Positions 1 through 64,000 of a stretch of 64,000 nt of DNA are shown here, piece by piece (the first letter of the stretch is position 1; every line of letters begins with the position of its first letter). This stretch comes from Methanospirillum hungatei JF-1 (lineage in GTDB: Archaea; Halobacteriota; Methanomicrobia; Methanomicrobiales; Methanospirillaceae), in NCBI RefSeq assembly GCF_000013445.1, contig NC_007796.1, positions 2,020,936 to 2,084,935 of the forward strand. Direction: 5' to 3'. The position numbers and the translations under genes were made by a program. Under the pieces are notes generated by a model. That model made no database searches and was not told the origin of the DNA. It saw nothing but the letters and a program-made list of their open reading frames with translations.

Positions 1-380
1 CAAACCTTGGGGTATCCCACGCCATGGTGGTTCATGGAGACGGCACCGACGAGATTACCATCACCGGTGAGACCGAGGTTTATGAATTATCAGGGGGAAC
101 CATCTGCAGGTATACCCTGACACCTGAAGAGTTCGGAATTAGACGGGTATCGCGGGAAACCATCGCAGGAGGAAGCCCTGCAGAGAATGCAGAGATCATC
201 ATGGACATCTTCTCAGGAAGAAAAGGGCCCTGCCGGGATATTGTCCTCCTGAATGCAGCAGCAGCGATTTACCTTGGAGAAAAAGCCACCTGCATCTATG
301 ATGGGTACAGAATTGCCAGGGAAGTGGTCGATTCAGGACAGGCATACCGGCTGGTTATGGCACTCAGGAGAACAACATGA
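1..380 (+). CDS. trpD: anthranilate phosphoribosyltransferase, C-terminal part
   Basis: Anthranilate phosphoribosyltransferase joins anthranilate to phosphoribosyl pyrophosphate in tryptophan synthesis. Only the last 126 codons are in the window; the reading frame is open from base 3 and the gene starts upstream. The visible part carries the family block [10 protein letters not shown], which follows the Asn-Leu-Gly-Val segment, and the C-terminal stretch in which [11 protein letters not shown] matches the usual LNAA motif. The stop overlaps the trpC start (ATGA), so the two are translationally coupled. The downstream order C-F-B-A supports the call. Confidence 0.95.
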
Positions 381-1135
381 TCCTTGATGATATCGTCGCA
401 TCAGCCCACCGGCGGGCATCTGAGCTCCCCGGCTTCTTTCAGACACCCTCTCATACCCCCATCAGTCTGAAAGATGCAATCATTCAGAAACGGAGAACTC
501 ATGCACATCCGGTTATTGCTGAACTCAAGTTTGCGTCACCTTCACGGGGGATCATCAGAAGAGAGACAAAGCCCGAAGATGTTGCAACTGAACTGGTGCA
601 TGGAGGTTGCTGTGCTCTTTCGGTCCTGACTGAACCTGAATACTTTTCCGGGTGTTCAGCAACCATCCCGGCCATCAGGGACAAGGTAACGGTTCCAATC
701 CTCAGAAAGGACTTCATCGTGGATGAGCAGCAACTGGACGAAACCAGGGCTCTTGGAGCGGATGCTGTCCTTCTGATCGCCGGGGTTCTTGGAGAAGAGA
801 CCGGGCACTTTGTCGAAGCAACAAAAAAACGCGGTCTTGAACCTCTGCTTGAAGTACATACCAGACAGGAGGCACGAATGGCAGTCGATACCGACGCAGA
901 ACTCATCGGGATAAATAACCGCGACCTTCGGACATTCAAAACCGACCTGTCCACCACAAAGCGAATTGCTCCCCTGATTCATCAGGCAGGCAGAACCGTT
1001 GTATCTCTGAGCGGGATGATCTGGCCCTGTGATATCAGGTTTATGAGTCATTACGCAGACGGGTTTCTTATCGGATCAAGTATTATGTCCTCAAAAAATC
1101 CAGGAAAAAGAGTGGAGGGATTGGTATACGCATAA
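377..1135 (+). CDS. trpC: indole-3-glycerol phosphate synthase
   Basis: This enzyme closes the indole ring in tryptophan synthesis, converting CdRP to indole-3-glycerol phosphate. The 252-residue length is normal for the (beta/alpha)8 barrel. The N-terminal [11 protein letters not shown] carries the catalytic lysine and phosphate-binding segment. [35 protein letters not shown] and the C-terminal GFLIGSSIM phosphate loop are all recognisable. The start overlaps the trpD stop as ATGA, and the 3' end overlaps the inferred trpF start. It is a typical monofunctional archaeal TrpC. Confidence 0.96.
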
Positions 1136-1707
1136 AGATCTGTGGAATTACCAGACCTGAAGATGCACATCTTGCAGATAAGGCCGGAGCTGATGCAATC
1201 GGGGTTGTCCTCTTCTCAGATTCACCCCGTGAGGTATCTCTTCAAAGGGCTGCAGAGATATTCAAGGCTGCCGGACCATACATGGGAAGGGTCTGTGTAT
1301 CGCATACCAGCTCAGTTCAGGACCTGGCACAGATGCTTACCCTTCAACCGACGGCCATTCAGATATCCCATCCGCATACCCTCCCCACGAACCGCCCGTA
1401 CCAGGTTATACGAGTCATACAGCCGGGTGATCCAATACCCAAAGATGCCGATGCCGTGATTGTCGACGCAAGTATGGGAAAAGGTGCCCTCTACGATCAC
1501 GATTACGCACAATCAATCATATCCATGTCTAAAATTCCAGTCATACTTGCCGGGGGATTAAACCCGGACAATGTGAAAGAAGCAGTACGATTACGACCAT
1601 ATGCCGTTGATGTTGCATCAGGTGTTGAATCATCACCTGGCATAAAGGATGCACGCAAGATCATGGCATTTGTGAAAAACGCCCGGGAGGCATACCATGC
1701 AGCTTAA
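1126..1707 (+). CDS. trpF: phosphoribosylanthranilate isomerase with a non-standard start
   Basis: TrpF isomerises phosphoribosylanthranilate to CdRP. The characteristic N-terminal motif [11 protein letters not shown] begins at base 1135, and [11 protein letters not shown] and the terminal [11 protein letters not shown] phosphate-binding motifs follow. Between the in-frame stop at 1030-1032 and base 1135 there is no ATG, GTG or TTG in this frame. The first in-frame ATG, at 1282, would remove about 50 residues including the catalytic Cys motif. A good ribosome-binding site (GGAGGG, 1114-1119) lies seven bases before an ATA codon at 1126, which I take as the most likely start; ATT at 1120 is an alternative. 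The gene overlaps trpC by 10 bases and trpB by 11. The product is certain, the start is not. Confidence 0.85.
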
Positions 1708-2872
1708 TACCCGACTTGGGGAGTACGGCGGATGCTTTGTCCCTGAAACCCTCATGGGAGCCCTGGAAGAACTGGAAGATGCATTCCTGAAGATCTTCCC
1801 GGGATCGGCCTTTCAAAAAGAACTCAGCAAGTACCTGACAACCTACGCCGGACGGGAAACCCCCCTGACCTTCTGTAACAACATGTCACGGGATCTCGGA
1901 TGCAGGGTGTACCTGAAGCGCGAGGATCTCCTCCATTCAGGGGCCCATAAGATGAACAATGCCCTGGGTCAGGCACTACTCGCAAAATATATGGGTAAAA
2001 AACGGCTTATTGCAGAGACCGGTGCAGGACAGCACGGAGTTGCAACCGCCATCGCCGGAGCGGTCCTTGGCCTTGAGGTTGACGTGTTCATGGGTGAAGT
2101 GGACATTGCCCGCCAGGCCCTCAATGTTGCCAGGATGAATATGATGGGAGCACGGGTCATCCCGGTCACATGCGGGACCCGGACACTCAAGGACGCCATG
2201 AATGAAGCACTCCGGGACTGGGTTGCCCGCGTTCTTGACACCCATTATCTCATAGGAACGGTCGCCGGACCACACCCCTACCCTACTCTGGTCAGAGACC
2301 TGCAACGGGTCATCGGTGATGAGACAAAAAAGCAGATTCTGGCAGCAGAAGGAAGGCTTCCTGATGTCATCATCGCCTGTATCGGGGGAGGATCCAATGC
2401 CATCGGGATCTTTCATCCGTTCATCGAAGATAAGGCAGTCAGGATGTACGGGGTTGAGGCAGGCGGAGAGGGGCTTGACCGGAAACATGGCGCTTCACTC
2501 TGCGGAGGAAGACCGGGTGTGCTCCACGGGAACTATTCCTACCTTCTACAGGATGCATTCGGCCAGATAATTGAGTCACACTCCATATCAGCCGGGCTTG
2601 ACTACCCTGGTGTCGGGCCTGAACATGCGATGCATAAGGATTCAGGCAGGATTACATACACGGCAATTACCGACACCGAAGCACTTGAGGCCTTCCTGTA
2701 CCTCTGTCGGACGGAGGGGATTGTTCCGGCACTGGAGTCCTCACATGCCGTTGCATTTGCACGAAAACTGGCACCGGATCTCTCAGAAGATACCATCATT
2801 GTAATCAACCTCTCCGGACGGGGAGACAAGGATGTTGAAACCGTTCGAAGGTACATGGAGGGCAAGCAATGA
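1697..2872 (+). CDS. trpB: tryptophan synthase beta chain
   Basis: The PLP-dependent beta subunit condenses indole with serine. The length of 391 residues is that of standard TrpB1. [10 protein letters not shown] carries the PLP lysine (K85), and E107 in AETGAGQHG is the catalytic glutamate. The GGGSNAIG phosphate cup and the C-terminal NLSGRGDKD motif are present. The start is preceded by GGGAGG at 1685-1690 and lies inside the trpF coding region. The stop overlaps the trpA start as ATGA, as expected for subunits of one alpha2beta2 complex that channels indole. Confidence 0.97.
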
Positions 2873-3648
2873 ACCGTCTGAAAGAGGCATTTGAAACCAG
2901 GACGAAAAGCCTTCTTATGACCTTCACCGTCGCAGGAGATCCGGACTTTGAAACCAGTCTTGAGATTATCAAGGCTCTTGAGAATGGTGGAGCGGATATC
3001 ATCGAACTTGGGCTTCCGTTCTCAGACCCCGTTGCCGACGGCCCGGTCATTCAGCAGGCAGACCAGCGGGCACTTGCATCTGGGATGAATACCGACCGGT
3101 TCTTTGACCTGGTCAGAGAAGTCCGGAAGAGTTCTGATATCCCTCTTGTCGTCCTGACTTACACGAACCTGATCCTGCAGCGGGATATCAATACATTCTA
3201 TCAGGATGCAGCTGATGCCGGTATCGATGCCGTGGTTGTTGCAGACCTCCCATACGAGGAGGCAGGCCCCTATATTACCGCAGCAGAAACCGCAGGGGTA
3301 GCGCCGGTCATGATGGTCAGCACGACCACCTCACCTGAACGGCTTTCAAAAATCCTCACCGTCAAGAGCGGATTTATCTACCTGGTAGCGGCTCTTGGTG
3401 TCACCGGTATGAGGCAGAAGACCGACCCGGTTGCGCAAAAACTGCTTGCCGATCTTAAAAACAGGACAGACATCCCAATAGCCCCCGGATTTGGCATATC
3501 TGACCGGGAACAGGTCAGGGAATGGACTGATGCAGGAGCTGATGCGGTCATCGTGGGTTCGGCCCTGGTCAGAGAAATCGAGGATAGTCTTGTCAAACCA
3601 GATACGCTGATCCCCCGGATTACAGCATTTGTACAATCACTCAAATAA
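2869..3648 (+). CDS. trpA: tryptophan synthase alpha chain
   Basis: The alpha subunit cleaves indole-3-glycerol phosphate and passes indole to TrpB. The 259-residue barrel shows [18 protein letters not shown], with the catalytic glutamate (E46) and aspartate (D57). Later come the [10 protein letters not shown] loop and the phosphate-binding segments APGFGIS and AVIVGSALV. It is the last gene of the visible trp operon. The next gene is convergent and ends only three bases further on, so the 3' untranslated region is very short or overlaps that gene. Confidence 0.96.
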
Positions 3649-3651
3649 TAG

Positions 3652-6606
3652 TCAGGGGAGACTACAACATCCATCATGGGTGAGCGGGAGACAGATCATA
3701 AACCGTGAACCGGTATCCTTCCCCTCACTCTCTACCCAGACTTTTCCTCCATAACACTCCATCACCCGTTTTACGATAGAAAGACCAAGGCCTGATGACT
3801 GACGGTCATGCCTGGACCGGTCGGCCATGTAAAATTCATCAAATACATGAAGGGCCTCTTCCTTTGTCAGACCAATACCGGTATCCTCAAAGGTGATGAT
3901 TACCGCCTGATCATCCACCTGGGAATAGATACGTATCCTGCCATTGTTCCGGGTATATTTAATGGCATTACTGAGCAGGTTTTCAAATACCGATGAAGCA
4001 TCCCGGTTCGAAAAACTCATGGTGAGATCATCAGGGACCAGCACTTCCACAGTGAGGTTTTTCTGCTCGATAAAGAGCCAGTGTTTCTCTACGGCCTGAT
4101 TGATAAGGCTGGCCGGACGGATCATCTCAAATTCAACCACCCCTTCATGCCGACTGAGTCGTGCCAGGGTGAGGATCTTCTCGGTCTGTTCCCTGATAGA
4201 ATATACAGACCTTAGAAGGACACCATAAAGTTCACGTTTCTCACTATCATGCTCTTCATGAAGAAGGGTTGGGAGCAGAGCGATCAGAGGAGTCAGGGGC
4301 GTCTTCAGGTCATGTCCAAGCTGGTTGATAAAATCATCTTTCTGTTTCAGAAGCCGGTTTACTTCAAAGGTCCGCTCCCTGACACGATCATCTAGTTCCC
4401 GGTTCATACCGATCAGCCGGTTGGCTAAAAAGTCCAGTTCATGGTTTTTATCTTCCAGAACCCGGGCATACTCCCTGAGCTGGGCTTCTGCCTTTTTCCG
4501 TTCCCTGATATCCCTCGCAATCACCAGAATGGCAGGCTCTCCACGATATGTGATGGCCATGGTCGAGACCTCAACCTGCACAACCTCCCCGGTATGACTG
4601 ATAAAACATTCCTCCTGAGGGGGATTTAACCCCATTCCTGACAATGAAGAAGATATTCGGGTATTGACAAGAGGAATGTAATCAGGGTGGACATATGCAA
4701 GGGGGTCCTGACCGAGCACCTCCTCTTCCTTTTCTGCACCAAGTAACGTGATACCGGCAGGATTTGCATAGAGGATCTGTTTTCCGTCATGCACAAAGAT
4801 AGGATCAGGGGATAGTTCAACCAACGTCCTGTACCGTTCTTCACTCTCACGAAGAGCCTGGTTGACCTGCATCAGTTCACTGGTTCGCTCGGTCACCAGG
4901 ATCTCAAGCTCCTCGCGGGACTTTTTCAGGGCCTCTTCTGCCTTTTTTCTGGTGGTTATATCCCTGATGCATTCTATCGCACCAACGATCTCACCATCAG
5001 AATTTCGAAGCGGAGAAGCTACCCCCCACAGGTACATCCCTTCTTTCCCAGCTCTGTTCATGTACGACTCCCCGATGATAATATCCCCCTCACGATGGAA
5101 ATGTACGTATTTCTTCCGGGTTACATCATCCGGCTCTAATGCAAGATCGACCAGAATCGGCCTTCTCTCACCATAGAACGGGACTGAATATGCATAATTC
5201 CCTTTTCCGAGCATCTCCTCTGCCGCTATCCCGGTCAGAGCTGCCATTGCACGGTTCCAGAATATCACCTCCCCGTGTTTGTTGATTACCACCGTTGCAT
5301 CAGGGAAAAAGTCAATAACATCAGCAAGTTGTTGTTTTGATTCCCTGATCTCGTCTTCAGCCTTTTTTCTCTCAGAGATATCAATAATGACGCCACGAAG
5401 CCCGGTCACCGTCCCGTTCACAATCACGGCTGTGGAATGGATGATTACTGGAAATGTTGAACCATCAGACCTGATTGCCATATACTCATGCGGCTTGGAA
5501 GGAGCACCTCCACTGACATCTCGGATGATCTGAACCGCCCGTTGTCGATCGTCTGGAATGATAAAATCCAGTACATTTTTATCATCCAGGGGCTGGTCAG
5601 CATCAAATCCAAAGAGAGTATACGCCTGATGGTTGACATAGGTGATATTTCCATTCAGAGAGCACTCAAAGATCCCTTCAGGGAGGAGATCGGCAAGATC
5701 CTTGTACTTTTTTTTACTCTCCTGAAGCATCTCCTGGGATTGACGGAGCTCTTCCAGACGAAACTTAAGTTCTTCTCCTGATGCGATAAGCTCCTCATAT
5801 GCCGCACTGAGATCGATATTCCGCTGTTCAAGCTCATTTTCAGCCTGGATACGTTCGGTAATATCCCGGATAATTGCCTGGTAATAGATGGACTCCCCTA
5901 ATTCCAGTTTGCTGACACTCATCTCGGCATCAAATACCGAACCGTCAAACCGGCGAAACTTCCACGTGACAAAGGCGCCATCTTCCTGAAAAGCAGTCTG
6001 CAACAAAGCCCCTGCCTTATCTTTGGTCCTGCTTCCTTCAGGCTGAAGCTCAGGTGCCAGCCTGGTAAAATCAGACCCGATCATTTCGCTCTTGCCAGCA
6101 TTGAACAGTGCTGCTGCCTGATTATTACAGTCAACGATGGTAAAGTCGGAAAGCAGAAGAATCCCGTCAAACGCAGTTTCAAATAATCTCCTGAACTTCT
6201 CCTCGTTCTCTAACAGAGCTTTTTGTGCATCTTGTGCATGAACAGCCTGACGTATCTTATGGGCAAGTTCGGCAAAGAGAGAGGGTGGATCACCCCCTTT
6301 TTGCAGATAAAAAGTTGCGCCCTCGTTAATCGCCTCAATGACGACCTCTTCCCTCCCCTTGCCGGTAAAGAGAATAAAGGGAACGTTCACCCCTTTTTTA
6401 CGGTACGCCCTTAAAAGATCCATTCCGGACATTCCGGGCATATGATAATCAGAGACGACGATGTCGAACGAGCCGGACAGGATCATATCAAGTGCTTTAA
6501 ACCCTGACCGTACGGTGGTGACGGTAAAACCGTCCATCCTCTCCAGGTATAACTTGAAAAACCCGCAGAAGGATTCATCATCATCAACGTACAGGACTGA
6601 TATCAT
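3652..6606 (-). CDS. hybrid REC-PAS(4)-histidine kinase
   Basis: This is a 984-residue cytoplasmic signalling protein with no membrane segment. An N-terminal receiver domain (about 1-120) has the acidic pocket D8/D9/D10, phospho-acceptor D53 in VVSDYHMPG and K103. Four PAS domains follow at roughly 135-255, 305-415, 425-550 and 595-715, each ending in a PAC-like segment with DI(S/T/R)ERKKAE. The phosphorylation site is H765 in LGHDLKTPL, and the HATPase domain ends with SGLGLSIVKRVME. Having the receiver first suggests it acts within a relay or is itself controlled by phosphorylation. The signal sensed is unknown. It is convergent with trpA. Confidence 0.93.
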   Translation of the reverse strand: MISVLYVDDDESFCGFFKLYLERMDGFTVTTVRSGFKALDMILSGSFDIVVSDYHMPGMSGMDLLRAYRKKGVNVPFILFTGKGREEVVIEAINEGATFYLQKGGDPPSLFAELAHKIRQAVHAQDAQKALLENEEKFRRLFETAFDGILLLSDFTIVDCNNQAAALFNAGKSEMIGSDFTRLAPELQPEGSRTKDKAGALLQTAFQEDGAFVTWKFRRFDGSVFDAEMSVSKLELGESIYYQAIIRDITERIQAENELEQRNIDLSAAYEELIASGEELKFRLEELRQSQEMLQESKKKYKDLADLLPEGIFECSLNGNITYVNHQAYTLFGFDADQPLDDKNVLDFIIPDDRQRAVQIIRDVSGGAPSKPHEYMAIRSDGSTFPVIIHSTAVIVNGTVTGLRGVIIDISERKKAEDEIRESKQQLADVIDFFPDATVVINKHGEVIFWNRAMAALTGIAAEEMLGKGNYAYSVPFYGERRPILVDLALEPDDVTRKKYVHFHREGDIIIGESYMNRAGKEGMYLWGVASPLRNSDGEIVGAIECIRDITTRKKAEEALKKSREELEILVTERTSELMQVNQALRESEERYRTLVELSPDPIFVHDGKQILYANPAGITLLGAEKEEEVLGQDPLAYVHPDYIPLVNTRISSSLSGMGLNPPQEECFISHTGEVVQVEVSTMAITYRGEPAILVIARDIRERKKAEAQLREYARVLEDKNHELDFLANRLIGMNRELDDRVRERTFEVNRLLKQKDDFINQLGHDLKTPLTPLIALLPTLLHEEHDSEKRELYGVLLRSVYSIREQTEKILTLARLSRHEGVVEFEMIRPASLINQAVEKHWLFIEQKNLTVEVLVPDDLTMSFSNRDASSVFENLLSNAIKYTRNNGRIRIYSQVDDQAVIITFEDTGIGLTKEEALHVFDEFYMADRSRHDRQSSGLGLSIVKRVMECYGGKVWVESEGKDTGSRFMICLPLTHDGCCSLP

Positions 6607-6725
6607 CGGCTCTGCAATCTACCTGATACAACTGTAGGACACCGGTTCATATCAAGGTGCGGACATCGATGCACACCGGCAGGTGATAATGAACTTCTTA
6701 AAGATCAGAGATGTATGATATCATC

Positions 6726-7352
6726 ATGAAATGGGTATATGTGCTGTTCTTTCTTGTAATGATCTCCGGGTTCTGGTCGGTTGTTGCATCCCCGGCAGAT
6801 GAACTGGCAGCACAGGGGAACATGCTCTATGATCAGGACCAGTATGACGAAGCTCTCATCATACTCGATCAGGCCCTGGCAATCGACCCTGAACATCTCG
6901 AAGCTTTAAACGGGAAAGGAAAAGTCCTGAAAAGTCTGGGAAGGTATGAGGAGGCAATACAGCAGTATGATAAGATAATCGCTGTTGATCCAACCTATAA
7001 AAAAGCCTGGAATAACAAGGGAATCGCCCTGACCTACCTGGGAAGATATGAGGAGGCCATTGCCATGTTTGATGAATCATTACGGCTGGATCCTGAATAT
7101 GGGAAGGCATACAGTAACCGGGCCTGGTGCCTTAACCTTGCCGGACGATTTGAGGAAGCATTGGCATCAGCAGATAAAGCAACCATACTCGAGCCTGATT
7201 ATGCACGGGGATGGAGCAACCGGGGAGATGCCCTCTCTGCTCTGGGCCAGTATGCCGAGGCAGTAATGTCGTATGATACTGCGCTTATTCTGGATCCCGG
7301 ACTTCTTGATGCCCTGGAAGGAAAAGAGAAAGCGATAGCAAAGATGTCATAA
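6726..7352 (+). CDS. exported or membrane-anchored TPR protein
   Basis: The protein begins with a hydrophobic signal-like segment (MKWVYVLFFLVMISGF) ending near VVASPADE. About five tetratricopeptide repeats of 34 residues follow, with signatures such as GRYEEAIQQYDKIIAVDP and GRYEEAIAMFDESLRLDP. TPRs mediate protein-protein contacts, so this is probably a scaffold on the outer face of the membrane. I prefer the ATG at 6726 over the in-frame ATG at 6711, because the longer form puts an acidic residue ahead of the signal sequence. Neither start has a clear ribosome-binding site. The partner is unknown. Confidence 0.85.
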   Translation: MKWVYVLFFLVMISGFWSVVASPADELAAQGNMLYDQDQYDEALIILDQALAIDPEHLEALNGKGKVLKSLGRYEEAIQQYDKIIAVDPTYKKAWNNKGIALTYLGRYEEAIAMFDESLRLDPEYGKAYSNRAWCLNLAGRFEEALASADKATILEPDYARGWSNRGDALSALGQYAEAVMSYDTALILDPGLLDALEGKEKAIAKMS

Positions 7353-7469
7353 CCGGCTCATTCCTTTTTTCAATCTACATAAGATCCCAGAGTGCCTGGG
7401 ATTTACAAATGAAAAATTGCAAAAAATCAAACGCAAACCAGATACCATTCCGAATGAAACCATACATAC

Positions 7470-7976
7470 ATGAAGATTCAGGCAGTCCTTTTGCTTCTCA
7501 TCATGCTTTTCCTGGTACCTGGGGGAGTGGTATCAGAGGAAAACCAGTCCGCACAGAATAATACAACGAGTGCAAACCTGACCGATGTACCAATAATTCC
7601 TGATATTTCCCCGCAGGAGAAACTGATGAACCGGGCCTTTGAAGCACGTGCATTTGCACTGGAAAAAGGGAAGGATACAGCATTGGCAGAATTTTCCAAT
7701 CCCTCCGGGCAGTTTAACTCTGAAGGTATGATCATTATTGCATATGGTACCGACGGCGTCCTTCTTGCAGACAGCACACGACCAGGCGAAGTCGGGTCCC
7801 GGTTTATTGCAGATGACCATGACGCCGGCCAGGTCAGGATGATGCGGGATCTTGCAACAACAGGCGGGGGCCTCTATACAGATGCTGCAACAGGGAACTC
7901 CTGGTTTGTATCAGACGTTGATGGCAGCTGGTGGATATGTGCAGCCATAACCCGGAATGCCGGTAAACAGCCCTGA
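7470..7976 (+). CDS. secreted Cache-like sensor domain protein
   Basis: The protein has 168 residues. It starts with a clean signal peptide (MKIQAVLLLLIMLFLVPGG), followed by a Thr/Asn/Gln-rich linker and one globular domain. The domain has the single-Cache pattern: RAFALEKGKDTALAEF, IIAYGTDGVLLADS, a Gly-Ser-Arg-Phe segment, and a final WF..D.DGSWWICAAI strand. Such domains normally bind small ligands outside the cell in chemoreceptors. Here the domain stands alone with no kinase or methyl-accepting part, so it may be a soluble or anchored ligand-binding protein. The downstream gene starts within 25 bases. Confidence 0.75.
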   Translation: MKIQAVLLLLIMLFLVPGGVVSEENQSAQNNTTSANLTDVPIIPDISPQEKLMNRAFEARAFALEKGKDTALAEFSNPSGQFNSEGMIIIAYGTDGVLLADSTRPGEVGSRFIADDHDAGQVRMMRDLATTGGGLYTDAATGNSWFVSDVDGSWWICAAITRNAGKQP

Positions 7977-8000
7977 TTGAAAAAGCCCACAGGAAACCAT

Positions 8001-8858
8001 ATGATTCTAATCAGGAAGCGGAGTATCGGACAGGCCCACGAAGAGGTAATCAGGGAGATTGCCAGGCGATGTGAGGGGCAGGTCAGGGTAACTGAAGATG
8101 GTGAATATACCTGGGATCCGGAAGAGCCGATCTGCATACACGTGGAAGAGCCTTTTGCAGAGCCGATGCGTTCAGGAGCATCACTTTTTGGAGAGAAATT
8201 CTCTGAACAGTACCAGGCTTCCCTCTATACGATTACACCGCGCCGTGACGACGGGACGGATGCCGTGTATACCTATGGCAACCGGCTTCGTGATTATCCG
8301 AAAGCTGAGGTGGGAATAGTCAGCAAACACGGAGGGGCGGTCAAAAAAGCCATCGATGCCCTCTTTAGAAAGCTGGGATATGTTCCAGCTGATGCATGCG
8401 GGGAGCTTATCTGGAAGGGTGACGGACGATATGGGGGGATTGACCAGATACAGGAGAGCATCATTAACCGGCTGATTCAAAACCCTGAAAGCCGTCGTGC
8501 AATCTCAATTACCTGGTTCCCGGTTCAGGATATCACCGCTGATGAGCCCCCCTGCCTGCAGCTGGTGCAGTGCGTCATCGATAAGAATAATCATCTCAAC
8601 CTCATCTGTGTCTTCAGAAGTAATGACATGTTATCAGCCTGGGGTCAGAACGCATACGGCCTTGCCCATCTCCAGAAATTTATTTGTGAACAGATTAACC
8701 TGAAACGAAAAAACGCCGAGGAAAAAGTCTCACAGGGGTGGCTTGAAACAATCAGTATCTCTGCACATATGTATTTTCACCGGGATCAGCTTGAACTCAA
8801 CCTGTTTTTGGAGAAGATAAAAACCGGAGAACTCTTTCAGTCTTTCCAGCGTAGATGA
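8001..8858 (+). CDS. thyA: archaeal thymidylate synthase
   Basis: Thymidylate synthase methylates dUMP to dTMP. The sequence has the archaeal ThyA-family layout. PPCLQLVQCVID contains the catalytic Cys in the position of the PCH/Q motif. FRSNDMLSAWGQNAYGLAHL matches the nucleotide-binding RS.D segment, and AHMYFHRDQ is the late His/Tyr motif. The N-terminal half differs from bacterial ThyA, as in other methanogens, which use tetrahydromethanopterin-type folates. A TTG at 7977, directly after the preceding stop, would add eight residues. I chose ATG at 8001, because MILIRKRSIGQAHEEV gives a typical family start. Confidence 0.85.
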   Translation: MILIRKRSIGQAHEEVIREIARRCEGQVRVTEDGEYTWDPEEPICIHVEEPFAEPMRSGASLFGEKFSEQYQASLYTITPRRDDGTDAVYTYGNRLRDYPKAEVGIVSKHGGAVKKAIDALFRKLGYVPADACGELIWKGDGRYGGIDQIQESIINRLIQNPESRRAISITWFPVQDITADEPPCLQLVQCVIDKNNHLNLICVFRSNDMLSAWGQNAYGLAHLQKFICEQINLKRKNAEEKVSQGWLETISISAHMYFHRDQLELNLFLEKIKTGELFQSFQRR

Positions 8859-9428
8859 TCCTGACAAGTCATCCCTTTCTCCATTTGACTTTTTTCAGAA
8901 AGAAAAGAGAAACCATTTATAGTGACAGCATGATATGAAAGCGTATGGTGCTCATACTGGTTGCAGATACATGGCTCTTTCATCTGAACCGGTAGCATCA
9001 GAATATCATACACTCTTCACAGAGGGAGGTATCCGGCGTCCGGGGATACCTCACTGCCTGTAAATTCCTCGCCATGAGTAGCTAAACCAGAAGGGGACTA
9101 TTTACTTATGAATCTGATGGTAATTGTTCTGACAGGAAAAATAATGGGCAGATGAGCCTCCTGTTCCGAAATAACCACGTACGCCATCAACATTCCTCTT
9201 TTAAGGAGGCATTCTCGTTTATAAAACAAAAAAATGGAATGTCCATCGCCAGACTGAAATAGCCGGTATCATCCTTTCAGGTACAGGTATCTGCGACGCT
9301 ATCTGCCTGAGAAGAGCTGATTTTTCATATCTTTTTGCTCCGGATATGATGACTCCATCAATGTGATTAAAAATCCCATGAAAAATTCGACTTTTTCTTT
9401 GGCCTTATGAGAAATCGCCCAAAAACAT
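8859..9428. other. 570-base intergenic region with hairpins, no convincing gene
   Basis: No open frame here looks like a protein gene. The left part (about 8911-9060) has a TTTATA element at 8916-8921 followed by several perfect short inverted repeats: GTATG/CATAC, CAGAT/ATCTG and a 9-bp stem at 9026-9052. This could be a small RNA. The right part has a CTGAAA/TTTCAG pair and runs of T, but nothing I recognise. Confidence 0.4.
9026..9052. repeat. perfect 9-bp inverted repeat (hairpin)
   Basis: GAGGTATCC (9026-9034) and GGATACCTC (9044-9052) form a perfect 9-bp stem around a 9-base loop that could pair further (GG with CC). It is not followed by a T-run, so it does not look like a terminator. 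It lies about 100 bases downstream of a TTTATA element, so it may be part of a structured RNA. Confidence 0.45.
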
Positions 9429-9434
9429 TTATAG
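9429..9434 (+). promoter_or_regulatory. TATA box of the OLD-like gene
   Basis: TTTATA lies 24-29 bases before the ATG at 9458. At the usual archaeal spacing of about 25 bases, transcription would start at or next to the start codon, giving a leaderless or nearly leaderless mRNA. No ribosome-binding site is visible before the ATG, which agrees with this. Confidence 0.6.
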
Positions 9435-9459
9435 GATAACAAATCGAGAGATATCCTAT
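9431..9459. promoter_or_regulatory. 8+8 bp inverted repeat over promoter and start codon (operator-like)
   Basis: ATAGGATA (9431-9438) and TATCCTAT (9452-9459) are perfect inverted copies separated by 13 bases. The left arm overlaps the TATA box and the right arm includes the A and T of the ATG at 9458. A dimeric protein bound here would block both TBP and RNA polymerase, so this looks like an operator, possibly autoregulatory. That role is inferred from position only. Confidence 0.5.
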
Positions 9460-11488
9460 GCAACTAGCCGAGTTCCGGGTTCAGAACTATAAAATTATTG
9501 AAGACACCGGATGGGTTCCTGTCCAGAACCTCACCACATTTGTTGGAAAGAACGAATCAGGAAAGTCAGCAATATTCCGGGCACTTTCAAAACTGAATCC
9601 TTCAGACGGGGAAGGATATGACGGACTGAAAGAATTTCCACGCCAGCGGTATGCGGCGGAGATAACCAGAACCGACTGGCCGGTTGCCTCGGGCAGGTTT
9701 GTCCTCACTCCTGATGAACAGCGTGATATCGCTGCGATATCGGAATTGTGCAATGAAGTCAGATCTGTCGAGGTCACCCGTCATTATACCGGGACATACA
9801 GCATCACCTATCATCCTGATGTCGGGGTAGATCTTGTCACTCCTCCTGACCTGATTTATGCGATTGAAAGTGCTATTGAACATATCCGTAACCTGATTGC
9901 TCCGGAGGGGAAGGGCGAGGAACTTGGTCGGATAAAAGAGGGACTTTTAGCATTTCTCGAAGAGCAGAAGGGTGCAATTCCGGTTGAAGGACAGGTTCAC
10001 AAACGGCATATTGCAGATCTTATTAACGCTATTAAAAGCAGGGCCAACGAACCATGGCAGCATGATATCCTTGACCCGGTTACCGAACCGATGTACCGCC
10101 TGGTGAGGCAGATAGAGATTTTTGAAGGGCTGATGGCTGCAAACCGCTATGTGATTGAGCATCTGCCAAAATTTGTCTACTTTGATCAGTACAATGTCAT
10201 TGAGAGTGCGATACATATCCCGACATTTATTGCAACGCTCAAATCCCATCCTGACACCCCCGGTCTTCGTGCAACCCACTGCCTGTTCAGGCATGTAAAC
10301 CTCGACCTTGATCAGCTAGACCGTCTCGGCTCTCACAAGAATGCGGTAGATGACAACCCGATCATCAGAAGACAGGTTGATGAGCGTTCAATCCTCCTCT
10401 CAACGGCCTCAAACCTCATGACAAAAAAGTTCGAGGACTGGTGGGGACAGAGAAAGATTCGATTCAGGTATGACATTGACGGAGACTATTTCAGAGTATG
10501 GGTATCTGATGACCTTGATCCCTCGGAGATAGAACTGGAACAGAGGAGTGCAGGTCTGCAATACTTCTTCTCCTTTTACCTGGTATTCCTCGTAGAATCT
10601 GGTGATGCATACCAGGACAGTATCCTGCTCCTTGACGAACCAGGACTCCAGCTCCACCCGACTGCCCAGCAGCAGGCTACCCGGTTCTTTGAACGTATCT
10701 CCCACCAGAACCAGATATTCTTCTCAACCCACTCCCCGTTCATGATAGACCTCGATCATCTTGACCGGGTCAGGACTGTCTATGAGGGTGAGGACGGAAC
10801 CACGAAAGTATCAGTATCTGAATGGCCTGCGGATCGCGATTCTCTCTTCCCCCTTGAAGCAGCCCTTGCTACCAGGATAGCAGACAGAACCCTCTCTGGT
10901 GGAAAGCAGCTGGTCGTTGAAGACACCCATGACCTCTGGCTCCTTCAGGCCATGAATTATGTTCTCAGGAGCAGAGGGAAGACCGGCCTTTCTCCTGATA
11001 TCAGAATCACCCCGACCGGAGGGGCAGCAAACCTGATACCCCTCGCCCTGATGATGACGGCACATAAAAAACCAGCAGCAGTCCTCCTTTCCGGACACAA
11101 TATCCCACAAGGCGTTCTTGAAAAACTCCCATCCATGCATATCCGCGAGGGGAGCGGACTCCTCCTCTATAGTTCGTTTGTAAACCGTCAGGGTGCCGGG
11201 ATAGAGGATCTCTTCTCTCCAGAGTTTTATTACCGGTGTGTCAAGGATATATATCCTGATCTTCCACTTGGACAGATATCAGAAAAAAGCCCGGTCGAAC
11301 GGAATGAAGAGCGGGGAATTGCCCATCAGATAGCGGACCTCGTCGAACGAAGGCAGGGAGAGCATTTTGAACGCTGGCGGGTTGCAGAACTGCTCTCCGA
11401 CCGGATATGCGAATCTCCCCAGAATCTGGACGATGAGACGATTGACCGTTTTTCCCGTCTCTTTGATGAGATCAACCGGCTGATATAA
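9458..11488 (+). CDS. OLD-like AAA/ABC-type ATPase with degenerate Toprim domain
   Basis: This 676-residue protein resembles the overcoming-lysogenization-defect (OLD) nuclease family, often involved in phage defence. An N-terminal RecF/SMC-like ATPase has Walker A GKNESGKS (30-37), a signature-like ELEQRSAGLQYF segment and Walker B ILLLDEPGLQLHP (D393/E394), followed by the STHSPFM switch. The C-terminal part resembles Toprim: LVVEDTHD supplies the acidic residue, but the second motif reads AAVLLSGHNIP where an Asp-x-Asp is expected. Nuclease activity may therefore be lost or changed. No GajB-like helicase or other partner is adjacent, so it would be a stand-alone class 1 type. Confidence 0.8.
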   Translation: MQLAEFRVQNYKIIEDTGWVPVQNLTTFVGKNESGKSAIFRALSKLNPSDGEGYDGLKEFPRQRYAAEITRTDWPVASGRFVLTPDEQRDIAAISELCNEVRSVEVTRHYTGTYSITYHPDVGVDLVTPPDLIYAIESAIEHIRNLIAPEGKGEELGRIKEGLLAFLEEQKGAIPVEGQVHKRHIADLINAIKSRANEPWQHDILDPVTEPMYRLVRQIEIFEGLMAANRYVIEHLPKFVYFDQYNVIESAIHIPTFIATLKSHPDTPGLRATHCLFRHVNLDLDQLDRLGSHKNAVDDNPIIRRQVDERSILLSTASNLMTKKFEDWWGQRKIRFRYDIDGDYFRVWVSDDLDPSEIELEQRSAGLQYFFSFYLVFLVESGDAYQDSILLLDEPGLQLHPTAQQQATRFFERISHQNQIFFSTHSPFMIDLDHLDRVRTVYEGEDGTTKVSVSEWPADRDSLFPLEAALATRIADRTLSGGKQLVVEDTHDLWLLQAMNYVLRSRGKTGLSPDIRITPTGGAANLIPLALMMTAHKKPAAVLLSGHNIPQGVLEKLPSMHIREGSGLLLYSSFVNRQGAGIEDLFSPEFYYRCVKDIYPDLPLGQISEKSPVERNEERGIAHQIADLVERRQGEHFERWRVAELLSDRICESPQNLDDETIDRFSRLFDEINRLI

Positions 11489-11492
11489 GGAT

Positions 11493-12482
11493 TCAGAGGT
11501 CCGGACCCTCTGCCTTTTTTGATGATGCAAGATGTGATAGGACTGCCCGTCCCACTTCCTCAGTTGTTGCAGTACCTCCGAGATCAGGAGTCTTTATCCC
11601 GTCGGCGATGGTCTTTTGAATCGCCTTTTCCACTTCAATAGCACTGGGCTTCTCTCCGACATACTTAAGAAGCAGGGATACACATCTGATGGCTGCGATG
11701 GGATTTGCAAGACCCTTCCCGGCAATATCAGGGGCACTGCCATGAACTGGTTCGAAGAGTGCCTGATGCCGTCCAATATTTGCGCTGGGAAGCATCCCAA
11801 GGCCCCCTTCCAGAAATGCAGCCGCATCTGAAAGGATGTCCCCAAAGATGTTCGTCGTCACAATGACATCATACCGGCCTGGGTGCTGCAGGACGTCAAG
11901 AACCAGTGAGTCGATATACTTTTTATCTATGGATATTCCTGCCTTTTCAGCCTCCTCCATGCAGATATCAAGGAAATAAGAGTCAGACTTCAGGACATTT
12001 GCCTTATTGCCGATTGTCAGATGTCTTCGTCTCCGCTTGGCACAGCCACAAGCAAATCTGGCAATCCGACGCGATCCTGCTTCACTGACAACACGGAGGG
12101 TACAGGCACGATCCTTCTCCTGCCATTCGATACCTGAATAGAGCCCCTCGGTATTCTCCCGCACGATCAAAATATCAAACCCTTCTCCGAATACCGGGCG
12201 GAGATTTGCATAGAGATCCAGTTCCTTTCGAATCCGTAGCACCACACTGTGATACTTCGGATCAGGAGGTGTTGTAATCGCACCAAACAGGATTAGATCC
12301 GCCTTTTTGAGCGTTTCAAGTGTCCTTTGTGACAATGCATCTCCGGTTCTCTTCCAGCACTCATACCCCAAATATACCGGAATATACTCCCACTCAGGAT
12401 GAAAGAACCGAAGCACCTCAAGTGCAGAAGGTATTACTTCAGGTCCGATACCATCACCGGGAGCCACAACAACCCGCTTCAT
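11493..12482 (-). CDS. aksF: homoisocitrate-type dehydrogenase (AksF)
   Basis: AksF oxidatively decarboxylates (homo)n-isocitrates in the 2-oxoacid elongation that makes 2-oxosuberate for coenzyme B. The protein belongs to the isocitrate/isopropylmalate dehydrogenase family: APGDGIGPEV at the N-terminus, LRIRKELDLYANLRP, IVRENTEGLYSG, NIFGDILSDAAA and EPVHGSAPDIAGKG. The family alone would also allow isopropylmalate dehydrogenase. The choice of AksF rests on the operon with aksA, aksD and aksE. I chose ATG 12482 because it forms an ATGA overlap with the preceding stop and has GGAGG five bases upstream; an in-frame ATG at 12494 is less well placed. Confidence 0.85.
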   Translation of the reverse strand: MKRVVVAPGDGIGPEVIPSALEVLRFFHPEWEYIPVYLGYECWKRTGDALSQRTLETLKKADLILFGAITTPPDPKYHSVVLRIRKELDLYANLRPVFGEGFDILIVRENTEGLYSGIEWQEKDRACTLRVVSEAGSRRIARFACGCAKRRRRHLTIGNKANVLKSDSYFLDICMEEAEKAGISIDKKYIDSLVLDVLQHPGRYDVIVTTNIFGDILSDAAAFLEGGLGMLPSANIGRHQALFEPVHGSAPDIAGKGLANPIAAIRCVSLLLKYVGEKPSAIEVEKAIQKTIADGIKTPDLGGTATTEEVGRAVLSHLASSKKAEGPDL

Positions 12483-13276
12483 CCATTCCTCCATTCATGA
12501 ATACATGCATACACGGCATCGGTGATCTGTTTGGGGGATGCACCCCAGTGAACCACCACACCTTTCTTTCCATTCAATGTCTGTACCCCGCTGCGTTCTG
12601 CACGGCAACATCGTGCAATAAACGGTTCTTCCCGTACTGCATTTGCCGGGCAGATATCAATCAGAGGGAAATCATGCCCATAGCAGTCCCTGAGCACCTG
12701 TCGTGCCGTCATACACCCTGCCACCTGCTCATCACCGACAAGCCGGTCAGAATCGATGGTCCGGGAAAACCCCCCTGCCTTACAGGGATATGCATCTGCT
12801 TTTGTCTCCCTGATATCATTCACATGATAACAGAATCGGATCTCAAGTTCACCGAATATCCCTGCCTTTTCAAGAACCTCCAGAGTTCCGGCAAGGTGCG
12901 GATGGGGAGGTGTGACATCATAGACATGAACCGTGAGCAGGGATGCAGGGTCCGGATCACAGATAAAGATCTTATGCTCCTCTATCCCGGTGAAGATGGT
13001 GCACCGTTTCGGACTTTGAAGAGCTTTCTGAATCAAATCTCCCCGGTTATGAAGCACCACCGGATCCGGATACAGGTATACCTCATCAGGCCCTGCAATC
13101 CGGGTCACCGAGGCAATATCCCTCATCAGTCCGTCCCCCTCTGCAGGCTGTACGGCTAATATTTCAAATCCACCGGGAACTTCATGGATCAGATACTCTG
13201 AGAGAAAATACACGCGGTCCCCTACCGGTTTATTTCCAGCATACCCGATGCATTTGCAGTGGGGGGGGAAGATCAT
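12479..13276 (-). CDS. conserved Cys/His-rich protein of the coenzyme B operon
   Basis: I do not recognise this 265-residue protein. It has no membrane segment or signal peptide. It is rich in Cys and His, several in pairs that could bind metal: CKC near residue 8, FCYHV, YPCKAGG, GCMTARQVLRDCYGH, ICPANA and RCC. DAYPCKAGGFSRTIDSDRLVGDEQVAGCM is its most striking segment (split here only for description; it lies near residues 161-189). It is locked between aksE and aksF by ATGA overlaps on both sides, which argues strongly for a role with these enzymes. A metal-dependent enzyme or assembly factor is possible. Confidence 0.7.
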   Translation of the reverse strand: MIFPPHCKCIGYAGNKPVGDRVYFLSEYLIHEVPGGFEILAVQPAEGDGLMRDIASVTRIAGPDEVYLYPDPVVLHNRGDLIQKALQSPKRCTIFTGIEEHKIFICDPDPASLLTVHVYDVTPPHPHLAGTLEVLEKAGIFGELEIRFCYHVNDIRETKADAYPCKAGGFSRTIDSDRLVGDEQVAGCMTARQVLRDCYGHDFPLIDICPANAVREEPFIARCCRAERSGVQTLNGKKGVVVHWGASPKQITDAVYACIHEWRNG

Positions 13277-13761
13277 CGCTCTTTTCTCCGTTTCCAGTAC
13301 TCAATCAGACCGCCGGTGCTGAGAATCTCCTGCATCCGTGGAGAGAGGGGCCGGAAGAGATACCGCGTCCCATCCACCTCCACCCACCCTTCAGTGCAAT
13401 CAAAAGTGATGATCATGCCATCGGTGCATCCGGTCAGATCACATTCCAGTAACGGAAGCCCGACATTGATGCAGTTCCGGAAAAAAATTCTGGCAAACGA
13501 AGGGGCGATGACAGCAAGAACTCCTGCCTCATGCAGAGCCCGGGCCGCCTGTTCCCGTGAAGACCCGCAACCCATGTTCTTTCCGGCGACAAGCACTGCT
13601 CCTTTCAGTCTTTCGGCAAGAGAAGGATCAAGATCCTCAAACACATGCTGTGCCCAAAAACTCCAGTCTTTTGTTCTCAGGTATCGTCCGGCAATCACCA
13701 GATCCGTATCGATATCCTCTCCGATACAGACTGCAGGGCCGGAGCCTTTGAGAGCAGTCAT
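13273..13761 (-). CDS. aksE: homoaconitase small subunit
   Basis: The small swivelling-domain subunit of the aconitase-like enzyme isomerises homocitrate and its longer homologues. It has 162 residues, DIDTDLVIAGRYLRT near the N-terminus and GKNMGCGSSREQAARAL in the middle. The loop YLRT at residues 27-30 is, as far as I recall, the substrate-specifying sequence of methanogen homoaconitase, while isopropylmalate isomerases carry other residues there. This supports homoaconitase over LeuD. Start and stop form ATGA overlaps with aksD and with the downstream Cys/His-rich gene. Confidence 0.88.
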   Translation of the reverse strand: MTALKGSGPAVCIGEDIDTDLVIAGRYLRTKDWSFWAQHVFEDLDPSLAERLKGAVLVAGKNMGCGSSREQAARALHEAGVLAVIAPSFARIFFRNCINVGLPLLECDLTGCTDGMIITFDCTEGWVEVDGTRYLFRPLSPRMQEILSTGGLIEYWKRRKER

Positions 13762-14972
13762 ACAACCTCCCTTGGATCAGTAATCTCACCATATATGGCA
13801 CTTGCTGCAGCAGTGGAGGGTGAACAGAGATAATACGAAGCCCCCACACCCATCCGGTTCTTAAAGTTCCGGTTTGCGGTTGAAAGGGCTACTTCACCCT
13901 CACCCAGAACACCCATATGGGCACCAAGGCAGGGACCACAGCCGGGCGGTCCGATGGTACATCCTGCCTGCACGAGGTCAGCAGCAACCCCTGACAAAAT
14001 AGCCTTGAGGAAATCACGCTCTGATGCCGGAACAACAATGGTTCTGACTTTTACCCGGCGTCCTTTCAGAATCCTGGCAGCACGTGCGAGATCTTCAAAC
14101 CGGCCGTTCGTACAGGTCCCGATAAAGACCTGATCAAGATGGGTACCTGCAAGGGCCGGAACCGGTTGGACAGTATCCACCCGGTGAGGAACCGCACATA
14201 CCGGCTCAATATCTGCGAGATCAAGATAGCAGTCCTGCACATAGTCCGGGTTTTCCAAAACCTGCATCGGACAGGGAACAGAATACTCTGCGAGATATCG
14301 CTCTGTCTCCTTGTCTGCATAAAAGAGCCCGGTCTTTGCCCCGGCCTCAACCGCCATATTGCATAATGTCAGTCGTCCTTCCATGGGAACCGACGGAGTG
14401 GATTCACCAATGAACTCCAGGGCTGCATAGGTTGCTCCGTCCATCCCGAGCCGTGCCACATAGGTCAGCGCAACATCCTTCCACTCAACGCCTTGCTTTA
14501 AGGATCCGGAGAGATGAATGCCGATTGAATCAGGAACCCTCAGCCAGGTCTCACCAGACACCCAGATACCTGCCATGTCACTTGCCCCGACGCCGGTTGC
14601 AAACGCCCCGAGAGCACCGAGTGTGCATGAATGAGAATCAGCTCCGATGACAACCTCCCCTGGTGCCACCTGCCCTTCTGCCATCACCTGATGACATATA
14701 CCAGAGCCGATATCCCAGAAATGCACCCCGCACTCTCTGGCAAGGGTCCGGAGCTCTGCCTGGAGTTCTGCAGTCTGGGAGTTGTTCGCCGGAGCAATAT
14801 GATCATAAATAATGTAGACAGAATCCGGATTTGCAATACCCGGAGCCCCCATTGCATCATAGATTATCTTTGCCTGAATCCCGGTCCCGTCATGGCAGAA
14901 TGCCCGGTCAATATGTCGATCAATATACGTGCCGGCCGGGGCACCTAGAATCTTCTCCGATAATGTCACCAT
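13758..14972 (-). CDS. aksD: homoaconitase large subunit
   Basis: This is the [4Fe-4S]-containing catalytic subunit of the hydro-lyase that pairs with the small subunit encoded directly downstream. It has 404 residues, within the LeuC/HacA archaeal range. Recognisable segments are VIGADSHSCTLGALGAFATGVG, FIGTCTNGRFEDL (first cluster Cys) and IGPPGCGPCLGAHMG (second and third cluster Cys), then STANRNFKNRMG. The start chosen overlaps the end of aksA by 53 bases; later in-frame starts would remove the conserved N-terminus. Assignment to homoaconitase rather than isopropylmalate isomerase is by operon context. Confidence 0.9.
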   Translation of the reverse strand: MVTLSEKILGAPAGTYIDRHIDRAFCHDGTGIQAKIIYDAMGAPGIANPDSVYIIYDHIAPANNSQTAELQAELRTLARECGVHFWDIGSGICHQVMAEGQVAPGEVVIGADSHSCTLGALGAFATGVGASDMAGIWVSGETWLRVPDSIGIHLSGSLKQGVEWKDVALTYVARLGMDGATYAALEFIGESTPSVPMEGRLTLCNMAVEAGAKTGLFYADKETERYLAEYSVPCPMQVLENPDYVQDCYLDLADIEPVCAVPHRVDTVQPVPALAGTHLDQVFIGTCTNGRFEDLARAARILKGRRVKVRTIVVPASERDFLKAILSGVAADLVQAGCTIGPPGCGPCLGAHMGVLGEGEVALSTANRNFKNRMGVGASYYLCSPSTAAASAIYGEITDPREVV

Positions 14973-16101
14973 TGATCTTATCCTCCCCGGTTACCTGGGA
15001 GATGATCTCCGCAAGCACCCGCTGGTTGATACTGCATTTATCCTCACTTTTATCCTTTATCAATTCAAGAACCTGCATAACCTGCTCATCGGTGATGTGA
15101 TAGCCAAAAGAAGTCAGAATATGCACCAGAGCACGCTTTCCGGTATGCTTCCCCAGGATAAACCGCCGTTCCAGTCCCAGGAGCTCTGGGGGTATGAACT
15201 CGTAGGTCTCCGGATTTTCCAGAATAGCTGCAATATGAATCCCACTCTCATGGGCAAACGCATTCGCACCGACCACCGGTTTCGTTGCAGGCATAAAAAT
15301 CCCGGTATACTGTTGAACCCGTTCTGAAAGAGCCGGAATCTCTGTGAGATCATACCGGGTAATCCCGCCTTTGAGCACGAGTGATACCAAAACCTCCTCT
15401 AGCCGTGCATTCCCTGCCCGTTCACCAAGGCCGTTCACCGTGGTATGCAACTGATACGCTCCCAGTTCTGCGGCAATGAGTGTATTTGCCGTCGCACACC
15501 CGAGATCATTATGAGCATGCATGGCAATCGGGATGGGCGTTTTGGGGACAAGATCCTTCATGACCGTAGCGACCTCAAGAGGGGTCAGACACCCGGTCGT
15601 ATCTGCATATGTGACATAGGTCGCCTTGTGATCTGCTGCCTGCCGGTAGATGTCAACGAGGATATCAGGGTCGGTACGGGATGCATCTTCAGCACCAAAC
15701 CGGACGATAAGACCATGATCCACCGCATAATCAAGCTGTTCAAGAGCATTTGCAACAACAACATCCCGGGGCTTTTTATGCTTGTATTTCAGATGCAGAT
15801 CAGAAGGGGCAATAAAAAGCCCGATCATGTCAACTTCAGCATCAAGCGCTGCATCCACATCCTCCCTGCAGGCCCGTGACAGACCACATATCTTTGCCGA
15901 GAGACCCAGCCGGGAGATATTCCGGACCATCTCCTTTTCATGGGCGGATACAATAGGAAATCCGGCTTCAATCACCTCAATTCCGATTGCATCAAGCCGG
16001 GATGCGATATCCTTCTTCTCATCAGCAGTGAATGATACTCCAGGGGTCTGTTCACCGTCCCGAAGAGTGACATCACAAATTTCAATGTGCCATGGTTTCA
16101 T
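14920..16101 (-). CDS. aksA: homocitrate synthase family enzyme (AksA)
   Basis: AksA condenses 2-oxoglutarate, and later its longer homologues, with acetyl-CoA, starting the path to 2-oxosuberate. The barrel starts with IEICDVTLRDGEQTPGVSF and has RFGAEDASRTD, the metal site MHAHNDLGCATANT and NGLGERAGNARLEEV. AFAHESGIHIAAIL and LGKHTGKRAL lie in the subdomains. The C-terminal regulatory LeuA domain of isopropylmalate synthases is absent, as expected. I chose ATG 16101, which overlaps the upstream stop at 16098 and has GGAGGA nine bases upstream, over an in-frame ATG at 16122. Confidence 0.9.
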   Translation of the reverse strand: MKPWHIEICDVTLRDGEQTPGVSFTADEKKDIASRLDAIGIEVIEAGFPIVSAHEKEMVRNISRLGLSAKICGLSRACREDVDAALDAEVDMIGLFIAPSDLHLKYKHKKPRDVVVANALEQLDYAVDHGLIVRFGAEDASRTDPDILVDIYRQAADHKATYVTYADTTGCLTPLEVATVMKDLVPKTPIPIAMHAHNDLGCATANTLIAAELGAYQLHTTVNGLGERAGNARLEEVLVSLVLKGGITRYDLTEIPALSERVQQYTGIFMPATKPVVGANAFAHESGIHIAAILENPETYEFIPPELLGLERRFILGKHTGKRALVHILTSFGYHITDEQVMQVLELIKDKSEDKCSINQRVLAEIISQVTGEDKINGDIIGEDSRCPGRHVY

Positions 16102-17198
16102 GTGCGTTGTTCCTCCGGACAATCTCCCTGAATGATAAGCACCCGTAGCGTGGTATCAGGGACCAAAAGTCCTGAAATTTTTTCATGTTCACTGGCATTG
16201 CACCAGACCGGATTTGAAAACCCCAGATAGGTGCAGACATCCGGAACCGGCTGGCGGCCCGTTGTTCCCATGCACCGGTTCTGCAAGACAATACAGAGAA
16301 GTGGCCTGCCTTTAGCATGCAGATCAATCAGAGCCTGGATGCCTGAGTGGAGCAGGGCATAATCACCGGTAAGTGCCACTCTGGTGGATTGTGCAGCAAC
16401 TCCCACCGATGATCCCATCCCGTAGTTGGCAATCCCGAATCTGTATGGCGGGATCATGGAGAGAAGGCTACAGCCAGTATCACTGATGACAGACACTCCC
16501 CGTTCCTGCAACGTATCAAAGACAAACCGGAACGGACAACCAGGACAGAACATCCGTGATGAGCCCCGTTCACGACGTGATACCGGACTGTCGTCATGGA
16601 CCAGTGGTGAGATCGGAAACGGAAGATACCCGGATTTTATCATCTCCGGGACCGCTGAATAGGCACGAACCGCACGACCATACATGGTCAGATCAGGGTC
16701 GGCAAGCGTCCCACACGTACTCCTTTCAGATCCTTCAGAACGTCCCTGCCATGATCTCTTCAGGTCACCGGGGATGAACCGGACGATGGAAACTCTGGAG
16801 AACTGCTCTGATGCATAAAAGGCCTCTCCGACCGGATCAATACCAGACATATCAATAACCGGACAGATGGCAACTGATCCCCACAACCGGGAGTCCTGCA
16901 CGGTCTGGGTCCCGTATGCATTCGGATCGTCTCCGACAACAATGACGATCCCGGCTTTCAGACCCTGGGCGGTTGCATGAACCAGAGTATCGGCAAGCAC
17001 ATTCATCCCGACATGCTTGACAATAACACAGGATCGCTTGCCTGATAGCGAATCCCCGAGTGCATATTCAAGGGCGACCTTCTCATTGATGACCAGTTCT
17101 GCCCCGGTCTCTTCAATCAGGGTCGTCACCGGATATCCGGGCACGGCATACACCGAATCAGCATATGCCTGTATAGCATCCCCAAGACCGGATGTCAT
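16098..17198 (-). CDS. short IorA-like thiamine diphosphate enzyme, candidate 2-oxoacid decarboxylase
   Basis: This 366-residue protein looks like a shortened alpha subunit of indolepyruvate:ferredoxin oxidoreductase. The N-terminal PYR-type domain has the activating glutamate E39 in VINEKVALEYALGDSL and the segment VKHVGMNVLADTL. The C-terminal PP domain has CPGCPFRFVFDTL and the diphosphate-binding run GDYALLHSGIQALIDL to IVLQNR. The C-terminal ferredoxin domain of IorA is missing and no gamma subunit is adjacent. A non-oxidative decarboxylase, like sulfopyruvate decarboxylase, therefore seems more likely than an oxidoreductase. It sits directly before aksA with an ATGA overlap, so 2-oxosuberate is an attractive substrate. 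Confidence 0.75.
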   Translation of the reverse strand: MTSGLGDAIQAYADSVYAVPGYPVTTLIEETGAELVINEKVALEYALGDSLSGKRSCVIVKHVGMNVLADTLVHATAQGLKAGIVIVVGDDPNAYGTQTVQDSRLWGSVAICPVIDMSGIDPVGEAFYASEQFSRVSIVRFIPGDLKRSWQGRSEGSERSTCGTLADPDLTMYGRAVRAYSAVPEMIKSGYLPFPISPLVHDDSPVSRRERGSSRMFCPGCPFRFVFDTLQERGVSVISDTGCSLLSMIPPYRFGIANYGMGSSVGVAAQSTRVALTGDYALLHSGIQALIDLHAKGRPLLCIVLQNRCMGTTGRQPVPDVCTYLGFSNPVWCNASEHEKISGLLVPDTTLRVLIIQGDCPEEQRT

Positions 17199-18160
17199 GT
17201 ATCCCTCCCCGGAATCAGGTCACATCCGGTGCATGCCGGACACATGGTCAGGGCTGCTGTGGGATCAAGACCATATTTTCGGAGCATCTCTTCATGAATC
17301 CGGGCTATCCGGATAATCCGATCCGGATCAGGGGCATGAAAACCGGTCAGATCCCCGCCCGGCGTCAGGGGCCTGATAACCGGCAGAATCCCATTCTGGC
17401 ACAGATACTCGATACATGCTGCCATCTCCTCATCAGTTTCCCCAAGGCCGAGGATGACGTTGGAAAAGACATGATTTCTTCCAAACAAAGGAACTGCAGC
17501 ACGAAGGGCAGCGATTGCATCTCCCCTGACAAGGCCAGGACACATGACAGAAAAGAGCTGGCCAGTTGCCGTCTCAAGGTTGAACTTCACCTCTGACACT
17601 CCGGCTTTTTTCAGGCGATACGGCGTCTCCGGGTCAGGATATATTGATACTCCAATCGGGAGCTGAAACTTCTGGAGCCTTCTCACAACATCAAGCGTAT
17701 ACCGTTCCTCTTCATGAATATCAGTCAGGACGCCGGATGTCAGGGATATTGCATCAATGTCTGGAAATACAGATAAAACCATCGCTTCTATCTCATCAAT
17801 ACTCCGCCTGGGTCCGGGATTTTTCCAGACATTACAGTACCGGCACTGGAAGATGCAGGAGCCAGTAATGGTCAGGTATGCCTGGCGGGGACAATGAAGT
17901 CCGGGTTTTTCCAAAGATCCGGAATACTCCTCTCCTTCAAAACGGAGAACTGCCTTTCCATTCCCTGCATGGTGCAGCTCAACACGGCTGGTTTCTGAAA
18001 GGCTAAGCCTGACCCGGTGGCCATCCATGGAAAAAAATACCGAACCAGACGTTCCTGCCCCCGGGCCGGCACGGGAACGTGCGATATAGTCATCTGCTGA
18101 AACTCCGGTCAGGTGTGTAGTGCCTGCATGTAAGAGCCTGGCCTTCAGCTCTGTCCACAT
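17195..18160 (-). CDS. radical SAM protein of the coenzyme B operon
   Basis: The radical S-adenosylmethionine cluster motif CIFQCRYCNVW (CxxxCxxC) is near residue 108, after an unusual N-terminal domain of about 95 residues. EVKFNLETATGQLF and NVILGLGETDEEMAACIEYL resemble the barrel strands of BioB/HydE/lipoyl-synthase-type enzymes. Near the C-terminus is a second Cys group, MCPACTGCDL, which could hold an auxiliary iron-sulfur cluster. Enzymes with this layout can insert sulfur. The gene overlaps marker protein 11 by 16 bases and the thiamine diphosphate enzyme by ATGA. The reaction is unknown. Confidence 0.8.
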   Translation of the reverse strand: MWTELKARLLHAGTTHLTGVSADDYIARSRAGPGAGTSGSVFFSMDGHRVRLSLSETSRVELHHAGNGKAVLRFEGEEYSGSLEKPGLHCPRQAYLTITGSCIFQCRYCNVWKNPGPRRSIDEIEAMVLSVFPDIDAISLTSGVLTDIHEEERYTLDVVRRLQKFQLPIGVSIYPDPETPYRLKKAGVSEVKFNLETATGQLFSVMCPGLVRGDAIAALRAAVPLFGRNHVFSNVILGLGETDEEMAACIEYLCQNGILPVIRPLTPGGDLTGFHAPDPDRIIRIARIHEEMLRKYGLDPTAALTMCPACTGCDLIPGRDT

Positions 18161-19092
18161 AATTGAAGACCCTCATCATACCGGGTGTAAAACGGGATCG
18201 CTGCGATTGCACCCGTAATTCCCCGGCCATTGATCCAGATTTTCAGATCATCACCGGCAAGTGCCCTCGCATCATCCGGGGTAACCTGTCCGGATTTTGT
18301 CCGCCACCCGTATTCTAAAAGACGATCCGGAGAAAATCCGGTAAAGACCGCCATTCCGGTTTCTTTTGAGAGAGTGTACTGCATCAGGAGCTCGGAAAAT
18401 CTCCTGGCAAGCTCCTCGGGATTGCTGCTTGCAAATTCTGCAACCACACCGACACAGTTCTTTGTCCTGAACGGGACCGGAAAGAGCTGGACTATTGTAT
18501 GTGAGAGGTACCGGTGCCTCTTATCTGCAACCGTCCGGGCAATATTGTGAACAAGCGTCCATGTTGCTCCCTCCTCCGGGGTGTCTGTGTCATCAACTCC
18601 GATAAGCACCCGGCTCATTCGGGGAAGAACTATCGTTGATCCGGCAACTTTTCCCCCGCCTGATTCATCATACGAAGAACGGATCACTCCCTCGGCACTC
18701 GCCCGGCAGATGGTGGCACCAACCCCGCCACCACCCATCCCGATATAGGAGATAGCAATCTCATCCCCCTCTACACTGACTTTTGAGATACCAGCCGGAA
18801 ATTTTGATCCTTCAAGGGCAAGGTCAACCTCTCCGGTCCGCAGAAGAAACCGATTCATGGAACCGACGGTCCGGACGCCGGTGACAAGTGGCGACTTTGC
18901 ATAGTGCTTTTTCACCCACATGGCTCCGCCGATACAGTCAAAACACTCGATAAGTTCAACCTGGCCTCCTGTATCGTCGCTGACTGCGCAAATCCACGGA
19001 TAATGGATAATATATGGTTCTGATATACCAGACATTCCGGGCTCCAGATGTATAGGGGGATCTTTGTTGGCGAAAATTTCGTCAACAAACAT
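18145..19092 (-). CDS. methanogenesis marker protein 11 homologue
   Basis: This 315-residue protein matches what I know as methanogenesis marker protein 11, a family found in methanogens and of unknown function. Distinctive segments are IECFDCIGGAMWVKKHYA near the N-terminus, the glycine-rich ISYIGMGGGGVGATICRA, VLIGVDDTDTPEEGATW, and the late WRTKSGQVTPDDARAL. The DDTDTPEEGATW part resembles the DDTD motif of the TiaS/DUF1743-like fold, which suggests nucleotide or metal binding. It is the first gene of the operon, about 30 bases downstream of a TATA-like box. Its position links the family to coenzyme B genes. Confidence 0.82.
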   Translation of the reverse strand: MFVDEIFANKDPPIHLEPGMSGISEPYIIHYPWICAVSDDTGGQVELIECFDCIGGAMWVKKHYAKSPLVTGVRTVGSMNRFLLRTGEVDLALEGSKFPAGISKVSVEGDEIAISYIGMGGGGVGATICRASAEGVIRSSYDESGGGKVAGSTIVLPRMSRVLIGVDDTDTPEEGATWTLVHNIARTVADKRHRYLSHTIVQLFPVPFRTKNCVGVVAEFASSNPEELARRFSELLMQYTLSKETGMAVFTGFSPDRLLEYGWRTKSGQVTPDDARALAGDDLKIWINGRGITGAIAAIPFYTRYDEGLQLCGQS

Positions 19093-19412
19093 GGTGCACC
19101 AACAGGTATAAGTGTTGCTTATTTATTTCAGGCTCATCGAACCAGACATAACAAAAATTAATAGGGGCTCATTCATCGATCAAAGAGAGATCTCAGCAAA
19201 CATAAATAAATGCAAAATAATGAAATGCAATCTTTGTTATTACATTTGGTCTAACCATGGAGCATGGGAACGAACGCAAGAAGGGGTGAGTATTGAGGTC
19301 CCTGCCAACAGATTCGGACATTCCCATGATATGTTTCGTGAGTATAACAGCCGAATGAGTTGTAACATTTCAGAGAGTGAAATTATTAGAATTAAAAATA
19401 AAATGACTATCC
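19093..19412. other. AT-rich intergenic region
   Basis: This stretch holds the aks-operon promoter at its left end and is otherwise AT-rich. A 66-codon open frame on the plus strand ends at 19420, overlapping the broken hicA. It has no recognisable HicB features, so I do not call it a gene. Confidence 0.5.
19119..19128 (-). promoter_or_regulatory. TATA-like box of the coenzyme B operon
   Basis: Read on the minus strand this is AAATAAATAA, 27-36 bases before the ATG at 19092. The implied leader is under about ten bases. It is the only good promoter element upstream of the eight overlapping genes, so they are probably one transcript. Confidence 0.5.
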
Positions 19413-19633
19413 ATGCCTAAATTACCCATTGTGAGTGGAAATGGAGGCGGTTACTGCATTTACCAAATTGGGCTCGCTGATTTCACGCCAGCGTGGCAGT
19501 CATGCTACTAACAAAAGATGGATCTATCTATACCTTGTCTGTCCCTCTTCACCAAGCGTTAGGACCCGGCCTTTTACGAGATCTGATTCGGATCGCTGAT
19601 ATCACCGTTGATGAATTTGCACCGGTATTGTAA
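19413..19633 (+). pseudogene. hicA: frameshifted HicA-family toxin
   Basis: The HicA (YcfA) mRNA-interferase family can be read across all three frames. MPKLPIVSG begins at 19413, EAVTAFTKLG..LISRQRGSHA follows in the next frame from about 19441, and LLTKDGSIYTLSVPLHQALG with GPGLLRDLIRIADITVDEF continues in the third frame from 19502 to the stop at 19631. The catalytic His in RGSHA is retained. At least two frameshifts prevent a full product, so it is a pseudogene. No HicB antitoxin is visible on either side, so the loss may have left no selection for the toxin. Confidence 0.82.
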
Positions 19634-19779
19634 GTTCATTATACACCCTTACACGTTTGAGTGCACAAAATGAACACCGTCATAAAGAGATGACCTTTAA
19701 ACAACTCATAACTTGTTCAGATTATTCGATTATTTTTGCGATTATGCACATTAAAAGAGGATTATTTTATACGCATTTT

Positions 19780-21882
19780 TTATTCACAGGTAAGACACCA
19801 GACCTCTTCATTCCATCCGACAAGCCGGATGATGTTCAGACACATATCCCGGATCTGATACCTGCCAAACCGCGATTTATAGGAGTAGGATCCAACTCTC
19901 GACTTATACCGTGATGGATCGTCGGAAAAATACCCGGAGTACTCCCTCACTATCCGGTCAAACTTCTGCGGCTCTTTCTCAAAGACAACCTGTACCGTAT
20001 GTTCCAGAACCTGGTACCAGTACTTCACCTCATGAGATGAACCGGCAATAGTGAGCATCGTCGGCCGTGCCATCTTTGGTATCTCACCCTGCCGCATACA
20101 GGCACTAGGAGCAGGTGAGAGTTTTGGGACCTCGGTTTCAGATGCCTCACACCGTGCCCATATCTTCACGCAGAATGCCGCCAGAACGCCTGAACGCTGA
20201 TCGATCTGGTATCGTCTCCAGAACCGTATATTTTTCATACCTGCATTCAGCATCAGGTTATCAAGAGCATACCAGGCCTTTTTCACCTCGAAATCTGCAT
20301 TTTTTATCGCCGGGTTCTCCTGGGTAATCGTCAGATTTCCAAGCCGGTGCACAAAGTCGGCATGGACTGAAGACCAGTCTGACCCAAGATGCTCTTTCCA
20401 GTTATCTGACAGTGTTTCAGGCATGATATGATCGATCATCCTGACTTCAGCCTCATCCTCAAACAACGCATATGATGGCGCAGGATCAGAGCCCCGTGGC
20501 TGACTAGAAAAGTACTCCTCAAGCCGCTCTAGGATGACAAATGCAAGTTTATTGTCAGAACCCGGCTGATAGAGATCGCTGTACCGGAGATGATCCAAGA
20601 ACTCATCATCATCCGGCATATCAAAAGGAGCCTGAAGAGATGCGATAAATGACCTGGTCTCCTCCGGCGTAAGATACCCTAACCCGTCTGATGCACCCCG
20701 GCAGAGGATCTCAAACACTTCCTCATATACCGCATCTGACCTCTGGCAGACCATCCGACGTATCAGGTAACTTTCAACACAGGAGAGGATTTCAAGTAAT
20801 TCATCATCTGATAGTGAAGCAGCAGGATTTCTTCGTCGATCATTTGCTGCCAGCAGAAGAAGGAGGAATGGTGCAGGGGCATTATTGCCGATTCGTTTAA
20901 TTCGGGTAAGGGATTTACACACCTCCTTCCTGACCCGGCTGTCCCCGTCACCCTGTTCCGGAAAGAGGATAAGGCGGTAATATTCAGAAAATCTGCTGAT
21001 ATCCCGAAGTAACAGGCGAACATCATCTGATGAGGCCTGCTGGTATCGCCTCCGGATCTTCTCAAAGATCTCGCCATGACGGATAATACGACCGTCCTTC
21101 ATGCAAAAGTGCCGGATAAAGGAGGATATCAGAACCTGATCATTATTCAGCCGCTCTTCCATCGGTTTCCAGAACTGATCATACTGAGCTTCGGCAATCT
21201 CCTGGCTGTCCAGATGGGCGAAGAAGAAGTTCCTGATAAGGTCTGACTCCTCAAGCGGCACACCCCGGTAATTTAAAGCCTCAAACACCTGGTTCGGATT
21301 TTCACCCTCATCAAGCTCTATATAAACCACACAGAGATCTTCAGTAATTACTTCCTGCAAGAGATGCAGATCCATCCCGGAAAAACGGTCGAGTTGCCAC
21401 CAATAATAGTCAAAACACTCAACTATCCCTGAATCCTGGTCAAAAACATAGTCTTCATCAAAAATATGAAACAGGGCGTTTTTATCGACCCTTGTCGGGA
21501 TGACAACATACTGCCCTTCCCCACTCTTTGGTGCGTTCTTTAAAAAATCAGATATCTGATCATAGAGCTCATGCAGCCCTTTCTCCCGTGCAAATGCTCT
21601 GATAACGGCAAGAATGATACTTACGGTGGTGATTCGCTGCTGACCGTCTATGATGACATATTTATCAAGGTTTTTTTCATACTCCCTGACTACAACGATG
21701 GAACCCAGGAACCGGGCAGGCGATTTCTCCGATCCAGTACGAAGAGAATATTGTTCCCTGATATCCGCCCATAACTGCTCCCACTGCTGTCGTGACCATA
21801 CGTACGGGCGCTGAAACAGCGGGACCTTGTATTGTTTTGCCCCGTTAAATAAGTCCCAGACCGATGCCTTGGTCGCTTTCAT
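19780..21882 (-). CDS. DUF262/DUF1524 protein, GmrSD-type restriction enzyme
   Basis: This 700-residue protein combines the two halves of GmrSD-like, modification-dependent restriction systems. The N-terminal DUF262 domain has the ParB/sulfiredoxin-like motifs FQRPYVW (23-29) and IIDGQQR (77-83), used in nucleotide hydrolysis. A helical middle follows. The DUF1524 domain has the HNH-type nuclease motif IDHIMPE (H485) and HRLGNLTI with following Asn residues. The last 100 residues are an uncharacterised C-terminal domain. Such proteins cut DNA with modified bases, typically from phages. It begins alone on the minus strand, next to a broken toxin gene, which fits a small defence patch. Confidence 0.85.
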   Translation of the reverse strand: MKATKASVWDLFNGAKQYKVPLFQRPYVWSRQQWEQLWADIREQYSLRTGSEKSPARFLGSIVVVREYEKNLDKYVIIDGQQRITTVSIILAVIRAFAREKGLHELYDQISDFLKNAPKSGEGQYVVIPTRVDKNALFHIFDEDYVFDQDSGIVECFDYYWWQLDRFSGMDLHLLQEVITEDLCVVYIELDEGENPNQVFEALNYRGVPLEESDLIRNFFFAHLDSQEIAEAQYDQFWKPMEERLNNDQVLISSFIRHFCMKDGRIIRHGEIFEKIRRRYQQASSDDVRLLLRDISRFSEYYRLILFPEQGDGDSRVRKEVCKSLTRIKRIGNNAPAPFLLLLLAANDRRRNPAASLSDDELLEILSCVESYLIRRMVCQRSDAVYEEVFEILCRGASDGLGYLTPEETRSFIASLQAPFDMPDDDEFLDHLRYSDLYQPGSDNKLAFVILERLEEYFSSQPRGSDPAPSYALFEDEAEVRMIDHIMPETLSDNWKEHLGSDWSSVHADFVHRLGNLTITQENPAIKNADFEVKKAWYALDNLMLNAGMKNIRFWRRYQIDQRSGVLAAFCVKIWARCEASETEVPKLSPAPSACMRQGEIPKMARPTMLTIAGSSHEVKYWYQVLEHTVQVVFEKEPQKFDRIVREYSGYFSDDPSRYKSRVGSYSYKSRFGRYQIRDMCLNIIRLVGWNEEVWCLTCE

Positions 21883-21994
21883 TCACCACTATCCCGGTAG
21901 AACATATCGCGTTCCTATCGCTTTACCTCACCGGTTTGTTAAGAGGAGAATTACGAGCGTTCCCTAGCAGGAAATGATAAAAAAATAAAAATGA

Positions 21995-22450
21995 TTACCA
22001 GGCCTCTGAAAAGGCACTGTTGGTGTATATGTCTTCTAGGCGGGCTTTGTGTCCGCGCTCCATCTTTGCCAGCTCTTCAAACGTCTTCTTCTGATCTGCA
22101 TCCGTACTTGCAGCGGCAAACTGCTCGTACATCTGCATTGCTTCTTCTTCCCGCTTGATTGCAACCTGAAGACCTTCAAGGGGTTTTAAGTCCATTGATG
22201 GTTTTGGCTTTTCGATGGTGTCTGAAATATGGTAATCCTTAACCTCATCAAATTTGAGCTCTTTTTTGGCTCCACTTAAATATTCCTGGAGAGTTTTCCG
22301 GTGATATGTCTCCTCCTGAGCAAGTTCTTTGAACGTTCCCTTCAAAGCCGGATCTTTAACTTTTTCTGAAAGTGATATGTAAAAAGCATACGCATCAACT
22401 TCCTTATCGATCGCTGCAAGTAAAATCTTCTTATATTCTTCCAGTTTCAT
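21995..22450 (-). CDS. rubrerythrin-like diiron protein without rubredoxin domain
   Basis: The protein has 151 residues in a four-helix ferritin-like fold. The two halves each carry the metal-binding pattern. The first has E17 in KEVDAYAFY and EETYH; the second has REEEAMQMYEQF and MERGHKARLE. The C-terminal rubredoxin domain of classical rubrerythrin is absent. These proteins reduce peroxide or handle iron during oxidative stress in anaerobes. The gene lies 58 bases downstream of ftr on the same strand with its own ribosome-binding site (GAGGGTGA), so it may be co-transcribed or separately controlled. Confidence 0.85.
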   Translation of the reverse strand: MKLEEYKKILLAAIDKEVDAYAFYISLSEKVKDPALKGTFKELAQEETYHRKTLQEYLSGAKKELKFDEVKDYHISDTIEKPKPSMDLKPLEGLQVAIKREEEAMQMYEQFAAASTDADQKKTFEELAKMERGHKARLEDIYTNSAFSEAW

Positions 22451-22508
22451 AAATCACCCTCCTGAGGGTAAGTAATAATTCTGGTGAATTGGTTAAAAAA
22501 GATATTGA

Positions 22509-23396
22509 TCAGAAGAGTTCTGCCAGTTTAAACTGGAATGGCCCAAGCTTTCCTTCATAGTTACCGGCACTGATGAACGAAACACCCGGAACCTTGACTG
22601 CAGCCTTGATACCTGCTGCCATTGCCTTTTTGACTGATGCCTCATCCACACCATTGATGACGATCTCATAGATGGATTTGACACCATCAGGGACTTTGGT
22701 ATCCGGAACCTTCTCACGGATGGTCGGGCAATACTGCTCATTGGTCGTTGCCGGAATTGGGAACTTGTAGTTCTTTGATCCGACTTTGGATCCTGACGCA
22801 ACAATACCGCCTGCGAAGCTGGTGATGGTCCCTTTTACTTCAAAAATTGCATCTGCAGCTGCCTTTGCTCCCATAAGGGCAGTCATCTGGTTGTCTGCCA
22901 TGACAAAGAAGTTCCCGCCTGCGACACCCTTGACCATGCCAAAGACTTCTTCTCCAACATAGTCTCCTTCCATAATCGGGATCTTCCAGCACTGCCGTCC
23001 GCCAATCTCCACCTTGGATTCGAACTTGTCTCCAAAGAAGTGAATTTTGATATCGAACTTCTCTTCTGCATCAGGCATGCCATTAAAGACAGAGGTTGTT
23101 GCTGCGGTCAAGACGCACTCGGCAATACGCTCCATGACCTGTTCCGGAACTTTCTTCTTTGAGGCACAGATCAGAATGGATACACCCGGACGTCCGTCAG
23201 GGGTCTCATCTGCACTGACATATCCTTCAATACCTGCCTCACAGGGACAACCAATTGCAGAGGTTGCAAACCCGGTAGCCTCCATCGCAGCGGTCATTGC
23301 CCATTCGCGGGTTACTCCGGTTATTATTACCCGTGATACCCATATTGGAAATCCTTCAGCAAATGTGTTATCAATTGGTACACCGTTCAGTTCCAT
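22509..23396 (-). CDS. ftr: formylmethanofuran:tetrahydromethanopterin formyltransferase
   Basis: Ftr transfers the formyl group from formylmethanofuran to tetrahydromethanopterin, the second step of CO2 reduction to methane. The 295-residue length is typical. The N-terminal MELNGVPIDNTFAEGFPIWVSR, TGFATSAIGCPCEAGIEGY and GIVASGSKVGSKNYKF are strongly conserved in this cytosolic enzyme. The start follows GAGGAA. The upstream zinc-ribbon gene ends only 20 bases before the ATG on the same strand, so the two are probably co-transcribed. Confidence 0.96.
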   Translation of the reverse strand: MELNGVPIDNTFAEGFPIWVSRVIITGVTREWAMTAAMEATGFATSAIGCPCEAGIEGYVSADETPDGRPGVSILICASKKKVPEQVMERIAECVLTAATTSVFNGMPDAEEKFDIKIHFFGDKFESKVEIGGRQCWKIPIMEGDYVGEEVFGMVKGVAGGNFFVMADNQMTALMGAKAAADAIFEVKGTITSFAGGIVASGSKVGSKNYKFPIPATTNEQYCPTIREKVPDTKVPDGVKSIYEIVINGVDEASVKKAMAAGIKAAVKVPGVSFISAGNYEGKLGPFQFKLAELF

Positions 23397-23416
23397 TACG
23401 GTTCCTCACAAAGAGG

Positions 23417-24022
23417 TCATCTGTCAGACCAATAATGGTTGTGAATTCGATCTGATACCAGGTGACCTTCGGACAGGTATCCTGCATCTATTCTGCAGGC
23501 ACGAAGCACATCACATCCCCGTATCGGCTGCGACGGATCTGCCGTTGTTACAAGGGTTGACAAGGCCAGCACGGAATCAGGAAGCTTCATCCCAAACAGA
23601 TCGGTTGACCGGACTTCATGGGAATGAGTCTGCACCGTCTTCCTGACCGTCCCCCTGTTTATGACTATCCCCATCCGGTTCATAAGAGCTGCCGCATGGG
23701 AAAAGGTGTGGTCCTCCGAGAGAGAGAGGCAGAGATCCACAATCGGTGATCCAAACCTGCTTTTTTCATAAAAGGGCGCTTTGGCATAGCAGAGCTGACC
23801 ACAGTCCCGACAATGAAAGCGCTTGACATACACATAGATGTGCATCTCCCCTTCAGGAGCATACACCGTCGAAAATCGCCGTTGTTTCATATCATGGCTG
23901 ATCACCATGCCCATGCAGTTCGGACAGGGAAGGGGGTCGGTAAACTGGACCCCCGAAACTCCTGTTACCGCCTGATAGACCAGGTCAGCAATAATCGGGG
24001 AGATAAACGGTTGGCGACGCAT
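23417..24022 (-). CDS. zinc-ribbon, transposase-N-terminus-like protein (paralogue A)
   Basis: The protein has 201 residues. A CPNC...FHCRDCG zinc ribbon (roughly residues 33-80) is followed by a helical segment reading DLCLSLSEDHTFSHAAALMN and GIVINRGTVRKTV. This resembles the zinc finger and helix-turn-helix of some IS transposases, but the DDE catalytic part is absent. A paralogue at 43051-43617 shares the layout: CYA.APFY, KFGSP(I/V)(V/I)DLC and RGT(V/I)R. Because it precedes ftr by 20 bases on the same strand, it may be a domesticated DNA-binding regulator of methanogenesis genes. That role is inference. Confidence 0.65.
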   Translation of the reverse strand: MRRQPFISPIIADLVYQAVTGVSGVQFTDPLPCPNCMGMVISHDMKQRRFSTVYAPEGEMHIYVYVKRFHCRDCGQLCYAKAPFYEKSRFGSPIVDLCLSLSEDHTFSHAAALMNRMGIVINRGTVRKTVQTHSHEVRSTDLFGMKLPDSVLALSTLVTTADPSQPIRGCDVLRACRIDAGYLSEGHLVSDRIHNHYWSDR

Positions 24023-24054
24023 CTACAGGATAGTATAATCAACCTGTCCGGTTT

Positions 24055-24432
24055 TTAAGCATGACGCATTGCATCCGGTGTTCCAAACCTGGTGAGGAGT
24101 CGCCAGAGGAGTATTGTCAGCGTACATGAGTATAGGACCTGCAGAAAGATGGTCCATGGAATTTCCATGCTGAAAAAGATGATTAATGCGTAAACTGGAG
24201 TCATAATAGAGACAATATCCTTTTTTTCAAACAGAAGCGCAAGAGCAGCCAACACGCATGAACCAAGAACGCAACCCCAGATAAAGCTCCCTTCATTTTC
24301 AATTATACCCATGGAATGCAGGAGAAATGAAAAACCAATTCCTGCCCATGGAATGACAAGTGACAGGACGCATAAAACCTTTTGGAGCACGGTCAGGTTC
24401 CGGATAGGAAAAATATCGGCGATATTCATCAT
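24055..24432 (-). CDS. small membrane protein, unknown
   Basis: About 125 residues with four predicted membrane segments: VLCVLSLVIPWAGIGFSFLL, FIWGCVLGSCVLAALALLF, IMTPVYALIIFFSMEIPW and FLQVLYSCTLTILLWRLL. I recognise no family. ATG 24432 (or 24429) is chosen because the membrane protein proper begins with MNIADIFPIR; an in-frame ATG at 24489 would add a charged, His/Arg-rich extension. The gene lies between the zinc-ribbon gene and divergent fdhC. The G+T-poor composition does not differ clearly from its neighbours. Confidence 0.55.
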   Translation of the reverse strand: MMNIADIFPIRNLTVLQKVLCVLSLVIPWAGIGFSFLLHSMGIIENEGSFIWGCVLGSCVLAALALLFEKKDIVSIMTPVYALIIFFSMEIPWTIFLQVLYSCTLTILLWRLLTRFGTPDAMRHA

Positions 24433-24693
24433 CCTTATCCTGTGACGGACTGGATGATGAATTGTCCGGATTATGATCGCAGAGGCCATCCGTCAATCAC
24501 CGATGAGGGTGTCACATCTGGTACGATAGATATAAAATTCCTTTTGCTTGGACATTTTTTAGAAAATTGAACAGTTCAGTTCGGGATTATTTTCAAAAGT
24601 GTTTAATACTATCACAAAATACTTAATGTTTAAGCCTGCAAGGCGTGTTGTGTGGCCTTGAATCAGGCAGACTCTGTGAAGGTGTAACTAACT

Positions 24694-25566
24694 ATGGTAT
24701 TTCATCCACCCGTACAAATAATCGCCAAGGGAGCGGGCGCTGGAAAGTATAAAGCAGGCCTGGAATGGTGGAACATGATCATCCGTGGATTCATGTCCGG
24801 GGCATATATCGCAATGGGAGGTGCCCTCGCCACCGTCTGTTCTACTGCAGTCGCAGATAACCTGGGAGCTGGGTTTGGTCAGCTCATTCTGGGAGCGGTG
24901 TTCCCTGTTGGGCTTATTATCACCGTCCTTACCGGTGCAGAGCTCTTTACCGGTGACGCAATGCTTGCACCTCTCGCAGCATTCGTCCACAAGATCAGCT
25001 GGGCAAAAGTCCTGAACCTCTGGATCTGGGTATATATCGGAAATCTTATCGGTTCGATCTTTTATGCATACATCATGGCAAACGGACCGTTTGTCTCCTG
25101 GAATGCCGCAGGACTTGCAACCGTGAACGCCTTTGGATTACGGGCAGTAAATATCGGTATTGCAAAGGTCAGTTATGTTGGAATGGCAGGCATCTGGGCT
25201 GCATTCCTGAAGGGTATCGGATGTAACTGGCTTGTTAACCTCGCTATCCTGCTCGGTATCTGTGCAGATGATGCAGTTGGTAAATTCTTTGGAATCTGGT
25301 TCCCGATCATGGCTTTCGTCTCAACCGGATTTGAACACTGTGTTGCCAACATGTATTTCATCCCAGCCGGTATCATGACGGCAGGGTACCTGAACGCAGA
25401 ACAGGTCGCAACCATTACTGCAGAGAAACTTGCGACACTGAACTGGGTTACGATGTGGACAAACAACATTATCGTTGTCACCATTGGAAACATCGTCGGC
25501 GGTCTGATCTTTGTTGGTGTTCTCTACTGGATCGCCTTCAAGAAAGAGATCGAAGCACTTGAGTAA
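24694..25566 (+). CDS. fdhC: formate transporter FdhC
   Basis: FdhC is a pentameric channel of the formate/nitrite transporter family that imports formate. The 290 residues contain six membrane helices. Family signatures are GAYIAMGGALA at the first helix, GAELFTGDAM in the second, the central GCNWLVNLA and STGFEHCVANMYFIPAG. FEHCVANM carries the conserved His-proximal pore loop. It heads the plus-strand cluster fdhC - OB-fold membrane protein - fdhA - fdhB, so import and oxidation of formate are encoded together. Confidence 0.95.
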   Translation: MVFHPPVQIIAKGAGAGKYKAGLEWWNMIIRGFMSGAYIAMGGALATVCSTAVADNLGAGFGQLILGAVFPVGLIITVLTGAELFTGDAMLAPLAAFVHKISWAKVLNLWIWVYIGNLIGSIFYAYIMANGPFVSWNAAGLATVNAFGLRAVNIGIAKVSYVGMAGIWAAFLKGIGCNWLVNLAILLGICADDAVGKFFGIWFPIMAFVSTGFEHCVANMYFIPAGIMTAGYLNAEQVATITAEKLATLNWVTMWTNNIIVVTIGNIVGGLIFVGVLYWIAFKKEIEALE

Positions 25567-25586
25567 TTACACACCCTTCTTTTTTT

Positions 25587-26132
25587 ATGCAGTTTCTTCC
25601 AAGAAAGATACGACCGTCAATCCTGCACGTCCTTGTCTTCGCATTTTTTCTGATCCTGATTTCGATCTATGTATTCTCCACTGGAGATACCAGTATGCTC
25701 ATCTGGGGAATTCCGACTTTAATTTGTCTTCTTCTTATTCCCATGGGTCTGACCTACCTCTCACAAAGTCAGTATTCGGACCTCATACCAATGTATGAGG
25801 CATCTGCGAAGGACGTAAAGATCCGTGAGATCAACGAATCCATGGTATCCAAACCCATCAAAATCGAGGGACTTGTAGAAGAAGTCAGATTCAGATCATT
25901 AAACCGGCCGCATTTCATCATCGGTGACCGGACCGGTGTTACCACGGTAAAGATGTTTACCAGCCCCCGGAATGACATCAATAAAGGAGACATTGTTGAG
26001 GTGTACGGACAGGTCATCAGAAGATACATCTTCTATGGTGATCCGATCGTCAATGGTGTGGACATCCGGGTGACCGGATCCCGTGAGAAGAGTTCATCAT
26101 CCTCTGCTGATAAAAGCAGAAAGAAAAAGTGA
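25587..26132 (+). CDS. membrane-anchored OB-fold protein in the fdh cluster
   Basis: The 181-residue protein has two membrane helices at the N-terminus (about 10-55: ILHVLVFAFFLILISIYVF and MLIWGIPTLICLLLIPMGL). A soluble OB-fold-like domain follows: ISM-like KPIKIEGLVEEVRF, IIGDRTGVTTVKMF, GDIVEVYGQVIRR. It ends in a Ser/Lys-rich tail. The pattern of an OB fold with GDIVEVYG resembles NfeD-like or nucleic-acid-binding domains. It starts 20 bases after fdhC and precedes fdhA, so a role in formate metabolism or in anchoring FdhAB at the membrane is possible but unproven. Confidence 0.65.
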   Translation: MQFLPRKIRPSILHVLVFAFFLILISIYVFSTGDTSMLIWGIPTLICLLLIPMGLTYLSQSQYSDLIPMYEASAKDVKIREINESMVSKPIKIEGLVEEVRFRSLNRPHFIIGDRTGVTTVKMFTSPRNDINKGDIVEVYGQVIRRYIFYGDPIVNGVDIRVTGSREKSSSSSADKSRKKK

Positions 26133-26350
26133 ACCTTTCAGTGCGCCCTGTTTTTTCCATTCTCTGAACCATTTTTCTTCATCGTTGACAAACACAGGTA
26201 ATTAGCAGGACTTGTTTTACCGATCAGGTCCGGTTTTCCCGGCACCAGAACTTCTTGTGGAAGTGTCCCACTTCTAATCACCAAAAATGAGAATTTTTTC
26301 ACAAGACTTAATAGTCCCAATCCAGAACCTTTTGTTACCGAGGAATCGTA

Positions 26351-28417
26351 ATGGATCTCAAGTATGTCCAGACTACATGCCCGTACTGCGGTACCGGGTG
26401 TTCTTTAAACCTCGTGGTAAAGGACGGAAAGGTTGTAGGTACTGCTCCCTACCACCGCTCTCCGGTGAATGAAGGAAAGCTCTGCCCGAAAGGGACCTAT
26501 GCGCATGAATTCATCAACTCCCCGGACCGACTAACAAAACCACTGATTAAGAAGGATGGAAAGTTTGTAGAAGCAACCTGGGATGAGGCACTCAAACTCA
26601 TTGCAGAGAAGTTCAAATCCTACAAACCTGATGAATGTGCCTGTCTTGCATCAGCACGTGTCTCCAACGAAGACAACTACGCCATGATGAAGTTTGCCCG
26701 TGGTGTCCTCAAGACCAAGCACATTGATCACTGTGCCCGTCTCTGCCATGCATCTACGGTAGCCGGTCTTGCAAACATCTTTGGATCTGGTGCAATGACC
26801 AACTCCATCGGTGATATCGCCGATTCAAAGTGCGTCTTCATCATCGGTTCAAACACCTTTGAATGCCACCCGCTTATCGGACGCCGTGTCATGCAGGCAA
26901 AGGCAAAAGGTGCCAAATTCATCTATGCCGACCCGCGTCTGACCGCAACCGGAAAGCAGGCAGACCTGTACCTGCAGTTCAGATCCGGTACCGATGTTGC
27001 GCTCTTCAATGGAATGATGCAGGAAATCATCAAAAACGGATGGGAAGCAAAGGACTTCATTGAAAAACGCTGCAACGGCTTTGATGAACTCAAGAAAGAG
27101 GTCATGAAGGACGAGTACAGCCTTGAGAATGTATCATCTATCACCGGTGTTCCGGTAGATCAGATTAAGACTGCAGCAGAATGGGTTGCAAAATCCGGAG
27201 CAACTGCAATCCTCTACTCCATGGGTATCACCCAGCACACCACCGGAGTTGACAACGTTAAGTCTGTAGGTAACCTGCAGATGCTGACCGGAAACCTCGG
27301 CCGGCCGGGAACTGGTGTGAACGCCCTTCGTGGACAGAACAATGTGCAGGGTGCCTGTGACATGGGATGTCTGCCGGTTGTCTACACCGCATACCAGAAG
27401 GTCATTGATGAGGCAGCCCAGAAGAAGTTCGCAGATGCATGGAAATTCCCTGATGGCATTGCAAAAGGTGAGAACGGGTACGAAGTCACCACTCTTATGA
27501 ACGTTCTGACCGAAAAGCCAGGTGAGATCAAGTGTCTCTACATCATGGGTGAGAACCCGATGATATCAGACCCTGACCTGACCCACGTCGAGCATGCACT
27601 CAAGACCCTTGATTTCCTGGTTGTCCAGGATATCTTCCTGAACGAGACTGCTGAGTTCGCAGATGTCGTTCTTCCGGCAGCCTGTTATGCAGAGAAGGAC
27701 GGAACCCAGACCTCCACCGAACGCCGTGTCCAGATGTGGAGAAAGGCACAGGACCCGCCAGGAGAGGCAAAAGGTGACTGGGAGATCATCGCATCCATCG
27801 CAGCAGCAATGGGATATGGAGCCCAGTTCCCATGGAAGACCTCAGAAGAAGTCTTCAACGAGATGGCATCACTCACCCCGTCCTACGCAGGAATGACTTA
27901 CGAGCGTCTGAATCGGCCTGAAGCACTCCACTGGCCCTGCCCGACCAAGGAACACCCCGGAACACCGATTCTCCATAGCGAGAAGTTTGGTATGCCCGAC
28001 GGCAAGGGTCTCATGACCGCAATTCCGTTCAAGTGGCCGGTAGAAGTTCCGGACGAAGAGTACCCGTATGTTCTGACCACCGGACGTTCCATCTGGCAGT
28101 GGCACACCGGAACCATGACCCGCAGGTCTGTTGACCTTGAGCGTGAAGAGCCAACCGGATGGATTGAGATCAACACCGGTGACGCACAGAAACTTGGCAT
28201 CAAGGACAAGGAACTGGTCAAGGCAAAGACCCGCCGTGGTGAGATCACCATCACTGCACGTGTCACCGACAATATCAAGCCAGGTGTCATGTTCATTCCA
28301 TTCCACTACGTCGAATGTGCCGCAAACATGCTGACCATCAATGCGCTTGACCCAATCGCAAAGATTCCGGAGTCCAAGGCTTGTGCGGTTCGCGTTGAGA
28401 AGATACAGGAGGCCTGA
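26351..28417 (+). CDS. fdhA: formate dehydrogenase alpha subunit (F420-dependent type)
   Basis: The catalytic subunit oxidises formate at a bis-pyranopterin Mo/W centre. The N-terminal cluster motif CPYCGTGCSL (C10, C13, C17) with C45 in KLCPKGTYAHEF binds one [4Fe-4S]. DHCARLCHAST holds the metal-ligand position as Cys rather than selenocysteine. NALRGQNNVQGACDMG and GENPMISDPD are pterin-binding segments. The 688-residue length is normal for methanogen FdhA. fdhB starts two bases after the stop. A paralogous pair lies at 43602-46939. Confidence 0.96.
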   Translation: MDLKYVQTTCPYCGTGCSLNLVVKDGKVVGTAPYHRSPVNEGKLCPKGTYAHEFINSPDRLTKPLIKKDGKFVEATWDEALKLIAEKFKSYKPDECACLASARVSNEDNYAMMKFARGVLKTKHIDHCARLCHASTVAGLANIFGSGAMTNSIGDIADSKCVFIIGSNTFECHPLIGRRVMQAKAKGAKFIYADPRLTATGKQADLYLQFRSGTDVALFNGMMQEIIKNGWEAKDFIEKRCNGFDELKKEVMKDEYSLENVSSITGVPVDQIKTAAEWVAKSGATAILYSMGITQHTTGVDNVKSVGNLQMLTGNLGRPGTGVNALRGQNNVQGACDMGCLPVVYTAYQKVIDEAAQKKFADAWKFPDGIAKGENGYEVTTLMNVLTEKPGEIKCLYIMGENPMISDPDLTHVEHALKTLDFLVVQDIFLNETAEFADVVLPAACYAEKDGTQTSTERRVQMWRKAQDPPGEAKGDWEIIASIAAAMGYGAQFPWKTSEEVFNEMASLTPSYAGMTYERLNRPEALHWPCPTKEHPGTPILHSEKFGMPDGKGLMTAIPFKWPVEVPDEEYPYVLTTGRSIWQWHTGTMTRRSVDLEREEPTGWIEINTGDAQKLGIKDKELVKAKTRRGEITITARVTDNIKPGVMFIPFHYVECAANMLTINALDPIAKIPESKACAVRVEKIQEA

Positions 28418-28419
28418 AC

Positions 28420-29664
28420 ATGGCAGCAAAAGGCGATATGAGCTATGTCTGGGCAAAAGACAAAGAGATCCTCGAGAAGGGAGAATGCGGTGGAGCAGTC
28501 ACTGCACTTCTCAAATATGCACTGGAAAGTAAATTTGTAGACGCGGTCCTCGCCGTCAGAAAAGGCCAGGATATCTATGATGCAGTTCCGGCATTCATCA
28601 CCGATCCGGCAGAAGTAGCATCCACCGCAGGATCCCTGCACTGTGGAACCCTCCTGCTTCCAAAGATCTTAAAGAACTACGCCGACGGTGCAAAGGGCAT
28701 GAAGATCGCCGTAACCTGCAAGGGTTGTGACATCATGGCCTTTTACGAACTTGCAAAGAGAAACCAGGTGAACCTTGACAATATCGTCATGATTGGTGTC
28801 AACTGTGGTGGATCGGTAAGCCCGGTTGGTGCACGGAAGATGATCGCTGAGAAGTTCGGCGTTGATCCTGACACCGTTCACAAGGAAGAGATCGACAAGG
28901 GTCAGTTCATCATCGAGTACGAAGGCGGACACAAGGGCATCAAGATTGATGAACTTGAAGAAGAAGGGTTCGGACGCCGGTCCAACTGCCGCCGCTGTAA
29001 GATGAAAATCCCCCGCCAGGCAGATCTTGCATGCGGTAACTGGGGAGTCATCGGTGACAAGGCAGGAAAGGCAACCTTTATCGAAGTCTGTTCAGAGAAG
29101 GGTGCAAAGCTCCTCTCCGATGCACAGGCAAAGGGTGTTGTCGAAGTTGCTGCAGCTGATCCAAAGGGTATCGAGATCCGTGGCAAGGTTGAGAAGGCCA
29201 TGCTCAAACTCGGTGACGAGTGGCGTGAGAAAGACTTTGCATCACTTGGCAAAGGCAAAGACCGCTTAAAACTCCTGATGGAGGAGACATCAAAGTGTAT
29301 CAAGTGTTACGCCTGTGTCGAGAACTGTCCAATCTGTTACTGTGTTGAGTGTTCAACCAAGAAGCCCTGGTACATCACCCCGGGACAGCTCCCGCCAGGC
29401 TTTATGTTCCATCTGATCAGGTTTGCACACATCTCTGACTCCTGTATCAACTGTGGTCAGTGTGAGGAACTCTGTTCGATGGATATCCGGAATGCACTCT
29501 TCATGCACTCCCAGCAGGTTGAGATTGAGAAGCAGTTCAAGCACACGCCGGGTATTGACATGACTCCGCCAATCCACGCATTTGTTGAGGAGAAGGCAGA
29601 GCGGGCACGGCTTGATGCAACCGGAACCGATTCCATCTATATCAACATATTCAAGGATGAGTAA
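28420..29664 (+). CDS. fdhB: formate dehydrogenase beta subunit (F420 and flavin binding)
   Basis: FdhB receives electrons from FdhA and reduces coenzyme F420; in Methanospirillum-type complexes FdhAB can also feed HdrABC through MvhD. The 414-residue protein has the FrhB/FdhB N-terminal and flavin domains (KGCDIMAFYEL, GVNCGGSVSP) and GFGRRSNCRRCKMKIPRQAD. Two C-terminal [4Fe-4S] motifs are CIKCYACVENCPICYC and CINCGQCEELCSMDI. It is coupled to fdhA by a two-base gap. Confidence 0.95.
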   Translation: MAAKGDMSYVWAKDKEILEKGECGGAVTALLKYALESKFVDAVLAVRKGQDIYDAVPAFITDPAEVASTAGSLHCGTLLLPKILKNYADGAKGMKIAVTCKGCDIMAFYELAKRNQVNLDNIVMIGVNCGGSVSPVGARKMIAEKFGVDPDTVHKEEIDKGQFIIEYEGGHKGIKIDELEEEGFGRRSNCRRCKMKIPRQADLACGNWGVIGDKAGKATFIEVCSEKGAKLLSDAQAKGVVEVAAADPKGIEIRGKVEKAMLKLGDEWREKDFASLGKGKDRLKLLMEETSKCIKCYACVENCPICYCVECSTKKPWYITPGQLPPGFMFHLIRFAHISDSCINCGQCEELCSMDIRNALFMHSQQVEIEKQFKHTPGIDMTPPIHAFVEEKAERARLDATGTDSIYINIFKDE

Positions 29665-29760
29665 TCATCCCCACATTTTTCGCAAAACCAGCCTTTTTTC
29701 CCTACCGGGGTAACACCCGGACAGGGAACACCTTAAGATGTTCACAGACATCCTGTACGT

Positions 29761-30306
29761 ATGAATGAGTACCTGCGCAAGACATCCCATCTGTTATTCG
29801 GACTCCTTGTTGCCGGTGTAATCCTTATATTCCCGACATATCATGCCGCCATGATCATCGGATTTTCCCTGTACATCGGTCTTATCCTCATTGACCTGTG
29901 CATGAAAGGATATACCATCCCGCTTATCAGCACACTCATTCACCATATGGAGCGTGAAGGAGAGTTTCCAGGGAAGGGTGCATTCTTCTTTGTATTCAGC
30001 GCCCTCGTAACCCTGATGTTCTTCCCACCGGTTGTCGCTGCTGTATCGGTTGCAGTCCTTGCCGTGCTGGATGGATTTTCAACAATCTTTGGCATCCGAT
30101 TTGGAACGCACCGGATATGGAAGAAAAAGACCCTTGAAGGGTTCCTCGGAGGTGTCATTATCACGACGGCTCTGCTCCTGCTTATATCACCCCCGATGTA
30201 TGCCGTGCTCATCTCACTTGTTGCCGGATTTGTCGAACTCGTAAGTCCGGTCGATGACAACCTCATCATTCCGTGGGTTGTTGCGATGCTGATTACCCTA
30301 CTCTGA
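29761..30306 (+). CDS. dolichol/phosphatidate kinase-like membrane protein
   Basis: This 181-residue polytopic protein matches the CTP-dependent lipid kinase family (SEC59/DGK1/VTE5). It has an N-terminal RKTSHLLFG, then GEFPGKGAFFF, the signature AVLDGFSTIFGIRFGTHR with KKKTLEGFLGG, and a terminal FVELVSPVDDNLIIP. Members phosphorylate dolichol, phytol or diacylglycerol. In archaea a role in recycling polyprenols or archaeol-type lipids is plausible. It is preceded by a pyrimidine-rich intergenic region after fdhB and is probably its own transcript. The substrate is unknown. Confidence 0.8.
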   Translation: MNEYLRKTSHLLFGLLVAGVILIFPTYHAAMIIGFSLYIGLILIDLCMKGYTIPLISTLIHHMEREGEFPGKGAFFFVFSALVTLMFFPPVVAAVSVAVLAVLDGFSTIFGIRFGTHRIWKKKTLEGFLGGVIITTALLLLISPPMYAVLISLVAGFVELVSPVDDNLIIPWVVAMLITLL

Positions 30307-30442
30307 AAAAGAACACATTTCGGTATATTTTTCCGCGACATGCCAGAGCATGTTTAAAGAGGCGAGATAATATCGGGTATAGACACAGGTTTTTCGGAGC
30401 AAAACCATTATGCTTATATCCCCATGACACGCAGAATATGCG

Positions 30443-32038
30443 ATGGAAATACCTTCTTTTTCAGACCTCCAGCTTTCACCTGGAATCATTAAAGCCATCC
30501 GTGATATCGGATATGAAGAACCAACCCCAATACAGCAAGAGGTTATCCCATTAATTCTCGCCGGCAATGATGTAGCAGGACAGGCATACACCGGAACCGG
30601 TAAGACTGCCGCGTTTGGTATCCCTGCAATCGAACTCTGTCAGCCTGCAAACCGGAACGTTCAGACTATTGTACTCTGTCCAAGCAGAGAACTGGCGGTG
30701 CAGGTAGGAACAGAACTCAATAAACTCGCAATGCATAAAAAAGGGATATCTATCCTGCCGGTATATGGAGGCCAGCCTATTGAACGACAGATTAAAGCCT
30801 TGTCGAGAGGTGTCCAGATAATCATTGGAACACCGGGGCGGGTTATTGATCATATCAAAAGAAAGACACTCCTTCTTGATGCGGTCTCCCTTGTTGTCCT
30901 TGATGAGGCAGACCAAATGTTGGACATGGGTTTTCGCGAAGATATCGAAGAGATTTTGTCCCATATACCAAAAGAACGACAGACCGTTATCCTCTCTGCA
31001 ACCTTCCCTCCTGAAATCCTTGATATCTCCCGACGTTTCCAGAAAAACCCCATCGATGTCAAGATGGTGCACCAGGAACTGACGGTCCCGCAGATTGAAC
31101 AATACTATATCGAAGTCAGAGAACCGGCAAAAGCAGATACGCTCATCAGAGTTCTTGAATTTTACCAACCCCAGCGGACCATCATCTTTTGTAATACCCA
31201 GATCGCCGTTGACGCCGTATCCAGCGCCCTCAAGGCAGAAGGGTTCCTCGCCGACGGACTGCATGGCGGTATGGCACAGGCCCAGCGTGACAAAGTCATG
31301 AATGCATTCAGAAAGGGGCAACTTGAGATTCTGATCGCTACCGATGTTGCTGCCCGTGGGATTGATGTTGAAGAGATAGACCTTGTCTGTAACTTTGACT
31401 TCCCCCAGGATGATGAGTACTATGTACACCGGATAGGGAGAACGGCACGGGCAGGACGTACCGGTCGTGCCATCAGCTTTGTCAGCCCCCGTGAGCGGTA
31501 CAGACTTCGGGATGTCAGACGGAGTACCCGTGCAGAGCCTGAGCCACTCCCTATTCCGACCCTTCGTGAGATAGGCGGGAAGAAGGCAACGACTACCCTT
31601 GCCGATGCCGATGCCCTGATGAAGACCGGAGACCTCACATTCTGCCGGCCGATGATAGAAGAGAAACTTGCCGAAGGAGCCGACCCCGTGGCACTTGCAA
31701 CCTCTCTTCTGATGATTGCAGCAGGCATTGCAACCGAAAAAGAGGATGATCTTGAGAAGTACCTGGGAGAACAGGCAGTCGTCAGACTTTCTGCAGGAAG
31801 GCAGGACGGCATTCTGGTCAGGGATATTCTGCAGATTGTAAGAAACAGTGGCAGAAACATCCAGAATGACATTGGAAATATCAGGATTGGTCAGACTGCC
31901 ACCTATATTGATGTCCCCGAACAATCGGTGAAGGAAGTCATTGATGTCCTGAACGGTGCACAGATAGGGAGAATCAGACTTGTGGCAAAAAGAGGGAGAA
32001 AGCAATCTGAAATCCCGAAGAGACGCTTTAATAAATGA
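30443..32038 (+). CDS. DEAD-box RNA helicase
   Basis: The 531-residue protein contains all helicase motifs. The Q motif is at the start (GYEEPTPIQQEVIP); Walker A is AYTGTGKTAAF, with PSRELAVQ, GTPGRVIDH and VVLDEADQMLDMGF. Motif III is SAT. In the second RecA-like lobe are IFCNTQIAV, ATDVAARGIDVEEIDLV and HRIGRTARAGRTGRA. A C-terminal extension ends in a DbpA-like RNA-binding domain (NIRIGQTATYIDVPE) and a basic tail. It resembles CsdA/DeaD, which unwinds structured RNA during ribosome assembly and growth in the cold. It is convergent with the Hyf-like operon. Confidence 0.94.
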   Translation: MEIPSFSDLQLSPGIIKAIRDIGYEEPTPIQQEVIPLILAGNDVAGQAYTGTGKTAAFGIPAIELCQPANRNVQTIVLCPSRELAVQVGTELNKLAMHKKGISILPVYGGQPIERQIKALSRGVQIIIGTPGRVIDHIKRKTLLLDAVSLVVLDEADQMLDMGFREDIEEILSHIPKERQTVILSATFPPEILDISRRFQKNPIDVKMVHQELTVPQIEQYYIEVREPAKADTLIRVLEFYQPQRTIIFCNTQIAVDAVSSALKAEGFLADGLHGGMAQAQRDKVMNAFRKGQLEILIATDVAARGIDVEEIDLVCNFDFPQDDEYYVHRIGRTARAGRTGRAISFVSPRERYRLRDVRRSTRAEPEPLPIPTLREIGGKKATTTLADADALMKTGDLTFCRPMIEEKLAEGADPVALATSLLMIAAGIATEKEDDLEKYLGEQAVVRLSAGRQDGILVRDILQIVRNSGRNIQNDIGNIRIGQTATYIDVPEQSVKEVIDVLNGAQIGRIRLVAKRGRKQSEIPKRRFNK

Positions 32039-32074
32039 ATTAAATTTTTTTGAATGTGAAAATAAAAAAATAAA
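32039..32074. terminator. T-rich convergent terminator region
   Basis: The 36 bases between the convergent helicase and small-subunit genes are almost all A/T, with T-runs in both directions (TTTTTTT on plus near 32045; matching A-runs give T-runs on minus). Archaeal polymerases stop at such runs, so this probably terminates both transcripts. Confidence 0.5.
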
Positions 32075-32599
32075 TTATCTTTTTTTCGCCACATTCATCA
32101 ACGTCAGGAGTCCTTCCAGGATGGCTGCCGGTGTCGGAGGATTTCCCGGGATCTTCAGGTCAACCGGGATCACGGCATCCACCGGACCGACGACGGCATA
32201 GGTTCCAATATACATGCCGCCGGTACAGGCATCATCACCGACTGCAATGACAAATTTTGGTTCTGGAGTTGCTTCGTAGGTCTTTATCAGTGCCTCCTTC
32301 ATCCCATGAGTCACCACACCGGTGACGGCAAGGATGTCCGCATGCCGGGGCGAGGCTACAAAGGTTATCCCAAACCGTTCGACATCATAGTGTGGAGCGG
32401 AGAGGTTTGCAAGTTCAATCTCTGCAGCATTATCACTGCCACAGTCAACCTCTCTGATCGCGATACTATGCCCGAACACCCGGTCAATCTCCGCTTTGAG
32501 CATCACTCCGGCTGATTCAAAAGCACTGTCCGGGGTGTATGCCTGGAGATCCTTTGGTTTTTTGAGTAAAAATGAGAGAATATTCATATTCATCCTCAC
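32075..32599 (-). CDS. Hyf/Ech-type small-subunit homologue lacking all cluster ligands
   Basis: This is a NuoB/HycG-like small subunit of 174 residues. YDVERFGITFVASPRHADILAV (long conserved block, about 71-92) and IPGNPPTPAAILEGL identify the family. Aligned by eye to HycG, the four Cys that bind the proximal [4Fe-4S] cluster are replaced: D56 and A59 in the first motif, D123 in GDDACTGG, and N153 in IPGNPPTP. Two other Cys (53, 125) are offset from those positions. Electron transfer through this subunit therefore looks impossible in the usual way. A GTG start gives a GTGA overlap with the large-subunit stop. Confidence 0.85.
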   Translation of the reverse strand: MRMNMNILSFLLKKPKDLQAYTPDSAFESAGVMLKAEIDRVFGHSIAIREVDCGSDNAAEIELANLSAPHYDVERFGITFVASPRHADILAVTGVVTHGMKEALIKTYEATPEPKFVIAVGDDACTGGMYIGTYAVVGPVDAVIPVDLKIPGNPPTPAAILEGLLTLMNVAKKR

Positions 32600-34155
32600 A
32601 GATCGGTCCCTGCATACGAGAGGTTCATACTCTTATTTATAACCGGGAAATCAGGGACGATATTTCCCAGAACGGCATGCTCGAGTGCCATCCAGTTACA
32701 GAACGACGCGGTGGACAGGGCAAACCGGTCAATAGAGCCATCACATATCCTGACATAACAGAGATTTCGTCCTCGGGGGGATTCAACGGCTGCAAGGGCA
32801 TCTCCATCACAGACCTCATACTCTGCCTGAACCGGCCCTTTTGGTATCTGCCTGACGAGTTCGGTGATGTACGCAAGGGATGCCAGGACCTCATCACCCT
32901 TCAGGGCAAACCGTCCCAGGACATCACCGGTCATCCGGGTGAGCGGAGGAATGGGATGAGTTTCGTACAGGCCATAGGGATGATCTGACCTGACATCAAG
33001 TGCCCGGCCGCTCGCCCGTGCCACCGGCCCGGATAGTGCCAGAGGATCGATGAGTGGCTCCCGCACCACCCCGGTTGTGGAGAACCGGTCAATAACAGAC
33101 GGGACAGAGAGGACCCAGGACAGGATGCCCTCAAGATCGACCCTGACCTTCATGAGCGTATCCGTCACCTCAACCAGCAGATCATCGGGGATGTCATGGC
33201 TGATACCGCCGATACCGATAATCCCTTTCAGGAACCGTGAACCGGTCAGGCGTTCACAAACCCGCTGCACCGTCTCGCGGAGAATGAGAAGCCGGCTTGC
33301 TGCCGTGGAAAACGCAACATCGGTGACCATACCGGCCAGATCTGAGAGCAGTGACCAGGATCGTTCAAGCTCGAGGAAATACGCCCGGAGCCAGACTGCA
33401 CGGGGCGGGACCTGTACTGATAAGATCTGTTCAACTGCCATCGCATAGCAGCAGGCATTGGCAACCGACTCATCTCCGCTCACTGACTCTGCAATCCTCA
33501 CCCCTTTTTCAGGACTGCACCCCTCAGCACGTTTCTCAATACCCCGGTGCAGGTATCCAAGACGAATCTCAAGGTTTAAAATGTCCTCCCCTATCACCGA
33601 GAACCGGAAATGCCCTGGCTCGATGATCCCTGCATGGACCGGTCCGACCGGAACCTGATACACCCCTGTCCCTTCCATGGTCCTGAATTCATAGGGAGTC
33701 GTATGGTCCGACGCCGTGAAGGGGGTGATGGGGGCATTCTTGATACTCTTTTTTAATGGATAAAACCCGTCAGGATATGCTTCATGAAGGAAGAGTCTGC
33801 GGGTATCAGGAGAGCCGGCAAACTGAAGACCAAATCCATCAGTGATCGCCCGTTCAAACCTGCTCGCAGCAGGATAGATCTCCACAAGTGACTCTGGCAT
33901 TCGGGTATTGAGGACCAGGACAAGATATTTCCTCATCTCTGTGAGCTCAAAGACATACCTTAGCACAAAGGAACCATCTTTCGCTTCTCTTTCGCAGAAT
34001 ATCCAGACCAAACGGGACTCAAGAGCCAGAAGTGTCTCTGCAACCGCTCTGATACGCTCATCAGGCACTGCATAGGAGATGGTTGTCATATCTTCCCCTA
34101 TCAGCCATTCGGCCGGGAGGGAGAGGGCTGAATAATGTGCATGTACACCGGTCAT
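32596..34155 (-). CDS. HycE/HyfG-type large-subunit homologue without NiFe ligands
   Basis: The 519-residue protein fuses a NuoC-like N-terminal domain (about 1-165) to a NuoD/hydrogenase-large-subunit domain marked by YQVPVGPVHAGIIEPGHFRF and LGYLHRGIEKRAEG. The two CxxC pairs that hold the NiFe centre in hydrogenases are gone. The first reads S226-G-D-E229 in a context aligned with RxCGxC, and the second reads S513-Y-A-G516 in NLSYAGTD near the C-terminus, aligned with DPCxxC. It is therefore not a hydrogenase. The gene is coupled by ATGA/GTGA overlaps to both neighbours. Confidence 0.88.
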   Translation of the reverse strand: MTGVHAHYSALSLPAEWLIGEDMTTISYAVPDERIRAVAETLLALESRLVWIFCEREAKDGSFVLRYVFELTEMRKYLVLVLNTRMPESLVEIYPAASRFERAITDGFGLQFAGSPDTRRLFLHEAYPDGFYPLKKSIKNAPITPFTASDHTTPYEFRTMEGTGVYQVPVGPVHAGIIEPGHFRFSVIGEDILNLEIRLGYLHRGIEKRAEGCSPEKGVRIAESVSGDESVANACCYAMAVEQILSVQVPPRAVWLRAYFLELERSWSLLSDLAGMVTDVAFSTAASRLLILRETVQRVCERLTGSRFLKGIIGIGGISHDIPDDLLVEVTDTLMKVRVDLEGILSWVLSVPSVIDRFSTTGVVREPLIDPLALSGPVARASGRALDVRSDHPYGLYETHPIPPLTRMTGDVLGRFALKGDEVLASLAYITELVRQIPKGPVQAEYEVCDGDALAAVESPRGRNLCYVRICDGSIDRFALSTASFCNWMALEHAVLGNIVPDFPVINKSMNLSYAGTDL

Positions 34156-35621
34156 AGCTGCACCCCGAATCCCAGATCAGCAACCGCCGCAGCAAGGAAG
34201 GCTTCCTCCCCAGGTATCATCACGGTCCCAATCATGATTGAAAGGAGGAGAAGCAGAACAATGGGAACTTTCATGGAGAGAGGCGCCGTATAGGGCACCG
34301 GACCTTCCCCGGCCGGGAACCTGACCGCCATTACCGGGAGGTAAAACCGGAGCAGGGCGACTCCTGCACAGGCAAACAGGAGAAGGACTATTGCCGGAAT
34401 CCATACTGAGATCGCTGCAGCTGCCAGAAGTATCCCCACCTTTGAGAGAAAGAGCGGGAAGAGAGGCATTCCGATAAGAGCTGCACACCCTGCCATCACG
34501 GTTACCGCCGCAAAGGGCTGAAGCAGCAGGAGGTCTCCGATCTCGTCCTCACCGGTCCGTGTCGGAACCTTATACTGGCGGTGGAGGATACCGGCGGAGA
34601 AGAACAGACCTGCTTTGATGCAGGAATGCGAGAGCATATGAAAGAGTGCCCAGAATAGTGCCACCGGGCTTCCGATACCAATGCCAAGCAAGATGAACCC
34701 CATATTCTCAATGGATGAGAAGGCGATAAGCGTCTTAAGCTTCTTCTGCCTGAGCATCGAGAGACAGGCGACCGAGATAGTAATCATGGCAAAGACGATC
34801 AGGAGAACTGATACCTGCCCGAACACCCCTGTCTCCTTCATGATCCCGGTCATCCGGAGGATTCCATACATCCCGATATTGAGTATTGCACCGGACAGAA
34901 CCGCACTTACCGCTGAAGGAGCCTTGGCATGAGCCAGAGGAAGCCAGGTATGAAATGGCACAATGCCTGATTTTGCTGCAAACCCGATAAAGAAGAAGAC
35001 AAAGGCGATAAAGACCATGCCGCTGTCCAGACCGGCTGCTTCATCCACAATCTCTGTCCACAGAAGACTTCCGACACCGGTCTTATTCCTGACCGCCTCA
35101 AAGAGGAAGATGATCCCGATGAATGAGAAGAGCATCGAGGTTGAACAGATGAAGATGTACTTCAGCGATGCATCAATCGTTGCCTTGAGTGCAAGGATTG
35201 CAATAAGCACCGCAGAGAGAACGGTCGTCAGTTCTGCACAGATCCAGAACAGGGCAATATTGGGGGTGAAGATTGCCATGGTTGTAGCGGCAAGCAGGAA
35301 TGAGAATCCGAAATAAAATATCCGAAGACTTCTCTTCTCCAGATCCCCTGACCTGACCAGCCCGTCAATATATCCAACAGCATACAGAGCTGCTGCAGCA
35401 AAGATGATGCTGGTTGTGAGCATCACAAAAAGGCTCATGTGATCGATGAGGAAGAACGGGGAATCGTCCCAGATCCCAGGAGATACGATAAAATACAGCG
35501 TTATTATGAGGGAAATAACCGGATGGATAACGCCAAGAAGGCTGAGTGACCGGTGTGTCCGGAGCAGCAGCTGCAAAAGAAGAATCACCATTGCAACCAC
35601 CGGGTACAGGACTGCTATCAT
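34152..35621 (-). CDS. HyfF/NuoN-like antiporter-type membrane subunit
   Basis: This 489-residue polytopic protein of the proton-conducting membrane transporter family has about 14 membrane helices. Conserved features are LFWICAELTTVLSAVLIAIL (Glu in helix 5), the lysine helix GFAAKSGIVPFHTWLPLAHAKAPSAVSAVLSG, and a second Lys near LRQKKLKTLIAFSSIENMG. These charged residues form the ion path in complex I and group 4 hydrogenases. It is the second antiporter-like subunit of the operon and is joined by ATGA overlaps to the HyfE-like and HyfG-like genes. Confidence 0.88.
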   Translation of the reverse strand: MIAVLYPVVAMVILLLQLLLRTHRSLSLLGVIHPVISLIITLYFIVSPGIWDDSPFFLIDHMSLFVMLTTSIIFAAAALYAVGYIDGLVRSGDLEKRSLRIFYFGFSFLLAATTMAIFTPNIALFWICAELTTVLSAVLIAILALKATIDASLKYIFICSTSMLFSFIGIIFLFEAVRNKTGVGSLLWTEIVDEAAGLDSGMVFIAFVFFFIGFAAKSGIVPFHTWLPLAHAKAPSAVSAVLSGAILNIGMYGILRMTGIMKETGVFGQVSVLLIVFAMITISVACLSMLRQKKLKTLIAFSSIENMGFILLGIGIGSPVALFWALFHMLSHSCIKAGLFFSAGILHRQYKVPTRTGEDEIGDLLLLQPFAAVTVMAGCAALIGMPLFPLFLSKVGILLAAAAISVWIPAIVLLLFACAGVALLRFYLPVMAVRFPAGEGPVPYTAPLSMKVPIVLLLLLSIMIGTVMIPGEEAFLAAAVADLGFGVQL

Positions 35622-36310
35622 GCTATCCCTCCCTCTTCAGACAGCAGATGAAACTCCTCCAACCGGCTTTTATACTCCTCAATGGATGAGTCTATGCCGA
35701 CGGTCATGATGGATGTCAGGAGCACCAGGATGATGAGATCGATGACGATGACAAACTCGATGAAGAACGGCAGTTCAGTGACGAATAATCCAAAGGCAAG
35801 AACCCCATTCTCCATCGACAGATAGCCGATGACCTTGGATATCGCCATCCTCCGAATACACACCGCTAAAAGTCCCATTAGGACGAGGGATACCCCGATG
35901 ACCGAGCCTAAGAAGAACAAGCTGCTTGCCGCATACAGTGACTCCAGTATCTGTGCAAAACAGACATAGACGAGCAGAATAATGAGGATGCTGAGCATAA
36001 GGGCACCAGGAGGCCGAAGATAGGAGAATTTCAGATCCTGCTGAATATGTATCCGCTCCTGAATGAGCCTGATACATGCCGGAATCCCCCATACCTTGGA
36101 TACCACTGTGAGGGCAGCGACCAGGAGGAGGATGGTATGTTCTTCAAGTACGACAAGGCCAAGCGCAATCAGAACCAGCAGAAAAGACTGGAACTGATAT
36201 GTCCTGACCAGATTTTTAAGACTTCTTGATGAGAGGAGAAATCCCCCGGACACCAGGACCAGTATCAGACATATCCTGATCCACACCGGTGCCACTTCTG
36301 TAAGTATCAC
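35618..36310 (-). CDS. HyfE-like membrane subunit
   Basis: The protein has 230 residues with about seven membrane helices, matching the hydrogenase-4 component E layout. That layout places a NuoK-like domain after an N-terminal helix pair (IAMSKVIGYLSMENGVLAFGLF region, GPVIEF-like LPFFIEFVIVIDLIILVLLTSIM). A glutamate in YLSMENG corresponds to the conserved membrane Glu of NuoK. The C-terminus ends in a soluble, acidic tail (SIEEYKSRLEEFHLLSEEGG). The gene overlaps its neighbours by ATGA on both sides. Confidence 0.82.
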   Translation of the reverse strand: MILTEVAPVWIRICLILVLVSGGFLLSSRSLKNLVRTYQFQSFLLVLIALGLVVLEEHTILLLVAALTVVSKVWGIPACIRLIQERIHIQQDLKFSYLRPPGALMLSILIILLVYVCFAQILESLYAASSLFFLGSVIGVSLVLMGLLAVCIRRMAISKVIGYLSMENGVLAFGLFVTELPFFIEFVIVIDLIILVLLTSIMTVGIDSSIEEYKSRLEEFHLLSEEGGIA

Positions 36311-37257
36311 AGCATCACCTCGATGAATATCGTAAGAATTGAAAAGAAAAATGCAATCATAAAGAGATTCGGTATCTGGAAGAACCGCATCTTAGCATAT
36401 GCAGATTCAAAAAGCCCGATGATGACACAGAGCACTGTCCCTTTCAGGAGGAACAAAACTCCCCCGAGTATCAGGACTCCGGCTGACATCTCAAGAGCAA
36501 TCCCTGCCGGGAGTATGATATTGAGGAGAATTGCCATAAGAAGGGTCTGTTTTACCGCATGTGAGAGTTCAAAGAGGGCAAGATTTCGGCCTGATGTGTC
36601 AAGCAGCATCCCCTCATGAACCATGGTAAGCTCCAGATGAGTCTCCGGGTTGTCCACCGGAACCCGCCCTGTTTCAACAATTATCAGGATAAAGAGCGGT
36701 ACAGAGAGGAGAAGAACCGTCGGATTGTATGCAGGGAACATCGTTGTGGCCGTTCTGAATATGTCGTGAATTGAAAAACTGCCCGTTACGTATACCAGGG
36801 CTGCAAAGACGACCACGGTCACCGGTTCGATGATGGCAGACAGGCTCATCTCCCGTGAACTGCCCATTCCACCAAAAGTGCTTGCTGCATCCAGACCAAG
36901 CAGGGCTATGAGCAGCCGGCCAGTGACGAGAAGATAGAGGAATACGATGATATTGGCAGTGACCAGCTCCTGTTCAGGTATCCAGAAGATAGGGACCATG
37001 ACGGCTGCAACCAGAAGTATTGACAGAGCAGCATACGGAGCAATCCGGGAGATAAACCCTGCATACTCTGAATACAGCGTCTCTTTTCTGAAGAGCTTTG
37101 CAAGATTATAGTACCCTTGCAGAAGATGCGGGCCTTGTCTGCCCTGCACCCGTGCCTTTACCTTTTTTATGACCATCATGAAAAATGGCGATATCACAAG
37201 GACAAAAGCCACATTCAGGAAAGCAAAGATGAATGATTCTCCAATCATGCCGACCAC
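36307..37257 (-). CDS. HyfC/HycD/NuoH-like membrane subunit
   Basis: The 316-residue protein has about eight membrane helices and the NuoH/HycD signature. KVKARVQGRQGPHLLQGYYNLAKLF near residues 32-56 corresponds to the arginine-rich matrix loop next to the redox module, and VETGRVPVDNPETHLELTMVHE is the highly conserved acidic loop. In complex I and group 4 hydrogenases this subunit couples the soluble redox arm to the membrane arm. Its loops are intact here although the soluble subunits have lost their metal sites. Confidence 0.9.
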   Translation of the reverse strand: MVGMIGESFIFAFLNVAFVLVISPFFMMVIKKVKARVQGRQGPHLLQGYYNLAKLFRKETLYSEYAGFISRIAPYAALSILLVAAVMVPIFWIPEQELVTANIIVFLYLLVTGRLLIALLGLDAASTFGGMGSSREMSLSAIIEPVTVVVFAALVYVTGSFSIHDIFRTATTMFPAYNPTVLLLSVPLFILIIVETGRVPVDNPETHLELTMVHEGMLLDTSGRNLALFELSHAVKQTLLMAILLNIILPAGIALEMSAGVLILGGVLFLLKGTVLCVIIGLFESAYAKMRFFQIPNLFMIAFFFSILTIFIEVML

Positions 37258-39176
37258 CCGAGGATGAGAATCAGTATAAGAACGGTGCAGAAGACATAGA
37301 GGACATACCGGTCAATATCCCCATTCTGAAGAGATGAGACGAGGGATGCATACCGGTCGATTCTCCGTGCTGCCGGAAGGTACAGATATTCCTCAAAAAA
37401 TTTCATGAGATGGATACTACCGGTTCCTGATCTGAACAGACACTGGTGCTGGTCCAGAAATTCATGGGTTGTGCATATCCGGGTCCGGTACACCGGGCCA
37501 AAAAACCTGACCACCGGCTCGGTAAATCCTGAACCGGTATACTCCATCCTGCTCGAAGAGCCCATCATCCCACAGTCCCATGTCCGGGTTATCCGGGTTT
37601 TTCGTGAGGCATACGACCAGACCGCTCCATACACCAGGATACTGGTCCCGAGGAGGAGCAGAAAAAGTCCCAGAAGGTCAGGAAGCAGGCCGGGATGCCC
37701 CAGAAGAGAGAAGACCTGACCGGAGAAGATACCAAGACCGGCACTCATGAGAGCCAGAACAGCCGGTCCTGCATACATCGGCCAGGGGACTTCCCGTGCT
37801 TTATCTGCTCCCTCCGACCTGGGGAGTGCAAGAAAGGTCAGCCCGAATGCCTTTACAAAGGTTGTAACGGTCAGTGCCCCGGTCAGGCTGAAGAGGGAGA
37901 GCACAACCACCATGACGATCTGCAAAAGCGGGGAGAGTTCTGACAGACCACCGATAAGGGACATAATTATCAGAAACTCACCGATAAACCCGCTAAAGGG
38001 TGGGATTGATGCAATGGACAGGACACCGATGAAAAAAAGTCCGCCGGTCCAGGGCATCCTGACAAGGATCCCCCCCATCTCATCAATATTCCTGGTACCG
38101 GCAGCCTGGCAGACCGACCCTGCGGTCAGGAATAACAGCCCCTTGAACAGCCCATGACTGATGGCATGAAACACAGCCCCTGCGATCGCCATCAAAGCAA
38201 GGGTCTGGGATCCGAATACCGTGAAAAGAACCCACAGACCGATCCCGATCAGTATGATACCCGTATTGTCAATGGATGAGTAGGCGAGCAGACCCTTGAG
38301 ATCCTGTTCCTTCAGGGCATACATCACCCCAAGCACAGCCGTCAGACACCCGAATGCCAGGATAAGAAACCCCCATGCCGCGTCGGGAGCATAGAATCCG
38401 GTAACCACCCGGATCAGGGCATATAGAGCTGTGCTTATCATCATCCCGGACATCAGGGCCGATACCGGCGATGGTGCAGCGGGATGGGCATGGGGAAGCC
38501 ATTTATGAAACGGAATGACCCCTGATTTGATAGCAATACCAAAAAACAGGCAGAGGAACGAGAGGGATATGAGAGGATCGGATCCGGACAGATGAACCGG
38601 ATACTCCCATGACCCGGTCCCAAGGCGAATCAGTAGAATTCCCAGAAAAACAAAGACTGTTGAGATCTGAGTCATTGCCAGATAAAAGAGGGCAGCATAC
38701 CGTGTTTTCTCCTCCTCGAACTCCGTCAGGACCAAAAAGAAGGAGAGGATAGCCATGAGTTCCCAGAATACAAGGAATGCAATGACAGTCTCTGCCATGA
38801 TGACGAGCAGCATACTCAACAAAAACAAGGGGATGAGCCCTGACACCACATAAGTTCGCCGGTTTCCATGCATCCGGTCAAGATATCCGGGTGTATAGAG
38901 GGCAACCGCAAGACTCAGCAACCCAAGCAGGATACAAAACAGAGCAGACAGGCGATCGATACCGATGCGTATCGGAAATGTCACCCATGCACCCTGAAAG
39001 AGAATGGTCTTTGCAGATGATACAAGAAGAAAGGGAAGTGAGAAGAGCGTCAGCAGAATACCACCACCGCCCATGATTATCGAAGAAACAGACCATATTC
39101 GTTTTTTTCGAATGCACAGAGGAATTACCCCTGAAAGAGCATAGAGGAGTATGATGAAAAGAAATATTTCAGACAT
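37245..39176 (-). CDS. HyfB/HycC/NuoL-like antiporter-type membrane subunit
   Basis: The 643-residue protein is the first gene of the six-gene operon, with about 15-16 membrane helices. WELMAILSFFLVLTEFEEEKTRYA holds the conserved helix-5 glutamate. GIAIKSGVIPFHKWLPHAHPAAPSPVSALMSG holds the lysine, and KEQDLKGLLAYSSIDNTG and AISHGLFKGLLFL hold further charged residues of the ion path. The C-terminal part extends beyond the core and includes a soluble segment (about 545-620). All proton-path residues I can see are conserved, so ion translocation is probably still possible. Confidence 0.88.
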   Translation of the reverse strand: MSEIFLFIILLYALSGVIPLCIRKKRIWSVSSIIMGGGGILLTLFSLPFLLVSSAKTILFQGAWVTFPIRIGIDRLSALFCILLGLLSLAVALYTPGYLDRMHGNRRTYVVSGLIPLFLLSMLLVIMAETVIAFLVFWELMAILSFFLVLTEFEEEKTRYAALFYLAMTQISTVFVFLGILLIRLGTGSWEYPVHLSGSDPLISLSFLCLFFGIAIKSGVIPFHKWLPHAHPAAPSPVSALMSGMMISTALYALIRVVTGFYAPDAAWGFLILAFGCLTAVLGVMYALKEQDLKGLLAYSSIDNTGIILIGIGLWVLFTVFGSQTLALMAIAGAVFHAISHGLFKGLLFLTAGSVCQAAGTRNIDEMGGILVRMPWTGGLFFIGVLSIASIPPFSGFIGEFLIIMSLIGGLSELSPLLQIVMVVVLSLFSLTGALTVTTFVKAFGLTFLALPRSEGADKAREVPWPMYAGPAVLALMSAGLGIFSGQVFSLLGHPGLLPDLLGLFLLLLGTSILVYGAVWSYASRKTRITRTWDCGMMGSSSRMEYTGSGFTEPVVRFFGPVYRTRICTTHEFLDQHQCLFRSGTGSIHLMKFFEEYLYLPAARRIDRYASLVSSLQNGDIDRYVLYVFCTVLILILILGWSA

Positions 39177-39323
39177 AAAACCACGTCGGGGGTTCGTTCT
39201 ATAGAGCAGATTTAAGAATAAATTCAGGGACGATGCGTGTGATCGAACCGGAATTACAGATTAGAAGGAAATAGACGATAAAGGTTTCCTGCCTATCAGG
39301 ACATCAGAGAGCCAACCTAAAGA

Positions 39324-39331
39324 AAGTATAT
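39324..39331 (+). promoter_or_regulatory. TATA box of the SLOG-family gene
   Basis: AAGTATATATG at about 39322-39332 contains a good archaeal TATA element, 28-35 bases before ATG 39359. That spacing predicts a very short leader and supports 39359 rather than the in-frame ATG at 39332, which would lie inside the promoter. Confidence 0.55.
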
Positions 39332-39358
39332 ATGCAGATGAATTCAATTGTTAAGGGC

Positions 39359-39769
39359 ATGAAAAAATTAATTATCTCCGGTCCACGCACATGCCGGAAA
39401 TTTACCACGGTTTCTAATGAAATCGCGAAATATATCAAAGAAATCAATGGTGTTGATGAGATTATCACCGGCGGTTCTACTGGTGTCGACCTCATCGCAA
39501 AGGAGTTTGCAGAACAGAATAAAATCGCGTACAAAGAGTTTTCACCGAATTGGCAGGACGATTTGAATGCTGCAGGTCTGGTCAGAGACGCGCGAATGGC
39601 AGAGTACGGGACTCATCTCCTGGTTCTCTCCAACGGAGCCTCAAAAGAGTCCAGAAACCTGATTGCAGAAGCAAAAAAGAATAACCTCACCATTAAGACC
39701 ATCGGATACGTAGAAGAGATGCTCATCGAGATGAAACAGCCGGCCATGACTCCGACCGGAACCATCTAA
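39359..39769 (+). CDS. SLOG-fold (DUF2493/YspA-like) nucleotide-binding protein
   Basis: About 136 residues. LIISGPRTCRKFTTVSNEI at the N-terminus, EIITGGSTGVDLIAKEFAEQ with the glycine-rich nucleotide loop, and RDARMAEYGTHLLVLSNG with the later SKESRNLIAEAKK match the SLOG/DUF2493 family. Members bind nucleotide-derived ligands and sometimes occur in phage or stress-response systems. No partner gene is next to it, so function is open. It stands alone between the Hyf-like operon (divergent) and the carbonic anhydrase (convergent). Confidence 0.8.
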   Translation: MKKLIISGPRTCRKFTTVSNEIAKYIKEINGVDEIITGGSTGVDLIAKEFAEQNKIAYKEFSPNWQDDLNAAGLVRDARMAEYGTHLLVLSNGASKESRNLIAEAKKNNLTIKTIGYVEEMLIEMKQPAMTPTGTI

Positions 39770-39834
39770 CCTTTTTCAATACCAGATATCAATATACAAA
39801 AAAGTTCGGGTATAAACCCGTAATACATTTCTGT

Positions 39835-40449
39835 CTATTCTACCTTCAAAGGTCGGCCAGGATCGACAACCTCAAGCTGTGCGGTTGACATCCGGTAATA
39901 GAGTCCGACCACCCTGAGCTTTCCTGCATCTTCGGCGTCCTTGACCACGCTGTAGGTGCGGAGATGTGCAAGCTGGAGTTTCACATTCTCAATCTCTAGT
40001 TCTGACTGCCATTTCCTGGCCTCTTCAGGATCGGTTGGTTTTTCTCCCTTCTTTTCAACGGTATCCAGAGCCGTATGAGCATGTCTGAGCCATCCTGGGA
40101 TCAGAACATCATCACCGCTCTTCTTACTGGCAAGTGCTTTCATGGCACCACACTCTTCATGACCGCACACAACCAGCGTGTTTATCTTCAGATGGCGAAT
40201 CCCGTACTCCAGAAATGTCCCGACATTCCAGTCTCCGGGGGGGACGATATTCCCAATGTTCCGGTGGACAAAGATCTCTCCTGGCTTTGCATGACAAGTG
40301 ATCTCTGGTGCGACTCTAGAGTCACAGCACCCGATCATCATGACATGCGGGTTCTGCCCCTTGAGAAGGGCTTTGTAATACTCAATATTCTCTGCGTATT
40401 CATTCTCTACGAAGGTCTGATTCCCTTCCATTAACTTTTCAATTCCCAT
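39835..40449 (-). CDS. beta-class carbonic anhydrase
   Basis: The enzyme interconverts CO2 and bicarbonate, useful for supplying CO2 to methanogenesis. Zinc ligands and catalytic pair are visible: MIGCCDSRVAPE (Cys and the Asp-Arg dyad), and VVCGHEECGAMKAL (His and Cys). NIGNIVPPG and the following EYGIRHLKI are typical of the family. I chose ATG 40449, which has GGGAGATA upstream and gives the usual start MGIEKLMEGNQTF; the in-frame ATG at 40506 adds a 19-residue non-conserved extension. Confidence 0.92.
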   Translation of the reverse strand: MGIEKLMEGNQTFVENEYAENIEYYKALLKGQNPHVMMIGCCDSRVAPEITCHAKPGEIFVHRNIGNIVPPGDWNVGTFLEYGIRHLKINTLVVCGHEECGAMKALASKKSGDDVLIPGWLRHAHTALDTVEKKGEKPTDPEEARKWQSELEIENVKLQLAHLRTYSVVKDAEDAGKLRVVGLYYRMSTAQLEVVDPGRPLKVE

Positions 40450-40581
40450 GTTATCTCCCAGGGTCCTTATCACATAAGGATTACAGATCGTGAACTGAAG
40501 AGCCAATATACATTACGATTTAATCCGGAGACCGGGTGATAAACCGAAAGATTGAAAAAGGTTATTACCTGATTAAACCAC

Positions 40582-41394
40582 ATGGAGGAAGCAACCCTGC
40601 AGGCAGTGAAACGGGCAATGCCCGGTCACGGAAGAGCCCGCATTCATGAAAAACTCCTTTCATTCCTCGGTGTCGAGGATCAGTCAGAGGTGGAAGTGAG
40701 CACAGATGCAGGGGCAACCCTTACTCTGACCATCTTTGCAGATGCCATGGTAGACGAGGGAACGATACGAATCAGCGGAGAGGATCTGAAAAAGCTCAAT
40801 ATTCCGGATGGCGGGAAGGTCCATGTAACCAGGAAGATTCCGCTTGAGGAGAGAATTCGGACTGCCGCTGAATCCGCTGCCGGGCAGATACGGGGAGGAG
40901 CACAGGAGATCGGATCAAAACTCTCTGAAACTGCAGACAAATTACAGAAGGGAGCAGCAGATACCGCAGGACAGATCAGCACAAAAGCAAAGGAAATAAC
41001 TGAAAAGGTGAAAGAGGACACAAAACCCATCGGAGAAAAAGTCAGCAAAGCAGCAAAGAGTTCGGCAGAAGCCATCAGGGACAAGATACCCATCGGAAAA
41101 CTCAGCCCGGAGATTGAGAAGGGATTATCTGCCATAAGTCAGGAGGAGGCAAAGGCGATCAGAAGTGCCCTGACCGGCATAGAGGGCGTCAGCGCGGCAG
41201 TCCCGGTACGGTTTGCAGCAGGCCGATCCCTTGGCAACCTCACAATACCGCCGGAAATTACACTCGTAACCGTCCAGCGGAAAGATAAGGTCCTGGGACT
41301 TGACAGAGACATCATCCTAAAAGAGAATGATATCGTATATTTCTCCGGACCTTCTGACGCCGTCGGATTTGTTACCAGAATGCTGGAGGGATAA
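40582..41394 (+). CDS. protein with RCK_C-like C-terminal domain and amphipathic helical middle
   Basis: The 270 residues divide into three parts. A beta-rich N-terminal domain (1-85) is followed by a long Ala/Lys/Glu-rich helical region (90-175) with apolipoprotein/LEA-like 11-mers such as QIRGGAQEIGSKLSETADKL. The C-terminal domain (205-270) reads GRSLGNLTIPPEITLVTVQR and DIILKENDIVYFSGP, typical of the RCK_C (TrkA-C) ligand-binding domain of K+ channels. There is no membrane segment. It heads a six-gene operon of small, largely coiled-coil proteins. A function in ion-channel control or envelope structure is conceivable but unsupported by more than the domain. Confidence 0.65.
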   Translation: MEEATLQAVKRAMPGHGRARIHEKLLSFLGVEDQSEVEVSTDAGATLTLTIFADAMVDEGTIRISGEDLKKLNIPDGGKVHVTRKIPLEERIRTAAESAAGQIRGGAQEIGSKLSETADKLQKGAADTAGQISTKAKEITEKVKEDTKPIGEKVSKAAKSSAEAIRDKIPIGKLSPEIEKGLSAISQEEAKAIRSALTGIEGVSAAVPVRFAAGRSLGNLTIPPEITLVTVQRKDKVLGLDRDIILKENDIVYFSGPSDAVGFVTRMLEG

Positions 41395-41396
41395 GC

Positions 41397-41774
41397 TTGG
41401 AGATCTCCTTTTCCCAGGATGGTCTTATAGGAATTGCAGTCCTTCTTGTCATCGTTATCATGATATACCTGATCATCAGGGAGATCAGACTGATGCGGAC
41501 CAATACCAGGAAACTGGAGCTGGAACTGGAACGCGATAAGCTCCAGATATTAAAACAGGATACCGCAGCTTCAGTCCAGCCGGCCTTACGACTGACAACA
41601 GATCAGATATCAGCACTCAAAGAGATTGAAGAATCGAACATCGCCCTTGAAACCGAGATCTTCATGAAACAGAAGACTATCGAGGGCAGACTCAAGCGTC
41701 TTGAAAATTATGTCAAGCGTGAAAAACTTGACCTGATGCTGGACCGGATTGATTCAGAGGAAAAAAAGATTTAG
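41397..41774 (+). CDS. membrane-anchored coiled-coil protein
   Basis: This 125-residue protein has one N-terminal membrane helix (GIAVLLVIVIMIYLIIREI, about 12-30) followed by charged helices with heptad character (RKLELELERDKLQILKQD, EIFMKQKTIEGRLKRLENYV). The start is TTG at 41397, two bases after the previous stop and preceded by GGAGGGATAA. I do not recognise a family. It appears to be co-transcribed with the RCK_C-like gene and with the three small coiled-coil genes that follow. Confidence 0.6.
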   Translation: MEISFSQDGLIGIAVLLVIVIMIYLIIREIRLMRTNTRKLELELERDKLQILKQDTAASVQPALRLTTDQISALKEIEESNIALETEIFMKQKTIEGRLKRLENYVKREKLDLMLDRIDSEEKKI

Positions 41775-41783
41775 GTGAGAGGA

Positions 41784-42080
41784 ATGTTTGAAACATCTGG
41801 GAGCACACGAAAATTCTTTGATAACCTGAGCAGTTTTGAAACACGAGCCACATCTCAGGTCCCTACCTTTGACCGGACACTGGACTCCTACTTTGATCGG
41901 AATTTTGAAGCCATTGTTGAAGAATGGGGGCTTATCACCGAGGCAGACCTGCATGAATATGCACGGCGGCTTGAATTTCTCAGCTATGAGGTCGGACGAC
42001 TCTATGCCATGAAAGATTTATTCAAAAGCCGGGCAGATTCCATTGAAAAGGCCATAGAGGAACTGGAGGCGAAGAAATGA
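41784..42080 (+). CDS. small coiled-coil protein, family member 1
   Basis: About 99 residues, soluble. It contains SYFDRNFEAIVEEWGLIT followed by a helical tail (FLSYEVGRLYAMKDLFKSRA). The same core (Y-[LF]-D-R-x-[FM]-x-x-[IL]-[IV]-E-[ED]-[WY]) recurs in the next two genes, so the three are paralogues. I chose ATG 41784, which follows GGTGAGAGGA, over GTG 41775. Its stop overlaps the next start as ATGA. Function unknown. Confidence 0.6.
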   Translation: MFETSGSTRKFFDNLSSFETRATSQVPTFDRTLDSYFDRNFEAIVEEWGLITEADLHEYARRLEFLSYEVGRLYAMKDLFKSRADSIEKAIEELEAKK

Positions 42081-42298
42081 GCATGGATAAGTACCTGAAC
42101 GCCTATCTCGACCGGCGGATGAAACTCATCATTGAGGACTGGCAGCTTGCAACTACCGCTGATATCAGGGAACTATCACAACGGTTCAGACAGGTCAAAC
42201 AAGAGGCAGAGAGTCTGAAATCGTTTGAACGTGAATCAAAGGATCGGATGGATCGGATGGAAGAGCGGATACGGACCCTCAGGAGCCGGATGAAATGA
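42077..42298 (+). CDS. small coiled-coil protein, family member 2
   Basis: A 73-residue paralogue of its neighbours, with the core AYLDRRMKLIIEDWQLAT at the N-terminus and a strongly charged helix to the end (ERESKDRMDRMEERIRTL). It has neither membrane segment nor Cys. ATGA overlaps link it to both flanking genes, so the three are made together. Probably a component of an oligomeric structure; function unknown. Confidence 0.6.
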   Translation: MSMDKYLNAYLDRRMKLIIEDWQLATTADIRELSQRFRQVKQEAESLKSFERESKDRMDRMEERIRTLRSRMK

Positions 42299-42639
42299 CA
42301 CTCATTGAGATACTCCTGATCATCCTCATCGTTCTCATCATCCTCTTCCTGCTGTTCTGGTTCTTCCAGGGAACCACCGGAAGAATATCTCTTCGCAGAC
42401 CGGTTGAAAGCAGGGTGGATGAGTACCTGGACCGGCGGTTTGCCCAGCTTGTTGAAGACTATGGTGTTATCCGCAGACCTAAACTGAACCGGTTCAAGGA
42501 AGAACGGGGATCTGCTCTTGAGAATGATGCACAAAAGATCGCCGAGCTGAAACAGTTTGAAAGTGAGTTCTCACAAAACCTCTCTCTGCTTGAGGCACGA
42601 CTTGATGCACTGGAAAGATCATTTGATTCGAAGAAGTAA
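42295..42639 (+). CDS. membrane-anchored coiled-coil protein, family member 3
   Basis: The 114-residue protein begins with a strong membrane helix (LIEILLIILIVLIILFLLFWFF) and then repeats the family core as EYLDRRFAQLVEDYGVI. A coiled-coil tail follows (QFESEFSQNLSLLEARLDAL). It is the membrane-bound member of the three paralogues and may anchor the soluble two. It overlaps the previous gene as ATGA. Function unknown. Confidence 0.6.
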   Translation: MTLIEILLIILIVLIILFLLFWFFQGTTGRISLRRPVESRVDEYLDRRFAQLVEDYGVIRRPKLNRFKEERGSALENDAQKIAELKQFESEFSQNLSLLEARLDALERSFDSKK

Positions 42640-42661
42640 GGACACTCAATCATCAGGGGGC

Positions 42662-42973
42662 ATGTTTCAGGCTCTTAAAAACCAGGTACCCCGGGTACGA
42701 AAAGAAAATGAACCCCCGACCCGGGATCCCGAATCCTTTTCACGGTATGTCTGTGATCTCTGTCACAGCTCCGGCTCTCTGTCAGGACTTCGTCAGTGTG
42801 TTATCTGTGGCAGATGGGGATGCAGTTCCTGTTGGCAGGATGAGTATTACCTCTGTAAATCATGTGGCGGGATCATGAACCTGCTCCTCCTTGAGCTGCC
42901 GGTCCGCGATACTCCGGATGAACCAGATATCAAAACCGAAAAGCGGGATGAACTGACCGAAGACACCCCCTGA
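42662..42973 (+). CDS. small zinc-binding protein
   Basis: About 103 residues with a double zinc-site of FYVE/RING-like spacing: YVCDLCHSSGSLSGLRQC, VICGRWGCSSCW and YLCKSCGG give four CxxC pairs. The ends are charged and probably disordered. ATG 42662 is chosen because it follows an AGGGGG ribosome-binding site and lies just after the previous stop. It is the last gene of the operon and could be its protein- or nucleic-acid-binding adaptor. Confidence 0.6.
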   Translation: MFQALKNQVPRVRKENEPPTRDPESFSRYVCDLCHSSGSLSGLRQCVICGRWGCSSCWQDEYYLCKSCGGIMNLLLLELPVRDTPDEPDIKTEKRDELTEDTP

Positions 42974-43050
42974 TCTTTTCTTGCATAGAACTGGATAGTT
43001 CAATAGTTCCCTGACCAGATGATATAGGAGATACCTCCGGAAGGCCTGTC

Positions 43051-43617
43051 GTGAAAAGTATAAAGATACCATCCCTTATCTCATCGGTCGTCCAGAATGC
43101 ATTATCCGGACTGGAAGGGATGGAGTTTACCCTCCTTGACCGGTGTCCTCACTGCGGAGGGGAGGTCAGGTACCACGACAACCGGAAGAAACGGTTTGCA
43201 ACCATACTCATTGATGATGAGAAGCAGATAATCAATGTCATCGTCACCAGGTATTACTGTAAATCATGCGGACGGCTCTGTTATGCACTGGCCCCGTTTT
43301 ATCCGAATACCAAGTTTGGATCCCCGGTCATCGATCTCTGCATGACGGTGGCACGGATCCATCCTTATAACCATAGTGCACGAATCCTTCAGGAGATGGG
43401 AGTTGTCGTTGACCGGGGGACCATCCGGAATTTCTTCTCCCGTGATATCCCGGCGGTCAGTTATGCAAAAATATACGGCCTGCCAATACCGCTCTCCATA
43501 TTTCACCTGTCAGATCTCTCTTCCAGACGCAGGCAGTCTCGACAGGTCACCGAGGAGGATGTCCTCAGGGCCTGCGGATTCCCATCCACAAAAGATCTCT
43601 TTCACAAGACGCCCTGA
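43051..43617 (+). CDS. zinc-ribbon, transposase-N-terminus-like protein (paralogue B)
   Basis: This 188-residue paralogue of the gene at 23417-24022 shares its domain order. The zinc ribbon CPHCGG..YYCKSCG is followed by LCYALAPFYPNTKFGSPVIDLC and GVVVDRGTIRNFF. It lacks the transposase catalytic domain. The start is GTG at 43051. Its end overlaps the convergent second fdhB by 16 bases. Because both copies sit next to methanogenesis genes (ftr and fdh), they may be a lineage-specific regulator family; this is inference. Confidence 0.62.
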   Translation: MKSIKIPSLISSVVQNALSGLEGMEFTLLDRCPHCGGEVRYHDNRKKRFATILIDDEKQIINVIVTRYYCKSCGRLCYALAPFYPNTKFGSPVIDLCMTVARIHPYNHSARILQEMGVVVDRGTIRNFFSRDIPAVSYAKIYGLPIPLSIFHLSDLSSRRRQSRQVTEEDVLRACGFPSTKDLFHKTP

Positions 43618-44879
43618 TTATCCCCCGATTCATCTGCCGCAGGAACCTTCTGACTGAACAGACGAATCATCTCCTGGTAATTATTCCCATAGTAATGTTC
43701 CCATTCTTCATGCTGATTCACCTTTGCAAGGATGGGTTTTCCTTCAGGCCTGCCAGGATGATATCCGAACATCTGCTCAAGTTCTGCCTGCAGGGCATGC
43801 ATCATCAGTGAGACCGGAATATCCATGGCACACCGGTCCTGACACTGTCCACAATTCACACAGGAGTCGGCGATATGGGAGAACCGGATCAGATGAAACA
43901 TCAACGGAGGCGGGACTTCACCAGGCCTGACCAGCCAGGGTTTTTTTGTCTGACAATCCTGACAGAAACAGAACGGACAGGCCTTCGAACACTGGTAACA
44001 TTTAATGCACCGGTTTGTCTCTTCCATGATCCAGGTCAGCCGCCCGATACCGGTCCCGACTTTTGCAAACATCGCTTTGCGGTTCTTCTCTGATATCGTC
44101 AGCATCGCTGCCTCAACACGGGATCGTGCCTCAATACCCTTCAGGTCAGCAGGGACTATGGTCACAAATCCGTCTTTTCTTGCCTGATCCAGAAATGCCA
44201 GCCCTTTTTTACTGCACACCTCAATAAAGGTTGCCTGATCGGAGTATTCACCTAACAGCCCCCAGGTTCCACAGACAACGTCACATTGGCGGGGAATCGG
44301 GGTATCACATCTCCTGCATGAATCACGTCTGCCAAACCCGTGCTCCTCAATTATCTCCAAAGGAAATTCATGGACTACGTCACCAGACCTGATAACTACC
44401 CGGCCATTCCTGACACAAAAAGAATCAACATGGTCCGGATTCAGATCACAGACCTCCCTGATAAATGCCCTGGTTTGTATGGGGGAAAATGTCCCGCTGC
44501 AATTGAGTCCGATAAGATAGAGATCGTCCCGGTCAAGTATATTCCGCTTGACCAGTTCCACGATGACCTTTGCATCACACCCCTTGACAACCGCAGCAAT
44601 CTTCATCCCAGGGGTTGCCTGCACGGCACTGACAACCCAGTCTGCGGTCAGAATACTCCCACAGAACAAAGATCCGGAACATGCAGGGATCTTTTCCGGA
44701 TCAGTTATGATGACGGGCCGTGGATCATAGATATCCTCTCCCATCTGCAGTGCACAGACCGCATCAACGGTGCCTGACGAAAGCAGGGACATAAGCAGGC
44801 CGGTCACCACCCCTCCGGATGCTGCGTGTTCCCTGATTGAATCAAACGGAGACCGGCCGTACCACATCTGACCATTCAT
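43602..44879 (-). CDS. fdhB: formate dehydrogenase beta subunit, second copy
   Basis: The 425-residue paralogue of the FdhB at 28420 has the same landmarks. KGCDAKVIVEL and GLNCSGTFSP lie in the flavin domain, then GFGRRDSCRRCDTPIPRQCD. Two [4Fe-4S] motifs follow, CIKCYQCSKACPFCFC and CVNCGQCQDRCAMDI. The C-terminal tail is more divergent. It follows the second fdhA with an ATGA overlap. The two fdhAB pairs are clearly diverged, so they may serve different partners or growth conditions. Confidence 0.92.
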   Translation of the reverse strand: MNGQMWYGRSPFDSIREHAASGGVVTGLLMSLLSSGTVDAVCALQMGEDIYDPRPVIITDPEKIPACSGSLFCGSILTADWVVSAVQATPGMKIAAVVKGCDAKVIVELVKRNILDRDDLYLIGLNCSGTFSPIQTRAFIREVCDLNPDHVDSFCVRNGRVVIRSGDVVHEFPLEIIEEHGFGRRDSCRRCDTPIPRQCDVVCGTWGLLGEYSDQATFIEVCSKKGLAFLDQARKDGFVTIVPADLKGIEARSRVEAAMLTISEKNRKAMFAKVGTGIGRLTWIMEETNRCIKCYQCSKACPFCFCQDCQTKKPWLVRPGEVPPPLMFHLIRFSHIADSCVNCGQCQDRCAMDIPVSLMMHALQAELEQMFGYHPGRPEGKPILAKVNQHEEWEHYYGNNYQEMIRLFSQKVPAADESGDNQGVL

Positions 44880-54054: not shown

Positions 54055-54519
54055 AACGATCTTCGGAAGAAGTTCGGTGTATCTGCATCACAGGACGGAT
54101 GGATGCTTGAAGCACACCCGAAGTTAAACCCCTGTGGTACAACGACTGCAGGAGTATTCCTCGCCGGTGTCTGTCAGGGTCCAAAAGATATTCCTGACAC
54201 CGTAGCACAGGCAGAAGGTGCAGCATCCGCAGCATCTATCCCGATTCATATGGGCGAAGTCGAACTTGAGCCGTACTTTGCCATGTGTATTGATGAACTG
54301 TGTGCTGGTTGTGGAATGTGTGTCAACCTCTGTCCCTACTCAGCCCTCTCACTTGGTGAGAAGAACGGCAGAACCGTTATGGTTGTTACCGAAGCCAAGT
54401 GTAAAGGCTGTGGTACCTGTGGAGGATTCTGTCCTGGTGGGGCAATTAAGATGCAGCACTTTACCACACCGCAGATCGCAGCACAGATTGATGCATTCTT
54501 TGCAGGAGGAGAACAGTAA
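54055..54519 (+). pseudogene. C-terminal fragment of hdrA
   Basis: The HdrA frame is open from 54028, with homology from 54055. The first in-frame start is ATG 54103, which would give a 138-residue protein with the two C-terminal [4Fe-4S] motifs CAGCGMCVNLCPYSA and CKGCGTCGGFCPGGA intact. FAD and N-terminal domains are absent. The near-perfect protein identity to hdrA means recent origin, gene conversion or selection. It could be a free two-cluster ferredoxin, but it lacks a clear ribosome-binding site, so I list it as a pseudogene. Confidence 0.75.
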
Positions 54520-54941
54520 TGGCAGACGAATGGAAACCACAGATTCTCGCTATCATCTGCAACTGGTGTTCGTATGCAGGTGCTGACCTTGCCGGTGGTG
54601 CACGTATCCAGTATCCACCAACGGTCCGGGCAATCCGTGTCATGTGTACCGGACGTGTTGACATGCTCTTCATCCTCAAGGCATTTGTTGAGGGTGCAGA
54701 TGGTGTTCTCGTCTCCGGATGTCATTTTGGTGACTGTCACTACCTTGAAGGTAACTACAAGGCCGCAAAGCGTATGTTCATGATCAAGAACCTGCTCAGA
54801 AACATCGGTCTTGATGACAAGCGTTTCCGTATGACCTTTGTCTCAGCATCCGAAGGTGCAAAGTGGGGTATGGTCATGGAAGATGTCACCAATACTATCA
54901 AGGAACTTGGTCCCAGCCCGATCAAAGAATTCAAAAAATAA
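54519..54941 (+). CDS. mvhD: MvhD, second copy
   Basis: An intact 140-residue copy, two residues different from the first (Asp4 to Glu; Arg to Lys in LDDKRF). All [2Fe-2S] Cys are retained. It overlaps the hdrA fragment stop as TAATG. It has no intact Hdr genes before it; its expression would depend on readthrough or on a promoter in the toxin-antitoxin region. Confidence 0.9.
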   Translation: MADEWKPQILAIICNWCSYAGADLAGGARIQYPPTVRAIRVMCTGRVDMLFILKAFVEGADGVLVSGCHFGDCHYLEGNYKAAKRMFMIKNLLRNIGLDDKRFRMTFVSASEGAKWGMVMEDVTNTIKELGPSPIKEFKK

Positions 54942-55172
54942 ATATTTTTTTATAAATTTTTTTATTTTCTTCTGAATATCAGGTACTCAGTTTTCTCATT
55001 GTCATGTGACGGTGGGTTATCACTTTTTCAATATGTTCGATTAGAGTAGCGAATATGATTGATCAATCGGACATCTCATGTAAGATTACATTCTTATATG
55101 TTTAACCAGAAGTGAGTGAGTATACTCCACCATTTTTTTAATAAGTGGAGGATTACAGGGGGGTATCATAGT

Positions 55173-55539
55173 ATGACAAACCCTGACAGATTATTCGAAC
55201 TCCTCATCTCGCTCAATCCCTGGTGGAGTGGATTACCCCAGGAAACAGGCATAATCAGAGAGCATTAATTAAAGGGATTTTGTGATAAAGCACACGGATA
55301 ATTCACTGACATCCATAAACGTAACCTATACCGATGATATACCGGAACGTGAAATCAGGGCTCTTTCCTCGTTTCAGGATGTTTTTTCAGAGAATATCCG
55401 CAGGCGTATTCTCATAACAAAAGACATCGAGAAAGAAGAAGAGGGTATCGAATATATCCCGCTCTGGAGATGGTTTCTTGGGCGGTATCGTGATACAGGG
55501 GATCTGATGGACAGAAAGAGAAAAAATAAGGAGGTTTAA
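55173..55539 (+). pseudogene. remnant of an AAA ATPase with DUF4143 domain
   Basis: MTNPDRLFELLISLNPWW at 55173, ending at a stop at 55266, looks like the N-terminus of archaeal AAA_14/DUF4143 ATPases. From about 55282 the C-terminal part follows: VTYTDDIPEREIRALSSF, RRRILITKD and GIEYIPLWRWFLG, the typical ending of this family. About 300 residues including the Walker motifs are missing. It is an internally deleted gene, a further sign of decay in this interval. Confidence 0.65.
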
Positions 55540-55543
55540 AATT

Positions 55544-57652
55544 TTACGTAACAAACATCCCCATATTCTCTGCTATCCGCTGGACTGAAGCAGCAGCATC
55601 AGATATCGCCCGTGTGATCTGATCGATCGATGCCGTCACCTCTTCGGTTGCTGCCGCCGAATCCACCGCCTCTTTTGCGGTCCGCTGAACCAGATTCCCG
55701 ACCTCATTCACACTGGCCGTGATCTCCTCGACCGCTGCTGCCTGCTCTTCTGCTGCTCCGGCTACCTCGGTCATATTCGCATGCACACTGTTGATCGCCT
55801 GCACAATCTCATCAAAGATCGCAAGGGTCCTGGTCACCGCCTCATTGCCTGCCTGTACCTCAACCGATGAGTTCTTCATGGATAGAGAGACCTGTTGTGT
55901 CTTCTTTTGCAGGTTCCCGATGATGGATGCGATATTCTCCGCAGACTTTTGTGACTCAAGGGCAAGAGATTTCACCTCATCAGCGACGACCGCAAAACCC
56001 ATCCCTGCCTCACCGGCACGAGCAGCTTCGATTGCGGCATTTAATGCCAAAAGACCGGTCTGTTCAGCGATGCCCGTGATGACATCCACAATCTTGCCGA
56101 TCTCTTCCATCTGGCCGGTGATATCAGTGATGATCCCGCTCGTCTCCTCAACCGATGAACTGATCCCTTCCATCCCCTTCTCAGCCGCTCCGGCAAGGCT
56201 TACTCCTTTCTCCGTGAGATCCACGGTCTGCTGTGCCATCATAGATGCCTGCTCAGCCTTTGCGGCAACCGAACTGACGGTATTTGAGAGATCCTCCATG
56301 GCGGTCAGGATCTGCCTGATACCAGTCCCGCTTCGTTCGGCAAGCTGACTCACCTCATTTGAACTCTGGGCAAGCAGACTTGTAGTGCTGGCAACCTCTT
56401 CGGCACTGGCATTCGTCTCCTCCATTCCGGCAGAAAGGTTCTCCACCTCGGTCTTTACGCCACTGATGGCCGCTCCTCCCTGGATACCGATCTGATTGAG
56501 TGCCTCTTTGAATCGGATAAAGTCGCCTCTCATCTCGATCGTATCATTCACCCGGTCGGTAAAGTCACCCTGTGCATACGAACCGGCAAGTCGCATCGCC
56601 TCATTGAGCGGGACAACGATCCCCTCAAACGTCTCATTCATACCCAGGATCACCTCCCGGTATCCACCCTGGAACTTCTCTGCATCACCACGAACTGAGA
56701 GCTTTCCATCAATAGCCGCCTGACTGAGAGTTTTTGCCTCTGATACAAGCCCCCGAAGCGACTCAATCATCTTGATGACCGCAGGAGCGATCTCATCCTT
56801 GTCATCATGAGGGACTGGCATTGCTGAGAGATCACCCACACTCACCTGTTTGAGTATGGCGATGAAGTTATTCACGAGATTATCTGCGAACTGATCGATG
56901 GCTCTGGCAAGATCCCCGATCTCATCTTTCCGCTGGTACGAAAGTCGCATGCCAAGATGCCCGACGCCCAGCTCCTGCATCATGACAACACTCCTCTGGA
57001 GCGGGGTGGTAATACTCCTGGAGATGGTATACCCAAGGCTGATGGCAAGAATGACCGCAATGATACCGATGATGGCAAGGGTCAACGTTGCCGCAGAGAA
57101 GGTCTCATCTCCCTGGATATTCAGTTCTTCAGCCTTTTTTACATTGATCGCCTTGAGATTATCAATATTGGATCCGGTGGCTTCCCGTGATTTCGCCATA
57201 GCCCCGCCAGCGAGTGTTTTGGCTGCATCAGCTTCATTCCCTGCATCTATCTGTGCCAGGGTATCCTTCACCACCTTTTGAAACTCGGCCCAGTTGACAT
57301 CAAACCGGGCAAGTTCCTCCTTTTCGCTGTCAATGAGGTATGTCGCCCGAATGGCATCCATATTCTGATTAATTATGGATATATATTCATCAATCTCAGC
57401 CTTTGTTTTTGCACGCTGGTCCGGGATAGAGAGATATTTGTAGAGATTCCCTCTGATGTACAGAAAATCTGCATCAACCTCTCCAAGGGTTGCAAGCGGG
57501 ACCGCGCGGTCATAGTACATCTCGGTCATCCCGTCATTGATGGTCTTCATCTCCACATAGCCGACAACGGCTACGATCCCAAGCAGAATCGCAAGGAGCA
57601 GAAAACTCCCGACCAGTTTTTGTCCCATTTTCACATTATCCAGCCAATCCAT
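55544..57652 (-). CDS. methyl-accepting chemotaxis protein
   Basis: About 702 residues. An N-terminal membrane helix ([20 protein letters not shown]) leads to a four-helix-bundle sensor domain. A second helix ([20 protein letters not shown]) precedes a HAMP domain ([19 protein letters not shown]) and a further HAMP-like stretch. The cytoplasmic signalling domain has the hairpin [26 protein letters not shown]. It would report to CheA/CheW, which are not in this window. I chose ATG 57652 ([15 protein letters not shown]) over 57703, which adds 17 residues without family character. Confidence 0.92.
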
Positions 57653-58008
57653 TGGTATCACCATTACCACCGAGAAGCACCCACGAGGGCTGTTGTCCGT
57701 CATGTATGCTCCTACCGGTCATCGTTGTGTACATCCGTTTTTATCCGGTCTGATACCTGCATACCCAAATCATTCGTTTATCAGGCAGGATTGTATCGAC
57801 ATACACCTATTCGGAATGATTCTATGTATAGATACCGATTTCTTTCTGACTACCAGAAGTTCCATTCTCTCATTGCGTTCATGATTTCAGGCTCATATAA
57901 TACAGAGGGGCCTATAGTATATGACCCAAATGATGGAACGCTCCCAGATCAAAAACGTGAATGTATGCTTCTTTCCGGTGATGGAATCAGCAATACCACT
58001 CACATCGG
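57653..58008. other. intergenic region upstream of the chemoreceptor
   Basis: I see no gene here. Open frames on the plus strand run through but are opposite real minus-strand genes or have poor composition. The receptor promoter should lie here, but no TATA box is clear enough to name. Confidence 0.4.
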
Positions 58009-58130
58009 CTAAAGCCACATGATCTGCTCAATGGACGCAGATGCCTCCTCTGTGGCCGCTGCAGCATGACCGGCCTTACTGGCAGTGCCCTGAATCAGGA
58101 CCGACACCATTCACAATGGCGAATATCTCC
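58009..58130 (-). pseudogene. tail remnant of a second chemoreceptor
   Basis: On the minus strand LIQGTASKAGHAAAATEEAS and SIEQIM precede a stop at 58009, and EIFAIVNGVG precedes them in another frame. Together they match the end of chemoreceptor signalling domains ([15 protein letters not shown]...[12 protein letters not shown] in the neighbour). Only about 40 codons remain, with a frameshift. It is probably the remnant of a duplicated receptor. Confidence 0.65.
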
Positions 58131-58248
58131 CAAAACGCGACCATCACTGAGAGTTTTCTGATGGTTTTTCAGGATACTGATATGCGTTTTGTATACCGCT
58201 GGCCGTAAAGACCTCACCGGAGAGTACCCTGACTGTCAGACAGCGTTC

Positions 58249-58803
58249 CTACTCTGAAAACTCCAAACATGTGTCAACATTCAGACAAAAACCGGTATGC
58301 TTCTGTAAGTACAGGAGGATCTTCTCTGATCTGACCCACTCCTGATCAAGGTGCGTGACCATCTCATCAATACGCCGAATCTGCTCATCAATCCCTCTGA
58401 TAACCTCTTCATTCCCGCTTTCTTCGGCGATGATTGTAATAATGGTGAGCGGGTTTCGTATACCATCATTGAGAATGGCAAGCTTTTCAATCTCTTCCTG
58501 CGCAGAGGAGAGTTCTTCAACCTGCTGTTTCAGCTCTTCTTTCTCTCCGGCAAGTTCTTCAAATACGACTGCAAGTTCCTGGTTCTTCTCTTATCTCTAA
58601 CCGATAGGTCTGCATCAGCGTGATGTTCTCGTCGAAGATAGAATACACAGGCGATGATGATCGGAAGATAATAGAGGTTTTGAAAGATAATGGTCCACCC
58701 TGTCATGACTGATACAACACTCACTCCCAGGGCAAGGACCGTGGTTGCGATGAGCAATCAGGCGGGCACGCCGTGTGAGATGGATATCCCAGATATCGGT
58801 CAT
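58249..58803 (-). pseudogene. decayed membrane sensor kinase-like gene
   Basis: Read through frameshifts, the gene starts MTDIWDIHLTRRARL at 58803 (ATGA overlap with the upstream kinase). It continues with two membrane helices (LIATTVLALGVSVVSVMTGW, YYLPIIIACVFYL), then LMQTYRLEIREE and QELAVVFEELAGEKEELK, and ends with LAILNDGIRNPLTIITIIAE, RRIDEMVTHLDQEW and HTGFCLNV before the stop at 58249. The NDGIRNPL part replaces the usual His-box. At least three frameshifts are needed, so it is a pseudogene, yet the pieces are otherwise well preserved. Confidence 0.75.
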
Positions 58804-61013
58804 GGCCCCACCCCTGACTGACCGGGTTCATCTTTTTTATACATACCCTTTGGCACGGACATCTCAAACCTCACTCCCTGCCCGGCCGTACCGGTCTCTT
58901 TGATGCGAATATGCGTAATACCCAGTATCTCCTGAATAAAAAAAAGTCCGAATCCGGTATTCTTCCCATATCCCCGCTCAAATATGAGTTCCTTCTCGTC
59001 AGGTGCGATCCCGACCCCGTCATCCTCAAAGACGACAAGAAGTCCCTCCTCCTGCTCTTCTGCTGCTATGGAAATTCTGCTGACCGCTCCGCCATGTCGC
59101 AGTGAATTATCAACCAGGTTCACAAAAACCTTTGGAAGGAGCGGATCGGCATATACCTGCCATTCACCTCCTGCGATGACAAAATGGATATGATCCGGTA
59201 TCGTACACTCAGCAACACAATCTGCAAGTCGCTGCCACCGGGGCAGATGGGATCCGAGGTCCTGATATACCCTGGTAAACTCAATATCTGCCTGAATACG
59301 GGCAATAAGTCGATCGAGTGCATCCAGTTCTTCACCGATATGGGCGGTATCTGATTTTATCTTCACCAGGTCAAGAAAGAGCTGCATGGCATTGACATTA
59401 TTGAGGATATCATGCCTCGTCACTTCAGTGAGGAGACGTAACTGCCGGTTTGCCTGTCTCAGGGCATTTTCAGCATACTTCTGATCGGTCATATCATGGA
59501 CCAGCTCAATAATGAGCCGTACCTCTCCATTCTCATCCAGGACGGGGGTTGCCGTGCAGGCAAAATACCGAGACAACTCGGGAACATACCGCTCAGCCGT
59601 CTCTATCTTCTTTGATGCCAGGGCTGCACGCGAAGCACAGGGCTCACAGGGACCAGACCGCCCAATAAGTTCATAGCACTTCCTGCCGATAACCTCATCC
59701 TCTCTCATCCCAAGCATCTCGTACCCGGCCCTGTTGAACCTGATGATGGAGAGATCCGGCACCTGAACCCCGACCATATCTGGTATCCCATCTATCATCG
59801 ACTCAATCAGGCGGTGTGTATCATACAGGTCACGCTCAGCCTGCTTTCGGGTCGTGATATCCAGGATCACCCCGACGATCCCATCCGGCTCTCCCTTCTC
59901 ATCCGGGATGGTGGCTTTATAGAAGACGACATCATGCAAGCTCCCGTCAGCATGGGCAACCTGTGACTCATACTGTTGAATCCCAGGATTCTCAAAGAGT
60001 TCTTTGTCCTTTGCATCATAGATGACCGCAAGAGGGGCAGGCCAGAGATCATGCACCGTCGTTCCGATGATCTTCTCTTTTGAAAGGCCGATATATGACT
60101 CAAATGCAGCATTACACCCGGTATAACGGCCATTCTTATCCTTAAAGAACACAGGCCCGGGTATTGTCTCAATAAGCCGCTCTAAAAACCGGTGTTGTTC
60201 AGCATGGTGGCGCTCTCGTGCTTTCTGATCGGTGAGATCGATCAGGACCGCATGGATCAGAGAGACGGTGCCGGTTGTATCACGGGCCACGGATACAGAG
60301 ACAGAGACAGTAATCTGTGCCCCATCCGGCAGAAGAATACAAAACTCCTCACCTTCAATCTCCTGATGCTCACATGCTGCCATAAGCAGGCTCAATACCC
60401 GCTCCTTCTCTCCTGGTATACCGGCAAAGAGGTCTGGAAAATACGACCCGGTAAGTTCTCTGCACCCCTTGCCAAGAAGGATCTCTGCCTTTTTATTGCA
60501 TCGGGTGATGATGCCGCCAGGGGAGAGGGAGAAGTAGGCAATCGGAGCATGCTCATATAATGCCTGATATTCGGCCACAATTTTTTTATGAGCATCCTTT
60601 GCCCGTCTCCTCTCAATCACGGTCAGGGTCTTGTGCACCAGTTCAGCAAACTGGGACCTGATATCGCCCCCTTTCTGCACATAGCCGTCAGCCCCGAGGT
60701 CATATGCTCTGATAACCACCTCTTCCCGGCCTCTCCCGGTGAAGATGATGATCGGTCCATCATACCCCTGTTCTCTGATTGCCTGCATAAGTTCAAGACC
60801 GCTCATCCCTTCCAGCTCATAATCAAGGATGACGGCATCATACCGCTTCTCTGCAATACAGGCCAGTGCCTCTTTTCCAGAACATGCGGTATCCACCAAA
60901 AATCCATAACCTGAAGTAAGATATGCCTTCGTGGCATCCAGAACGATCGATTCATCGTCAACCAGCAGAACGGTGATGGATGCAGCCGGGGGGGTTTGGC
61001 ATTGGTCTGGCAT
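58800..61013 (-). CDS. hybrid REC-PAS(3)-histidine kinase
   Basis: The 737-residue soluble protein has an N-terminal receiver (D19/D20, phospho-acceptor D64 in VILDYELEG, K114). Three PAS domains lie at about 145-265, 275-395 and 400-520. The third contains CEPCASRAAL, a CxxC that could bind metal or haem. The phospho-histidine is H534 in TRHDILNNVNA. The HATPase domain has N636 in NLVDNSLRHG, EDDGVGIAPDEK and NTGFGLFFIQEILG. It overlaps the decayed membrane kinase by ATGA, so they once formed a pair. Signal unknown. Confidence 0.92.
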   Translation of the reverse strand: MPDQCQTPPAASITVLLVDDESIVLDATKAYLTSGYGFLVDTACSGKEALACIAEKRYDAVILDYELEGMSGLELMQAIREQGYDGPIIIFTGRGREEVVIRAYDLGADGYVQKGGDIRSQFAELVHKTLTVIERRRAKDAHKKIVAEYQALYEHAPIAYFSLSPGGIITRCNKKAEILLGKGCRELTGSYFPDLFAGIPGEKERVLSLLMAACEHQEIEGEEFCILLPDGAQITVSVSVSVARDTTGTVSLIHAVLIDLTDQKARERHHAEQHRFLERLIETIPGPVFFKDKNGRYTGCNAAFESYIGLSKEKIIGTTVHDLWPAPLAVIYDAKDKELFENPGIQQYESQVAHADGSLHDVVFYKATIPDEKGEPDGIVGVILDITTRKQAERDLYDTHRLIESMIDGIPDMVGVQVPDLSIIRFNRAGYEMLGMREDEVIGRKCYELIGRSGPCEPCASRAALASKKIETAERYVPELSRYFACTATPVLDENGEVRLIIELVHDMTDQKYAENALRQANRQLRLLTEVTRHDILNNVNAMQLFLDLVKIKSDTAHIGEELDALDRLIARIQADIEFTRVYQDLGSHLPRWQRLADCVAECTIPDHIHFVIAGGEWQVYADPLLPKVFVNLVDNSLRHGGAVSRISIAAEEQEEGLLVVFEDDGVGIAPDEKELIFERGYGKNTGFGLFFIQEILGITHIRIKETGTAGQGVRFEMSVPKGMYKKDEPGQSGVGP

Positions 61014-61553
61014 GGACAGGATGGAGTCTTGTTAAAGGATAATTCACGGCATGTATGAAATAATCTTTCGGTATGTGGTGCTCCTGCCCCATGTTCATCG
61101 AATAATGCCCGGAAGGTCCAGATCTGCCAAAAAGTATTCCCAGCCGTACTGAACCATCTGTTCCACCTTCCGGACAGGAGCATCGGCAGTGAGTAAATAG
61201 AAAAGCATCGACCCGGGCATAATCAGCTATCTCTCTGATATCCCGGATAAATTACACCAGATAGAAAAATCAGACATATCAGAGACCGCGGATATCCTAT
61301 GAGGGACAAAGACGATGATGTTGTCAGATATGCAGGGATTGCCATGAACATGACCAATACACCAGATAATCCTGATGAGGGACGCCGGAACGCGTGAATT
61401 CATCGGATGGCTTTATATGATAGTGCATGATATGATACATCACACAGTATCGAAAAAAGCAGTATGATGGATATGAACACCATTGATGATGCTTCTCACC
61501 CGATACTCTGTTCCACAACCATCCAGAAAACCAGAACTATGTGATCAGAATAT
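61014..61553. other. 540-base intergenic region with a possible decayed reading frame
   Basis: Two kinase genes diverge from here. On the minus strand between about 61260 and 61095 a coding-like sequence can be read with one frameshift: IRDIREIADYARVDAFLFT, then TADAPVRKVEQMVQYGWEYF, stopping at 61095. It looks like the end of a lost gene of unknown family. Nothing else is recognisable. Confidence 0.35.
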
Positions 61554-63845
61554 ATGATATCCATCCTGTATGTCGATGATGAACCGGATTTTGTTGATCT
61601 GTGCAGGATATATCTGGAAAAACAGAAGGATTTTACCATTGACTCCAGTAATCTTGCAACAGATGCACTCAAAAAGGTAGCCGGTGCCACATATGATATT
61701 ATCATCTCCGATTACCAGATGCCCGGAATGAACGGAATAGAATTCTTAAAAAATGTCCGAAATAATTACGGAGATATTCCGTTTATACTGTTTACCGGGA
61801 GGGGAAGAGAGGATGTGGTCATCGATGCTCTCAATAACGGGGCAGACTTTTACCTTCAGAAAGGATATGATACCGCACCACTTTTTGCTGAACTTGTCCA
61901 CATGATTTATCAGGCGGTAGACAGAAAACAGGCAAAAAATGCATTACAGACAAGTATTTCTCAGCTGTGCCATGCCGAAGAGATTACCGGTCTTGGGTAC
62001 TGGTCATTTGATCTGAATACAGGAAAAGTAACCGCTTCAGAAGGAGCAAAAAAGATTTACGGGCTTGGAGATAAGGAATGGACGATTGCTGAAGTTCAGA
62101 CCATCCCACTTCCTGAGTACCGGTCACTCCTTGATGAATCTATGAACAACCTCATTTCAGGGGAGAGACCATATCATGTTGAATTCCAGATAAAACGCCC
62201 GTCTGATAACAAAATCATCGATATCCATTCAATTGCAGAGTATGATCAGGCGAAAAATCAGGTCTTTGGAACCATTCAGGATATCACCAGAGTGAAAGAG
62301 GTGGAGCGTGAACTTCGGAAGAAAAACGAAGAACTCACCGCCCTCCATGCAAAGATTTCAAAATCTGAGGAAGAACTGGTAACCCATATTGATATGCTGA
62401 CCCGTCAGTCAGCGAAGATCCGGGATCGGGAGGAGCAGATCCGCCTCCTGAGCGATAATCTGCCAAACGGGCTTGTCTACCAGCTCCTCATAAAGCCGGA
62501 TAATACACGGTCCTTTCAGTATATCAGCGCTGGAGTAGAACAGATTCATCAGGTATCAGCAACGAGTGTGCTCGAGGATCCGAACGTATTGTATAATCAG
62601 ATTGTTGACGATGACCGTCTGGGCTTGATTGATGCTGAAAATGAAGCATTCAGGAAAAGGACATCCTTTTCTCATGAAATCCGAATACGCACCCCTGACG
62701 GACAGATTCACTGGATCCTGCTCAGGTCAGTCCCTCATGTTCTTTCGGACGAATCAATCCTCTGGGACGGTATTGAAATAGACATTACAGACCAGAAAAG
62801 AGCGGAAGAGAAACTTCGGATGATACATGAGCTCTTTCATCAGTTCATGCTTCATTCCCCGATTTACATCTTTATTAAGGAAGTTACTCAGGATACAAGC
62901 CGGGTGCTCTATGCCAGTGAGAATTTCCAGGATATGGTTGGAATTCCGGGATCCCGGATGGGGGGTCATACGATGGATGAACTCTTTCCTCCGGATTTTG
63001 CCGCAAAGATTACTGCAGATGACTGGAAAGTGGTGTCTGATGGAGTGGTTCTGAAATTAAGGGAGAGCTTGAATGATAAGCATTATATCACGATAAAATT
63101 CCCCATCATTGAACAGAACAGAACGCTCCTTGCCGGATACACGATAGACATTACCGAACTTCATAAGACGCAGGAAGCGTTGCATGAAGCAAATCAGAAG
63201 GTCCGTCTCCTCACCGGTCTTACCAGGCATGATATTTTCAATGAGTTGTCGGTCATCATGGGATATCATGATCTGATAGCAGAGACTGAAGACCTCGCAG
63301 AGATTCGGGAATATGTATCAAAAGCAAAGAAGACCTGTGAACAGATTATCGCCACCACCAGTTTTACCCGTGAGTATGAGGATTTTGGCACGGCTGAAAG
63401 CCGGTGGCAGAATATCCGGAGAATTATCGAATCCGCTCAAGATGAGGTAAATACGGATGACATTACCATTATCAATGACATCCCGGAGGATTGTGAGATT
63501 TATGCAGATCCGGTGATCAGAAAGGTCTTTACCACCCTTTTAGAGAATGCCATCCGTCATGGGGAAACGATAACGAAAATACACTGTTTCTGTACCAAAG
63601 ATGAGAACCAGCTGATTATTACCTGCCAGGACGACGGGGTTGGGGTTCCCGACGATGAGAAAAGGTATATCTTCGGGTTAAGGTATGGGAAACATACCGG
63701 AATCGGGCTCTTTCTGGCAAAAGAGATCCTGTCGATCACCGGCCTTTCCATTCGTGAGTGCGGAGAGCCGGGGAAGGGAGCACGGTTCGAGATTATCGTT
63801 CCGGAAAATGAGTACCGTTTCCTCTCTGAGTCTGAGAAAAAATGA
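61554..63845 (+). CDS. hybrid REC-PAS-histidine kinase
   Basis: The 763-residue protein starts with a receiver domain (D8/D9, phospho-acceptor D53 in IISDYQMPG, K103), close to the receiver of the kinase at 3652. Three PAS domains follow at about 140-250, 310-435 and 440-545, with a coiled coil (KKNEELTALHAKISKSEEEL) between the first two. The phospho-histidine is H559 in LTRHDIFNELSV, and N665 lies in LLENAIRHGE of the HATPase domain. H-box and ATPase resemble those of the divergent kinase at 58800, so the two are relatives. No membrane segment; signal unknown. Confidence 0.92.
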   Translation: MISILYVDDEPDFVDLCRIYLEKQKDFTIDSSNLATDALKKVAGATYDIIISDYQMPGMNGIEFLKNVRNNYGDIPFILFTGRGREDVVIDALNNGADFYLQKGYDTAPLFAELVHMIYQAVDRKQAKNALQTSISQLCHAEEITGLGYWSFDLNTGKVTASEGAKKIYGLGDKEWTIAEVQTIPLPEYRSLLDESMNNLISGERPYHVEFQIKRPSDNKIIDIHSIAEYDQAKNQVFGTIQDITRVKEVERELRKKNEELTALHAKISKSEEELVTHIDMLTRQSAKIRDREEQIRLLSDNLPNGLVYQLLIKPDNTRSFQYISAGVEQIHQVSATSVLEDPNVLYNQIVDDDRLGLIDAENEAFRKRTSFSHEIRIRTPDGQIHWILLRSVPHVLSDESILWDGIEIDITDQKRAEEKLRMIHELFHQFMLHSPIYIFIKEVTQDTSRVLYASENFQDMVGIPGSRMGGHTMDELFPPDFAAKITADDWKVVSDGVVLKLRESLNDKHYITIKFPIIEQNRTLLAGYTIDITELHKTQEALHEANQKVRLLTGLTRHDIFNELSVIMGYHDLIAETEDLAEIREYVSKAKKTCEQIIATTSFTREYEDFGTAESRWQNIRRIIESAQDEVNTDDITIINDIPEDCEIYADPVIRKVFTTLLENAIRHGETITKIHCFCTKDENQLIITCQDDGVGVPDDEKRYIFGLRYGKHTGIGLFLAKEILSITGLSIRECGEPGKGARFEIIVPENEYRFLSESEKK

Positions 63846-63874
63846 GTGGTGTGAATGGGTCAGACGGAGGATAG

Positions 63875-64000
63875 TTAATACTTCTCCGTTTGCAGAGGAC
63901 TGACCCAGGAATGCCAGAACGAGAGGGAGAATGAGATCAGGGTGAATGCATCCAGAGGATCAAACGTGACCTTAAGGAAGTTTATGGCACAGTCAGAGGA
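63875..64000 (-). CDS. possible 3' end of a gene extending beyond the window
   Basis: On the minus strand a frame is open from the window edge to a stop at 63875 (42 codons, ending WVSPLQTEKY). I recognise no family and cannot see the start, so this is only a possibility. Confidence 0.2.
   Translation of the reverse strand, partial: SSDCAINFLKVTFDPLDAFTLISFSLSFWHSWVSPLQTEKY

Follow-up and report, generated by a model that had tools for sequence, protein, structure and literature searches.

A conserved six-gene operon of Methanospirillum hungatei and related archaea as a candidate membrane scaffold

Several described systems come close to parts of the locus analysed here. PspA/ESCRT-III proteins and flotillins are peripheral coiled-coil membrane scaffolds, ZipA and EzrA are N-out, single-pass proteins with a cytoplasmic coiled coil, and the RhxxhE motif favours trimeric coiled coils. 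E3 RING fingers usually carry a linchpin Arg after the last zinc ligand; prokaryotic RING fingers were reportedly surveyed by Burroughs et al. (2011, Mol BioSyst), which is said to be the source of the Pfam family PF14445 (Prok-RING_2). The membrane lipids of archaea are phytanyl-based, and the ways in which archaea sense or shape such phytanyl-ether membranes are poorly understood; the operon described here is a small, self-contained and testable candidate, present in M. hungatei JF-1, a type strain with a sequenced genome. The weak 11-mer helix of perilipin-4 ignores most of the bilayers tested and binds and folds on diphytanoyl ones, which has been explained by packing defects arising from the methyl branches (PMC5889406).

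The window is a stretch of 64,000 nucleotides (positions 2,020,936-2,084,935) of the M. hungatei JF-1 genome, a single contig of 3,544,738 bases. All six genes, designated A to F, are present and complete at 40582-42973 on the + strand (Table 1), as an earlier note made from the DNA letters had read them, and they constitute one operon. ATGA overlaps are limited to the C/D and D/E junctions, with short gaps at A/B and B/C, and GGTGAGAG lies upstream of the ATG of gene C. Gene F starts either at ATG 42605, with a 35 nt overlap with E, or at ATG 42662. The earlier note had taken overlapping starts as a sign of one complex; the two overlaps are real, but they show co-translation and not complex formation, and we infer from the sequences that the six proteins may form one complex. 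The convergent genes at 43602-46939 look like one of the formate dehydrogenase pairs of M. hungatei JF-1, Mhun_1832-1833 (PMC4704411), in which case A to F would, by counting, be Mhun_1825-1830.

Table 1. Coordinates of the six genes and their features, in positions of the window
Feature	Position	Strand	Description and basis
Gene A	40582..41394	+	270 aa; double-psi barrel, amphipathic helices and RCK_C; first gene in every untruncated operon copy
A residues 1-85	40582..40836	+	Double-psi beta barrel resembling the Nn subdomain of Cdc48/VAT N-domains; predicted structure, Foldseek
A residues 88-170	40843..41091	+	Weakly hydrophobic 3-11 (11-residue-periodic) amphipathic helix; moment, autocorrelation, PDB profile matches
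A residues 185-270	41134..41391	+	RCK_C / TrkA_C domain, optional, one clade; PF02080, PDB TrkA, pLDDT
Gene B	41397..41774	+	125 aa, TTG start; predicted single-pass membrane protein, N-out, its coiled coil in the cytoplasm; RhxxhE motif
B transmembrane helix (approximate)	41424..41480	+	Hydropathy and flank charge, 74 homologues
Gene C	41784..42080	+	98 aa, soluble paralogue of D and E; no hydrophobic segment
C core YFDRNFEAIVEEW	41889..41927	+	Sequence
Gene D	42077..42298	+	73 aa; soluble, paralogous to C and E; overlaps C by ATGA
D core YLDRRMKLIIEDW	42104..42142	+	Sequence
Gene E	42295..42639	+	114 aa; paralogous to C and D, predicted single-pass membrane protein, N-out; overlaps D by ATGA
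E transmembrane helix (approximate)	42301..42369	+	Hydropathy and flank charge, 77 homologues
E core YLDRRFAQLVEDY	42424..42462	+	Sequence
Gene F	42605..42973	+	Prok-RING_2 protein with four Cys pairs (two predicted zinc sites); PF14445

A scan of the genomes of 84,980 species based on F yielded 61 loci. All 54 untruncated loci carry A-B-C-D-E-F in one order and on one strand, and the remaining 7 are cut by a contig end. Among 20 loci taken from whole genomes, those on contigs of sufficient length have the six genes in succession, with order and strand unchanged; the few gaps between called genes in this set result from start choice or a contig end. Within the class, 90 of 232 genomes have a PF14445 match that exceeds the cut-off, including 12 of 12 in the genus of M. 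hungatei, many in its family and some in two other families. Across the phylum, a profile of E matched 32 of 394 genomes, and exactly these 32 have a strong PF14445 match. Flanking genes are common only within genera and differ between them. The fixed A-F block, the co-occurrence of E and F and the changing flanks together identify the six-gene block as the unit of selection. The earlier note had claimed a six-gene operon and proposed looking for it in other Methanomicrobiales: order and linkage are kept across that order, with very tight linkage in place of a scattered, unlinked distribution. The named loci come mainly from Methanospirillum, Methanoregula and Methanolinea, and half of the order is without the operon, which is therefore not essential to methanogens. 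Co-variation of archaellin with the operon was uninformative, archaellin being present in 57 of 61 relatives. Recurrent flanks in the neighbour analysis were only of genus level, and the two largest of its clusters are shadows of the operon on the antisense strand.

Profile comparisons by hhalign link C to D (E=3e-16, 98.7%), D to E (E=1e-15, 98.6%) and C to E (E=7e-13, 97.8%), a core similarity far above chance by which these sequences qualify as true paralogues. The core that the earlier note had seen shared by the genes at 41784, 42077 and 42295 is exact. B was tried as a fourth paralogue and rejected, since its profile aligned with that of E at just 62% over 23 columns. The three paralogues never occur singly, and they illustrate cleanly how duplication can yield a hetero-oligomer, here a probably obligate one. 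The RhxxhE motif is found in 75 of 75 homologues of B, 71 of 77 of D and 76 of 77 of E, against about 3 expected in each, the homologues not being independent of one another; in C it occurs in 5 of 75 homologues, the chance level. The coiled coils of C and D have a moment peak at 104 degrees, a heptad signal, and those of B and E gave no clean heptad peak in the periodicity analysis. PDB profile searches with D and E returned generic coiled coils.

The membrane segments of B and E are strongly hydrophobic, with a mean best 19-mer hydropathy of 2.9 over 74 homologues of B and 3.1 over 77 homologues of E. Mean flank charge rises from -1.6 before the helix to +2.5 after it in B, and from -0.6 to +2.0 in E, and the C-terminal flank is the more positive one in every homologue (74/74 and 77/77). 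A positive flank after the helix indicates that B and E are N-out and C-in, so that their coiled coils should be cytoplasmic and the assembly should, as predicted from these sequences, lie on the cytoplasmic side. E is thus the one paralogue with a membrane helix and B the separate membrane coiled-coil protein, with a single N-terminal membrane helix and outside the C/D/E family, both as earlier proposed. No membrane or signal-like segment appeared in A, C, D or F in the hydropathy analysis.

The earlier note had described A as an RCK_C-like protein with an amphipathic middle. Both elements are there, but the N-terminal double-psi barrel had been missed, and RCK_C does not belong to the core of the protein. 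The barrel is found in all A orthologues and is modelled with pLDDT >90 across most of residues 1-80; its best Foldseek match is 7dg9, the DPBB of an Aeropyrum VCP-like ATPase (TM 0.81 over the target, 26% identity), with p97/Cdc48 N-domains next. Across the segment that follows, the hydrophobic moment averaged over 62 homologues peaks at 98-99 degrees per residue (0.35, against 0.10 for shuffles), a value different from that of the C and D coiled coils. The M. hungatei sequence has a moment of 0.41, and none of 20,000 shuffles was as high. Identity autocorrelation peaks at lags 11 and 22, with 0.25 at lag 11. The nonpolar face consists mainly of A, V, I and T, and the polar face of K and E. 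These features are characteristic of the 3-11 helices found in synuclein, perilipins and apolipoproteins, a likeness that implies no ancestry. Its profile matched ApoA-IV in the PDB at 4e-10 and alpha-synuclein weakly, at 0.04, and apolipoprotein matches of low-complexity Lys/Ala-rich helices may reflect composition rather than ancestry. Residues 88-170 are helical in the model with pLDDT of about 30-55; low confidence in the helix modelled alone fits a helix that would fold only on lipid.

The RCK_C domain of A scores only marginally against PF02080 (27.1 bits, cut-off 27), matches TrkA in the PDB at 1e-6, with stand-alone RCK_C domains of KtrA-/CpaA-type proteins among its relatives, and is modelled with pLDDT >94. 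Among the A proteins fetched, 21 are long enough to include it and 52 are short, ending before it and often in [DE]L. The carriers group together as a single clade of the operon tree (UFBoot 98), and the Methanoregula-type branch of this midpoint-rooted tree seems to have lost the domain. RCK_C is an optional feature of A and not a core one.

What the earlier note called a double zinc-finger protein does have four Cys pairs and two predicted zinc sites, but it belongs to an already named Pfam family. F matches PF14445 at 119.8 bits (cut-off 22.4; E=5e-35) over the whole 56-position model. The pairs CDLC, CVIC, CSSC and CKSC are invariant or more than 90% conserved in 36 homologues, one of which is without one Cys. 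Across all 36 aligned sequences the position that follows the final zinc Cys holds G, N, A, S, H or Q and never Arg, and the usual linchpin of E3 RINGs is thus missing from F. The core of the F model has pLDDT >92. FYVE-type structures came first among its matches (CARP2, with a probability of 0.80 over 47 columns; melanophilin; EEA1), followed by PHD fingers, all at E>0.4, so that the model looks more FYVE/PHD-like than E3-like with no match being significant. A PDB profile match to TFIIE-alpha (0.0015) was set aside as inconsistent with eight Cys ligands.

The operon also occurs in two genomes titled Theionarchaea, complete in one (L122) and cut at a contig end in the other (L108). McrA is absent from both, and E is absent from the other genomes of this class among the 59 sampled. 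A RadA gene 6 kb from the operon, on the same contig, is 70-75% identical to those of other members of the class and at most 61% identical to those of Methanomicrobiales, short fragments aside; the contig is thus judged genuine, and contamination an unlikely source of these copies. The complete copy lies inside the RCK_C clade of the operon tree (UFBoot 98), adjoining the Methanoregula branch (76). One movement of the whole block from Methanomicrobiales to Theionarchaea is the simplest reading; the direction is probable and not proven because the tree is midpoint-rooted. Such a transfer suggests that the six proteins suffice for a useful function outside methanogens.

The anatomy, linkage and topology of the operon are well supported, and from them, together with the domains, the paralogy, the periodicity and the charge bias, we infer what it may do. 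That it encodes a membrane scaffold on the cytoplasmic face is our leading reading, held at slightly less than even confidence. A single helix would anchor each of E and B, whose coiled coils would lie in the cytoplasm. C, D and E, always retained together, would form an obligate hetero-oligomer, for which a trimer is a guess, and B would join this heteromer where E anchors it. A may dock on the coiled-coil assembly and lay its 3-11 helix on the inner leaflet, where the helix would respond to the packing of the lipids, to charge or to curvature. The likely protein-binding head of A would be the Cdc48-N-like barrel, with RCK_C adding small-ligand control in one clade. F would act as a two-zinc FYVE/RING-like adaptor, the barrel and F both binding partners. 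Such a scaffold might keep the membrane organised or protected, or bring a client to it. The nearest precedent for a mechanism is the perilipin-4 helix and its preference for diphytanoyl bilayers: since archaeal membranes are built of phytanyl chains, a weak 3-11 helix would be well suited to them. A bolder and more doubtful proposal is an archaeal membrane-surveillance scaffold, in which a heteromeric membrane coiled coil, together with a Cdc48-N-like barrel and a FYVE/RING-like finger, would keep a perilipin/synuclein-type helix tuned to phytanyl packing defects on the inner leaflet, the whole having spread between distant archaea as a block.

The predicted topology of B and E is that of ZipA and EzrA, and the main named carriers, Methanospirillum, Methanoregula and Methanolinea, include rods and filaments. 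Both points favour a division or shape tether, in which B and E would link a cytoskeletal filament (FtsZ or another) to the membrane and A would sense curvature, comparable to the two bacterial proteins. We consider this rather unlikely: no division family was matched above its cut-off, D reaching DivIC only at E=0.15 in Pfam; the neighbours, so far as they are readable, include no recurrent division gene; and genomes free of the operon divide normally. The MreB profile matched just DnaK-like proteins and was uninformative on the cytoskeleton.

An ion or osmotic regulator, whose RCK_C would bind a nucleotide such as c-di-AMP so that the complex gates a transporter, would account for an RCK_C score over the Pfam cut-off and for the KtrA-/CpaA-type relatives of this domain; a DAC (c-di-AMP cyclase) domain is present in 59 of 61 relatives, and a SulP transporter or carbonic anhydrase adjoins the operon in Methanospirillum. 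This too is improbable, as most A proteins are without RCK_C though the remainder is unchanged, DAC is so nearly universal that it does not discriminate, and outside the genus the operon has no conserved transporter next to it.

A membrane proteostasis or ubiquitin-like module, with F as an E3 RING and the A barrel imitating or recruiting a Cdc48 N-domain, draws on the Pfam placement of F and on the closeness of the barrel to Cdc48/p97 N-domains. We regard it as very unlikely. E2 (PF00179) was matched in 0 of 61 relatives, although the control genomes gave no match either; no protease, E1 or ubiquitin-like gene was seen to recur nearby in the neighbour analysis; and the E3 reading of F is weakened by the absent linchpin Arg and by a model nearest to FYVE/PHD folds, none significantly. 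Machinery of the cell envelope or sheath, where the earlier note had suggested looking for these proteins and to which membrane-anchored B and E in a sheathed Methanospirillum might seem to belong, was rejected as highly improbable on topology and distribution, for the soluble parts of B and E are predicted to lie in the cytoplasm, signal-like segments are absent from A, C, D and F, the operon occurs in Methanoregula- and Methanolinea-type genomes not known to us as sheathed (to our knowledge, and from what the sheath papers describe, the only sheathed genera are Methanospirillum and Methanothrix), and none of the six genes is named in the main texts searched of papers on the sheath and the S-layer. 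A role in defence was likewise set aside: PADLOC gives just ZorA helix-tail scores, and no viral contig carried F.

Compared with described systems, the locus shares parts with several. F is a full match to Prok-RING_2, a family that names one domain and whose definition does not extend to the six-gene unit. With alpha-synuclein, perilipins, apolipoproteins and group 3 LEA proteins, the helix of A shares the 11-residue periodicity, the 98-99 degree moment, a weakly hydrophobic face with few large hydrophobics and a Lys-rich polar face. It differs from them in being archaeal and about 80 residues long, placed between two globular domains or at the C terminus; the likeness is likely convergent, and lipid binding and folding are predicted from it. 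A has the double-psi barrel of the Nn half of Cdc48/p97/VAT N-domains but not their Nc subdomain, and the AAA+ ATPase is absent from A and from the operon. The RCK_C / TrkA_C regulators of K+ channels and transporters share with A a domain that is optional within its family, and neither A nor the operon contains an RCK_N domain, K+ channel or transporter. The likeness to PspA/ESCRT-III and flotillin-type scaffolds is just the general idea of a peripheral coiled-coil membrane scaffold: none of the six proteins matched these families in Pfam or NCBIfam, with no PspA or Snf7 match at E<=5. ZorA of Zorya is reached only by the low-complexity A helices, which score weakly against its tail (PADLOC/NCBIfam, best E=2e-5); B to F have no Zorya score, and the operon is without the MotA/ExbB channel, ZorB and ZorC-E. 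In the families and literature searched, which did not include the 2011 survey of prokaryotic RINGs, where the neighbourhood may be mentioned, no text describes PF14445 or the six-gene set, in line with the earlier note, whose author knew of no such system. With its domain types known and F named in Pfam, the set has the defining features of none of the known systems compared here. New here are the barrel and 3-11 helix of A, the optionality of RCK_C, the topology of B and E, the Theionarchaea copies and the FYVE/PHD-like model of F. In one small archaeal block the operon brings together 3-11 helices, a Cdc48-N barrel and a FYVE/RING-like finger, all of which eukaryotes employ in membrane or Cdc48 biology, without their known partners.

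Neighbouring genes of the operon were compared across loci. The transposase-type zinc-ribbon gene (188 aa) lies 70-88 nt 3' of F, the Prok-RING_2 gene that ends the operon, only in ten Methanospirillum-type loci, and does not belong to the conserved operon. On the 5' side of A, nine Methanospirillum-type loci have a divergently transcribed beta-carbonic anhydrase gene, and three other loci (L063, L064 and L068) encode a SulP-type transporter upstream of the operon and on its strand; this comparison gave no link of either gene to the operon past genus level. Each of the two proteins acts on small anions.

Flanking genes and DAC-domain frames (window coordinates, or surveyed genome:contig:position)
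Feature	Position	Strand	Remarks
Beta-carbonic anhydrase	39835-40506	-	divergent from operon
Transposase-type zinc-ribbon protein, 188 aa	43051-43617	+	ISL3/IS66, DUF6431-like
DAC-domain frames	G000:C1:2010559 and 1378966		and relatives

Two operon copies or fragments were found in one genome (G026; contigs C181, C343 and C233, loci L150-L152). Two 84-aa ORFs of another genome (G010, contigs C23 and C24), with 53-56% identity to A over residues 4-54 only, may be barrel-only paralogues of A, and 37 of the 52 short A proteins (A orthologues, e.g. L073-L077 and L107) end in [DE]L, a conserved C-terminal tail. Stand-alone Prok-RING_2-like proteins of 58-91 aa, away from any A-F-type operon, were matched weakly (E to 4e-7) in genomes of the phylum (G285, G295, G313, G341, G345, G359 and others, genus g73).

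Two proteins carrying a DAC (c-di-AMP cyclase) domain are encoded in many genomes of the window's family; their frames span about 430-580 codons, whereas other families of the same order commonly have a single, shorter DAC frame of 270-300 codons.
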